Origin: Sialis fuliginosa
Taxonomy: Eukaryota; Arthropoda; Insecta; Megaloptera; Sialidae
Length of the DNA: 64,000 nt
NCBI GenBank assembly: GCA_961205875.1
Contig: OY540810.1
Location: forward strand, 30,566,001 to 30,630,000
Direction: 5' to 3'
How positions within the stretch are numbered: the stretch's first letter is position 1; every line of letters begins with the position of its first letter. Under the pieces are notes generated by a model. The model did no database searches and had not been told where the DNA came from. It was given only the letters and a program-made list of their open reading frames with translations. Positions 1 to 64,000 of the stretch are shown one piece after another. A program made the position numbers and the translations under genes.

Positions 1-443
1 TTATTAGTAATATTTGATTTAATTTTTTATAAAATACAATATACTTATAGAGCACATTCTTAATATGTTTCAGTTGTAAAAATATATTTATTAAAAAAAA
101 CTGCGACAATGCAATTTTGATATTTAAAACTAATTGGTAATTTATAAAATAAATTGGCCATTTATAAACAAACTTGCATTGAATTATAATAATTAAAAAA
201 AAATGTAAACAAAGTAAAAAAATAAAAATGAAATTGAAATTATGAATTGCTATGTTGATGTGGAATTATTATTTATTTATTAATTATTTAAATATTTTTT
301 ATAAGTATATTATGACATTTAAAAATAAACAATCAGTAAAAAATGTGAACAGTCAGAGAAGTCATTGTTGATATCCAAAGTAGCAAGTTAAAAAAGAATT
401 ATTTTTAGATCAATAAGTACAAAATATGTTATTTATTAGTTAC
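1..443. other. AT-rich stretch, probably intron of the zinc-finger gene
   Basis: Very AT-rich DNA with no open frame worth reporting on either strand. The zinc-finger gene to its right stops in mid-finger at a good splice donor, so this stretch is most simply an intron of that gene, with the remaining exon or exons beyond the left edge. Confidence 0.5.
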
Positions 444-2781
444 CTCTTTTGGCAGACATTGCACTCGATAGGTTTCTCTGTACCATGGAGTCTCTTGTGG
501 CTCGTCAGATCCCCGGACTGTCTGAAGGCTTTGCCACAGAAGTCACAGACAAAGGGTCTCTCATTTGTGTGAGTGCGCATGTGGATCTTGAGGCTAGCCT
601 TTGACACGTACCCATTCTTACATATCTCACAAACAAATGGTCTCTCACCTAAGAAATCAAAAATACAGTGAAAATGTAATAAACAACATGAAGTAAAAAT
701 AACTAACTCTGCACTTTGTATATCTGAAAATTTGGATACCAAACAATATCATTCTGCATTTTATACATTTGCCAATACATTGAAGAAAAAAAACTTCCAT
801 TGTTTTAGCTACCAAATAATCACAGTAGGTACCGGTTCTTGTGATTACACTTTTGTGTGTGAATTACTGTTACATACTGAGAAAAACCCAAGCTGAAGTA
901 TCTAATTAAAATTAATAGATAGGATGTAGTTTTATGCTGTTTGATAGTTTTTCTATCTGTCGAAGCATTTAGTCATGAAAATTAAGAGAACGGCCATAAT
1001 ATGTATTTAAAGATACAAACTTTGATGACAATTAACTTGAGTTTAAAACGTTCGATCTCTTTAAAATTTAACATTCGGTTAGATGTCATTATTCTTTTAA
1101 TCCTGTTTGCAACTATCTTAAATTAATTAATTAAATTTCAAAATATGAAATTGGCGTGAATATTTTATTTATAATAACTGGCGATATAATTCTGAAAACT
1201 GGCAAAATATACATATATTTTGGTTGTTTCTTTTTCTCTTTTGGAAATTGAGTGCATTATGTGGCTGATTCTATTAATACATCAAGCGGTACCTACTGTA
1301 ATTGATTATTATTTACCGGTGTGCGTTCGTAGATGCAACTCTAGATTAAACCTCTGCGGAAAGCTCTTTCCACATATATTACACAAGAACGGTCTATCTC
1401 CAGTGTGTTGTTTTATGTGCGTGTCCAGCGTCGCAGCATCGCCAAACTCTCTCTTGCAGTAGACGCAGACATGTTTGAGCATCGAAGGGTCCCCCTCTTG
1501 AGCTTCATGTATCTTCATGTGCTTCAACAGACTGTTCTCAGCATAGCATCCCTTGTGGCAGATCTTGCATACAAACGGTTTTTCACCTGAGTGTTTTAGC
1601 ATGTGTTTGCTCAACAGTGTTGCATGGATGAACCGTTTCTTGCACACTTCACATTCATGAGGCTTCTGTTCATCTAAATATGTATTCAAAATAAGTTAAT
1701 TTTACAATAAGTTTAATAAATATTTTAAAATACCAATAACACTGAAAAATATCATTTTGAAAAAAAAATCATTTTTTAATTAGGGTAATAACTACATCTG
1801 TATTTTTAAAGTTTAAACATAAATTGATGTTACCTGGAATATGTGTACGCATGTGGTTGTTCAGGTAGTTTTCTTCGGTGAAACTGCGTGGGCACATTTT
1901 ACATTTAAATGGCCGTTCTTCAATATGCGTCATTAGATGTTTCCTAAATGATTTCAAGTTGACGAAATATTTTTTACAGACATCACACTGATTTGTGTTA
2001 CGTTTATTTTTTAAACTCCCTGATTTGTTAAGTTTACTGCTGGATATTTTTTTCTTTGGTTTGTGAGATTTTGATGCTTTGAACAACTGTCTTTGAGCGA
2101 TGAATTTTTCATCAGTTGAATCAACATTTGGGTTTATTTGCATCTGCATTAGTACGTCTACTTTGTTATTCGAGTCTTCAGAATCTTCGGAATCAAAATT
2201 AAACCCGTCAAATGATAATACTTGGTTGTCATAAGATTCGGAATTGATTTGGGGTACTTCAACTTCTTGTTTACATGATTTTGAAAGGAGAGGTTTTCCT
2301 AAGTACTGACGTAGAGTTGCCTCTGATCTTTCACAAAGTAATTTGAAAGAGTAAGCACGGTTTACTTGATTTACACATTGGATGCATATTAATTCTGGTA
2401 AACCGTCTCCAGAAGATACCTGTAATCAATGATTTTCAATATATGAGTTCGTATATATAATATATACATTATACATACGAACTCATTCAGACTAGTCTAA
2501 ATTTTACAAAAAAAAAGTTTAACACTTTTGTTCATAAATTTATATTTTTGACAATCTTCTGTCAATTTGACATTTGATGAAATAAATATACAATTTATTT
2601 TGTTTAAAGTTTTGAATCTTACATGTACAGTAGAAAATGCCATCAGCATTTCTGCCAGGTGTATATTTTGGTCCAAATTTTCACCATTTAAAAATACAGA
2701 TCGCATCTCACCATCTTCGGATAAACAAGCCCTACAAATTTTACTAATATCTATTTGTAACATATTGTTCTTGTTATTCAT
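444..2781 (-). CDS. ZAD-type C2H2 zinc-finger protein, 3' end missing
   Basis: Probable sequence-specific DNA-binding transcription factor of the insect ZAD-ZNF family; its target is unknown. Four exons fit by splice sites and phase: 2781-2623, 2419-1834, 1673-1317 and 648-444 (at least 435 residues). The start is the first in-frame ATG, shortly before the ICRACL motif. The ZAD zinc site is C16-x2-C19 in exon 1 and C65-x2-C68 in exon 2, a spacing typical of the domain. An acidic serine-rich stretch and a lysine-rich stretch follow. Eight complete C2H2 fingers run from about residue 198 onward, many joined by TGEKP-like linkers (SGEKP, TGDRP, TGERP). A ninth finger begins with CNVC and is cut off. 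The frame meets TAA at 442-440, but AG|GTAACT at that point is a strong donor and a finger should not end there, so I infer a further exon outside the window. The family is secure; the symbol is not. Confidence 0.9.
2443..2486. repeat. Short perfect hairpin in intron 1 of the zinc-finger gene
   Basis: The 12-base arm atgagttcgtat at 2443-2454 is repeated inverted at 2475-2486 around a TA-rich loop. It lies inside the 203-bp first intron (2420-2622). It may be a chance palindrome in TA-rich DNA or a tiny element remnant. Confidence 0.5.
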
Positions 2782-3228
2782 TTTTAAAACTATAGGACCA
2801 GTGAAATGTCAAAAAATCATAAACCAGCACAACTATTAAGCTGGGCAACTCGCAAATTCATAGAGAATAAAGCAACAAACATAGATAATGTATGTATTAT
2901 AAATTATACCATTTATAAAAATTTGATTGCATGACCTAGATGCTCTAGTTATAAAATAAATAATAAGCATCAGTTTAATTTTATTTATTTTTGGTATTTC
3001 TTATTATTATATTTTATAAGTTATGTTAATTATAAATTCAGTTTACTGCATATTTTGAGCTAATGTTATAATTATAAACTTTTGATATATGTATTTAAAA
3101 TATTCGTTATAACAATCGTAACAGTACAAATTATAATGTATTCAAATTTTTTGGCGTCAATATAAATTTAAAAAAAATAAATTTTAAATTCTTATTTATA
3201 GAAAGTGTAACATTATATTATATAGATA
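2782..3228. promoter_or_regulatory. Upstream region of the zinc-finger gene (shared intergenic)
   Basis: The zinc-finger gene reads left from 2781 and the secreted-protein gene reads right from 4199, so their promoters must lie in the 1.4 kb between them unless further non-coding exons exist. I see no clear core promoter motif here. The stretch is AT-rich and otherwise featureless up to the MITE. Confidence 0.3.
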
Positions 3229-3769
3229 GTCCTCAGTACGTCGACCCTTTTGTTAATTTATTGCCATACTTCTGAAACTTCGTGAGTGGCTTCTTTTTGA
3301 CGAGTCTAACAACTTTGTTATTTGCGAAAATTCTTAAAAATTAGACATTTTCGAACGTGCAACTGCAGAATTTTCCGAGCGACGGACTGGAAAAACGCTC
3401 CAAGATATTTGTCGGACAAAATGATCAATGGATTGCAACTAAGATAATATAAAAATAGAGAGGTATCACCTAGTCTGCCATCTCCAACATGCTAAATAAC
3501 GAGGTTATTATAGTTTATTACCAGCTACCTAAGATTTGTAGGATTATTAAATAATTATTTTTACAATCCATTGGTCATTTTGTCCGTCAAATATCTTGGG
3601 CTGTTTTTCCAGTCCGCCACCGGAAAATTTGGCGGCTGCATGTTCGAAAATGCCCCATTTTTAAGAATTTTCGCAAATAAAAAAGTTGTTAGACTCGTCA
3701 AAAAGAAGTCACTCACGAAGTCTCAGAATTATGGTAATAAATTAACATAAGGGTCGACGTACTGAGGAC
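3229..3769. mobile_element. TA-flanked long-TIR MITE (541 bp)
   Basis: The ends gtcctcagtacgtcgaccc and gggtcgacgtactgaggac are perfect inverted copies. Inverted similarity continues for about 200 bp on each side, leaving a middle of about 140 bp. A TA dinucleotide flanks both ends (3227-3228 and 3770-3771), which fits the target duplication of Tc1/mariner-type elements. There is no transposase frame inside, so it is non-autonomous. It sits between two divergent genes and could affect the promoter of either. Confidence 0.85.
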
Positions 3770-4198
3770 TATAATAATAGTATTTTTGAACATCGTTTAC
3801 AAAAATAATCGATACAACTTTTATATACATAATTTGAAAAGGTATAAAAAACAAGATATTTTAGAATAAAGTACGAATAAAGCTTTAGATTTTTATAATA
3901 ATTTTCAGCAGTATTCAAGGAAATTAGCATTGTTGATGTTTACATGTTTTACAACTCAAGTAATTATTTCGTAACCGTTGACGATTTACAGAAGGTGACA
4001 AGAATGTTTATATTATGCATTGAACAATATTTTTGTATATTTTCATTATTTAAAGTTACATTATATATTCACATTGACACATTAAAAAAATGCAACGAAA
4101 GCAAATTCTTCGTAGTACAGTATAAATGGTCTCAATAAACCTTGAAAATCTTAGTTTATTTAGTGAATTATTTAGCCAAGTTCCATTAATGACTTGAA
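3770..4198. promoter_or_regulatory. Upstream region of the secreted histidine-rich protein gene
   Basis: AT-rich DNA directly before the first coding exon. TATA-like strings occur at about 3842 (tataaaaa) and 4121 (tataaat). Neither can be assigned as the real TATA box from sequence alone. A leader exon here is possible. Confidence 0.25.
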
Positions 4199-7100
4199 AT
4201 GGTGAATAGGAATACTATGTTAACAAAAATTTGCGGTTTTATATATTTAAGTGTTATTTTTCACATAGGTAAGTTATAGTATATTGAAAATTAGTGCGAA
4301 TAGATATTTTTTCAAATCAATTAATTTATTTTATGCAACGATAAAATAAATTTTAGGAAATTGTTCACTTATTCTATTATTTAGTTTTTAATAGTTATCT
4401 CTCTTTCAATATTTTATTTACCTATGCATTTCTTTGAGTTTTATTAATGTTTTTGATCAATATATAGTTTGATATTTTTTAATTAAAATACTATAATATA
4501 AGTATAATGAAAATAGAAAATAAAAATTATTTTAATTTTGCTGAATTTTTTTCAAAAACTAAGGTGAGGTAACCTAAATGTCTTTAGATAATTTAATTTC
4601 AAGTGGCCTAAACTACATCTACAAAAGCTCATTGCGATTGGCGATCCAAAATTTGTAGTCCTTCCATGTGTATAAGATTTTTAGCTTTATATTAATTAGG
4701 TACCTAGGTACCTATTATTATATTAAAATTATATATTTATTATTCATTTTGGAATAGTATCTACACGTATTATTTGCGATTATTTTTTAATAGATAGGTA
4801 GGTAATATTTGTGGTTCAAACTTTTATTTCTCGTAACACATTTCGAAACATATTTAACGTTAGTTAAAATACGGAAAGAAAGTTTTAATTGCTAACTGCA
4901 AATTATCTGTAATAGTTTCATTATTCGTTAATGTGTATTTTCAGCGAATTTTTTCTAGAAGTCTGAGTTGCATAAAAATCCGTTAGATAAAAATTTGTAT
5001 TTAATTTCAATAGAATTTTTCAAAAAAACGTTAAATAATAAATTTCTCCTAAAAAACATGCATAGAACAAAAGTAGATAAAATGATAGAATTTTTTAATC
5101 CTGATAATTTTGGTTCAATCTACACCTAATTTTATTGTAATAAACAACTACACAAAACTTAAACCAAAAACAAACATTTTTAAGAAATCAAATTTGGTAT
5201 ACAGTATACCGTGTGGGGGTTGCAACACTATTTACGTAGGTAATACATCACAAAAACTTATCAATAGAATAACACAACATAAATCAGATACAAGATTAAA
5301 ACCAACATCCACAGCATTAGCAGTACATACAAATAGTACAGGGCATATTTTTGATTATAAACAAACTAAAATTTTAGATAATGAAAAACATAAAGCTAAA
5401 CGTTACATTTCCGAAATGTTACACATAAAAAGAAACAATAATACAATTAACAAGAAAACTGAAATATCCACATTATCTACTATTTACAACACAATTTTAA
5501 ATAATTAATTATTGTCATTTTTTAAATCAATTTTTTCGTTCCTTAGTAACTATTTGAGTTACTAAGAGATTTGTTATTTTTTCAAACATTTCCGTAGTCA
5601 CATGAATTTTATTGAGATAACGACATCTTTCTGAATTTTTATTTTAAAATATCAATATTTTGCATTATATTTATTGTATTTAATTGTTACTTATTATATT
5701 TTAGCCTGACGATGATTCTGTGAATCGAAAGCTTGCGGTTTCCTCTTCTTTAATAAATTTTGACGTTTAAACAAACAAGTTTGTTTTTATTTATATTTAA
5801 CGTCACTACTATTATATTATCAAAAATACATCATATATATTCGTGCTTCAATAAACTTTCATTTGACATCCTACACGATGCCCTTGATTTTTTTGTCCAT
5901 TTTCCTATCAAAATTAAATTTTTTATACTTCACGTCTATAATTGGGCCACCACACTTTATCTCTGTGTTAAATTTTAGTTTCAGAGAAAATCGCTTGTGA
6001 CAGACGGACGGACGGACACCGAAGTGATTCCATAAGTGTTCCGTGCAAACGGAACACTAAAAATAAATATTTTTTTAATAAAATGATATTTATTTTAAAA
6101 AATTAAATGAATACATTTTTTAATCAATGTAACCCTGCTGTTATTAATATTTTTCGTGACTATTATAAGCTATATTGTTACAGTAAGCTCGCACCCCGTG
6201 AGCGACAATGACAGCGACCCAAGCCTTGCGTGGCACTGCTCCCACATCTGCGAGACGTGCAACGGCGAACCACAGTACAACGACGCCACGGAGACGTGCC
6301 ATTGCGTCCTCAGGCCCGCAGAGACAGAGGAAGGTATGTCACTACCAATTAAATTACAATGTCAAATATGACTCGTTTTTGGTTTCAGTGTACTTTTCAA
6401 AAAAAATATTAATTTAACCTTCCGTTAGGCGCGCGGATTACTAAAAACTGTTACATACTTACAACTAATACTAATATCCTATTTACACACGCGCCCTTTT
6501 GATTAACTGTTAAAAACACTTCCTTGTATATTGTCAGTTAGTTAGTTGAAGTGTTTTAGTGCGATATCGTGAGTTATAGCGAATTAAATACAGTGTTTAA
6601 AAGAGTGGCTTAGGTATGTAATCCGCGCGCCTAACGAAAGGTTAAATATTTTACCTATGTATTTGCCAATAGTTAGTTTTGGTTTTGGTAATAATTTAAT
6701 AATAAAACATCGATCTGATATGTTTTCAATTTAATTAACATAGTCGTTTTGGTTTTTAGTGAATCTAATTTTACTTATAGATTAGCCTCCAAAGTATAAA
6801 TCAAAATCTGAAACTGTCCTCTTGTCCTGAAAGCAATTTTTATTGAAAAAATGACCTTTATTTGTTGTTCTTAATACTATAAACTAATGCTTATTCATAA
6901 AAATATGCGATAAAACATTTTTCAATTGTTGTATGTTTTACAGATAAACTGTGCCGAGAAGCAATGAAAGTGAACGCCAAAGTTCTAGAAATACCGTTAG
7001 AACTGGAAGGATTGAATTCAAGATGTAAGTATTTAATTTTAAAAAGCGACTGTGTAATTTTAACTAACTAAATAAGCGAGCGAAAAATTTCTCGTAAGCA

Positions 7101-8348
7101 GATTCATACACAAAAATAATTATTATTAGTCGCTTTAACTTCTGAACGGCCCACATAGCATTTCTATCTTTAGATCAATCGTATATTTTGCGTATATCGA
7201 TGAAACAAAAACAAATATTATTTATTACAGCAAAGAGATCAGACGAAACCACGAATCAACAAGAAATCCAAACAGAAAGCGCCGTAGATCAATCATCATC
7301 ATTCGTTGTAAAATCATCTCAAACATTAGAGAACACAAACATACAACAGACTGATGAAACCGTCCAAAAACAAAACACCAATATAGACCAGCAACAACAG
7401 ATCGTTGGCGCTGCAAATCAAGTCAATATAAACACACAAAACAACGAAAATACATTAGCAATTGATTCTAATGTAGGTAGTAAGAAATCACGACACGGCA
7501 TAAGAGCTAATCGAATAAGATCTGGAATACGGTCACGTTTAGGAGCTGCAGCTCCCGCCCAAACAACCCCAATCCCAGAACTGTTGGGTCAGGCTCAAAT
7601 GCAGATCAAACAGATCGTAGACGCTCACCAAACTGGGCAATTACCGGTTGAAAACACACAGAAATCTGTCAAAGAAATACAGAACACTTTACAGCAAGTT
7701 CTTCAGCAGATGCCACCTGAATTAGAAGCACCAAGGAGGCAACTACATGTTCGAGGAAGACATCCATTACCCCACCATCCTGTTCATCACGTGCCACATC
7801 ACCAGATAGAGCACCATCCGCATCCGGAGCACCATATACCTCAACACCATATACCCCAACACCATATTCCACAACATCATGTACCTCATCATATACCTCA
7901 CCATCATCACCATGACCATATCATAGCTCAGAGTAATAACCAGACCGACCAGGTTATTGTACAACCCGGAGAACTGACACCTCCAGAAGGCCAGCAAACA
8001 GTTGGATCTAAAAGAGTTATACCGAAAAAGACTTTTGGATCGAAGTCGATTGAAAAGTCTAAATTATCAGGTGGGAAATTCAAAAGTAAGAGTAATTTAG
8101 CTGTAAGAAAGGCGACCCGTATCGACGTGATGAACGAAGAAGATCACAAAGAATCGAAAGCAAGTATAGCACAAGTGGAAGAAGAAACCAAAGTTGCACA
8201 AACGGAACCTATTACTGAAACTGAAAACAGAAATGTTAAATCGCCAACAGTTGTAGTACCGCAGATCAACAATGAACAAACCAATGTAAAAATTGATTCA
8301 AACGTAAACGAACAAAATCCAACAATCATACAAACTAGTGATAGTTAA
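4199..8348 (+). CDS. Secreted six-cysteine, histidine/proline-rich protein (unrecognised)
   Basis: Four exons fit by GT..AG sites and phase: 4199-4268, 6184-6333, 6944-7024 and 7231-8348, giving 472 residues. I do not recognise the family. Residues 1 to about 26 form a signal peptide with a hydrophobic core (CGFIYLSVIF). The mature N-terminus carries exactly six cysteines (42, 46, 49, 62, 64, 77; C-x3-C-x2-C-x12-C-x-C-x12-C) and there are none further on, so a three-disulphide module is plausible. A dibasic KR at 102-103 could be a processing site. A Gln/Asn/Thr-rich linker follows, then an Arg-rich stretch. Residues about 273-331 are His/Pro-rich, with tandem HHIPQ units on a 15-bp DNA repeat (about 7840-7885). 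The C-terminus is polar and Lys/Glu-rich. Metal binding or a cuticle, silk or humoral role are guesses. Intron 1 holds a Penelope-like remnant and intron 2 a MITE. ATG 4217 (residue 7) is an alternative start. Confidence 0.8.
4269..5049. other. First part of intron 1, no coding signal
   Basis: Intron DNA from the donor ATAG|GTAAGT at 4268/4269. It is AT-rich with simple stretches such as ttaggtacctaggtacct near 4697. I found no exon or complete element before the Penelope-like remnant. Confidence 0.5.
5050..5820 (+). mobile_element. 5'-truncated Penelope-like retroelement (endonuclease part and 3' end)
   Basis: The open frame 5110-5508 (about 132 residues) matches the C-terminal GIY-YIG endonuclease of Penelope-like elements. 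It has the cysteine-bearing YSIPCGGC motif, then IYVG as the YIG part, then conserved R and H residues (NRITQHK). The reverse transcriptase part is missing or decayed upstream. The element lies inside intron 1 of the secreted-protein gene in the same orientation. Its 3' flank, ending at the string taacgtcactactatta, recurs inverted at 36.54-36.65 kb, which marks it as part of the element. Confidence 0.8.
5706..5730 (+). ncRNA. Hammerhead-ribozyme-like core at the Penelope-like 3' end
   Basis: CTGACGA (5706-5712) is followed by a hairpin GATTC-TGT-GAATC and then GAAA (5727-5730), the order of the conserved core and stem II of a hammerhead ribozyme. One extra base (T5713) sits between the core and the stem, which is not canonical. 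Hammerheads are known from Penelope-like elements. Activity here is unproven. Confidence 0.4.
5821..6066 (+). repeat. Dispersed repeat tail with 'gttccgt...acggaac' end
   Basis: This stretch ends in a run of 'ggac' units (about 6003-6016) and a hairpin gttccgtgcaaacggaac near 6038-6055. That resembles the tails of dispersed retroposons in Lepidoptera. It lies in intron 1 between the Penelope-like remnant and exon 2. The left boundary is approximate. Confidence 0.5.
6418..6641. mobile_element. TTAA-flanked MITE (224 bp) in intron 2
   Basis: The inverted ends ccttccgttaggcgcgcgg and ccgcgcgcctaacgaaagg are near-identical over about 24 bp. They are flanked by TTAA at 6414-6417 and 6642-6645. 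TTAA target duplications are the mark of piggyBac-type transposition. No transposase is encoded, so it would have moved in trans. It lies within the 610-bp intron 2 of the secreted-protein gene. Confidence 0.85.
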
Positions 8349-8411
8349 GAATTGATTTTTTGTTATGTATATTATGTACTTTATTTCCTATTTATTCAGT
8401 TACTTTTTTAA

Positions 8412-8417
8412 AATAAA
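8412..8417 (+). terminator. Poly(A) signal AATAAA of the secreted-protein gene
   Basis: AATAAA lies 64 bp after the stop codon at 8348, a normal distance for a short insect 3' UTR. AT-rich DNA makes chance hits common, so this is a probable rather than certain signal. Confidence 0.5.
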
Positions 8418-8429
8418 TTTTTAAAAATA

Positions 8430-9406
8430 CAGTGCGTTTTAATTTGATTTTCACGGTTTCTAAATATACATACATAATGTCTGTTTTGATTTAGTCAATA
8501 ACTCCTGCAATTTCATAATTAAAATTTATTTAAAAATATGAGGACAGATAAATATACATACATACAGATTTAATGTGTATTTGAATTTTTAAAATTAGAC
8601 GGGTCTACGTTTTTTACAAATATTTACATATATTAGTAGCAATAAATAATTTATTAATACAAAAAATTGGTATTTAAACAAAATATCGACATATACTTAA
8701 ATACTAAACATATTATAATAAATAAATTGAATATGAATGGAATTTACAAACTCAAAAAATTGTTAAATGTTAGATAGTATAATTTAAAATAAATTAAAGT
8801 TTTTATTTAATATTTTTATTCAGTAAGAGAGTGGCTTATTAGAACGTTTACATACTTTTCAATTTGTTATGAAAATAAACTCTTTAAAAAATGGATATTA
8901 TTAAATATAAAAGTTCAGATTATACCACTGGTATGAGAAAACAAAATAAATATTGGTATTATATTCTAAAAATACTTTACAATGAAAAATAAACCAACTA
9001 CATGAAAATAAATTCGTATATTATCTTTATAAAAGATGAATGCAATGTGTGCACCTACTTACATATAAATATAGCAAAAAAAATTCTTATTTATAAATAT
9101 AAAAATTGTAAAAAGTATCAAAAAGTTTTTTTTGTTATAATTTCGATCATTTGCATTAAAAGATAATTTAAATAAATAAATACCTAACTAATCGCAAATT
9201 GATTTTAGATGTTACACATAATATGGATATAATTAACATTGATTGTCGTTTCATTCTACACAATTTTTTTCTGAGACGTTAATTACCAGATTGACATTAA
9301 AACAACACAAATAAAATTAATAAACATAAAAGTAGGTATAACTGTATAATTGATAATAACTATACAATGTAATTTAAATCGAATTAGTGATAACATGTGT
9401 AGCACC
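8430..9406. other. AT-rich space between two convergent genes
   Basis: About 1 kb of AT-rich DNA between the secreted-protein gene (reading right) and the small membrane-protein gene (reading left). It should contain both 3' ends. TTTATT strings (minus-strand AATAAA) occur but cannot be assigned. I see no repeat or coding frame. Confidence 0.5.
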
Positions 9407-9721
9407 TTATCTTTCCACTTTTACTGAATATTTCGCAAATAAATCGAACACCATTTTACAAACAGATATCATAATAATCACCACAACACCGCACAGCACA
9501 ACCGCCTTGATGATATGGAATTCAGTCAAACTCATTCTTCCATTGTTGATCGTAGTATTATCTTCCACAAAACTGGAATTCGTCGTGTTCCATTGCTTAC
9601 TTTCTAAGTAAACATCAGTACTGTAGGATTCATTCGACGTTATAATTTGTGTAACAAATTCTTCAATCGTATTAAACTGACTATCGACAATTTCTGATAT
9701 TTTTTTACTAGTGGGCGCCAT
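9407..9721 (-). CDS. Small single-pass membrane protein, 104 residues (unrecognised)
   Basis: A complete single-exon frame with a good start context (aaaATGG) and stop TAA at 9409-9407. I do not recognise the family. Residues 1-66 are hydrophilic and hold four N-glycosylation sequons (NES 30-32, NTT 45-47, NSS 48-50, NTT 55-57). Residues about 70-95 form one hydrophobic segment (IIKAVVLCGVVVIIMISVCK and on) with Cys 77 and 88. A short basic tail follows. There is no signal peptide. Sequons only on the N-terminal side suggest that side faces out, a type III topology; this is inference. The clean membrane segment and balanced composition in such AT-rich DNA argue for a real gene. It converges on the secreted-protein gene. 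Confidence 0.65.
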   Translation of the reverse strand: MAPTSKKISEIVDSQFNTIEEFVTQIITSNESYSTDVYLESKQWNTTNSSFVEDNTTINNGRMSLTEFHIIKAVVLCGVVVIIMISVCKMVFDLFAKYSVKVER

Positions 9722-10266
9722 TTTGTGTTAGTTTTTATTACCAACATAGATAGTCAACAATTAAAACTTTTGCAACTGTCACTTGTTTTTACGATTGTAG
9801 ATTTTTACACAGTGTACCATTTTGATGCTCATTTTTTCGCATAAACAATGCGTGTGCAAAGTGGTTTAATACATTTTTCATAGTGCTTGAAATGTTATTT
9901 TTAATTTGCACATGTTGTAAACGTATTGCGCATAAGTTGATGTGTGCCAGACGATAGCCCCCAGTAAAAGAGTTTATTTTTAAATCCTGTGTCTTCATTC
10001 AAACATTGTTAAGAAAAACTTCTAATATACATATTTACAATACATATATATAGCAGTGTTTTCTAAACAATATCGTTGACATGTATTTTAATTTACGCAA
10101 AATTTATAGATCTAAAAACTAGAACGCTTGGCTTGTTTTCATGTTTGTAAACTGTTTAGAAAGAATTAATAAAAGAATGAAATAATGATTTGGAGAAACA
10201 TATGTTTTAAAAGCTTTAGAAATCATGTCTTTATTGTTAGTTTCTTAATTTATCTCTCTCTATATA
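9722..10266. promoter_or_regulatory. Upstream region of the small membrane-protein gene
   Basis: Non-coding DNA before the start at 9721, reading leftward. A weak frame on the minus strand at 9789-9998 has no supporting features. No clear promoter motif was found. Confidence 0.25.
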
Positions 10267-11418
10267 CAGGGTGGCCCGGTTTGGGATACAGATATTTTAG
10301 GAGCTGATTCCTTGGCTCATTGTAAGTAAAAAATTGTACGAGAAGGCGGGGTCTATTTTCAACACCCTCTGAGTTACAGGCTGTTTAAAAAGTTCCTTCA
10401 GAGTATAATAATACTTACAAACTAAGATTATCTCATAACTTCCAAAGTAACGTAACTAGAGCAACAATAATGAGTCAGTTTTATAGGTAATTAACTAACG
10501 TATTTCTCGGTATTAGAGTTATTACCAGCCGTGTTTCCAGTTCAGAGTTATTGCTCATCAAAGTAAAAAATATATATATATATATATTTTTAATTTTTAT
10601 GAAAATGACATTTTTCTCCAAAAGTACCTACAATATATTATATTTTTTATCATTATTTTGGTGTGTCATAATGTTACTTACAAATTCAATATACGAAGTT
10701 TGGACCTGGGTCTTACAGTTTTTCAGTTATAAATTTATCTAAATAATTCCCAAAGTGACTATTTTGCTACCTACCCAATTAAATGAAACAGTCATACAAA
10801 TTTTTTGTTTATAATTACATAATTTTTATAATTATTGGTAATTTACATAATTTTAAAACCACAACAGGTGCTCAAAGCGTATTTATGTAATTATAGACAA
10901 AACATTTGTATGACTGTTTCATTTAATAGGGTAGGTGGCAAAATAGTCACTTTGGGAATTAATTTAGATAAATTTAGAACAGAAAAACTGTAAGACCCAG
11001 GTCCAAACTTTGTATAGTGAATTTGTAGGTAACATTTTGAATTTTGATAAATCAAAATAATGATAAAAAGTACCATACCTATATTGTAGGTACTTTTGGA
11101 GAAAAATGTCATTCTCATAAAAATTTTCAAAAAATAAATATATTTTTTGACTTTGATGAGCAATAACTCTGACCTAGAAACACAGCTAGCAATAACGCTA
11201 ATACTGAAAAGTACGTTAATTAATTACCTATATGAAATTTTTGAAGTTATGAGATAATCTTTGTTTGTAATTACTACTCTGAAGGAACTTTTAAAACATC
11301 CTGTAGCTCAGAGGGTGTTGAAGAGAGACACCCCCCCCCCTTTCCGTACATTTTCTTACTCACAGTGAACCAAGGAATCAGCTCCTAAAATATCTGTATT
11401 CCAAACCGGACCATCCTG
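10267..11418. mobile_element. Foldback element with CAGGGTGG ends (1152 bp)
   Basis: The left end cagggtggcccggtttgg and right end ccaaaccggaccatcctg are inverted copies, and nearly the whole element folds on itself with arms of about 550 bp and a short centre near 10.80-10.89 kb. TA flanks both ends (10265-10266, 11419-11420). The matching small frames in the two arms are mirror copies, not genes. It resembles other CAGGRTG-ended palindromes in this window. Confidence 0.85.
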
Positions 11419-12924
11419 TATATATAATGTGAATAAATATACCTAATGATGCACTTGACGTATAAATGCAATATAATTACTTCCTTTTAAAGTCTTTGTA
11501 AATGCGAGGGGTCTTTTTCAAACTATTATCTTGTCGGTCTTCATATTTATTATTATTATTATTGATAAAGATATATGACAGGAAAATTGGAATTGTTTCT
11601 TACCTTTTATCTACTTTTGTTCTGAAATGTTAATATAGAGAATGATTCAAATAAATAGATTTTTTTATGTAAAAAAGATTTTTATTATAAACAAAACGAA
11701 CACGAATAAATGGTATTTTAATCTACTCTATTCGTTTATAACAATATATCTAAAAACAATATAATAATAATTAGAGTAATAAATTAGCTTCAATGTCTTT
11801 GATATGCAGCAAAACGCTGTCAGTTTTTTTAATATACAGAATTTATCAAGACTGGGAACCGGGGAAAATTATTGAAAAATGAAATTTTACAAAATAAAAG
11901 TACGTGTTGGATTTAAATCGAAATTGTACAAATTTTTTAACCGGTCCCAAGCCCTGATATAAGTGTATAGTCTTTTTATTTTTCATTGTCTTTATTTCGA
12001 ATTATTTAAAAATTACAAACAATAAAATAGACGCCGATTTAAATTGAATTTACTACATTTAACACAGTAATGTTTTGAACAAGTAATTAACTGGCAGTTA
12101 GGCGATAGTAACGTCTATAATTATAATAATTTGGGCTAAAGTGGTGTCATAACAACTATCAGTTAACTACTTTGCGTCCATTTTCAATTGTTGCAATTCC
12201 ATTTATTCGAGTTTAAGAGTCTCTCGAACAGTATGATATTTATAAAATATTAACTATAGAATAAAGGTAGTGGGTGTGACAATTTATGTGTAGAGTAAAA
12301 ACAGACGTAATTTAATTTCCGTTTAGAATAAAATATATCATGTCGATTGTCGAGAGACTTTCAGTACCAAATAGAATCTGTGAGCGTTTAAGTCAATTAG
12401 TTTCCATCACTTAATAATCTCCTATAGTTCAATTATTTCTATATAACAATCAACAGAGAATTGTTCTTATTTTCGGCGAAAGAGCTTATACTACAAGAAA
12501 CATTCTTATTTCGGTTTCAGTGGGTTACTCAGAAGGGGTTAACTTTTGGATACAAATACTATTTGTGTCTTAAAAAATTACAAAATTGTTTAATATATTT
12601 TATATAACAATAATAACAGAAAGTTATTACTTTTTGTGTATTTCAAACTTCATCCACTATTCACGATGAATTAAATATAACACGATTATATTCCGCTAGA
12701 ACTATTATTTGAACAGTAACTGAGACAATAAATCAACAGAAAAAACATACCCCAGTAAATAGGGGTAAAACAAATCGTCCCCCAGCATCTGAACAGTGGC
12801 ACATATAAAAATATAAACAAACATCTGCGTACAATATAACTCACAGTTACTATTTTGATTCATACACAAACGCGCCATTTTCTATTTATCTGAGCACCAT
12901 TATTGTATATAATTTCAGGCAGAT
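11419..12924. other. 3' flank or 3' UTR of the LRR gene
   Basis: AT-rich DNA downstream of the LRR gene stop codon at 12927-12925. It probably includes its 3' UTR. I could not choose a poly(A) site among several minus-strand AATAAA candidates (for example TTTATT near 11680). No other gene is seen. Confidence 0.45.
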
Positions 12925-15900
12925 TTAAGAGCCCGTTGTTCCCATTGAGGTAATGAAATGCGGATGTCCGCTACTGTGAGCTGCTCCCGCTTCGCCACTC
13001 TGAATCGAGAAGTGACGATAGGAAATATACTCGGGCGGTATCGGTTGATCACGTTTAACAGCGGCCCTCTGTTTCTTCACTTTCAAATACCCGAACACCG
13101 TTACCATAACAAGAAAAACAAAACACCCTAAGCCCGTACCGATTATAAGTCCGAGTCTCCTGGTTAAGATTGAAGCGATTCCAATCCCTCTGTCTGCAAC
13201 GGTTCCTCCTTCGCCTAGAAGACTGTCTGGAGCATCTAAAGTGCGAACTTCAGTGCACTTGCTCGTTGGAGAGTCGACCAGAAGAGGAAGGATGCTGTCG
13301 CCGAAGATTTCTGAGGTATCTCTGTTGGTTGTGTCATTTTCTGTTTTTTTCATCACATGGAATTCTGGAAGGACAAAGTTCTCTGAAGACCCCCAGGTCC
13401 CGAGACCTAGCACGCAGATCAGATACCGAGTATTTGGGATAAGTTTTTCCAGTTTAACTGACCGCGTTGTGCGATCCATCATTTTACCCAATACTTGCAT
13501 CTGAAAGAAAAAAAATTGTAAATACATTATAGAAAATATTAACCTTTATATTACATCACTGTTTGTTGAAAAAAAGATTATGATTAATTAAAATGAACGA
13601 AATTGGATACAATTGAATATATTTTATCAGAATAATAATATGTGAGCCTTTCTTATATGAACTTAAAGTATCAATAAAAATCACAACTAGGGCTCCGTGA
13701 TTTTTTTAAATTTATAACTTTTTATTTGAAATACCCAGCGACGACTCTGGGTTCAAAAACTTTTGTTAAATTAGCATAAAATAGTTAATAAACTTATTAT
13801 TTACATCGAAAATGTTGTCGATCGCGTGGTACGCGACTTGGTATGCATTGACGCCACTGTGTTCGCGGCTCTGCCACGACACGAGCACGGAGAACGGCTG
13901 AATGTCCTGGATGGCGAGTTTCACTACAAGCGGTGCCGCGCACAGTTGCCGCGGCTCCAGCTCCAGAAAAGCGTAGCCGCGCAACTCAGCCGGTTGCTCG
14001 CAACGCAACGCGCGCAGACGTTCTATGGACAGCAATTTCTGGTGGTCGCGCAGCCACTGCCAAAGCTCCTGCGCATTACAATCGCAGTGGATCGGGTTTT
14101 CTGTAATGCAAAAGTACTTATATTGAAAAAAAAGTTACGACAATCATGAAATATTTCAAATCCTTGAAAGTGGTATGACTTTAAGTTGACTTTAATTGTT
14201 ATATAAACTGAAATTAGCAGTTTTGCAGACTTGAATTTTTAAAACTTAAAAAAAAACGGTTCATGTTTGTTTGTATTTACTCAAAAACTACAAACCATAG
14301 AATTGTAAATTGTTTATTTTTTAGGAAAATATTAATTATTTTAGAAACGCATCAAGATTTCAACGGAAATTAAAGTTTTGTCGTAAACTAATCAATTATA
14401 AAAACTTTTGAAACAATCAGTATTTATTACTAATAACTTAATAAGTACCTATAAGAAAGTTCTGTGTTAATAAGCATGGAATTTCTTTTGTATAATCAAC
14501 AATATTGCCTTCGTTTAGATTCAATTCATTTATATTTTCAACTTCCTTATACATATAAATCAAGAATTTAATTCAAAATAAGTGGTCTATATAAACACTT
14601 GTAAAGATCTTACACCAAATGTTTTCAATCTTCAAGTTGCCGTCACTTTATGTTATGTAGTGTATTCCTAACTTACTACATATTGGTAGCACTGTTTAAA
14701 GGTAAGTTGTGAGCGCAAACATTCTACATACTCTATACAAATATCTTACAAACTTTGTCTTTTCCAACTGAGTATTGACATTCATTCAATCAGCGTATCT
14801 CAAACTTTGTATATAATTACAGGGTAAAATCTTTGTCAAGTTGTGACATATTGTTAAGACGAACATTTACATACTAATTATACCTGGACTTGTTGGGACT
14901 ATTAGTGACTAATAATTAAACATTAATTTATTATAAGTAAGCATATTGTAAAATATTGATAAATTAATTAAAAAGGTTCGGAACAAGATGTGTAATTTTA
15001 TTAAATAATTATAATTTTAATTACCTTCAGTTCTAAGACTTCTAATTTGCGTTTCCAATGGACGAAATGCGCTGAGAGGTAAGTTTTCTAAATAATTCCT
15101 ACTCAAGTCGAGTAGTCTCAGTTTTTTCAGCGGCCTAAATGCATCTGCAGAAACGGCAGAGATCCAGTTCCCGTACAAATGCAATTCAACTAGATTAATC
15201 AAATTCTGGAATGTTCCTTTACTGATACGTCCGATCTGGTTAAACGACAAATCAAGTATCTGAAGAGATTTCAAGTTTTCTGGAAACTCCTCCAAGTCTT
15301 TGAGCCTGTTATGTGTTAAGTTTAACACTTTTAACACGTGCAGACCATGTAAACGTTCACGAGGTAAAAGTTCCAATTCATTGATACCTAAATCTAGTGT
15401 TAGTAGATTAGGTAGACTTATGAAAGCCCCAGGTGATATCCTTGAGATCCGGTTTCTTCCCAGAAACAAATGTAACAAAGACGGGAAAGCCTCGAAATCT
15501 TTACTCGTAACTATTGTTAAATTAGTTTCACATATGTGAATCTCTTCCAATGTAGGATATCGAGGAGAAAATGCAATGTCATGTATCCTGACTAAAGGAT
15601 TCCCTGTCAGATTAAACCAGGTTAATCCTGGAAGAGTCTGCTCAGAAAGGGACGAAGGTATTTGTTTGAATCTATTTTCTGAAATATCAACGCGACGCAG
15701 TGATAAAGAGTTGCAGAAAAAATTCGCTGGGAGTGCATTTAAAGCGTTTCTACTTAAATCTACTGACACTAGTTGAGTTAAATTTGTTGTGGCGAAACCC
15801 GAAAGGGAAGATAATGAGTTCCCTTGCATATATAGACTTCTTAAATTCGGCAAACCGTTCAGCCGGGACACCTCAATGACTGTTAATAAATTTTCGGCAA

Positions 15901-18286
15901 AAGACAATATCTCTAATGTAGATATATTTAGTAGGGCAGTGTAGGGAAGTTCCGAAAACTCATTAAAATCCAATCTGAGTTCTTTGAGAATATTCAAATT
16001 AGAAAACGCACTATGTTTAATTTCATTCAAGTGATTGTAATTCAAATTAATATTCATTAGGTTTTTATTCTTACTAAATAGATTTTCGGGTAAATGAGAT
16101 ATATTACAATTATCTAATTCTATCGACTGAAGAGACGGCAACCCTTCAATTGTCGAACCAAAAATGTCACTTAAATTATTCTTCGAAATTCTTAAAACCC
16201 TTAAACCAGGTATATCTAAATGTCTTAAGTCTCTGGAAGATAAATTGTTCAATTGTAAATCGAGTTCATTTAAATTATTCAATCCTTGAAAAGCACCCTT
16301 ATCTATCTGGGATATTGAGCAATTCGTTAGATACAATAAGCGTATCGGTAAACCTTCTTGAAAAATGAAATCATGCAAAACTGCTATGTCGTTATTCGAT
16401 AAATCAAGCGTTCTCAGTTTCTTCAGGTTAGTCAAAGCGTAGGCGTCGATGATTTGTAGCCCGTTATTTGACAGATACAACTCCTCCAGCTCGTGAAGTT
16501 CAGCAAAAGTGCTTCCGGTTATCCTTTTGAGTTTGTTTAAACTGAGGTCGAGAAACTTGAGCGCTTGCATCGGCTCGAACGCTCTGTCTTCAATGTGAGA
16601 TATGCTGTTGTTTGTCAAATACACTCGCTGTATCAGAAGTAAATCACTGAACAAAGTTCTGTCTATTCTTGTGAGTCTGTTGTGACCTAACCACATTATC
16701 TGGACACTCGATTGTCCACGGAGCGAGTCGTTATGCAACACTGCAATGTTATTTGAATCTAACTGAATCGACACTAACGAAGGTGACTCATGAAGAAAAA
16801 TATCATCTAAAGTAGTTAACATGTTACCTTGTAAATTTATATGTTGTAAACTTTGTAAACTATGAAACGCGCCCGACTCAATCACAGTAATTTCGTTGTT
16901 TTGTAGATGCAGTTCTAACAATGCAGGAAGAGGGTCGAACACACCACGTTTCACGTTCGTGATGCGATTGTTCTGTAAACGGATTTCCCTAAGGTCTACT
17001 AACTTATTGAATGTATCTATTTCTAATTCAGTTATCCAGTTACTGTCGAGGCTCACAGATGTCAGCATGTGTGTATGGTCGAACAGAGATTTTGGTATGC
17101 CAGGAATGAAATTTGTACTGAGGTGTAACTGCGCCAAATTTGATAAGGTGCTCAATGCATCTTTGTCTATCCTTCTTATCGCATTTTGCTGTAGATAGAT
17201 AACAGAGATCATGGAGGAGAAGGTGAATGCATCTGACGGTAATTCGAGAATATTGTTCTCAGATAAAAACAGTTCTCTCAGTTCTGGTAAATTTGTAAAC
17301 ACTCCGTTGATATAATGTATGTGATTGTGACTCAAATCTATTGTACGGAGCTTCTTGTTTGTCTGAAATGTTATAGGATCGATGAAGACAATTTTATTAT
17401 GACTGAGATCTATCGATTCCAAGTCATCCAACGTAACGAAAGCATTTCTGTGAACAGATTCAATAGAGTTGTAGTATAATGAGAGTGTTCTGATCGAAGG
17501 ACATGGATGGAAACAGTCAACAGGAAGTTCCTCAAAGTTGTTTGAGCTTAGATCCATAAACACTAGTGACTCCAAACGTGAATAACCGTCGTTCGGTATA
17601 GTGCTGATCTCGTTCCAAGCAAGACGTAGTGATCTCAGTCTTTCGAGTCTACGTAATGCGATGATGGGAAAGAACTGTAACTTGTTTTCAGACATATCGA
17701 GCTCCGATAATGCGTCTTCGAGACCAGCGAATGCATATTCTGATATCTTTTGCAGCCGGTTGCCTTTAATATTGAGTTTTATCAAATGCAATCCATAAAA
17801 ACTATAACTGGGTAGATCTTTAATCTCGTTCGACTCTAAATCCAATGCTATGAGTTTTGCCAAACCCCCGAAAGCTTTTTGTGGTATCTGTTGTAGTTTC
17901 CCAGACACCAAACTGAGTGATTCGAGTTCTGGTTTGAGGACGTTTAAAGAATCATCGTGCAGCTCATGTAGATTCGACTGGGATATCTGAAGATGTTTAA
18001 TCACCGTTTTCTCGGGGAAGAAGTTCTGCGATAAAAACGTGACGGATCTGTCGAGGTCGTAGACGCTGAGTGATTGTATTGGACCAGAGACGATATGAAG
18101 AACGTTACGCAATGATTCCGTGGTTGCCGCGGGACACTCGAGGAAAATGCCGTCATCGAAGTTGTAGCACGGACAAGACGGGTTGGCGGCGAAGCTCGGA
18201 CATTTGGGCGTATCCTGGGTGGACAGCGCGACCACCACCAGTAGCAGGGCGGCGGTTGGAAACAGGCCATCACAAAGCGTCATCAT
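12925..18286 (-). CDS. atk: Membrane-anchored LRR/FN3 receptor-like protein, Artichoke-like
   Basis: Three coding exons fit by splice sites and phase: 18286-15025, 14100-13805 and 13500-12925, giving 1377 residues. Residues 1 to about 24 form a signal peptide. A cysteine-rich cap follows (CPSF...CPCYNFDDGIFLECP, about 29-51). Then roughly 40 leucine-rich repeats fill one uninterrupted 3.26-kb exon up to about residue 1085. Exon 2 gives an LRR C-terminal cap (NPIHCDCNAQELWQWL, later two more Cys) and a fibronectin-III-like domain (about 1140-1220) that continues into exon 3. A membrane segment lies at about 1302-1325, and a short tail carries PPEYISYRHFSI. From memory this architecture and tail match Drosophila Artichoke, an extracellular LRR protein needed for cilia of chordotonal neurons. 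A cell-surface adhesion role in sensory organs is therefore likely. Chaoptin is the main alternative but is GPI-anchored. The second ATG (codon 2) is an alternative start. Confidence 0.85.
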
Positions 18287-18300
18287 GCGCCGCCACCCAT
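18283..18300 (-). promoter_or_regulatory. Six-codon upstream ORF overlapping the LRR gene start
   Basis: ATG at 18300-18298 opens a frame ATG GGT GGC GGC GCA TGA. Its stop overlaps the main start (ATGA at 18286-18283). If the leader is as drawn, ribosomes must skip or reinitiate to make the LRR protein. Confidence 0.5.
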
Positions 18301-18350
18301 CTCAGTTTGTTGTAGCACGAACACGACGGAATGGCAACCAAATGGTAGTA

Positions 18351-18353
18351 TCT
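18351..18353 (-). other. Likely 5' UTR splice acceptor of the LRR gene
   Basis: Reading leftward, gtatttcag precedes ATACTACC at 18351, 65 bases before the start codon. This fits an acceptor joining a distant non-coding first exon. The position of that exon is unknown; GC-richer patches near 18.66-18.79 kb and 20.44-20.49 kb are candidates only. Confidence 0.4.
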
Positions 18354-18360
18354 GAAATAC

Positions 18361-21300
18361 ATAAAATACAACAGTGTCAAAATGTATACATACATTCATA
18401 TTATTTTTATTCATTTTTATTGTATATATTGCCGACATTCTATTTAATTATTGACTGATAGGAAGTCATTAGTATTATTCTGTGTGCATAATCAACAGAG
18501 TTAATAAGTGTTTAAATATCCCTGATGAATTCTGCATTATACTGTATAATGAAATAAAGTAAAAATCCACTTTTCTCACGCATCGGATATTTCTATTCAT
18601 GACACATTTTGTATTCAATTCTCTGGATACACAGGGTTCATACATATTCTATTATATCATTCGTGAAGTTCGCAAAAGGAGAAGAAGCTCTCCACGCACG
18701 AGAGAGATTTTACTACACACCTTTATTGTTTATGGCGTGTGGGAAAAACGCGCCGCTTTAATATAAAAAAAGTTTTACAGGATTCTCGCTGCTGTACTCA
18801 ACTTAACTAATAAAAAAATATATATTCAACAGTATTCAACTTTGATTTTGTATCTTACGTACTGTATTTTATTTTGTGTATTGATATTTTTCCCTGTGGA
18901 ATTCAGAAACTAAAATTAATTAAAAAACTTAAATTACAAAATTGATCTGTTATTTTGATTAATTAATAAAATTACGTAGCCAATGGATACAAATTGTGTG
19001 ATTAAAATAAAATATAAATTTGTCAACCGAAAAAATAATGCACCACAACAAATATTAATTAAATAATTTATTTTTAGGTACACGTCAAAACTCCCATTAG
19101 TATTTTTAGTGTCGTATTTAAACTATAATTCAGTGATGAAAAATAAATTATATTTATCTAGTACTATTTCGAGACGATCTACTTTTGTAAACAATTATAC
19201 CTCGTAGGTAATATAAATAATAGACGTTTCTACGTCAATAAGTAAACTGATTTAAAAGTTGTTCACTCAAGTATTTTAAATTTTCTGGCACAGACATAAA
19301 TTTCTAAAGAATATTTACTACAATATTGATAATAAATTACTACTGATGCCTGCAATGGCAGTATATTAATCTTCACTACAACATACAATCAATTTGAATA
19401 TGTCAATATTTCAACGCTAGTTTTTAGAGTAATAAAAAGATTCTTATAATAATGAAGGTTTATTCGTGGCTTCTGTGGATAAGGTGTGTCTTTAGTCGTA
19501 AAATATAGAATTAATTTAACCTGTTACGTATAAAAAAACATCTGCCAAGTAAATGCACAGTGCTTCCTCGTGCTAAATTCACCAAAGGTAGTTAATTATT
19601 GAACAATTTAAATGAAAACCGAAAAATTGTTAAGATAAATTGCTTGGTATTGGTTAATCATTTAATTTTTATAAATTTTACTAAAAAATATTAGTTCGAA
19701 ATTTTTCTTAAGACGCACTTGATAATTTCTTCGTATATTATTAATTTTTTGACAATTTCAATCTAAATTTATGCAAATGTCAAAATAATATTTAATATGA
19801 TGTCAAAGTAAATATCAATTTAAAAAAAAACACACACGATTTTTAAAGCAAATTGAATGCCCTACAAAAAAGATTCTATAAAATTTTCACGTAACATGTG
19901 TCGTTCTTGAGATATCTTTTAAAAATGAATATTTTGGGATGTCACCCTTCCCTCTGTAACACGATTTTGATGATTTTGAAATGGGACCGTCCTCAAGCCA
20001 AACCCAACCACCTAACCAAGTTTCATTAATATCAGTTCAGTGGTTCATGAGTTCTGCGTGTGACAAGGATTCAGGGGTCAGACAGACAGACACGGAACGA
20101 AAAGTATTTGTCTTGACCTGAAACGGAAAGATCAATTTAAAATTTTGAAATAAAATAACAATTTTTTTTGTCTTATTTAAATCCGATCACAAAGCTTCTC
20201 GTATCTTTGAAGGAAGTAAAATGTTAATATTTACAGAACTATTTTCTTGTTTTAAGTTTGACATATCTCAATCACGTAAACAGTCAACAAAATCAACGCA
20301 TAAAGTTCCACTTTACTGCGTTAACAATAACAAACACAGTCGATATTTTCTTAAGCACTCGCTTAATTACATAGGCAATACGATAAAACGCAAAGGCAAT
20401 AAACATCATTTAATTTATTTATTTAAACAAGTTTGGCGGGGCCTATCCCTTCGCGAGCACCCCGCCACCCTCCACCCTCCCTCACAGTAGCAGCACTGCA
20501 GTACAGTTTATTTTTAACAGATCGTTAGCAGTGCTTAGGAGTGTTTAACGTGTCATATATTTTGTGGCAAAAGTATGTGTGCGTGTATGTATGAATATAT
20601 GTGTGTGTTTGTGCTTTTTAGGGTAACGCGTGACAACTCTGTACACAACGGGTTTTATTGACAGTGGCGTTACAATATAAGCCCTGATAAGCCGAGCTTT
20701 AAAACGTTTTTAATAATTCTAGTATATTGGTGTAGTACAAGTTATTTATCTCAATTACCTCATTTAATTACTCATAATTGTAGCATGGAATTTGGTTAAG
20801 GTTTTTCAATCATTTAGAGCAATGTATTGATAAAAGTCTAAAATTTTAATATGTTATTTATGGATATGTATCTTGGCTTCTGGGTGTAAGCCGCGTCGAT
20901 TTGGTCGTGTTATCGGTCAAACGTCACACATTGCAGTGGACATCTTTTCAGGGCTCTTCTAAAAGAGAGATAGATGATTATGTTTGTAATGAATTTTACA
21001 CAACTACAAATAACTTATTTATTTTTTATCGATATTAGTGTTTCGATATTACGACGTTTGAGTTATGAAAATTTCTGTCACAAAATAAAATAGAAGTTGG
21101 GTGCCTACTGTCATAAAAGAAATATAGGAAATGACTTAGAGATTTAAACAAAAATTAATAATTATTATTATTGTAATACATAATTGCTATCAAAATTATG
21201 ACTGGAAAATAAAAATATTTATTTATTACCTACACCAGTATTTTTTATATATCTTACTTAAAGAGCTATAATTACTTAAAGTGTTAATAAATTGATTTGA

Positions 21301-21635
21301 AATTTAAAAATGTATTTAGAATATATACTGTATAATATTGAATATTTTAAAACCAATATAATGTTTATGTGATTTATAATTCCAATGCATTATTATGTCG
21401 TGAAACAAGGAACGATTATTTTTATCCACGTTTGTATAATTTCCCCACTGCACCATTATAATCATTACACCACTGTCTACATATATCATGTATGTAAATC
21501 AAGCCTAGGTACTATTTGAGCAGTTGCGAGACCCACTCCCTTTATCGATTATCTAATTTTGATATCTAACATAGTTAAGTACTTAATTAATGTGAACTGA
21601 TTTTTGGAAAATAATATTTGATTTATTTAGATATA
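18361..21635. other. Non-coding upstream region of the LRR gene, with repeat tails
   Basis: No coding frame of note. A dispersed repeat ends near 19960-20120 with a cagttcagtggttcatga string and a cagacagacagac run, as in insect retroposon tails. GC-richer patches at 18.66-18.79 and 20.44-20.49 kb break the AT-rich background and might mark a first exon or promoter. This is not shown by any motif. Confidence 0.4.
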
Positions 21636-22163
21636 AAGTACTGGCACCAGTTATGGCCGCTATAAGAGCAAGGTTTACTCTTTTTGTGATTGACGGGCTT
21701 CTTTTTTGTAATTCTCATGAACTCATGTTACTAATAAAACTCTTTATTTAATCAATTTAATTACCAAAGTCCGCAAATATAGTTTGTTTTTTAAATTATA
21801 GCCTTTTATTTTGTTTATGTTAATGAGCACGCAGTGATGGACACTTGTTAATGATTACAAAATGATAAGTACTACGACCCAAAAGATATAAAAGAAAGAA
21901 TCGTTAAATTTGAAATAATGTAAAGCAGTTGCTATGATAATATAATAATTAATAAATAAATTATACTAATAATTAGTTTAAAATCCAAAGTTTTAACACC
22001 TATTGACCGAATCTCATCAAATCACTCTGTAAGACAGTTAAATGTATTTAGATTAATATTCAGAAATGGTAGTAATCAAATATCAACAAATATGTCTAAT
22101 TCAGTACATTTAATTAAAATATAGCCATTACTGAGGTCATATCCAAGACTGGTGTCAGTACCT
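21636..22163 (+). mobile_element. TA-flanked MITE, copy 1 of a family with AAGTACTGGCA ends
   Basis: A 528-bp element whose ends (aagtactggcacca and tgtcagtacct) are inverted and flanked by TA at 21634-21635 and 22164-22165. A second, reverse-oriented copy lies at 55023-55558 with similarity along its whole length. No coding capacity. Confidence 0.85.
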
Positions 22164-24447
22164 TATTTATTTAGGATTTTGTTTATAAATATTGGGTACT
22201 TTTAAAAAAAATGTATCGCCTTTATATTTATGAATTACACCGCCACTGGTCTAACAGTACCTACCGTGTATTGAATGAATGTGGAGGATTTTATTTCAAA
22301 ATGACGAGTGTCACATACATACAATTAAAAGAAAAGCTCTGATGTTAGCTTCAGTGAAATTTAATTAAAATCTGTTTTTTGTTTAATAATGTTTAATGCG
22401 TGCAGGTTATTAACGGGCACGTCGGATGTGTAACATCATTATTATTTTCTGCGTAGTATTTTTGTTCTTTTCAAAACAAATGCCCACCATATAAATTTAA
22501 AGATTTAACCTTTTACAGGTTAATTTTCACAACATACATATATAAATCAGAGTTAAATGTAGTTACATATATGTATTTGTGCTAATAGTTAATTAAGTAG
22601 TAAATTTTATATTGAGACATCATACAATATGAAGTATGATAAGTTAATAATTCAATATGTAGGTAGTATATAGAAAATATTTTTAGTTTTTTTCCGAAGT
22701 CAGTTTTTAATTTTTCCCTTCTTCGAAGTGCATAATCAGATTCAGATTGATAAAATTTATATGGGACCACCTAAGTATACTCTTTCAAACAAACAAAAAT
22801 CGCCAAAACCGGCGCATGTTTGTCGGAGTTATGCCCGAACATACATAAAAAATATATACGCCGATTTGAGAACCTCCTCCTACACTAATTTATATCATTA
22901 GTTCTTAAACGGGAGTCCGTGATACATTTTTTATTAAATCACACAATTTTTTTATTTTAAATTAAGATTCACCTGAAAAAGTTTGAGAACCACATATGAC
23001 CACACTGATAATTTCATATTTACATAAATGTTAATTTTCTTTTGATTTATTTGATGTTTAAAATATCACTGCAAAATTTTCAAGTTTGAATAACATTTTT
23101 ATTTAATTTTTACATGTTATGTATATGATCTATACATATAGTAAAGTAAGTATAGTGAAGCCGATTTTTTTCGAAATCCGGATTTTGATGGAATTATCCA
23201 TTTTGACCTTCCCTGAATCCATTCTGACTATTTTCGCCATGACGTCTGTGTGTTTGTAAGCGCTGTAACTCAAATACGACAAATCGAATTACTTTGAAAC
23301 AGAGCGAATTAGAGAAAAATAGTCATGTTAAAAATTGTTATTTATAATTTTTGATCTATTTATTTTTTCGAAAAAACAAACTTTTGAAAAACAAATTCAA
23401 ATTGTTCATAATAGAGAATAAATCTATAGTTTATGTCTCATTCATTTTATTCTATCTTTTATTAGATTGTCAGAAATATGTTTTAATAAAATAATAATCA
23501 CTTACACTGTTCACTGTCAGAATTACGTATAAGAAAGTCCCGTGGCTTCCATGGCAGATATTTTATATTAATTTGTTTCTCTAAATATTGCAATTTAAAC
23601 GTAAAAATATATTAACAAAAACAATTTTATAATTCGAGATAATAATATGAAAATGCAAATGGTGAAAACTTTTTTGTGAACTAATAAACTGTTACAGTAA
23701 GTATATAGAATTAACAATACTTAATACAATCGTGATAATTTATCACTATTAAATAATCTCATGGTGCTTAAAGTACAGCATTCAGCGTATACTTAATCCC
23801 ACAACAAATATCATACTAGAATACCAGTATAGCAACACCGTAGTAGCATACACATAGAATTAAAATATTAAAACAAACTAAACAAATACATATGTAGGTA
23901 TGTATGTTATAAATTATAAAATGCATAAAGCAGTTTTAAAACCGTATTAAAAACTAGCGGATTCAGTCGTTGACATTTTCATAAATGAAGTTCATTGTCC
24001 TTTGGATAACATAATTTTATTACATATGAATAAAAAGTCATATTTTAGTTCTAAAACAAAAATCCCAACCGTATAAATAACACTGTATATATACACCACA
24101 TTTGTGTTACGGGTTGACCCTTTACAGTCTCGAGTTATTTTTGTTGTGTGATAAATATAAACTGTTGTATGTCCCCTTCTTTACACAAATTAAAGAATGT
24201 AATTTTTATTTATCTATTTAGGACCTGGATCTTGTCTAATTGTGTAACAGTCCCCTAACATGTAATTATTGTTAATTACAGACAATAATAATACTCGTAA
24301 TAGAGGAGATGTTTTAACTAAACTCGAGAAAATTTCAAAAACCGGTTTTTCATAAAGTGAAAAACTGGTTATCCAGTTTTTTGTCAAGTTTTTCAATTAG
24401 TTAATATAAAAAAAAAACAATTTATTAAACTATACCTTTTAAAGTTT
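22164..24447. other. Gene-free region with dispersed repeat fragments
   Basis: AT-rich DNA. The string gagaacctcctcc near 22867-22881 with gccgattt before it is a tail I associate with dispersed repeats of Lepidoptera. A second fragment at about 23155-23300 contains ccgattttt and ctgtgtgtttgtaagcgctg. No host exon was found. Confidence 0.45.
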
Positions 24448-24601
24448 AAATTGAGACTATTCAATTTCAAATTGGGAATAATCAATTTCAAATTGAGACT
24501 AATCATTTGCAAATAGGGAATAATCAATTTTAAATTGAGACTAATCAATTTCAAATTGAGACCAATTAATATCAAATTAGGAATTATCAATTTTAAATTG
24601 G
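24448..24601. repeat. 21-bp minisatellite, about 7.3 units, with 42-bp alternation
   Basis: Seven consecutive 21-base units begin with aaatt or a close variant. The middle of the unit alternates between gagact and gggaat types over the first units, which suggests that an older 42-bp dimer was the unit of expansion. Non-coding. Confidence 0.9.
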
Positions 24602-25704
24602 TTTAATTTAAAAGCTAGTGTTAACAGTGATTTAAGCATTGAAGTATCACATATCCAGTGGTGAAGATAGTAATTATGACTATAACTGAGTTTCGATTAC
24701 AGCGGCTAAAAAATATTGTACGAGATTATATTACGAAACATATTGTTGCTAATTGTACTCGATATGTCACGACTCATGTTCAAAGATTCATATCTGATGC
24801 ATTAATTATGCTTTGTTAATTTGTGGTAATAGTAAATAATTGGGGGCCAGTTTTAAATAAAATTAAAAAAAAAGTTTTTTAAATATTATATAAGTATATA
24901 TTATATATATTATTAAATCAGATCTGATTGGATCAAATTAAATCAGGCTATTTTTGGATTCTGTAGAAATTTGGATTCAATTAGATTTAATAAGTTTTTC
25001 ATTATTTATGAAATTATAAGAGTTAAATTTTTTATGCAAAAAACATTAGATATTAGAAATTCCAATCTTTAAAATGTTTGTTTTTCTATGTAGGTATATT
25101 TTTTACGATAATTGCAGAGTTTTGAATATTTCCATTTTCCTAGACATACTCGTATTTTGATCATCAAATTTTTTTGCTGCGAGAGTATTTTAATATCAGA
25201 ATTTGAATCCCAGCAAAAAGTTGTAATAATATCTTCTACATCTGTGACTTACATACATATACATATGCAGACAAATACGGCTATTATTATAAAAATTCAT
25301 TTCTGCAAAACTTTGAGAAGCCCACAGACGAATATAAAAAGATAACATACAGTCGAACTGTGTCCAATATAAACATGAAATATTCAGGATTCAAGTAGAG
25401 TATCCTCGTCGATTAAAAATTTAATAAAACTGTCGTTCCCTCGTATGTCGTTTTGTTCAAAATAATTATTTATAAGTTGGTTGTTCGCGAATAAAAAACT
25501 TTTTTATGAAGGCACTTCAGAACAATTTATACAGGTCCTTGTGGCCCGCACACACGTACCGGATGTAATTTGGATCAACATTTACTGTATTTTATTGATT
25601 TCGGCTTGTTTCAAACGAACGCTTTATGCAATATTTATTGTTTAAATATTTTATGCAAATAAAAACTATTAATAAAAAAAACATAATTTTGGTATTTTTA
25701 TTTA
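24602..25704. other. Gene-free AT-rich region
   Basis: No coding signal. A string near 25602 (ggcttgtttcaaacgaacg) is a diverged copy of the end of the foldback element that follows, so a partial or nested copy lies just upstream of it. Confidence 0.4.
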
Positions 25705-26771
25705 GGCTTGTTTCATACGAACACTTTATCTGGCATTTATTTATTTATAAGTACTAAAAATAATTTATCTTTATCAAGCTAGATCAACTAAATCTACCAA
25801 ACTGCTCAGTATTTAAATTATTTGCTATTTGAAAAGGTAAATATATCTCTCAATAGCTCTACCTTATTTATTAAAATTAAGTAAGTGAATTGTTTATTTA
25901 TGTATCTAACTATGTTTTGTTTTCAAATAGTGTTTACTTATGGCTTGTATTTAATTACACTTTTTTTAAATCATTTCATTAAAAATTTGATAGTACCCAC
26001 TTTGTACACACGAACATAAATATTAATATTTTGCACTAAAAATTAATACTTTGCACTGAATAAAACCACTGATGTTTTGATATTTTTAATGTGATATTTT
26101 GATGATTATTAATTACATATTTTTGATATATTTATTGTGATTTTTGTAATTTTCTATTTTTAACCTACAAAACTAACCAACCTCCCTTCGCCCCAATAAA
26201 TTACCCTAACTAAGGATATTTAACGTGTATATTATTAGAGCATCAACTTTATTCTGAATAACTATGTATGTATATTGTGACCAGCTTATTCTTCAGTTTA
26301 GCCAATTTTTTTTACAAAAGATAAAAATTCAAATTTGTAAAAAATCTGAAATTTTCAGTTTTTTTTTGTTGGGGAAAACGAATAAATCATCGACTTTTAG
26401 TGGGACTTACATAATAATTTAAAACCTTTATTTATATTTTTACAAAAAAGTAAAAAACATTGGTTTTATTAATTTTTGTAACAATACGAGTTAAAATTTA
26501 GTGTAAAGTATTAAAATTTATGTTCGAGTGTACAAAGTACATACTATCAAATTTTTAGTGCAATTATATATAACCCATTAGTTATTTGTTCTTTTAAACC
26601 AGTGTTGTCTATCATTTGTATATTGCCCGCGTATTTTTGTTTTGTTTTACTTATCTCAACATACAGTGAAATTTTGATTTAAGGGTTACTGAAAATTACA
26701 AACAAAGTGAAATCTAGATTTCTATAAGTAAGTAAACAGGGCTGTCATAGGACGATTGTGTGAAACGAGCC
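25705..26771. mobile_element. Foldback MITE with GGCTTGTTTCA ends (1067 bp)
   Basis: The ends ggcttgtttcatacga and its inverted partner tgtgtgaaacgagcc are flanked by TA (25703-25704, 26772-26773). Inner inverted blocks such as tttgatagtaccc...gtacacac near 25.99 kb recur inverted near 26.54 kb. No transposase frame. Confidence 0.75.
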
Positions 26772-27815
26772 TATACTTGCAGAAATATTTATGATTTCTA
26801 TCATGTCTTCATATTGGAACCTTTTTGCTTTCTAACCTTTGAGGGTGAATGGGCAATCAACACAAAGGAAATATAGAACTTGTTAAAAACTTTTTTTGTA
26901 AAATTTATTAGCGAAAACTATCTGGAAGTCGGATTATTTTTTAAAAAAGAAGTTCCAGAAGCAGTTTTTCGCCGACGTGGAATATCATAACTCAAAGAAA
27001 TGTGTTTTTCATACAGGTTAATGTACGTGCGAGCATAAAATATAAAAGAAAATCGCTGCCAATTAAAAAACATGACTATGCAAGCATATTTTATTGTAAA
27101 TTGAATTTTCATTGTGAAAATGATGACAACTACAATCTGAAGAAAATTAAACCAAGTAAAGTTTAGCTGATTTGTATCTATTAAAGAAACATCTGAGTAC
27201 GTATTTTCCATATGAACGAATTTTGCAGAATAAGTCAAAAATTTATCTCACAGTGAAAATGAAAAATTATTAATACTGACAACATCAACAATATAACAAC
27301 TTACTTTTGCAGATGAAGACAAAACAAATTTTGCATATTTGCATTCATAATTTCTGAATAATTCGATTTTCGCATCCAGGTATTACAATATATTTTTAAA
27401 TTCAGAATTAGAATAATATTGTTTAATATATTTTTGGCATATGTCAATATATTATAGCACAAGTTATAAAAATCGATTTGAATATTAACTTACTAAATAA
27501 ATGTTGACACTAGTTAGAGCTAGAACATGTCGAAACGTATATTAAATACTATATTGACCATAAATGAGGGTGTATATTTTTATATAAAAAAAATTCTTTG
27601 GTCACCACAAGACTTTTTTATATATCATTATTTAGAAACAAATATCTCGAAAACGATTTGATGCACAGAAAAACATAAATAGATAGTAACATTCTGTTTA
27701 TTTAACACGTTGAACCCCGCATGCCCATTGGTGGGTCACTTCTATACTACTCTACTGGCCCGCGTACTCACGGGTGAGCACGAGGCATTTATTTAAATAC
27801 AATTTATGTATAGTA
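26772..27815. other. Gene-free region
   Basis: AT-rich. A minus-strand frame at 26918-27238 has no recognisable domain and is treated as chance. The string acatgtcgaaacgt near 27530 resembles a decayed Penelope-type end but lacks the rest of the core. Confidence 0.35.
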
Positions 27816-28165
27816 GTTGATTCGTCGGTCCCTCGAAAAGATACACCGGAGTCCAATCAGCAGTCAGAAGAATGGTTATTGCCTGACGAAAGCCGTCCAA
27901 AACGCCCAAAAATACAACAGTCGGCCGGTAAAGTTCTTGCTAGTATTTTTTGGGATGCACATATAATATTTATTGACTACCTTCAACATGGTAGAACAAT
28001 CAACAAAGAATATTACTGTGCATTACTGGATCGATCGGATGACGAAGTCAATGAAAAAAAAGACAATGCATCCTCTCACAAGGCCCACGTTACGACCGAT
28101 AAATTGAAGGAATTGCGCTAGGAATTGGTTCTGCACCCACCGTATTTTCCTGGCCTGATCTTAGA
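27816..28165 (+). pseudogene. Mariner transposase relic
   Basis: The conceptual product contains PKRPKIQQSAGKVLASIFWD, then IIFIDYL and TINKEYY, the central catalytic part of mariner-family transposases. The second catalytic aspartate is kept (DNA), but about a dozen residues before it are missing. An in-frame TAG follows (28119-28121), then HPPYFPGL, where the third catalytic D of the usual SPDL motif is gone. The first catalytic D lies upstream of what remains. It is a dead fragment with no terminal repeats recognised. Confidence 0.8.
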
Positions 28166-28972
28166 TCAAAATTTGTTAGTTAAAAAATGTTTTTTTATCA
28201 GACAATTAAATTTTAAGACTTTAAGGTTTGTATAATCTTATTGTTAGTGTAATACATAATATGATAAAGTAGTATGTATTTAATAATAATATAATTAAGG
28301 GCAACACAAATTAATGGTGCCATATTTTATAAGAGGATTTTGTTATTAACACATTAGGTACCGTGATTCACGAGGGTTCGCGTGAGTCACTACCATTCTA
28401 CTGAAGAAAGCTCACGCAAAACTAAATGATAGCACCAGCAGTAATAAAAATGTCATTAAAGTTAACCAATCATTGCAATGTAGATAGATACAAGGAAGAG
28501 TTGATAATTAATCGTTCAGAAATCAAAACGACTTAGTCCATAAACACACGAGAAAATCAATATTTTAGAAGAGAGCTGAATGAAAAAGAGTTGCTAAAAT
28601 GATTACGTTGCGATTTTTGTATGAGGGTTCTTGAAACTGAAGTACGTGTTTTAAAAAAATCATTCACAATTTCACTGAATTGCTAATAAAATGAAAAACA
28701 TATTTTAACTCCCATTTTACTCTATGTACCGGGTGAATAATAAATAGTCTCCTGTTTGTTGACATAAAACTCTGGAAGTAAAACTCATAATAAAAAACTT
28801 CAGAATAATCTTAAAACGTATCTACATATTATGTCATAGTATAGTTCTACGTATTTAAATTACAAATCATTTTTAAGATTCGTTTATTAGTCACAGCACT
28901 TTAAGTAATAGTAATATAGATATGAGTACCTACATAAAAACACTGTATTGTACATATATTGTATATACTATA
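28166..28972. other. Gene-free region
   Basis: AT-rich. The pair cacgagggttcgcgtgagtc near 28371 and tcacgggtgagcacgagg near 27768 flank the mariner relic loosely. I could not establish them as a duplication. No coding signal. Confidence 0.3.
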
Positions 28973-29330
28973 CTAGTAGACTTGCCCGCGACTTCACCCG
29001 CGTTGTATAATTTTGTGATTTTGGCAGCACAAATAATATTTTAAGACAGGGGATTAAATATTAAATTATTCGTTATTTTTATTCATTACCTATACAAAAT
29101 CGTAAATATCTCGGATCTTATTGTTAGTTAAAAATTGCGGAAACTTACCCCCTGTCGACCTCTGCCATTAGGGTTTGAATTTTTAAATTTTATTTCAATT
29201 TTATTTTTAATGAATACTATTTTACCCGAATTCACCTTTATAAGTTAAGCAGCTATATAGATAAACATATCAAAAACCCACCCTCGTCGTAAGTGAGTGA
29301 GTGAGTGATTAAGGATATATATATAGATTA
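28973..29330 (+). repeat. Dispersed retroposon-like repeat, copy A (ctagYRgacYtgcccgcg)
   Basis: Starts ctagtagacttgcccgcg and shares internal blocks (acaaataatattttaagaca, aaaatcgtaaatatctcgg, aaacatatcaaaaacccacc) with copies at 49090-49882 (inverted) and 59658-60260. The end of the copy has gtgagtgagtgagtga. The head resembles the cgcgggcacagctagt-type repeats of Lepidoptera. Confidence 0.7.
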
Positions 29331-29513
29331 TACTATATCCCACTTCTGAAGAGTAAATGGGATATTTATTAGGTCGATGTTAATATTGAAATTGTATTTA
29401 AGTCTGCAAAATCGAAAAAGTAGCTTTCTAACCTTTTTAAACTTCCCTCAATTGGTGTGAATCTCGTGTAAAACACGGGGTCGTGAATTGCTGCGATTTG
29501 CTCGCTCGCAAAG

Positions 29514-29763
29514 CCTCTCAAATTAACGCAATTTCCCGCACGTCAATAACACTGATTTTTTGTGTTAATTGTGTATAAAAAATATTAGCATTTTGAGTTT
29601 TCTTTGATAAATAACTTAGTCCCGCCCAAAATTTGCCTTGATCACGCAACTCACGCGAGTATTCGCTTCAGTACGAACACGTCCGTACAAGTTAGTTGTT
29701 ATAGAGTTGGCGCGAGCGAATCGCGTCCCGCATCCCGCGCGGGATTCACGCTAGTTTGAGAGG
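29514..29763. mobile_element. Short TIR element with CCTCTCAAA ends (250 bp)
   Basis: The ends cctctcaaattaacgc and gctagtttgagagg are inverted partners over about 25 bp, with GC-rich CpG-bearing DNA inside. I saw no clear target duplication, so the superfamily is open. It is non-coding and probably a MITE. Confidence 0.6.
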
Positions 29764-29871
29764 AGCTTAACCTACATAATTATTATATTATATATTATAT
29801 GTATTTATTTAGTTACAGATTCAGTGCAACGATATATAAAAAGCAGTGAGGAAAGAGAGAGTGGTTGGCGT

Positions 29872-29903
29872 GGTGTGTGTGTGTGTGTGAGAGAGAGACA
29901 GAG
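29872..29903. repeat. (TG)n(AG)n microsatellite
   Basis: A run of gt followed by ga dinucleotides. Non-coding simple repeat. Confidence 0.9.
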
Positions 29904-30390
29904 ATCTGTCCACACTGTCCAGTGCTAAATAAAGATGGGTATAATTGTCTCAACAATATACAATACAACGTTTAATTTTTGCTATGCAGCATAGTAAAAT
30001 TTCACCAGATCCTTTACAATCTACATATATTATCATTAATATGGAAGAATTACAGAATAAAGTAATCCGGAAATTTTTGACATATCTTTTTTATTACTGA
30101 ATTGTAAAGACTAGGCTAAAAGAATAATAATAGCATTGAACAAATTGTTTTTTTATTGTTTAGTTTTAAATTATTCAATATTAAAAGTCGTAAAAATCAA
30201 CTCGCATTTAAAACGCGACGTGATTGATTAAAGGGATTGTGACGTCACAAATCGTATTCTATCAACTGTATAGAATATCCTTACTTTTAATTTTTTCTTT
30301 TGTTTCCTTCTAACACAGTACGAAACAATATTTATAACTTATTATTTTCCATGTTTATCGTTGACACTTGTATATTTAAGCATTGACTTA

Positions 30391-30811
30391 GTTAAAAACA
30401 AATTAAAACTCATAAACTAACAAAGAAGTAAATTGAATAGTTAATATCTCAGCTTGGCACGATCCTACAGACTCAATTTTTTTTAAATGTAGCTTACACT
30501 ATTATCTTTAAGAGTATCACGCACTTAAAGATCCTCGCGATCTCCTTCCCTTTTTAAAAACAAATTAAAACTCATAAACTAACAAAGAAGTAAATTGAAT
30601 AGTTAATATCTCAGCTTGGCGCGATCCTACAGACTCAATTTTTTTTAAATAATAGCTTACATTATTATCTTTAAGAGTATCACGCACTTAAAGACCCTCG
30701 CGACCTCCTTCCCTAGTTAAAAACAAATTAAAACTCATAAACTAACAATAAAGTAAATTGAATAGTTAATATCTCAGCTTGGCGCGATCCTATAGACTCA
30801 AATTTTTTTTA
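30391..30811. repeat. Tandem array, 162-163 bp unit, about 2.6 copies
   Basis: Three copies start at ttaaaaacaaattaaaact (30392, 30554, 30717) and differ at only a few positions. The unit contains ctcagcttggcRcgatcc and a small hairpin ctttaagagtatcacgcacttaaag. Non-coding. It could be a satellite-like local duplication or the internal repeats of an element. Confidence 0.9.
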
Positions 30812-31014
30812 AGGGTGTCTTCCTTTTATTTCGTAATCAGGGGCGCCGACTTGTTAAAAATATTGGGGGGGGGGCAATTTTTTTGGACTCCCTCCTCCAT
30901 TATATAAGATAAAATAATAATATCATGTAAAGAAAATTAAAAAACATAATAATCTTAAGCCTTCCATTCAGCATATCCGTTCATCATACAAATCATCTTG
31001 ATATGTTCAATTAA

Positions 31015-31147
31015 AGCCTTGGCACTTTACAGAAATGGTCTCCGTCACCGTTTCGATGTAGCTAACATGCCACTTGTATTGAATCACATATAATAGATTT
31101 GCAAGGTTGAAGCGGTGACGGAGACCGTTTCTGTAAATTCCCAAGGC
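31015..31147. mobile_element. TTAA-flanked 133-bp hairpin MITE
   Basis: Arms of about 36 bp (gccttggcactttacagaaa / tttctgtaaattcccaaggc and inward) are inverted with few mismatches. TTAA flanks both sides (31011-31014, 31148-31151). This fits a piggyBac-type miniature element. The transcript would form a strong hairpin. Confidence 0.8.
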
Positions 31148-31352
31148 TTAAGAGACATAAAGAGTAATGGCTGTAGAACTATTTATTGTAATAAAACACA
31201 GCTCAGGCAGCTTATATAAAGTCAAATATTCGGTTCCCTTATGAGAGATAATTTTCGTACGCGAATTAAAACTATGACGTGAAAGATAACTATGAAGAAA
31301 AACCAATTTGATTATTAAAATTTACAACTTCTACGTACTAACACAATATCGT

Positions 31353-31424
31353 TTTACAATGCTGCATTGTAATTGAAACAAAGTAATGCGTAATTAGTTC
31401 TAATTACAATGTGTTGTAAAACTC
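31353..31424. repeat. Inverted repeat around cgttttacaatg
   Basis: gttttacaatgctgcattgtaatt and its inverted partner aattacaatgtgttgtaaaac form a hairpin of about 20-bp arms. No target duplication was recognised. Confidence 0.6.
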
Positions 31425-31600
31425 GCTGATGAAAAAAGTTTAAACCAATTTAAATGATGGACAACACATATCGCTCATCGACTGTTCATAAATGAGTCAA
31501 TATATTTACATTTGAAATGGAAAATTGTACCTATATTTGATATATTATCGTAAAATTGTAATTTATACGTACCTTTGTAAGTTGTGGCAGAAAATTATAC

Positions 31601-31703
31601 ATATTTCTATCATTTAATAAAATTTATTAATAACTCAAATATAACAATGTATCTACATTGTTAAATTTGAGTTATTAATGAAGTCTATTAAATGGTAGAA
31701 ATA
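31601..31703. repeat. Near-perfect 103-bp palindrome
   Basis: Arms of about 51 bp (atatttctatcatttaat ... attaaatggtagaaatat) meet with almost no loop at gtatctac. Only a handful of mismatches. It may be a MITE or a small hairpin RNA source; no flanking duplication was seen. Confidence 0.8.
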
Positions 31704-33165
31704 TAAGCAAAAATTGCAATGTTTTCTTTATCTTTTGTTTATTTTTCTCGTACTTTCTTGATTTACAAAACGAAATTGTATTTTTTTTTGCTTGAATTTT
31801 GAATTAATTTTTTTTATAACTGTAATTACCTATGTATTATATAGCCAACCAGAATACTTTTTAAATTAGCCGCTATTTATGTTTATAAAACATTTCTTTT
31901 ATTAATATATAAATAAATAAAAACATTATAATATTTATTTTTATGCTTACAAAGCATATTTACCCAGATTTTTTCAGAAATTGCCACATTGATTAAAATA
32001 AAGTTTGTTTAATATGTATTATTTTATTATTTCCAGAATGGCACTTTTGTCAAATTATCAACTATATCAATTTGTTAGATTACTTTAAAAAATAGTAATT
32101 GATTATTAATTAAAAAATAGGTTTGAAATTGTATCACATTATTATGTAATCAACTTAAAAATAATCAGATTTTTTTTAAATTCTACTTACTAAAGAAATT
32201 TTGAATAGATAATAATAAACAAATGTTATGCTTGGAATTGTTATTTTTATTTATAGAATTATAATTTATTTAATTAAATATAAACATAATTATAATTAAT
32301 TAATCTGTATATTGTAATATTAAACATGCATTATATGTAGATAAATCATTAATGTGAACTTAAACAAGCGTGGGTTCATTCCCTCCCCATACTTGTGTAT
32401 GTTTTGATAATTCCACCACGGTTGATGATGATTTTTTTACTCGTTTTTGCCCCAAAGCGAAGTTAATTTAACATCATGTTGGGGGTGTTATTATACAAGC
32501 CAATATGTTTGTTTTATATGAAAACATATCACATGATGTATGTAGTTCTCCGGAATTTTCAGTCACCAGTAAAATATTCATAACATGTTTTATTATATTG
32601 GTTATAGAAAAATTACTGAAATAATATAAATTTTTTATGTACCAACGTAAGAACCATAAATGAAATAAAATATCGAAAATTTAATTTAGATCAATAACGT
32701 TTTTAACAAATTGCTACATTAAGTGGTTTTAAATAATTTGTTTCAGTAAATGGACTAAAGCTGCACACCAGACACATAGATGCTTTTTTGTAATTGAAAT
32801 CTCAACTTGAATTCAAATTTTCTAACTGACGCGTCTGGATAGGAGACAAGGTCGTGACCTAGACGTGAGAATTTTTTTGAAATATTGAATATTTTTTAAA
32901 TAATATACCTATCTATCGAATCTTAATTTAAAGATTGATATTAATTAATGACAAATTTTTTATTAATTATAATTATTGATAATCCTTTAAAACCGTGGGT
33001 TCAGATTGATGTAGTTTTTTTGAAGGAAATTAAAATTAATAAATTTTTTTTTCTTTTTTTAAAAATAATTTGTGAACGAGATACAAAATACACAAATCCA
33101 CAACTTACTGAAAAGTAACAAAAAATTGAGTCATGACATAATGATGAGATTTTTGAAAAAAATTT
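31704..33165. other. Gene-free AT-rich region
   Basis: No coding frame, tandem array or clear element. Strings such as gaccttgtctcc are absent on the plus strand, and only generic AT-rich sequence is visible. Confidence 0.35.
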
Positions 33166-33169
33166 TTTG

Positions 33170-33905
33170 ACCCCCTTCTCATGGACTCAAATTATATGTA
33201 TTTAATTTTTTTTCCACTTATCCCTGCCCCCCTCATACTTGTAAACTATCAATTAAAAAAATCTGAAAAAATTCCATAATGTAGCTTTTAATTAGTATTT
33301 TCACTGAAAATTATAACGAACACTGTCAAAAATTTTGTTGACCCCTCTCCCATAAACTGAAAAGTGTATTCACATTTTTTTTTACTTACCCCATTAAGTG
33401 GGATGTCTATAGATAGGTCTCCTAAAATGCGACAAAAATGATATAGGACCTTTTGATTTTAACCTTTCAGTCACGATATATTTGCGTTCAAAGTCATTAT
33501 CGAAGCGTCATCCCCCTCTATTTTCCAAACTATCGATTAAAAAAATTTAAAAAAATTCCAGAATGTAGCTTTTAATTAGTACTTACTTTCACTAAAAATT
33601 ATAACGAACACTGTAAAAAAATTTTAGACCACTTTACCATAGACTGAAAAGTGTACTTACAATTTTTAACTTACCACATTAAGTGGGATGTCTATATGTT
33701 AGATAGGTCTCCTAAAAAGCAACAAAAAATATCTTAAGACATTTTGAATTTAACCCTTCAGTCACGATATATTTGTAATTCAATATCGTTATCAGAGCGT
33801 CTTCTATTTTCAAAATCGATGCAAAAAATCTGAAAAAATTACAGAATGTAGCTTTTAATTAGTACTTTCAACGAAAATTATAACGAAAACTGCAGCAAAA
33901 ATAGT
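33170..33905. repeat. Tandem array, about 284-bp unit, about 2.6 copies
   Basis: The block gtagcttttaattagta recurs at 33281, 33565 and 33848, and attaagtgggatgtctat at about 33393 and 33678, giving a period of 283-285 bp. The copies have drifted by point changes and small indels. Non-coding, probably internal to a larger element whose right end may be near the 'tacggaaccct' string at 33956. Confidence 0.85.
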
Positions 33906-33971
33906 TTATAAAAAATTTTGAAATAACTTTTTTATAAATCGTAGTGATACTGACTACGGAACCCTATCATG

Positions 33972-34207
33972 CAGTGGCGCAGCAAGCATAATTGGCGCCC
34001 CCAATAATAATAATTTTATAATAAATCTGAATTCAAATTGGCGTGACTAAAAAAAAAAAAAGGTCTTCAGTTGCATATTCTGGCCTATGGCTCTTTATAA
34101 ATTGGGTTTATGCTATGTGGTTCAAAAGGTTAAGGGCCATTTGACGCCCTTCTGTAAGTGGCGCCCGGGGCATGATAGACCCCCTTGCCCCCCTCGCTAC
34201 GCCACTG
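33972..34207. mobile_element. hAT-type MITE (236 bp) with exact 8-bp target duplication
   Basis: The ends cagtggcgcagcaagc and ctcgctacgccactg are inverted partners of the CAGTGGCG type. CTATCATG flanks both sides exactly (33964-33971 and 34208-34215). Eight-base duplications and CAGTGGCG-like ends are typical of hAT transposons. Non-coding. Confidence 0.92.
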
Positions 34208-34215
34208 CTATCATG

Positions 34216-35240
34216 TGCCGTTTATTACATGTATAATGTCATATACATACATTTAGCATATACATACATCAAAATACACACATTTAATGGCGGCAATTCA
34301 CTTGGTAATAGCACACAAATATTTGCTATATTAGTAAAACTAAGCCAATGTGTAGATGGTCATATTCGCTTAGTTTGCTCCGAATTGCTAAACATGGTCA
34401 ATATCAAATATCAATCCATCGTGAGTCGGTTTTTGAGTGCATCAAAGGGTTTCAATACGCAAACATAAAGTTGGTACACCATGTGTGGATGACAAGTTTG
34501 AGGTATTCACAAACATAACAAATATTTGTCACATCCACATCACCAATACTCATCACCATGTGAAGTGCCGACTTAATGTGTACATGAAATCCTAACAAGT
34601 ATAGTTACATACTTTTAATGATCAGCAGCAACAATAATACCTCGAGTTTAGAGGTAGCCAACAAGTCAGAGAGGGTAATGGTGGTAAAGGGTAGTTTTAA
34701 TCAAACGTAATAGCATCCCGCACAAAAATGGTGTATTTTTACACCAACGCGAGTAGTTAAAGATTAATAAGGATGTATAGGAATAATTTGAAAAACAGCA
34801 AAGTTGATGAAAATTGGTAGGATTTATTCTACTGCTATTTCAAAACGTTACAAAAAGAATGTGCAATAATTTTGCACGTGGTCTAGTGAAAAAAGGTTCA
34901 AGTTGTTCAATGTAATAACCACAAAAATATTCAGGGAAAGTAAAACAAATAAATAAAAATTATCATTTTAACGCATCTTTCCATTTGGTGCTATAGGCGA
35001 CCGTCTGCTCCGTCTGTGCGTAACGACCGCCCTAAATATACCTCTGTTCTTTTAATTTAAGATTTTTACAGAATCTTATCAATCTTTATAAGAAATTAAT
35101 TACAATTTAACAAAACAAAACAAATTTTCATTCAGTGCAGTGCATATTAGAAAATTTACACCAGAAGAGAACAAATAAGTATATTGTGACTTATTTTACT
35201 ATGATTATTTCGAATTTTCGCTACTATCTTCAGATATTGA
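34216..35240. other. Gene-free region
   Basis: No supported exon. A plus-strand frame of 98 codons at 34172-34468 starts inside the hAT MITE and has no domain features, so it is not called. Confidence 0.35.
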
Positions 35241-35502
35241 CCAATCGGAATATATTCAATGATTGTACGTCACAACCCGTCAACAGAACACGAGAAAGAA
35301 ATGTGAATTATATATACCTACAAACTCCTCTCATATAACACACAAGGGCGCTGTTAATCAGTTAATGAACATTTATAACTCGATTCCAAAATACTTAACT
35401 GAACTGAACCTACATACTTTTAAAAAAGCTTATAAGAACTACTTAATTGGTGAATGTTTGTATTCCACAAAGGACTTTACCAAAACTTTATCTATCTTTT
35501 AA
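35241..35502 (+). pseudogene. Non-LTR retrotransposon (LINE) 3' fragment
   Basis: The frame ends with IYNSIPKYLTELNLHTFKKA, then YKNYLIGECLYSTKDF. This is the pattern 'N-x-(I/L)-P ... F-K...YL' found at the C-terminus of jockey/CR1-like LINE polyproteins, just after the reverse transcriptase. Nothing of the reverse transcriptase itself is readable upstream, so it is a 5'-truncated dead copy. It abuts the large palindrome. Confidence 0.6.
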
Positions 35503-35666
35503 TTTTATATTTTATTTATTGTGATTTTATATACTATAACTTTATATATATATATTATATACAATTTAAATATACTTATTTTGTAGGGGTTTTTTTTCAG
35601 GTCAAAATATTAATTAAAGAACTAAACCAGTGTTCAAATCATTTTAATTAATAGCGCTTATTTAAT

Positions 35667-35690
35667 TTTCAACATTTTTGTCTTCATCAG
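35667..35690 (-). ncRNA. Hammerhead-like core, left palindrome arm
   Basis: On the minus strand CTGATGA (35690-35684) is followed by a short AAAA-looped stem and GAAA (35670-35667). It is the mirror copy of the core in the right arm. One unpaired base lies between the core and the stem. Catalysis is unproven. Confidence 0.35.
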
Positions 35691-36355
35691 AAATTAACAA
35701 ATTATCCAATTTAAACAGTAATTGGTGTGTACATTTGTATGTAGTAAAAGATGCATATTACATCAAAAAAATTTTTTTTTAATATTAAAAAGTACCCATT
35801 CTTGTACAAAAGACTAAAAATATGTAAATGTGATATCAAACAGATAAAACAATATATAAAAACAATTTTTTTTAAAAATTAAAACTTAAAATTTAGTTTA
35901 AAAACGTTAAAAATTAATAAAATTCGTATCACATTATATCACATGTTGAAAAGTATTTATAATAAGATATAGCTTAATTAAACAAGAACCATCAATTGTT
36001 TTTACTTAAAAATAGTTACAAATTTATTATACTATTTTAAGTAAAAACAATTGATGGTTCTTGTTTAATTAAGCTATATCTTATTATAAATACTTTTCAA
36101 CATGTGATATAATGTGATACGAATTTTATTAATTTTTAACGTTTTTAAACTAAATTTTAAGTTTTAATTTTTAAAAAAAATTGTTTTTATATATTGTTTT
36201 ATCTGTTTGATATCACATTTACATATTTTTAGTCTTTTGTACAAGAATGGGTACTTTTTAATATTAAAAAAAAATTTTTTTGATGTAATATGCATCTTTT
36301 ACTACATACAAATGTACACACCAATTACTGTTTAAATTGGATAATTTGTTAATTT

Positions 36356-36379
36356 CTGATGAAGACAAAAATGTTGAAA
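36356..36379 (+). ncRNA. Hammerhead-like core, right palindrome arm
   Basis: CTGATGA (36356-36362), a possible stem GACA-AAAA-TGTT, then GAAA (36376-36379). This follows the order of the hammerhead core and stem II. The stem is weak and carries one extra base (A36363) after the core. It suggests that the palindrome derives from a Penelope-like or retrozyme-like end. Confidence 0.35.
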
Positions 36380-36533
36380 ATTAAATAAGCGCTATTAATT
36401 AAAATGATTTGAACACTGGTTTAGTTCTTTAATTAATATTTTGACCTGAAAAAAAACCCCTACAAAATAAGTATATTTAAATAATATCAAGATGGTCATA
36501 TATATGAATACTAATATATTATATACATACATA

Positions 36534-36650
36534 TAATATAATAGTGGTGACGTTAAATATAAATAAAAACAAACTTGTTTGTCTAAACGTCAAAATGTAT
36601 TCAAGAAAAGGTAATCGCAAGCTTTCGATTCACAGAATCATCGTCATTAT
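36534..36650 (-). mobile_element. Penelope-like 3' end, second copy (inverted)
   Basis: This is the reverse complement of the 3' end seen at 5703-5820. The blocks gacgttaaatataaataaaa, acaaacttgtttgt, cgcaagctttcgattcacag and aatcatcgtca are shared. In this copy the first C of the hammerhead-like core is changed (ATGACGA). No coding part remains on the side checked. Confidence 0.75.
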
Positions 36651-38464
36651 TTTTATTTTTTTATACATACATATAGTTATACTTTTATACGATATTAGTA
36701 ATGTTATTGGACGCACTTTCTTTTATTATATATTGCTTGACTGACTTTTTCAACAGATAATTGTATGTCTTTATGAAATAAATTTGTATTAATATTATTA
36801 TTATTATTGTACTATCACTCCATAGACATACATAATTCGTATTACTGAAACCGGTCATAAATTTCATAAATCAATAAATGAATGATACGCATTAAAATTT
36901 ATAATACATCATAATAAAAGTCTATTTCAATAAAAAAACGATTCATTTAAGAGACTCGTGTGAAATGATTCGAAATCGTCATGTAAAATTTTACAACATA
37001 TCGATTTGGCGGTAGTTTATTCCCATATAAAAATATTGTGTTCTAATATGAACCGAAGTGAAATAGAATGATAACATGGGTCATACATTACTGCCTTTTT
37101 TGTTGTGTGAAATCTCGAAAACATTATGTCGTGCCCCTCCACCCCTACCTCACCCCATAGCGCATGCGCCACTGTGCTTGTTACATATAGAGATTTCTCC
37201 GGGGCATTTCGTTTCTTTAGAAATTGAGATGTTTTTGATTATTCTTGGAAAATCTTTTTTGTATTATATGTGTATACATATATTATAAGAAAAGATATTT
37301 TAATATAACAATAAAAATGGTAAATTTAGATTTACATTTTTGATGTAAATGAAAATTTATTCTATAGTTATCTCATAAAGAAAATATCTTTTATAAATAA
37401 ATGTAAGTTATTTTTAACTAATAAATATAGTTCGGTTCAGATTTTTAAAAAATTTCAAGTGCGAGTCGAGTTTAGCGTATTAGTGTCCCGTATCGTATAT
37501 TTTTTCAATTTATTCTATTACGTTAATTTTAGCGAAGTTCAGAACCACTTATATTTAATAATTTTCAGATAGATAGGTAGGTACGTAATAATAATTTTGA
37601 AAAAAATACGAAAATATGGCGAGTACTGATAATTTTCGTGTGATCTAAGCATTATATTATTATTCATATTAATATTCCCCATTTTTTCAAATTTTTGTCA
37701 TGGGCAAGAAACAAAATATTTGTACAATTTTTTGAAAATTCGTTAAACGAAGATTTTAATTACAAAACGTTTTTATATTCATCATTTGTCTCACTGAAAA
37801 ATATAAATAAATTATTTTTATAACTCAAGTTTATTATTGGTCCACCATTTACTATAAATATACTATACATATACCAAATCTCAACTATCTACGAGAAACG
37901 ATTTAGTAGCTACAAGGCTGTGACCAATGTTCTGTGGATGTGACAGACAGACAGACACAGATCTTTCGATTTCGGTACCGAACAATACAAATACAAATAC
38001 CAAATAATTATAATTTTTAATTATGCTCCTCATGGGTAAAAACTTGTACAATATTATTCCCCTACCTTAAATTAAATTAATATTTAATTCACCATAAATT
38101 TCGAACCAACATTAAAAAAGTATTAAAAGTTTTTTAATTATTTAATTATTTTTATAGGCCAAAGGAATGTAGTTAATATATACGTAAGTTGCGGCAGCTT
38201 TAACTTATATTAATTGGATTTCAGGGAAGCTGGAATAATAATGGTGATTGAAAAGGAATTAGAAAATTACTGGAAGTCATTTTTGTTGAATAACTCAGTT
38301 TTACAAATTAAAAATACCAATCTTCACAATAACTATAAATATCTGTATTATATGTTATACAACGATATTAATTAATAATAATAATTAACATATTCATAAG
38401 TAAGAACTGCAAAATAAAATAAAAAAATTGCTAAAATTTTTGTCTTACTATAAAATTTGATGTA
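36651..38464. other. Gene-free region with a retroposon-like tail
   Basis: No host exon found. A GC-richer patch at about 37128-37205 (ccccatagcgcatgcgccac) stands out from the AT-rich background without an assignable role. A dispersed repeat tail with gacagacagacagacac lies near 37942. Confidence 0.35.
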
Positions 38465-39074
38465 CCGGGTGTTTTTTTAAAGACTTTCCAGCGGATTATT
38501 TCCAAAATAATGAATTTTCGGAAAAAATGTTTCAAACATATTTTTTTGCAGATTCGTGATTTACGAGAAAAAATAAACAACATTTTTTTAATAATGGCCA
38601 TATTTTATGATACGGAGCAAAATTTTTTACTCGAAAACTATCAATTTAAAAAAAAATCATAAGATTGAAACAGTTCTTAGAGTTAGAATTTTTTTATAAA
38701 GAAAAAATTACTTATAAAAAAAATAAATTACCAATAAAAAATATTCTGGCTACTTCCAATTATTTTTAAAATTTAACAATTTTCGAAGAAAATTCTGTTT
38801 GATTTGTTTTATATCATAAAAGAGACATTTAAAAAAAATGTTTCAAATAAAAGTTGTTTATTTTTTGATCGTAAATTACGAATCTGCAACAAAAAATATA
38901 AGTTTAGATTTGCAACAAGAAAAATTGAACCCATCAAGGGGACATTTCTAAGGTTACTCCATAGTGTCGATATTTAGCGCCCTCGAAATCATGAATCTTT
39001 TGTATGAAACATTTTTTTTGAAATTCATTATTTTGGAAATAATTCGCTAGAAAGTCTTTAAAAAAAACATCCGG
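38465..39074. mobile_element. Foldback element with CCGGGTGTTTT ends (610 bp)
   Basis: The left end ccgggtgtttttttaaag is inverted at the right as ctttaaaaaaaacatccgg. Inverted similarity extends inward over aaaataatgaatttt. TA flanks both ends (38463-38464, 39075-39076). Non-coding. Confidence 0.8.
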
Positions 39075-39674
39075 TATGTTGCTTATTTATGTGAGTCCAA
39101 AACTTGTTAAACTGTGTAAACATTATGTACAAAGTACATTGAACAAACTAATATTACAATTATTATATAAAAACAAAAATAATGGAAAATGTATTAAAAA
39201 TCTGGGATAAATATACCTAAGATATTTTATTGTAACATTTATTTATTACAAATCGAACATAAAAGCAACGATGAAAAAAAAGCGATTTTCTATTTTTTTA
39301 AAGCCTGAGCAGCGGTATATTTCCGCATCGGAACGCACTAGATTAAAGGATAGTATTGTTTTTGTAAAGCTTTTTCCCTTTATACAAAAACAGGTAATGT
39401 CATATTATCAATCGACGTAATATATAACAAGATCGCTTCTTGTTTTATTTCCAGCCATTCTCTTGTGCTTTTTCTCTTATTATTATACGTTTTTTACTCT
39501 TTACATTTGACAAATATAAATGTCACCAGTGTATTATTTTTAAATTTTCCATGTAAAGGAAAACAGTGACGGCTTGTTAATTCTTTTATTTTTATTTATT
39601 TTCTGAATATATTATTTCACAATTTCACTGCAATTCATTAAAATAATTATATCGTATTTTGTACCTTATTTATA
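39075..39674. other. Gene-free spacer between two foldback elements
   Basis: AT-rich. Only the string acagtgacggcttgt near 39563 recalls hAT-type CAGTGRCGG ends, without a visible partner. Confidence 0.35.
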
Positions 39675-40184
39675 CAGGGTGAGTCATATCAAGTAGAACA
39701 AATTGAACAGTTGATTGAGAAAAATATTTCAAGCAAAAAAGGTCATAAATATAAAGATGTGTTCGAAAAGTCTTAATAATTTTATTTTTTTGTTCTGAAT
39801 TTTTTTCCTATGTTTGGCACTTTTATAAGTTCATATGTTACAAAATACACAGAAAAATATTTTATTAAGTTGTCATAAGATAAATCGGTTACGAGAAATA
39901 CAATATTTACGGTATTTCAGAATATGATGCTTCAAATTACATGAAATAAATTTATATTTTTGTTCTAAGATTAAAAATTAGAAAAAAAAGTTGATGTAAA
40001 TATTCCTCTTAATATGAGTCCGCATAGATCTGTTGCCAGTTGTATTACTGTAGTACCTATATACGTACTTTACTAATTTGACTAAAAAATGAAACTAAAA
40101 ATTGATGAGGATACATTTTTGGAGGTATATTGATATAAACTTTTTATTTTTAATCCCAATACGAAATAGTTATTTGTGTATCTA

Positions 40185-40286
40185 GGGTGTAAAATGATAG
40201 TTTTTCGCACGAGTGGGAATGTTTGTTAGTCGAGGCGCTAGCCGAGACTAACAATCACACGAGTGCGAAAAACGCATTTTACACCC
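40185..40286. repeat. GC-rich hairpin inside the 1.7-kb foldback element
   Basis: gggtgtaaaatg ... tttttcgcac ... gttagtcgaggcgcta is mirrored by gccgagactaac ... gtgcgaaaaacgcattttacaccc. The arms are about 48 bp with little loop. It is much more GC-rich than its surroundings. Confidence 0.8.
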
Positions 40287-40813
40287 GAGGTGCACACAAT
40301 ATTTTTTCTACAACCCTATTGATTATATAATATTAACAATAACATAATATAATAATTAATTTATATACTTTGTATTTTGCTATATTAATATTAAAATTCA
40401 ACTCTAGTAAGCTTTGGATAAAAATTTTGACAGTTCTATTTTCATTCAAATGATTTTCATAATTTGTTAATCTGCTATAATAGAAGATGGATAAGTTGTA
40501 ATACTGAGAAAGAACATAAATGTGCACCACCAGAGATATCAGAAGCTGCAAATTCTGTAATTTTAAATTTACTATCTGCAAAATCTAAATTGATATATGA
40601 AAATTACACATAATACCATAATTTGTGCCAAGAAAAAACCTTAAGGTATTGTTTATATTTTATTTAATTTTATTAATAATTTTGTTTATTATAATAAGTA
40701 AAATATAGTACTTAAATTTTAGTAATTTGTTTAATACTATAAATAATACAATAGTATTTATAAAATTCATTAATCGTAGAAAAATGTAAAAATGTATGTG
40801 TTACTATGGGAAC

Positions 40814-40868
40814 ACTTTTGCGCACGCCGTGCGTGAAAAAACTTTTTACGCACGGCGAGCGCAAAAGT
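40814..40868. repeat. Second GC-rich hairpin inside the foldback element
   Basis: cttttgcgcacgccgtgcgt is mirrored by acgcacggcgagcgcaaaag across a short A/T loop, with about 26-bp arms. It lies opposite the first hairpin in the fold but is a different sequence, with a related motif (gcgcaaaa, ttttacac). Confidence 0.8.
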
Positions 40869-41372
40869 ACTACTTTACACACTGAAATGTCATTGAAAAA
40901 GCCTACTTTTTTACACGGTTGTAGAAAAATAGAAATTTATTTCATGTAAATTCTGCAATACTATCGTATTTCTCGTAAACGGTTGATCTTATGACAAATT
41001 AACAAAGTATTTTTCAATGTATTTTATGACATATGACCTTATAAAAGTGCCAAACATAGAACAAAAATTCAGAACAAAAAAATACTAGATAAAAATCAAA
41101 GAGCCCACTGGCTCCATACACCCCTGGTCTAAATAATCATTGGTTGATACAAGAAATCGATAACACATTATTACGTTAGAGTTATTATGTTAAACCGGGT
41201 ATCAAATTCCATTACTGTATCACAATGGGTTCTCCAGATATTAAATAAAAATTAATTTTAGGCAAAATATTTGCGGGTCTGTAGTTCTCTCACGAAGAAT
41301 TTTCGGACACATATTCATATGAACTTTTTTGCTTGAAATATTTTTCTCGATCAAGTGATATGTTTTACCCTG

Positions 41373-42195
41373 TATATAAATTAAATAAAAATGTTCTATA
41401 CTAATAAAATGTTGTGTGAAATGTTTGTAAAACGAACATATAACATTAAATTGATATTAAAATTTATCAATTACGTCAAAAAGGAATTTTAATAATAATA
41501 TAATAAAATGATAATATATCAAAGGAAGGATGCAATATTTTACCCCCTCTCTCTCTTAATTATTGTTCTAATTTTAATCAACATATTTCTACAATTTATG
41601 AAAATAAATCTTGTACAGCCTTGTTTTGTTCGTCCGCCGCTGAGAAATAATAAAAATGCCTGTTCTGATGCGTTGTGTGTTCAATTTTTTACATTTCCCG
41701 GGAATTCTCGGGGATAATCAAAATGCCTTCTCAATTTTCAGAGGAATGGAAACCTCTTGAGATAAAACAAACTGTATTATGTACCAGAGAGGAATCTATT
41801 GTAAAATGTTACCTATTTTTCTTTCGCGTCATCCAGAAGCTAAGATGTTTGATGTAATATTTCGAATTTAAATATTTTCTTTTTATATAAAAAAACAGAT
41901 ACTATGAATAATTGAGTGGATTAGAAAATACCGTAAGTTTTAACAGGGGTTATTTTAAGAAAATTTTACAACTGCACATTTTCCTTATATTTTTTTGCTT
42001 TCTACTTGTAATTTTTCAACTGGCTGTACCTTTTTGTAGTATATTTTTTATACTACATACATACATTTATAGATGCACAGTCGAAGAAGTGACGAGACTA
42101 CATAGCAGTGGGGTTAAATAAAACTCAGACTAGTATTGTATAATATTGTTATTTCTTATGACTTGTACATATCGTAAAAACAATTAATTCATATT
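41373..42195. other. Gene-free region
   Basis: Several 60-70-codon frames overlap here on the plus strand, but none has a domain, codon pattern or splice context that supports a gene. The string cccgggaattctcgggg near 41698 is a short palindrome. Confidence 0.35.
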
Positions 42196-42525
42196 TACAA
42201 ACAAAATTGCGGAAATACGAACTTTACTTTTTATTATTTATTCAATTTAAAAAACTTTAATCAAAAAATTAAAAACGGTACTGCGTATAGAATATATTCT
42301 AATATACTAAAAAATTTAATTTAGTTAATTAATATTTACAAGCAAAATCGTGGAAATACGAAATTTACTTTATATTTTTTTATTCAATTTAAAAAACTTT
42401 AATCAAAAAATTAAAAACGATAGGTTGTAGAGAATATATTCTAGTATACTGTTATTTTTTCAATTAAATTAATTAATATTTACAAGCGCAATCGTGGAAA
42501 TACAAAATTTAATTTAATGTTGTTT
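42196..42525. repeat. Tandem array, 141-144 bp unit, about 2.3 copies
   Basis: The block tacaaRcRaaatYgYggaaatac starts at 42196, 42337 and 42481. The unit includes ttcaatttaaaaaactttaa and gaatatattcta. Non-coding. Confidence 0.85.
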
Positions 42526-43330
42526 TTTATATATAATATTAAATTTATCACTCATTATAATTTTTATAATATTAAATTTGTACTTGTTTCTCGTAGATCT
42601 AAACGAGATCTATAATTTGAGACCAAACCCCGTTTGATAGCTGCTCTGAGTGTCGAGATATGTACACTGATTTTAAATTTACTTTAAATGGCCACCCAGT
42701 ATCTGGCCTAAAACTCTAGACGTTATTCACGACAAAAACTTAATTGCCAGTTAAGTGCTTTGATTCACCAAATCAATAGTGAACAGCTAGAAGTAAAATG
42801 TATAGTAGATCTAATGTACTAATGTACATTTTCACCAATATATGTTAACAGTCTGTTTGTGCTAATAACATGGTATATGCTGGGCTCATTGGCCAATTTG
42901 GAGGCAAGAAATAAGAAACTTCGATGTTTAATACTTATTTTATCAATAACATTATATTACTTTTCGAGAGGTATAGGTACAATCAAAACTTTGAACAAAA
43001 TGTATATACATGTATTTCTTTAAACTATAAAATAGAGATCTGAGATAGATATTTAAGCTTTAGAGAGCTGAGAGCAGTGTAATAAAACTTCGTTAATCTA
43101 GAGTAATCCAGACTAGTGAAGCTTAATGTATATAAAAGACAAAATAAATAAATGGTTATACATGGATTTTTTTCTTTATATTTACTTATATGTCAATAGT
43201 GAAATATAGTGAACTAAGTTTTGTGATCATGAAAGTTTCAAAAAGGTTTAGAAGGTTAGGCTGAGCACACACAGAAGTGGTGTGGTAAGTATTATAACGT
43301 GTGCTTAATGCCATTTATAATAATAGTCCA
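42526..43330. other. Gene-free region
   Basis: No coding signal. cgtagatctaaacgagatctat near 42593 is a small palindrome. Confidence 0.3.
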
Positions 43331-44024
43331 ATCAAATTGTTAAAAAATAGTAGTTCGTAAAACATTGTTCTACAGATTCAATTTTTTTGTTTTAATTTGT
43401 TGGAGTGTGTGTTCTGAATATTACATTAAGTTGGCGCTGTCTATGACCTTGAGCGTAATCCGCGATAAGCGCGAAAAATTTTAACGTAATTATCTCGTAA
43501 ACCGTTCATCCTATGATAAAATTTGTCTTAACATTTTTTGTTCAATAGAGTTGAATTTACAAATTCTCTATCTTCAACTGGTGACAAGATATATAGAAAA
43601 AGAGTTGACAAAAATTATTTTTTACATTTATTTCGTAAAAAACTTCAATATTTTTTTTCATAGCCACCATTTCGTAAAAATCATTGTTTATGAGTTATAA
43701 CCGACGAAACATTGCAAGAAATAATTTTTTGTCAACCCCTTTGCATTATATCTCGTCACCAATTGAAGGTAGAAAATTGGATCTGTGAACAAATTTGTAA
43801 ATTCGACTCTGATGAACAAAAAAATTTAATGACAAATTTTATTGTAGGATGGACGGTTTACGATATAATTACGTTTAAAGTTTTCGCTCTTATGGCGAAT
43901 TACGCTCAAGGTCATAGATCGCGCTAACTTAATGTAGTACTCAGAACACCCCCCCCCCCCTCCCCCAATAATTAAAAAAAAATACTCTGTAGAACAATGC
44001 AGAAAAACAAAACAACTTGATTTA
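43331..44024. mobile_element. Foldback element, about 690 bp, with a C-run
   Basis: Left blocks (aacattgttctacag, ttctgaatattacattaag, gaccttgagcgtaat, aaccgttcatcc) recur inverted on the right, with arms of about 300 bp. The ends (atcaaattgtt / aacaacttgat) are approximate and no target duplication was fixed. A run of 12 C's lies at about 43950-43961. Small frames here are mirror images. Confidence 0.75.
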
Positions 44025-46717
44025 ACTATAATTTCTATTCGCACTGTTGGAAATGGCATGCATATACCGCATGTCATACCATTTGGCACACTACTTCAGT
44101 GAGCATTCGTCCTAAAGCATTCCCGAATTCATTTTGACTATTAATTCAATCCAATTCCATGTTGTTGTTTTTTAATTATATAAAGTAAAAAATAAAAAGA
44201 ATTTATGGTAGAACCGAGACTGAAACTCGCTTGTAGTTTATAATTAAATTAAAATGAAGAAAAAGTGAGTCGCATTGAATATCGGTACATCTTTGATAAA
44301 CTTTAACTATATTTCATAGAGATACGCTCGTAACTGTCTTATTATAAACAGTTAAGAAAAAATAACGAAAAAATCGTAATAAGGAACGTATTGTGTTGTA
44401 GAGATAAGAGAGAAGAGAACGAATACGTGTTCCCAGCGGTATGTAGCTCTAAAATAATGTAGCTCTCACAAACGGTGCGCGAGTTAACGCCAGAAAGAGA
44501 TTGTGTTCGGGAAATATCGTCTCAAAGTGAGAATAAAATTGAAATTCCGTCTGTTTTCGGATGGAGAAATTGATACAGTTACTTGATGGAAGCGTGCTCC
44601 ACAACTAAAAATATCCTTCCAGATATTATATTATCCTTAGTACATAATATTTTGTGAAAAATATTCCAGAGGGAGACCTCTCGTTTCGAAATTCAAGTTG
44701 ATATTTTTATTCTATTTTTAAATTGGAAAAATTGTTATTAAAAAAGTTATTTTCGTCGTAGTAAGTATACATTTTATGAATATAATATCGTTTTTGATGT
44801 TCCCTATATTCATTTTCACAATGATATACTCGTAAGTCGTTCAGAAACCAAAATACCTAAGTCCACTTAACAACCGAGAAAAAAATATGTTTTACTAGCA
44901 TAAACTATAAAAAAATATTGGAGAAAGGGATGATTGAATGGATATTGAATGGAAATGTATTATACTTACTTCATTGAACAAATACTTTGATACTTAAAAT
45001 AATATTTTTTTAAATAGAATATTAAAGCTATGGTTTTAAGGAAAGTAAAAAAGAATGTTCGTTTGTATGTGGCTTAATAAAGTTGAGGTGTATAATTTTT
45101 GTATATTTTGTGTAAATTTAATGTAGTCGGAAAAAAACAATTTGCGTTTAATCGTGTGTTGTGGGCATGTCGGGTGGGCATGATTACTTTATGTTTACTT
45201 GAATAAATATCCCTTGGTAACACTGGGTCCAATGCACTAGTATTATATGTATATAAAAAAGGGAATTTAAGTAACTCATAAATATACAAATGTGATATTG
45301 TACAACTGTAAATATACGTTGTAAAAAAATCTTGTATATTAAATCATGGAACGCATTTAAATTCTAAATATCTGATTGGATTTTGGCAACCATCATTCAA
45401 CCAGAACTGGCATATTATTCGAAGATGTTTTCAATATTTTGTCGATATTAAGAAATATAATTAAATTTTCTACAACATTTTAAAAATAACATTAAATTAC
45501 GAGCTATTCCTTTTTTTCATTTCTTTATACTATGTATAATAATATAAGAAAAGAAAAATAATTTTATTTGTTAAATGTTTTGAAAAGTGTAATTACCATT
45601 GATATTTTTGTTCTATTTTAAATTGGAAAAATAATAATCCTTAGTAAAAAGTTTATTTTCGTCATACCAGAACATATCTACTATACCTCTATATAAAGTT
45701 ATTTATATCTGTAATAACAAACTTTTCAAATTAGTATTTATTGATCAACTAATAGCTGAATGTTGTAACCATTTATACTTTTAATCATATTCCTTTTTTT
45801 CATCGCCCGATCCAATTTCGTTAAAACCAATGACAAACAACTTTAAAACCCCAGAAATCACAAATCCCAAAGTTAATAAGCGTAATGGATAAAATAAACC
45901 ATGGGAAACAACAATAGTTTTAATAAATCTTTTACAAAAAAATTACAAATTCTGATAATCTGCTCCCGTATTTCACAAATCGGCAAAAACTTTCTCGATT
46001 GAAAAACTTTAATGGCATAATAACAAGAAATGTTTAAAACACTGGATGTAAAAAAAATAACATGGCTCTTGCATATCATTTGGAACCAAATTAACTTGTA
46101 TTTGAATTTTACTTTCTATATTTATTGAGAAAATAAAGATGTTTTATGTGAAGTTTACTTGATATTCTTCTCTACCTCACACACAAACAAACACACACAC
46201 ACACATTTTGAACTCGGTCGATGTTGAAAAAGTTAATTTACAACTTTCATATTAACTTTTTTACTCTCGCTTTTAGTACACTGATTCGTAGTTTGGAAAA
46301 AATTCGTGGAATTTGAGGGGGTTTAAGAAAATTATGAGTTACGCATTTCAAAATTTAAATTTTAATCTTTTTAAAAACAATATATACTATGGATATGTTG
46401 TGATAAATAATAAATGTAAAACTAAATTTGATTTTTTGGTATAAATATAAAAGCTTAAAAATAAAATTAATCACTTGTTAATTATAATTTATTAGAAATT
46501 GCTCCTAATTTGTAGGACAATTAACTTAATGTTTTAATTGTTATTACCCAATTAGTGTCATAATATGGATGAAAAAGTTACATTTATAATTACATTTATT
46601 AATCATTAGTCTCTCTGTCAATGAAAACTAATGTAGCATTCGAGTAATTGAACATTTCAAATATAATGATGTTTTTTATGGTACTTATATTTTTGAAAAC
46701 ATTAAATCAATATATAT
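44025..46717. other. Gene-free region
   Basis: No host exon supported. The stretch 44390-44530 (acgaatacgtgttcccagcg and on) is less AT-rich than its surroundings but has stops in all plus frames. A CA-rich microsatellite lies at 46178-46206. Confidence 0.35.
46178..46206. repeat. (CA)n-type microsatellite
   Basis: A run of ca dinucleotides interrupted by aaacaa units. Simple repeat. Confidence 0.85.
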
Positions 46718-48249
46718 ATTTCAAATTGTAACTACCCTTCAATTTGCATTTGGAAGAATAATAAAACATCAAGTAACCCCCACCTATACTTGCATCACCT
46801 ACAGCCTCTTAACTTTGAAATTTCAAATGGAATCCCCCATATTTTATTTCAGAATATTAAAGCTAGATTTATTTAATGAACTGTTTACTCCAATAAAATT
46901 TTTCTATGATGGACCGTTTGAGAAATATTAGGCAAGTATTGATTTTTTTTAGGGTATAGTATTTTTGCCACTTTAAGGAGGATATTGACTTTATTTTGGA
47001 AACTAAGAATTAGAGCAACATTTAAAATTGTAACCACCCTTGAATTTTCATTTGAAAGAATAATAAAACATAATGCAACCCCCACTCATACTCGCATCGC
47101 CCAAACGCTACTCAATTTTGATATTTTAAATGGAATCCCCCATATTTTAATTTGGAATCTGAAAGCTATATTTATGTAATAAACTTTTTACTTCAATAAA
47201 ATCTTTATATGATGGACCATTTAAGAAATATTAGGCAAAATGTGTATTTTTTTTAGGGTATAGTATTTTTAAATATTAAGAGTGAATATCGACTTATTTT
47301 AGAATCTATGTATAAGTTATAAGTAGCAATTTTAACTGTCTTAGAATTTTACATTTTTGCATACACTTATGCCCGATATAACTGTGATATTAACTATGGG
47401 TTCGTTGGAATTTAGAGCAGTGATACTTCAACTTTTATAACGTAAGCGGCTCTAACCGTACAAAATAATTTTCATAACATCATTACTATTTTAATACCGT
47501 TGTTGTTTACTGACCACGCGTGCGCGAAACTTGTCAATCATTTCACGAAACTTCAAGAGAACTGTCATATAAATTTGATACCTAGTATTAAAGAGCTTGG
47601 AAGCTAGTAGAAGCTAACTGGACTGTAATACCGGACATTGCATAAATAAAAAAACAATAAAAAATGAATTTTTTTATTTTGTAATTAAATATTGATTTAG
47701 TAATAATTTTGCTTGAACTAAAAAGGTAATTAAATAAATCTAGTTTTCTGATTCCAAAATAAATATGGGGGTTTTCATTTTAAAATTTAAAATTTTAGAG
47801 GCGTGTGGGCGATGCGAATATAGGTAGGGGTTGCAGGATGTTTTATTATTCTTCCAAATGAGAATTCAATGATAGTTACAATTTGAAATATAGCTTTAAT
47901 TCTTACAGTTTCCAAAATAAAGTCGATATCCACTCTTAATGTGACAAAAATAATATACCCTAAAAAATACACATCTTGCCCAATATTTTTAAAACGGTCC
48001 ATCATTGGAAATTTTTGTTGAAGTAAAAAGTTTATTAAATAAATCTAGCTTTAATATTCTCAAATAAAATATGAGTAGTTCCATTTGAAATTCAAAAGTT
48101 GAGAGGCGTGTGAGCGATGCGAGTATGGGTGGGGGTTACTTGATGTTTTATTATTCTTCCAAATGAAAATTGAAGGGTAGTTAAAATTTGAAATATTGCT
48201 CTAATTCTTATAGTTTTCAAAATAAAGTCGATAACCACTCTTAATGTGT
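46718..48249. mobile_element. Foldback element whose arms are tandem pairs of ~303-bp units
   Basis: The plus-orientation units start at about 46718 and 47021; the markers aatggaatcccccatattt at 46826 and 47129 give a period of 303 bp. Two inverted units follow between about 47690 and 48249, where gtgRgcgatgcgaRtatRgg and ttttattattcttccaaatg recur. The spacer (about 47310-47690) is single-copy. The four units have diverged from one another. Non-coding. Confidence 0.8.
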
Positions 48250-49089
48250 AACCCATGTATACAAGCAAGAATTGTCAATTACCTGCTAGGTGAAATATAA
48301 ATATTACCTTTAAATATCTTTAAAAACGATTAAAACACTCTTGTTGGATCATTGCCATGATAATAATTTAGCAGAATTTTTGTCTCATAAATTATAATCT
48401 GAACTATTGTATTATTCGTTATTTTCATAGCAATCATTTTGTCTATCGTTATTATATTGTTTATTTTTATTTTTTCCATCTTATTTATAAACATAATTGT
48501 TCTTTTTTGAATGTTGACACCTTCTATAATGTCTTGATGACTAAAAGAATAAAGATTATCATTATTATTATTGATATTCAAGATATTCAGTTACTAAAGC
48601 GATTTTTAATATTTTTTTTAATTTGTTAGTTTTGATGTCGACATTATAAATAATTTGCTAAGAGCAAAATTACACATAATTATTTCTACGAATATTTCCA
48701 GTACGACCGACAGCTGTGTTTTATATGATTTTTAACAATGCAGTTTCTATTATCAGCTGTTTTTGTTTGCGAGTAAATTCCTTGTAACCCGGAGTATTAA
48801 TTAATTAAGTTGATACGTACATACTTTATAGAAAATACAATTGTTCAATTCTATTTATTTAACAATAATATAAATTATAGAACATTTTAGTATCTGTTAT
48901 TTAAGTAAATATATCCTGTTATATATAAGTTCGGCAGCAAAGGACCCTGAAGTTTGTAATGTTAGGTCCCCGAATTGTTAAGGTTGGATACGATAGAATA
49001 ATATATCATTGTTATGATAATAATTGTAAAAATATAACATACACTTTCATCTAATTTTTTTTTAACTATATTATACAACTAATAATATG
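48250..49089. other. Gene-free region
   Basis: AT-rich. A minus-strand frame at 48330-48581 is Asn/Ile-rich and reflects base composition. No repeat assigned. Confidence 0.3.
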
Positions 49090-49882
49090 TCCTGACTGAC
49101 TGGCTGATTGACAGATTCACCATCGCCAAGCCAAAACTCTGTGGCCTAGAAACGTATAATTTAGTGGTTGTCTTCCTTTTATAGCACCCACTAAGAATGG
49201 ATTTTTTGAAAATCGGGGGTGGATAATTTTGTTTGTTTGTATTTACTCGAATGGCACAAATATTCTACAACACAAATAGCTTTTTCGAAAATAGGGGGGT
49301 GGGGTATTAAATTTTTTAAATTTTGATATATTTATCTACATAATTGTTTATGACATTAAAGTAAATTCGGACAAAATGATATCCAATTAAAATAAAAATT
49401 TCAACATTCAACCCCAAATAACGTAAGAGGGTTTTTGATATGTTTATCTACATAGGTGATTTAGTTATAAAGGTAAACTAGGGCAAAGTAGTCTTCTATT
49501 AAAATAAAAATTTCGACATTCAACCCCTACTGGCGGGGGTAGATAGTAGGGGTTTTTATATTCGAGATATTTACGATTTTGTATAGGTACCTAATGAATA
49601 AATAATGAAAAATTAAGAATAATTAAATATTTCATCCTCTGTCACGTATGAAGGGTTGTAATTAATTTTATTCGATCCGGCGGGAAAAAATACTTCGAGG
49701 AACGAGGTTTTGGGTGGGAAAACAACCCCCTATCTCGCATAGAAGCCGAGATATTCACGATTTTGTATATATAATGAATAAAAAGCAAAAAAAATATTTC
49801 TTCCCCTGTTTTAAAATATAATTATGCTGCCAACATAAAAAACCATACAACGCAGGTGAAGCCGCGGGCAGGTCCGTTAGTT
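49090..49882 (-). repeat. Dispersed retroposon-like repeat, copy B (inverted, longest)
   Basis: On the minus strand it starts actaacggacctgcccgcgg and runs through aaaatcgtgaatatctcgg to a gactgactgg-type tail near 49095. Internal sub-blocks (acattcaacccc, gatatgtttatctacata) are repeated, so this copy has internal duplications. Related to copies A and C. Confidence 0.75.
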
Positions 49883-50694
49883 TGATATTTCTAACTGTAA
49901 ATAGATTTAATTAAAATATGTATTGAATGTATACAATACTTCCCGCTTTACCAGTACCCAGTTTTACGAATTTCCCTAGTGAACGTGATTCAACCATTCT
50001 TTCCTATTTTATCAATTCCCGCTTTTCCAAGCCAATTAACTCTTAAAATGGAAAATACCTGTACTTTCAAATATGTTTTGAAAATATCAACTGAAATGTG
50101 TTATAAAACATTGACCAAAAAGGTACTAGCTAATTATGTATAATTAATCAAAGAAATAAATGTACCATTTACATTTACAACAAAAGCCATACATATTTTA
50201 AAACTTACATTTTTCAAATTAAAATAATTATGTAAGTTGAAGAGAAAATAAAACATACTTTTACTACACGGAAATAGGTTAAGTAGATTAAATTCACCCC
50301 CTTTTAATAAATTAACGAGTAGCGACAGTAATAAAGAGCGTTATTGACTGTAGTAAAATAACAATTTATTGAGTACATTCAACATTCTTTACAAACTATT
50401 CCAGATTACGTATTTATAAGAATTTATTTTATACCACGTGGTTTTACTGGGTTACTGGTTTTATTGTTTTTAGCAAAGATTTTTATTTTATTTCCTAAAG
50501 AACAATACATTTAAAATTACATTATTTAATCATGGATACCACAAACAATACATATAAAAAAAAGATTTTATATTCATTGCTTCAAAAATTAAAGGATACC
50601 TACCTAACTTTTCATATAGAAAATATCTTTCTGTCATATTATGTTCTTACTGGAAAAACGATGAAAATGGTTTCTCAGTCACTTAAACTAAAAA
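49883..50694. other. Gene-free region
   Basis: AT-rich, no coding signal beyond a chance frame at 50532-50753 that runs into the repeat at 50.7 kb. Confidence 0.3.
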
Positions 50695-50822
50695 TATACT
50701 CCTTAACCACAATAAAAAAAATGTCATCCGACACGTGTTTCGACTTCACATGAAGTCCTCATCAGGAGCTTCGAAACACGTGTCGAGTGACATTGTTTTA
50801 TTATGGTTGAGATGTATATTTT
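50695..50822. mobile_element. Inverted pair of Penelope-like terminal fragments
   Basis: cttaaccacaataaaa...gacacgtgtttcga and its inverted partner tcgaaacacgtgtcgagtga...ttatggttgagatgtatat have about 50-bp arms around cttcacatgaagtcctcatcaggagct. The block gacattgttttat is shared with the copy at 51.3 kb and a related one at 58.0-58.1 kb. Confidence 0.65.
50730..50765 (-). ncRNA. Hammerhead-like core with CACGTG stem III
   Basis: On the minus strand: CTGATGA (50765-50759), one extra G, a perfect stem GACTTCA-TG-TGAAGTC, GAAA, then CACGTG and TC. This matches the order core, stem II, GAAA, very short stem III and cleavage site (GTC) of a hammerhead ribozyme. The extra G and a weak stem I make activity uncertain. 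It is the best-preserved core in the window. Confidence 0.5.
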
Positions 50823-51319
50823 TAATTAAAATATTATGTTGTATTTACACTAGAAAGATAATATAGTAACACGGTGTTTTTTGACAAAATAGCAACAATA
50901 GCTATATATTTTTAAATACGAATTATTTTTTTTAAACACCATGTTGTTGTTTTGTCTTGTCTCGATGTAAACACGGCATTAGCTGAGTAGTTTATGTGAT
51001 GCTAAGAAATAATTAACATTGATGTGAGTTGTGACAACTTAAAAAATGAGCAGTTTAACCTACCAAAAATCTTAATAAAACTGATAAAAAAAATTCTAGT
51101 TTAAGGCGTGAAAAATTCAATTTTACAAATAACTGTTAAACTGTTTGGAATATTGAATTGTAATGATCCGTAAAACAGCATAAATGTGATAAAAATTTTA
51201 ATTTGGAGGGGATATAATGGTTACATTATTTGTAGGCTATAATGCGGTTCAATTTTCGATGTTGTAGCAATAACTTTTGATTAGCAGAAAATTTTGATTA
51301 CTGGAAAATTGAACTATTA

Positions 51320-51385
51320 GGCACCTGATGAGGACATCTTGTGAATTTGAAACACGTGTCGAAAGACATTGTTTTATCGTGGTTT
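51320..51385 (+). ncRNA. Hammerhead-like core, decayed copy
   Basis: CTGATGA (51325-51331), then ggacatcttgtgaattt where the stem should be, then GAAACACGTGTC (51349-51360) and gacattgttttat. Core bases are kept but stem II no longer pairs well. It is in the opposite orientation to the 50.7-kb core and 0.6 kb away. Confidence 0.4.
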
Positions 51386-52411
51386 ATGTGAATATATTTA
51401 GTTTAAGTGACAAAATTTTCAATCAATTTAACCGAAATCTTTAAAATTATTAGTTATGTTCATTGTTTTTATTCAATATAATTAATATGTACCTAAATGG
51501 AAAAATAAACATTCATTATTTTTTAAAAATGAATAGAAAAGAAATTAAAAATAATGATACTCTTTACAATTTCTACATTTTCAAAAAAAAATCCAAAATT
51601 TAAAAAATTGAATAAAATTGATACCAAATATGAAATTTGTATATTGTCGTTTTTGAGTTTCTAGCGTCTACAAACAGATAGACAGACTGACATACAATCG
51701 AAAGTAAAAATATTATGATTATTCAATTGAAATGTATGTATTAAAAATGAAACTTAGGTAGTAACGTCTGATAAATTAATTAATTAATGTCATTACAAAT
51801 ATGCATTTGAAATTATGTTGAATTGCAAAATGTAAGTACTTACAAAGTACGTAAAATGTAAACATCTTCGTATGATATTTCTGAATCCTCCCCTGTATGT
51901 ACATTAATACTGTATTAGACATGGAATACAAGCATTGATATGGGTACCCAGCCAGCTTCCCTACATTGCAATAAATATTACATTGATTTGAGTGGAAAAG
52001 AAGAAGCCAAAATCCTTAAAAATATTTCACTCTTATTTATTATTTCTCTACGAAAAATATGTAATGAACATTGAAATTGATTTTCTCTCTTATTACATTA
52101 TAATATGGATATTTATTATAACATATACCTCCACATTTAGTAACTGTATAGTTTATATTTTATATCAATCAATATTTTATTTAATTAATTTAGCAGATTG
52201 AAATTAATAATTATATATTATTATTTTTACCATTGTTTATTTAACAATAAATAAATCAATAAAGTGCCATTTCAGAAATCAATTAAATATTAGATAATTA
52301 TTATAAGAATTCTATAAAAATAGTCACGCGAATTCTTTAAATAAATATAATATGCATATACAAAAAAAATCAAAATAAACAGAACGTGAAAATATTTAAA
52401 CATGAACTCAC
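51386..52411. other. Gene-free region
   Basis: AT-rich. A gacagactgaca run near 51678 suggests a retroposon tail. No exon continuing the candidate minus-strand gene at 52.4 kb was found. Confidence 0.3.
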
Positions 52412-52484
52412 CGTCATTTAAAAACACATGTTTATTATAATATTTTGCACTTTTAACACAAATACAAACATCACAAATATTCAT
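52412..52484 (-). CDS. Candidate first coding exon of an unknown gene
   Basis: ATG at 52484-52482 in a fair context (ggaaATGA) opens MNICDVCICVKSAKYYNKHV and ends at a strong donor GACG|GTGAGT (52412/52411), phase 1. The C-x2-C-x-C start recalls a zinc-binding N-terminus, but I cannot name a family. No further exon was located on the left. Upstream DNA (52.67-52.83 kb) is locally GC-richer with CpGs, like an insect promoter. It could be a gene relic or a chance frame. Confidence 0.3.
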
Positions 52485-52669
52485 TTCCGTAGAAAATTAT
52501 ACACGAAAACTCCGGTATTTTTCATAACACTGATTTCATCTTGTCATCACTATTTGAATGTCAACATTTGAAGGGTTGAAATGTCCACCTGCATTATATC
52601 GTTATATGTGTAGAGTTTGATGTGTTCTAATACAAAAGCGTGTAAATATAAGGAGTAAAATGGTATAAT

Positions 52670-52830
52670 GACGTGAATATACTGGGGCGGAATATCCGAC
52701 AGCTTATGGACGACATCTCGCTCATGCGCACTCCGCGCCAAACGACGTCTGACATCGATGTGTGTGTATGTGTGTGCGTGTGCGAGGTTTCTATCACAAT
52801 GTAAGAGACGCTCTACATCCGGTAATTATT
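52670..52830. promoter_or_regulatory. GC-richer patch between two divergent candidate exons
   Basis: Contains ccgacagcttatgg, gcgcactccgcgccaaacg and a TG microsatellite (52759-52782) in otherwise AT-rich DNA. Its place between a leftward and a rightward candidate exon suggests a bidirectional promoter. Inference only. Confidence 0.25.
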
Positions 52831-53170
52831 TTTAATTATAACCGGAAACTGTAACCACCGATGAAATGTGCTTTTTGCTTACGTATTTATTTTTTAGTAA
52901 ATAACAATTGTCCATTGTTGCAAATTTTTTAACGCGATTACAGGAAGCGAAAAGTTTGTTAAGTCGGCCTTGAACTCTGATTGTTGGGAAATTATGGAGT
53001 ATCCGTTTGGGGAAAACTATACGTTAATTTTAACGTCCATCGATTTGGAATACATTAAGGAGGATTTAATTTATTCTGAAATGATAAATGTTGTACCAGA
53101 TAATATTGCTTTCATTACTTTTTGTAGCTGTTATTATACAAATGCGAATGATTTGATTAGACGCTATTAA
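52758..53170 (+). CDS. Candidate small two-exon gene, unrecognised
   Basis: The frame from 52944 to the stop at 53170 has balanced codon use, unusual here. It encodes CWEIMEYPFGENYTLILTS, a run rich in E, D, I and Y, and ends LIRRY. It is preceded by an acceptor gcgattacag|GA. A possible first exon is 52758-52821 (ATG in a TG repeat, donor ATCCG|GTAATT), which fits in phase over a 122-bp intron and gives 96 residues. The first exon is weak because it is largely microsatellite. An internal ATG at 52994 would give about 58 residues. I see no domain and no near poly(A) signal. Confidence 0.3.
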
Positions 53171-53816
53171 ATATTAATGGATATTTCTTACATGGCGTCC
53201 GTTTATAATTTATGAAGCATGCAGCGCCGGATGTTAGCATTGCAGTATCTTGCTACAAAAAAACATTAGTCCCAGATTGTTGCGATAAGTGAAAAGATGT
53301 ATTACATCAATGAAGACAATTTTTAATCATATAAAATTAATTTCAGAGAGATAAAATATTTTAGGTACTTGACTATTTTGTAGCTATTAATCACATAGAT
53401 TATGGAATACATACTCGTATACGAGCTTCTTTCATGTATTCTATAGTTTTATATTTGACATTTTCACAATTTTATTTTATTTAAAATTATTGAGTTTGTT
53501 GTGCAGCATCGCCACCAGAGGTTATATACTAACCACGGACAGATTTTTTCTCACACTTACCTATATTCATATTTACGTGACTAGAACACATAAAATAGTC
53601 AAGTGCCATATTCTTTTGCAACATTATCTCCGTAAAAGAAGGCAATTTTCAATTTGGTTAGCCCTACGCTATGACACTATGGCGTCTTTAGTATAATGAT
53701 AAATCTGGCATTGGGAGTATGTCCAAATGTTTTAATGTGTTATTTTTATTATAACATACATTGAAATACATAATATATTAACACTTTAAACCATATCATT
53801 AAATTATACATATATA
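53171..53816. other. Gene-free region with a probable repeat
   Basis: Strings ttgtgcagcatcgccaccagaggttatata (about 53499) and tatggcgtctttagtataatga (about 53680) look like parts of a dispersed repeat, but I have no second copy in the window. No supported exon. Confidence 0.3.
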
Positions 53817-54482
53817 CAGGATGTCTCGTAAACATACCGACAAACTTTAAGTTGTGTGCTGATGTTGTAATAGGTGCAACCTACGAAAGTTCATAATTTC
53901 TGTTCTAGGGGGCACCTAAACATTTTATGTTTAATACATCATTTTATGTGTTTTTATTTATTTTTATTTTTATCTCCTTTTAAAAACAAATTCAAAGAAT
54001 AAAAAGTGCTTCGAATTAATCAATGAATACAAAAATAAATTATAAGATTTGATGATATTTTTTTATTTTTTGGTTGGGCATTATTTACAAAATTAATAAA
54101 TGTCATAAAAAATTCAAAAAGTTATTTCATTATATTGTCTGACTAATTCTAAAAACTTTTCAACTTTTACAAAATTTTCTAAAAGTTGATCCTTTAAAAT
54201 AAACATAAAAATAAATATAAACATAAACATAGAATGTTTGAGTACCCTCTGGAGCAGAAATTAGGATTATCGTAGGTTATACCCATTACCACTTTTATTC
54301 AGTTTTCTTTGAACTATCATTTCTACAAAAAATGTCAACCAAAAAGCATTTTTGGGGGGTCCTTTATTTTGATTTACTGCTTAAACGGCTCGTTTTGCGG
54401 ACATAGGTTTATGTATTAACAAAAGAGTGATTCTTTTAATGCCCTTGATAACTCCTTGTCAGTATGTTTACTGGACACTCTG
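53817..54482. mobile_element. Foldback element with CAGGATGTCTCG ends (666 bp)
   Basis: caggatgtctcgtaaacata and its inverted partner tatgtttactggacactctg form the ends. Inner blocks (cctacgaaagttcataattt, tttaatacat) also recur inverted. TA flanks both sides (53815-53816, 54483-54484). Non-coding. Its ends resemble those at 10.27 and 39.68 kb. Confidence 0.85.
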
Positions 54483-55022
54483 TATATAACAATTTTTCCC
54501 ACTCTAAGTACTGAAATATTGGAAAATGCACTCAGTTCTGAGTCGGAAGTTTGCCAAAATATGTTATAATTTATAATAACTAAGCTATTTTCAAACTTAT
54601 AAATATATGATGTAAATTGAAAAGAAATAATATTTTATTATTATTTTCCAATGATTTCTTTAAAAATAACAGACCAGAATAAAAACACAGATCTCTATAT
54701 TTTTAACTTGTTAACAAAGTTTGTGCAAAATCACTTAAAAACTTTTTTCTTCTGTTGTGACTTTAGATTGTTTGTAATTCGTGTCAGGAAAGTAAATTGT
54801 TTCAAAATACGCTTTTGTTATCGTCTTGTTGAAAAAGTAACATTTATTTTACAATAAGCTGGAGACTTTTTTCCCAAATGTAAATATTTTAAATATTACA
54901 TAGAATTTATTTTCAACATTTATTTAATATAAAATTTGCAATGTTCAAAAATCAAACAAGTAACACCTAAAAAAACATTTGATAAATTAGTTATGGTATT
55001 AAAATCATAGCAAATTAAAATA

Positions 55023-55558
55023 AGGTACTGGCATTAGTCTTGGATAAGACCCCAGTAATGGTTATTTTTAAATTAAATGTACTAAATTATAAATATTTGT
55101 CGATATTTGATTACTACCATATCTGAATATTAATCTATATATGTACATTTAACTGTCTTACAGCGTGATTTGATGACAATCAGTCAATAGGTGTCAAAAT
55201 GGTGGACATTTGAACTAATAAGTATAATTTATTTATAGCTGCTTTACATTGTTTCAAATTCGTCGATTCTTTCTTTTATATATTTAGTGTCGTAGTACTT
55301 ATCATTTTATAATCATTAGCAAGTGTCCATCACTGCGTACTCATTATTGGGTTTACTTTATCCATTACTGGAGAAAAAAGCATAAACAAAATAGAAGGCT
55401 ATAATTAAAAAAAAACTATATTTACGAACTTTGGTAATTATATTGATTAAATAAAGAGTTACTTGTGTTATTAGTAACATGAGAATTACCAAAAAGCCCG
55501 ATTATCACAAAAATTGTAAACCTTGCTCTTATAACGGCCATAACTGGTGCCAGTACCT
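55023..55558 (-). mobile_element. TA-flanked MITE, copy 2 of the AAGTACTGGCA family
   Basis: Reverse-complement copy of 21636-22163, similar along its whole 536 bp. Ends aggtactggcat and gtgccagtacct, flanked by TA (55021-55022, 55559-55560). A small difference block (cattactggagaaaaaag) marks an indel relative to copy 1. Confidence 0.85.
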
Positions 55559-55735
55559 TATATATATGTTATGTTTCCTGAAAAATACTTTACTAATTAC
55601 ATACAGTTAGACCAGTTTCACGAACGATAGTTACCAAGCATCAGGGTCAAATACGATCTTCGACACCGGCTCGGACAAAAGTACTGGACCAGTTCGTATA
55701 AAGTTTAGTTTGAATTAATTGTTATACCCATACAC

Positions 55736-56409
55736 GCCGACTCAGTGGGGGGATTGGGGCGATTACTCACTTCGGCGAGATTTCATGTTTTTTTAAAATT
55801 ATTTAGTAAGTTATGATATTTACTCTTATTTTCTTATCTTTTAGTTGATATTTCTATGACAAATTGAAATTCGATGTATGAAATATTACTAAAATATTTT
55901 GAACCTTAGATTTCGTTAAAAGTATGTTTATTATAAAGAAAATGACGTTAAAAGTTGAAATTTTCAAACCGTAGATCTAAAATGGCTATAACTTTTGATC
56001 TAGTGGTAGGATTTAATTTCAATTAACGGATTTGTGTGCCAAAATCTGTATAACAATATATCAGGGTATGGTGAAGTTTTTTTCGATTTTTCGCAAAAAA
56101 CTTTTTGTCGAATATTCAAATATTATACATGTTTTTATATAAATTTTGACACGCTGAATTTATCATTTTTCTCCAAAATTATGAAAAAATTTAAAATTTG
56201 AGAGGCCTTATATCGAGAACGAAGATACATATTTGCGGTTTGAAAATTTCAACTTTTCACACCATTTTCTATATAATAAATATACTTTTAACGAAATCGA
56301 AAATACACAATTTTGTGGTAAAATTTTTTGCATCATACTTTAATTTGTCATATTTCGACATTGATATTTAATTATGAAAATCTCGCACCTATGAGTAAAA
56401 AGAAGTCGG
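55736..56409. mobile_element. Foldback element, about 674 bp, gccgact...agtcggt
   Basis: gccgactcag...gattactcacttcggcgag is mirrored by ctcgcacctatgagtaaaaagaagtcggt. Inner blocks such as ttgaaattttcaaaccg and acttttaacgaaatc are also inverted. Ends are approximate. Non-coding. Confidence 0.7.
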
Positions 56410-58019
56410 TAGATATAATTTCGCCTACTAAAAAAAATATATTTTTTTAAATAATTTGTAATGTTTAAAAATATATATTTTATATTATGGTCTGCCAATA
56501 GGACATTTGCCCGGTTGCCCGCTCATACCATTCGTATCAGGGCTTGCTAAGCATTCATAGTTATCTCTAACCTAAATGTAGTACCTAATTGTTATCTTAT
56601 GTAACTATTTAATTTTAACAAATCAACATACAGTTTGAAAATGTAATACTATTATAATTGGCTAGATAGTGCGTTCCATTAATGAATATAATATAATATT
56701 TTATGAAATGTACGTACAAGGGACAAATATATATGACACATACAAACACTGATATTTTCATAATTTCAAATTCTCCAAATACAACCACAGAAAATGAAAA
56801 GTTGTTACAAATTTAAACAGTTATAATGACAAGATTCTGCGAATTTTAAAATAATTAATCTAAAATTATTAATTGAATTGTTTATTTTTAAATACCGAAT
56901 AACGAAACAACGTGAAACAGATTAATAATATACTTGTTTTCGTAACTTTGAACGGGCTACATCTACATCGCATTTATAATTAATTTATTACAAAGTGATA
57001 CGATAATCCGAAAAAGTCCAGTTTAGTGTTTTATAATAAACCCCAACATTTTATATATAAAATCGTGTGCGGCAAAATCACGAAAGGCCTACATTAGAGA
57101 GAGTTTCAGGTATTAAAACGTCATTCAAGGATTGGTTTTTGTGTGACGATAGTGTGTTGTTTTTTTACTCCATATTATATTCATTTTCATGACCTAGTTA
57201 GACATTTGTGTCTGCAGTAAAATACAGTGACGGCTCATCGGGGGGGTTCTTTTTGCATGGACACATATTATTTTTATAAGAGAAATATTAAATCACTATA
57301 GATTTTATTGATTTTCGCCGATATGGGAAAGTAACAGATGGTATACTGTGCTTTTACATTCTATCATAAATGCAATATCATGAAATATTTCTATAATTCC
57401 GAAGATTTCATTTCAATTAATCAGAAATCTTGAGTGATTAAATACATAAGAGTTTCTCAGAAGCTATAGAGTACATACACTACAAATATAAGATGAAAAC
57501 GGTATTCAAGTGTTAATCGCTTAGACTACTGAATTTTTGTATATTATCTTATACATTTTTAATCTACTTAGTTAGACATATTTTGAGAGTTCTTTTCGAA
57601 TACACTTTTTTAAATTCAAAATTTAACTTATTTTTATTCCAATAAAACAATAGGTCCATTGGCTATTTTTATGAGTAATTCAAGTCTTGATAACTCCTAC
57701 CCCCTCCAATTTAAACATATATATTTTTTAAATAATGTCAAAGTAACCCTGAGTACGGGGATACTTTTAAATGTCATTAAATTGACTCAAAGATAACAAC
57801 CTTGCGGTTACTTTGACATCATTTTAATTTAAAAAAAATATGCCTTTAATTATAAAGGTAAAATATAAGGGTTAACTAAAATTAAAATAACAGCTTTCGT
57901 CAATAACATTGACATTTTTATTTATTAAACATTTTACTTAAATTTTAATTAGAGTCGGGATCAATGCTAACAAATAATAAACATAATAATTATCCTACTG
58001 AAAATCGAAGAAACTGTGA
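56410..58019. other. Gene-free region with one small palindrome
   Basis: The only structure found is a hairpin at about 57735-57823 (aatgtcaaagtaacc / ggttactttgacat). The string cagtgacggctcatcgggggg near 57226 looks like a lone hAT-type end. No host exon. Confidence 0.35.
57735..57823. repeat. Hairpin with aatgtcaaagtaacc arms
   Basis: Arms of about 15-25 bp, flanked by mirrored tttttaaat / atttaaaaa stretches. Probably a MITE end pair or a decayed foldback. Confidence 0.6.
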
Positions 58020-58038
58020 TTTCTTAGTCACAAATATA

Positions 58039-58134
58039 CACCTTAACCTCAAGAAAACAATGTCGAATGGTATTGTTTTCTTGTGGTTACAATGTCGAAT
58101 TACATTGTTTTCTTGTGGGTAAGGTGTATATTTT
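58039..58134. repeat. Inverted repeat related to Penelope-type ends
   Basis: acaccttaacctcaagaaaacaatgtcgaa is mirrored by attgttttcttgtgggtaaggtgt. The unit aatgtcgaa-x-attgttttcttgtgg occurs twice in tandem. It resembles the gtcgagtgacattgttttat blocks at 50.7 and 51.3 kb. Confidence 0.6.
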
Positions 58135-58194
58135 AGATTAAATAATAATTATAAGCAACATTAACAAAATATATAAATTAGTATCCTCACATAT

Positions 58195-58440
58195 CTCGCA
58201 ATCGTAGAATGTATTTTTTGAGCTTTTGTTATATATGCCATACGCCCACTTGCCACAGGTGATGCAGCAAATCCAGTCTTTATTCAGACGATAGTAACAA
58301 TAGTCACATTTGCAAAATGCTCAAAGGTTATTATTGTCCTTCTTCCTTTTTTTCGCGCGTCAGGTCTATCAAAAGAATGTTATCTTTTTCGTCATCGCAA
58401 GAAGGGTCATTCACAGATTGTGAACTAGAACTTGTTTAGA
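58195..58440 (-). pseudogene. Pogo/Tigger-like transposase C-terminal relic
   Basis: On the minus strand a frame reads FCKCDYCYY..., then DWICCITCGKWAYG, then FYDCEICED. The spacing C-x2-C, W-x2-C-x2-C-x2-W, C-x2-C matches the PHD-like tail of pogo-class (Tigger/Jerky) transposases as I remember it. One histidine and one cysteine of the motif are lost. An acidic/serine stretch (SSSSQSVNDPSCDDEKDN) lies before it in another frame with a stop, so the copy is broken. No ends were seen. Confidence 0.45.
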
Positions 58441-58740
58441 TAGGTTTAAACGTTTCTAAACGCTACTGTCAAAATAGCTCCGGTTTACGGTACTTACATA
58501 CTACCTATATACAGATGTGTAGGCATATTGCCAATTGCCTGGTAGAACAGGAAGTTACCCAGGAATGATCAAAGAAAATTAGTACTTAAATATAACAATT
58601 GAAAATTAATAAACATAAGTTTAATTAATAATTATGAATTTTTTATTTCAGTTAAAAACTTTTGTATTAATTACGACAAACTTGTATGAACTGTGAATGC
58701 ATTTTGTTCTTTTTAATTTGCTACACAGTAATTATTCCCG

Positions 58741-58785
58741 GTGTGTATGGATGTGTGAGTGTGTGTGTGTATGTGTGTGTGCTCG
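58741..58785. repeat. Interrupted (TG)n microsatellite
   Basis: tgtgtg runs interrupted by ta and ga. Frames over it on both strands are artefacts. Confidence 0.9.
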
Positions 58786-58855
58786 TTCCGACACTGGTTG
58801 TAAGTATTTGTTCGCCATACAACAGACCGCATATGAATCAATAAAATATACGACA

Positions 58856-58960
58856 GTCACTAGGTCACGCACTATTAGTGTAGCGCGAGGGGGAGGGAGT
58901 ACGCATCCACCTCCCTCCCACAGAGAGTTAGTGTAATTAACTAACTCGCGCAAACAATTA
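58856..58960. other. GC-richer patch with a small inverted repeat
   Basis: agtgtagcgcgagggggagggagtacgcatccacctccctccc contains ggagggagtacgc against ccacctccctcc. It stands out in base composition. It could be a promoter patch or an element piece; no gene is attached to it. Confidence 0.3.
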
Positions 58961-59062
58961 CGTATCAGTTAATTGTCAGCGGCAAAACCGACACCAGCCG
59001 TGGGAAATATTAACGTGAATATGTGCACTATCGAAACGTTTTGAGTTTCCTCAGATTTTATA

Positions 59063-59499
59063 AGGGGTCATCCATAAATAACATCACAAGTTAAGGGGGG
59101 AGGGGGGGGTCATCAAAGTGTGATATGGTTTGACAAGGAGAGGGGGGAAATCACAAGCGTTGTGACGTCACATCTAAAAAATCAAAACAATGAATTCTAC
59201 ATATAAAGAGAAAAAAAGTGAGGAATAATCTTAGTAACTCGGTACCTGTGAAGAGTTTTTGGGAAAATTTCAAACGTGCATGGTAAAATTTGAAATAAAT
59301 AAAAATTATATAAACAGGCAAGGACAATGAAAGAATATTTATTTTGTTGATTTTGAGTACCTAATTATTGTTCCTTAATTTGTGTGACGCTACAACAGGG
59401 GGGGAGGGGTTACACGAATGTGATAACCTGTGACAAGACCGGGGGGGAGGGGGTAAAAAAACCATGGAATTTGTATGACGTAATTGATGGATGGTCCCT
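59063..59499. mobile_element. TIR element with aggggtcatccat ends (437 bp), G-rich arms
   Basis: aggggtcatccataaataac is inverted at the right as gtaattgatggatggtccct. TA flanks both ends (59061-59062, 59500-59501). G-rich blocks (ggggggaggggggg) and tgtgacgtca recur inside. The type is widespread in animal genomes. Confidence 0.75.
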
Positions 59500-59657
59500 T
59501 AGTGGTGTCCACAAATCATTAATGTAATATAATAATAATATTGTTTAAGTTATATTGCATGGTCTTCAACTAACCTAGAATTATATACGAAAATACTAAT
59601 TTATGACAGTCTTCTAATACCGAAACTCTCGACGTAACTTATGTAATAATTTATGTA

Positions 59658-60260
59658 CTAGCGGACCTGCCCGCGGCTTCCCCCGCGTTGTATAATTTGT
59701 TTATGTTGGTAGAACAAATAATATTTTAAGACAAAGGGTGAAATATATTTCTTTTGCTTTTTACATTCATTACACAAAATCGTAAATATCTTGGCTCCTA
59801 TACAAGATAGGCGGTTGTTTTTCCCCCTAAAACCCTGTCCCTCGTAGTATTTCTCCCACCGGATTGAATGAAACTAATTACAACTCTCCATACGTCACGA
59901 GGAATGAAATATTAAATGATTATTTTTTAATTTTTGTTCATTACCTCTATATCTCGAATTTTAGTTAAAAATTTCAAAAACTCACCCCCTGTCTTTTATT
60001 TTAATACAACACTACATTACTCGAATTTACCTTTATAACTAATTCAGCTATGCAGATAAACATATCAAAAACCCACCCTCAGCCCTTTTACGCTATTAGG
60101 GGTTGATTGTCGGTATTTTTATTTTTATTGAATATTATTTTGTCCGAATTGATAAACATATCAAAAACCTACCCTCGTCCCCTCTTATGTTATTAGGGGT
60201 TGAATGTCGAAAATTTTATTTTAATTAAATATTATTTTGTACGAATTGATCTTAATGTTA
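59658..60260 (+). repeat. Dispersed retroposon-like repeat, copy C
   Basis: Starts ctagcggacctgcccgcgg. Shares acaaataatattttaagaca and aaatcgtaaatatcttgg with copies A and B and has internal repeats (aaacatatcaaaaacc twice). Followed by AT-rich DNA with cgacttcaaaaa, a lepidopteran-type repeat tail. Confidence 0.75.
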
Positions 60261-60700
60261 TAAACAGTAATGTAGTCGCCACTCAAAATGAAAAAATAAA
60301 AAACTTTTTAAGAAAAAAATAAAATCGACTTCAAAAAAATACTTAAATAAATACGAAAAGTATATAATAATTAAATTTAAAAACTTTTTAAGAAAGAAAA
60401 AAGAATACCGACATCAAAAACTTTATTTATTATATACTTTTCAGTGTTTTTAGGGTTTTTTTTTAAATTGATTTTAATTTTTTTTTTTAAGTTTTTTATT
60501 GGGCTTTTCATAAATTTCTGATGTTTTTTTTGTATTGAGTATCGTTAAAAATTTAATTACAGTTATTTACTATAATAAATTTTATTCGCCAAAAAGTCAA
60601 GATTTACGAATTGTAAGTGTATATAGTTCAATTAAAACTCAAAATATTGTAATGAAATAAAAACATATATAGGGCGTTGTTTAAAATAATATTATAATTA

Positions 60701-61078
60701 GAGGTATACCAGAATTCCGGCCGGAATTCACGTCTAACGTCACTACTATTATATTTTAAATATAAACACATAGATTATTATCTTAAATTAATATAACATT
60801 GTTCTATATGGTATTTCTTTAAAAAAATACATTTAATTATAAAAATTGTGTTTTCTACATATTCTGCAATTTTTACAGCTTCGTACAACTATTTGTATAG
60901 CTATAATTTCGTTAAATTATTTGTAGGTATAGTATATGTTCTTTTCGATCGAATGTAATTACATTTGTAGTGTCAATAATAATATAATATAAAAATAATA
61001 ATAACATAATAGTAGTGACGTTAAAATATTCACTTTAAATCTACATCGTGCATTCCGGCCGGAATTCCGATACACCTC
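60701..61078. mobile_element. TIR element with GAGGTATACCagaattccggccgg ends (378 bp)
   Basis: gaggtataccagaattccgg and ccggaattccgatacacctc are inverted. Inside, cgtcactactattat and ataatagtagtgacg are also inverted. TA flanks both sides (60699-60700, 61079-61080). The inner block is shared with the Penelope-like ends at 5.80 and 36.54 kb. Confidence 0.75.
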
Positions 61079-62470
61079 TAATTTTAACTACAAAATGCAT
61101 CTACATATTTTTAATAGCACATAGAATTAGATTATATTGAGAGAACCCCATTCTTAATATAGAAATGTCATATTGCAGGGTTTTTTTAAATCCGAGTAAC
61201 ATTAATTTAGCAATATCCCCGATTTAAACAAGAATCTACAGTATATTTAATTATATTTATCATTTGTACATTTACCGGAAATGTCATTGCGGCACTGCCG
61301 CCTGTTTTAGATATTCCGATTTTAGAGCGGGCGCACTTATGTAAGTCTCAACGTGGTCAGTTTCCTAATCAATACTTGCCGTGGGTCACTCACCGACTCC
61401 TAAATACAAGCTCCACTCGTATTTCTTCAATGGAACCTAAATCAGTGCATCATGGAATTTATGTTCTCTTAACGAAACATTCGAGTGAGAGTCGCAAAAA
61501 TACATCTAACATGAGGTAATAAACATTCACATACGCTGTTCAGAAAGCAAAATAATTAACTGCATGAAATAAACTGACTTTAAAATTGGTGATTTTTAAG
61601 CAGACGTATGTGTCATTCAGAAGCTAAAACAACTAAAGTTTATTTATTAAACAGGTAATATGCAAGTTGAAAATAAAAATAATGATGTATCAACTTATTG
61701 ATTGATTTTTTTTTTTTAATTATAGATATTATATTTAGATATGTTCTCTTGCCAGGTTATAGGATATATTTTTTACGTTAGGTAACATAAGGAATAAGCA
61801 GTGACGATAATAGTAAATCAAGTCGGAAAAAAGTTTGCCGCCAGTGCGCTTTTTGCAATACGCTGGCTAAATCGTTAAATATTGAACAAAATAATGAAGT
61901 AAAGAATTGTGTAGAATTAAAATATCTATAATATAGTCCGCGTTACCATATATGTATCTAACTCATATATTTAAGCTACATTGACTGCGTTTATGTTACC
62001 TACAAAGAAAATTAAAAATATTTGGGTTTTGTTTTCGTGGACTTTTAACCTGCAAAACATTAATCCTTATCGAAATAAATGATTTCATCGTCATAAGTAC
62101 TTAATGTAGATACAATTTACCCTTTACAACATCCATTTTGGTCTTTTAGTTTAAGAAATAACTTTAAATAAGTTTTATATGGTAAAATATTATTAATAAC
62201 GTGTGAACGAAAGAAGTGCTGCATCGCAGCGGGGTAGAGGGGACGATTTACATGCGCTCGGCCGGTATTCAGACTCCCTCGACTCGGCTGTTGTCTTTTG
62301 ATCGTCAATTATTTATTTTATTTTCAATAATTAACTTTTAAATTTAAACAGAACAAAAATTGTTTGTACTTTTTGTTCTGATTCGTTTTTGTTAGGTACT
62401 TTAAGTGTTGATTAGTTATTTTTACAATTTGTATTTAATTCAACGATATTTTTCAAAAATCGTAAACAAT
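61079..62470. other. Gene-free region
   Basis: A less AT-rich stretch at 61.27-61.45 kb has stops in all frames. A minus-strand frame at 62117-62308 (with GRAHVNRPLYPAAMQHFF) looks repeat-derived but I cannot name it. No host exon. Confidence 0.35.
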
Positions 62471-62510
62471 AATTCCGTGGTCCATGCGAGCGGGCACAGC
62501 TAGTTATTTA
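62470..62510 (-). repeat. Repeat head actagctgtgcccgctcgca
   Basis: Minus-strand reading of gcgagcgggcacagctagt, a string I know as one end of a common lepidopteran retroposon. Only the end can be bounded. Confidence 0.55.
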
Positions 62511-62859
62511 TAATTTAAAATACGTATTGACTAACGACTTTAATAAATAAGTGCATTGGCTCGGGCCCCTCACAAAATAAATGAGAGTATTCTGAGATAA
62601 TTTGCTACAAGTATCTGTTCACTGAAGCATTTGATTGTCTGTATCCGTTAGGTTCATATCAAAAATGCCGAAACCATTACTGCAGGCTTATATCGCGTAT
62701 TATTATTGTTACTATTGTGGGAATAAAATAACAATCTGTTTACATTTTGTACAGTGCCGGATTTACTAACTTGACCGCCTTACACTTATTGATAAATTGC
62801 CGTGTGATAATACAAAAAAAAAATACTCTTTTCATCAGAGCTATCACACGTACTACGTG
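62511..62859. other. Gene-free region
   Basis: No coding signal or bounded repeat seen. Confidence 0.3.
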
Positions 62860-63125
62860 AAAGTACTTAAAATACAAGTACCAAGTACTAAGTGAAAGTA
62901 CTTGAAGTTTCAAGTAATTTCTTATATTTTCAAATGTTCTTGGAGTAAGTACTTCAAGTATATTTTACTTGTTAAAATTAAATATTAGATTCGAGTATTA
63001 TTAAAAAGTAAGTACTTAAAGATATCAAGTGATACTTTAAGTACTATTTACTACTTTTAAATTTTCTTGAAGTAAAGTACTTCAAATACGAAAAAGTACT
63101 TTTTCAAGTATTTTACTTGCAGTAT
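62860..63125. repeat. Cluster of AAGTACTT-type motifs
   Basis: agtactt, aagtact and their near variants occur about ten times on both strands within 265 bp (acttgaagt, aagtacttcaagta). Such clusters occur near hAT transposon ends as transposase-binding repeats. No ends were found here. Confidence 0.6.
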
Positions 63126-64000
63126 TGGCAATTCTGCTCATCATAAATTATTATAAATAAAGTTAAAGCAAATTGACAGACTTTAAACATTTTTTACTCA
63201 CTCTTTTTTCTACAAGACAAAAAATGTATAGACTCTTGGTAGTGTAAAATATATTTATTTGCGATCCCATAATATTTAGAGAATCCACTGAGGAGTCACG
63301 AACCAAAGTTTGAAAATATATTAGTAATAGCTTACTAAAACAGATGCTCGTTAAAATAATTGTCCATAACATTAAATAATTTTCTATTAAATGAACGTAG
63401 TTCTGAAAAATATAAATAAAAAAGTTAATAACAATATACATATTATTTATTTATAGTGTCGGATCTAAATAGAGTAAAGGGGATTCGTTGTAATTCCCTG
63501 ATGACAAAATTAGTTTTTATATCGTTTTTTTGGCAATTAAAGTACAAATTAACATAAACCATATCGGTGCATTTTTGATGACACAAAATTCCGGTTCCAC
63601 GACTGTTTATTCAAAAACTACTTTGCAGTGGCGCACCCAAGGGGGGGGGGGGGGGAATTAAATCCCAAAAAATAAAAATTAATATATCTTACTACAAAAA
63701 AATTAACCCCCCCTGAATTTTTTTTGGTGCCCCACAAATAACTGTCAGAAAAAGTAGATAAGTACCATATATTAATTTACTACAGCAGTTTCTAAAATTT
63801 ATGTTACTACGTCTCCTTTTAAAAAAATTTAATCTGCCCCCACCCCTTTGTTTTATAAAATAATAAAGCTGCGTCTAAAAATGATATAAAATCTATTAAT
63901 ATACAAAACATTTAAAAAACGTAATTGGCAGATGAATGTGCTTTTTTATGAGCAAAAACTTTATTAAATCTAGGTGTCATATTTAGGTTTCATATCTCTT
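63126..64000. other. Gene-free region with homopolymer-rich repeat
   Basis: cagtggcgcacccaagggggg near 63627 joins a long G-run and, about 80 bases on, a short C-run. It resembles a hAT-type element start whose other end is not in view. No exon seen. Confidence 0.35.

Follow-up and report, generated by a model that had tools for sequence, protein, structure and literature searches.

Insertion mode, head-to-head copies, the nature of the tail and the keeping of introns are long-standing questions for Penelope-like elements (PLEs). According to the sections of PMC3846280 on the endonuclease-bearing Penelope of the bdelloid rotifer Adineta vaga, copies of this element have inverted pLTRs that are mostly head to head with palindromes at the junctions, one of the inverted pLTRs can carry an optional tail (a 31-bp extension; one pLTR 37 bp shorter), and insertions show target-site duplications (TSDs) of 8-10 bp, AT-rich targets and partial tandems. 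Self-priming on an antisense template was proposed there as compatible with intron retention, and more experiments on antisense versus sense templates were called for (PMC3846280, published in 2013). For Poseidon PAc of Anolis carolinensis, the purified protein is reported to cut and extend both strands in vitro, and two internal starts of reverse transcription bound the tail (PMC11167929). Metazoan retrozymes are described as repeated in direct tandem and equipped with canonical type I ribozymes (PMC7229834).

The locus studied here lies in a 64,000-nt stretch of the genome of Sialis fuliginosa (C2:30566001-30630000; hereafter the window), and the genome-wide searches covered 392 Mb in 20 contigs. 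Two arms of 448 nt each (35564-36011 and 36035-36482) pair with no mismatch. Seven positions in the left half of the palindrome (919 nt overall) are unpaired, every one of them central (36012-36020), and a repeat finder reported a 453-nt inverted repeat of a rounded 100% identity. With the composition of the window, log10 p is ca. -241 for 453 paired positions, which rules out chance. Seven other self-inverted repeats of the window (blastn, E <= 1e-10; at 3.2, 10.3, 31.0, 31.6, 40.2, 43.4 and 50.7 kb) have identities of 73-88%, and no second arm-like sequence within the window matched with more than 37 bits (blastn). The initial annotation had described the arms as free of mismatches and the remaining foldbacks as diverged, and both descriptions held. 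It had also named a very recent insertion as one of three options: zero mismatches over ca. 450 sites set a 95% upper bound of 0.66% on arm divergence, and at a fly-like mutation rate of 2.8e-9 per site this corresponds to an age of less than ca. 1.2 million generations, so that the insertion is recent within that bound.

The surroundings of the insert are a TA-rich tract. To its left, 35263-35499 looks by eye like the C-terminal end of a LINE protein. The right neighbour (36533-36646) looks by eye like a Penelope-like end, as had been noted before, and is 94% identical to 5707-5820, which ends an ORF fragment at 5.1-5.8 kb. This fragment (5089-5820), GIY-YIG-like by eye and sharing the 114-bp end with 36533-36646, perhaps belongs to a third PLE family; it had no homologues and no relevant Pfam match. 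Older foldbacks at 10261-11424, 3226-3772 and 43363-43999 (73-80%) have no sequence in common with the insert and are perhaps DNA-transposon MITEs. The window also contains a chaoptin/artichoke-like leucine-rich-repeat gene in one open frame of 1094 codons (15017-18301), whose best listed homologue is from Timema (68% identity).

Table 1. Features of the insert, in window positions.
Feature	Position	Strand	Basis or remark
Left target-site duplication TTATATACA, possibly 14 bp (ATATATTATATACA)	35555..35563		Direct repeat of 36519-36527
Left unit, PLE pLTR, untailed 3' end at 35564	35564..36032	-	blastn to one tandem PLE unit and alignments
Hammerhead-like core and stems, left unit	35645..35690	-	Descriptor
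Exon-exon junction TTTAAATT/GGATAATTTG, intron missing, left unit	35707..35708	-	Alignments, pattern search
'Spacer', 23 nt	36012..36034		Left unit's extra 16 nt and junction; overlap ca. 2 nt
Right unit, PLE pLTR, tailed 3' end at unit position 950	36031..36518	+	blastn to tandem PLE unit and alignments
Exon-exon junction TTTAAATT/GGATAATTTG, intron missing, right unit	36338..36339	+	Alignments, pattern search
Hammerhead-like core and stems, right unit	36356..36401	+	Descriptor; Rfam gave no score
PLE 'tail', codons 1-9 of the PLE ORF (MVIYMNTNI)	36492..36518	+	Agrees with the beginning of the 889-aa ORF
Right target-site duplication TTATATACA	36519..36527		Direct repeat of 35555-35563

The whole insert occupies 35564-36518 and is bordered by the 9-bp direct repeat TTATATACA (Table 1). 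Earlier coordinates of 35564-36482 are correct for the arms but end short of the insert, because the right unit is 36 nt longer in element sequence. In the coordinates of a tandem PLE unit with the ORF start at 924, the left unit spans positions ca. 341 (inner end) to ca. 914 and the right unit ca. 357 to 950. Both align over their full length, the intron apart, to the pLTR of the tandem 3593-bp PLE unit (blastn), and the spacer contains no foreign sequence. At the right, the insert enters the PLE ORF by 27 nt; codons 1-9 are its only PLE coding content, and it is thus not an autonomous copy.

A search of the same genome with the arm, which had been suggested earlier, returned at least 82 matches (40 of the 398 candidate places scored) and revealed copies and ends of a PLE. 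In arrays with a period of 3593 bp, the arm sequence is located directly upstream of an 889-aa ORF and runs into it, and at least 51 such ORFs are uninterrupted (51 of 51 scored, of 1032 candidates). The ORF has 25 homologues (best E value, 4.7e-146). When four homologues were scanned with Pfam, RVT_1 was detected in two (P0121 and P0131) and GIY-YIG in three, while a scan of the 889-aa ORF itself yielded no relevant Pfam domain even at an E value of 10. Residues 314-888 of the ORF aligned with P0133, a GIY-YIG protein by Pfam, with 35% identity. Since the scanned homologues carry RVT_1 and/or GIY-YIG and P0133 aligns over residues 314-888, the parent element is almost certainly a young, endonuclease-bearing PLE. 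The spacing of pLTRs in the same orientation is mostly 3560-3605 bp, as in tandem units. One tandem array at C10:1-42685 (L009, L028, L010, L029 and L030) contains 11 uninterrupted ORFs in units 99.75-100% identical to one unit, and its units meet head to head ca. 22.6 kb from the contig start. More PLE ORFs lie near contig ends (C10:64-90 kb, C7:61-90 kb and C3:36.75-36.77 Mb of a 36.78-Mb contig); others are contig-internal.

The arm was absent from viral contigs and genome contigs (exact scans) and from phage sequences (blastn), collections that may omit the window's own genome. A kinship of the arm with the other PLE ends of the window was considered and rejected: alignments remained below the 95% shuffle score in six of six cases. 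Of eight scores for the 3' part of the arm against these ends, two were reached by 6 and 8 of 1000 shuffles and the remaining six by 47-466; when the core was kept and the rest shuffled, the former two were reached by 23 and 220 of 1000. The arm and the other PLE ends of the window therefore represent different families.

The Penelope element of D. virilis has an intron in its 5'-UTR. Intron-bearing copies of the Sialis PLE contain a segment of 83-95 nt, GTAAGT...TTATAG, between TTTAAATT and the hammerhead-like core (95 nt in L009, 87 in L022, 85 in L015, 84 in L020 and 83 in L058). This segment is gone from both window units, leaving TTTAAATT/GGATAATTTG; a spliced junction would read either so or with TGATAATTTG on its right side. 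Two pattern searches of the genome (<=3 mismatches) returned 17 intronless junctions (3 + 14), which are distributed over ten short inserts: two in the window insert, two in each of L011-L016, and one in each of L017, L018 and L019. All ten are without the ORF in the fetched stretch. The pattern for the intron-bearing 5' junction gave 375 matches as compared to 20 for a reversed control.

The intronless sequences form four classes, namely the window insert, L017, L011-L014 with L016, L018 and L019, and L015. In every class, the junction bases match the spliced product expected from some intron-bearing copy (L020, the tandem arrays, L015_solo and L058-L060, and L061, respectively). Counted over unit positions 470-674 and 773-905 in 16 chosen arms and the unit, and away from the splice site, no differences were observed between intronless L017 and intron-bearing L022 (0/338), L011 and L015_solo (0/328), L012 and both L058 and L060 (0/328), or L015 and L061 (0/150). 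The window unit differs from L022 at 2/328 and from L020 at 3/327 positions (splice-adjacent columns excluded), and none of the intron-bearing copies found carries every variant of the window unit. As several intronless copies are otherwise identical to intron-bearing ones, the segment must have been lost on two or more occasions, and its borders were GT..AG on each of them. Since both window units are without an intron that is present in intron-bearing copies, the most likely template was a spliced sense RNA that was reverse transcribed. The intronless inserts might instead descend from intronless master copies and not from fresh splicing in each case. A strict rule that short copies are intronless was dropped, given that L058, L059, L060, L061 and positions 828-1368 of L023 are short head-to-head pairs yet intron-bearing.

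The missing intron bears on two other explanations. In one, the arms are an assembly or sequencing hairpin artefact, as their perfection would allow and as the initial annotation had considered. A genomic hairpin formed from an intron-bearing copy would yield the intron in the arms, and elsewhere there are nine more short inserts without the intron, of which eight are two-sided. The left and right flanks differ, the insert is bordered by a 9-bp direct repeat, the tail is on one side only, and both arms share variants relative to other copies. An artefact is therefore very improbable. In the other, the second arm arose by self-priming, in which one cDNA or antisense RNA folded back and copied itself, as has been proposed for the head-to-head copies of PLEs in bdelloids (PMC3846280). 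An antisense template would retain the intron, which is missing at 17 junctions in ten inserts.

Self-priming was further evaluated at the centres of the inserts. The inner ends lie at unit positions 412/510 in L016, 404/897 in L017, 412/893 in L019 and 412/none in L018, and thus vary independently between the two units of an insert. The palindrome spacer, with runs counted up to 400 nt per side, is 0 nt in L058 and L060, 2 in L012, L013 and L059, 4 in L011, 7 in L014, 12 in L061, 18 in L022 and 23 in the window insert, while L010 and the main array of L023 consist of unequal parts joined without a long palindrome. Both spacer-free centres keep the intron, and such centres were seen in the intron-bearing class only. 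Because a loopless strand cannot fold back, the spacer-free palindromes look like two annealed cDNA ends, unless a loop was lost later; they speak for the joining of two cDNAs rather than for a single hairpin. In line with self-priming, a 5-nt stem with a 14-nt loop can be drawn at the centre of the window insert, but this 'loop' is the left unit's own continuation. Likewise, spacer-free L058 and L060 and the unequal inner ends of L016, L017 and L019 are not what a hairpin would leave, unless they were altered later, and loops or inner parts could indeed have been lost after insertion.

Mismatches within pairs, with gap columns skipped and L017, L018 and L019 (without a full second arm) omitted, numbered 0/376 in the window insert and 0/377, 0/376, 0/376, 0/375, 4/343 and 2/289 in L011-L016, respectively. 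Perfect or near-perfect arms are the rule in this PLE family. Identical arms in five of the seven measured pairs are in line with self-priming and also make ongoing gene conversion an unnecessary assumption; two separate templates would have to be two RNAs from one source copy or from near-identical copies. Taking the centres and the missing intron together, self-priming seems unlikely. The inner ends of the intronless inserts are mostly near unit positions 402-418. A transcription start in this region was considered, and AT palindromes there could cause a like clustering.

At the outer ends, one tailed and one untailed end were observed in all 18 two-ended insertions examined (p = 7.6e-6 if the ends are independent), where 'untailed' denotes absence of the tail motif (<=3 mismatches) near the outer end and outer ends were placed by hand. 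The count omits the one-sided L018, L020 and L015 solo copy, as well as L024-L027 and the array at the C10 start, for which the fetched sequence did not cover both ends or showed no clear one. Orientation was counted with exact matches on contigs C1-C4: among 100 listed intron-bearing places of the 375, which form 32 clusters (places <12 kb apart; a single pLTR in five), 28 of 29 neighbouring orientation changes are head to head and one is tail to tail. The sole tail-to-tail pair (C3:33678992-33679509) perhaps represents two insertions into one TA tract. TA repeats flank most PLE inserts, and by eye the flanks of L011, L016 and L020 are the same TA tract of repeated host sequence.

With its symmetrical arms, short spacer and palindromic ATTTAAAT at both ends, the window insert resembles, by form alone, a foldback or palindromic DNA transposon whose terminal inverted repeats are perfect, and the window contains seven diverged foldbacks. 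Nevertheless, the arms consist of a PLE pLTR and an ORF start and lack a GT-AG segment, and all 18 two-ended insertions examined have two unlike ends. Moreover, ATTTAAAT is element sequence and not a TSD; a DNA transposon with ATTTAAAT as an 8-bp TSD had been a candidate and was abandoned after the genome search. We regard this origin as improbable in the extreme.

As previously claimed, both arms contain a hammerhead-like core; it reads CTGATGA..GAAA, has possible stems I-III and faces outward in each arm. The stems were assigned from the hammerhead consensus. A stem-and-core descriptor, which was written after the sequence had been seen, matched the arm with its real core but none of 143 versions with a scrambled core; out of 4000 Markov sequences, each 453 nt long, it matched three. 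All 53 loci checked, a large part of which overlap, contain the 24-nt hammerhead-like core; because the copies are so alike, this presence is no evidence of selection. The arm core received no score from Rfam even at an E value of 10, and this is a weak test because the 5.7-kb PLE-like end likewise goes unrecognised by Rfam. An Rfam hit to mir-5365 at the insert centre, below gathering, was rejected as the palindrome itself. Elsewhere in the window, older inverted sequences at 50683-50830 and 51321-51411 have outward hammerhead-like cores and perhaps belong to another PLE family; Hammerhead_1 scored 15.3 bits at 50726-50768, below gathering (Rfam).

The initial annotation had hypothesised a head-to-head pair of Penelope-type or retrozyme-like units. 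The PLE pLTRs bear out the first possibility, while the second finds no support, the units being inverted and derived from an ORF-bearing PLE. The hammerhead-like core in both arms and throughout the family would suit a retrozyme-like unit that spreads via circular RNA produced by hammerhead cleavage. Its units, though, would be expected in direct tandem and not inverted, and the outer ends are at PLE tail positions rather than at a ribozyme cleavage site; the core is also without an Rfam score, with the reservation given above. A retrozyme-like origin is very improbable.

Based on these results, the window insert is a genuine, recent, ORF-less head-to-head PLE insertion that was probably made by both-strand priming on spliced sense RNA, and two-sided priming seems to be the best of the models. 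Judged from the sequences, it probably proceeded as described below. The element protein would cut both strands of TA-rich host DNA, and each free 3' DNA end would prime reverse transcription on sense element RNA close to the start codon; copying from unit position 950 would give the tail on one side, and copying from ca. 914 the untailed end on the other. In both template RNAs, the 5'-UTR intron would already have been spliced out. Synthesis would proceed toward the RNA 5' end, so that no ORF is copied, and the free cDNA ends would then be joined, probably via microhomology, leaving two 5' regions head to head.

For the family as a whole, we lean slightly towards an obligatorily asymmetric two-sided target-primed insertion, in which sense RNAs are copied from two fixed starts ca. 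35 nt apart, one for each target strand, and the cDNAs anneal at self-complementary stretches; spliced mRNAs copied from the first start would yield the intronless 'strong-stop' head-to-head pairs. If this is true, the asymmetric two-sided model would replace antisense self-priming for this PLE family and give one common account of the tail, the introns and the rule of head-to-head joining. With intronless inserts beside many near-identical intact copies in one genome, the questions raised at the outset become testable by sequence and RNA.

Compared with retrozymes, the Sialis units are alike in being short (a few hundred bp), non-coding and provided with a hammerhead-like motif, and differ in being inverted PLE 5' regions instead of the direct tandem repeats described in PMC7229834. 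With the A. vaga element, as described in the sections of PMC3846280 cited above, the Sialis PLE shares inverted head-to-head pLTRs, junction palindromes, a one-sided tail, a TSD (9 bp at the window insert), AT-rich targets and partial tandems. In contrast to the intron retention there, ten short ORF-less inserts in Sialis fuliginosa are intronless, and two intron-bearing pairs are without a central spacer. Likenesses to Poseidon PAc are the tandem units, a pLTR with a hammerhead-like motif, a start just inside the ORF, a tail lying between two starts, and AT-rich targets (PMC11167929). However, the commonest start of Poseidon PAc is 111-118 nt into the ORF as compared to 27 nt in the Sialis PLE, and its two strands were not seen to differ in start site, unlike the one of each in 18 of 18 Sialis insertions; the relevant sections of PMC11167929 make no mention of spliced copies. 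Neither precise loss of an intron from head-to-head pairs nor a strict rule of one tailed and one untailed end was found in the pertinent parts of PMC3846280 and PMC11167929. By their sequences, the Sialis inserts appear to agree with the both-strand extension reported for Poseidon PAc, while their intronless class appears to disagree with the antisense template proposed for A. vaga.
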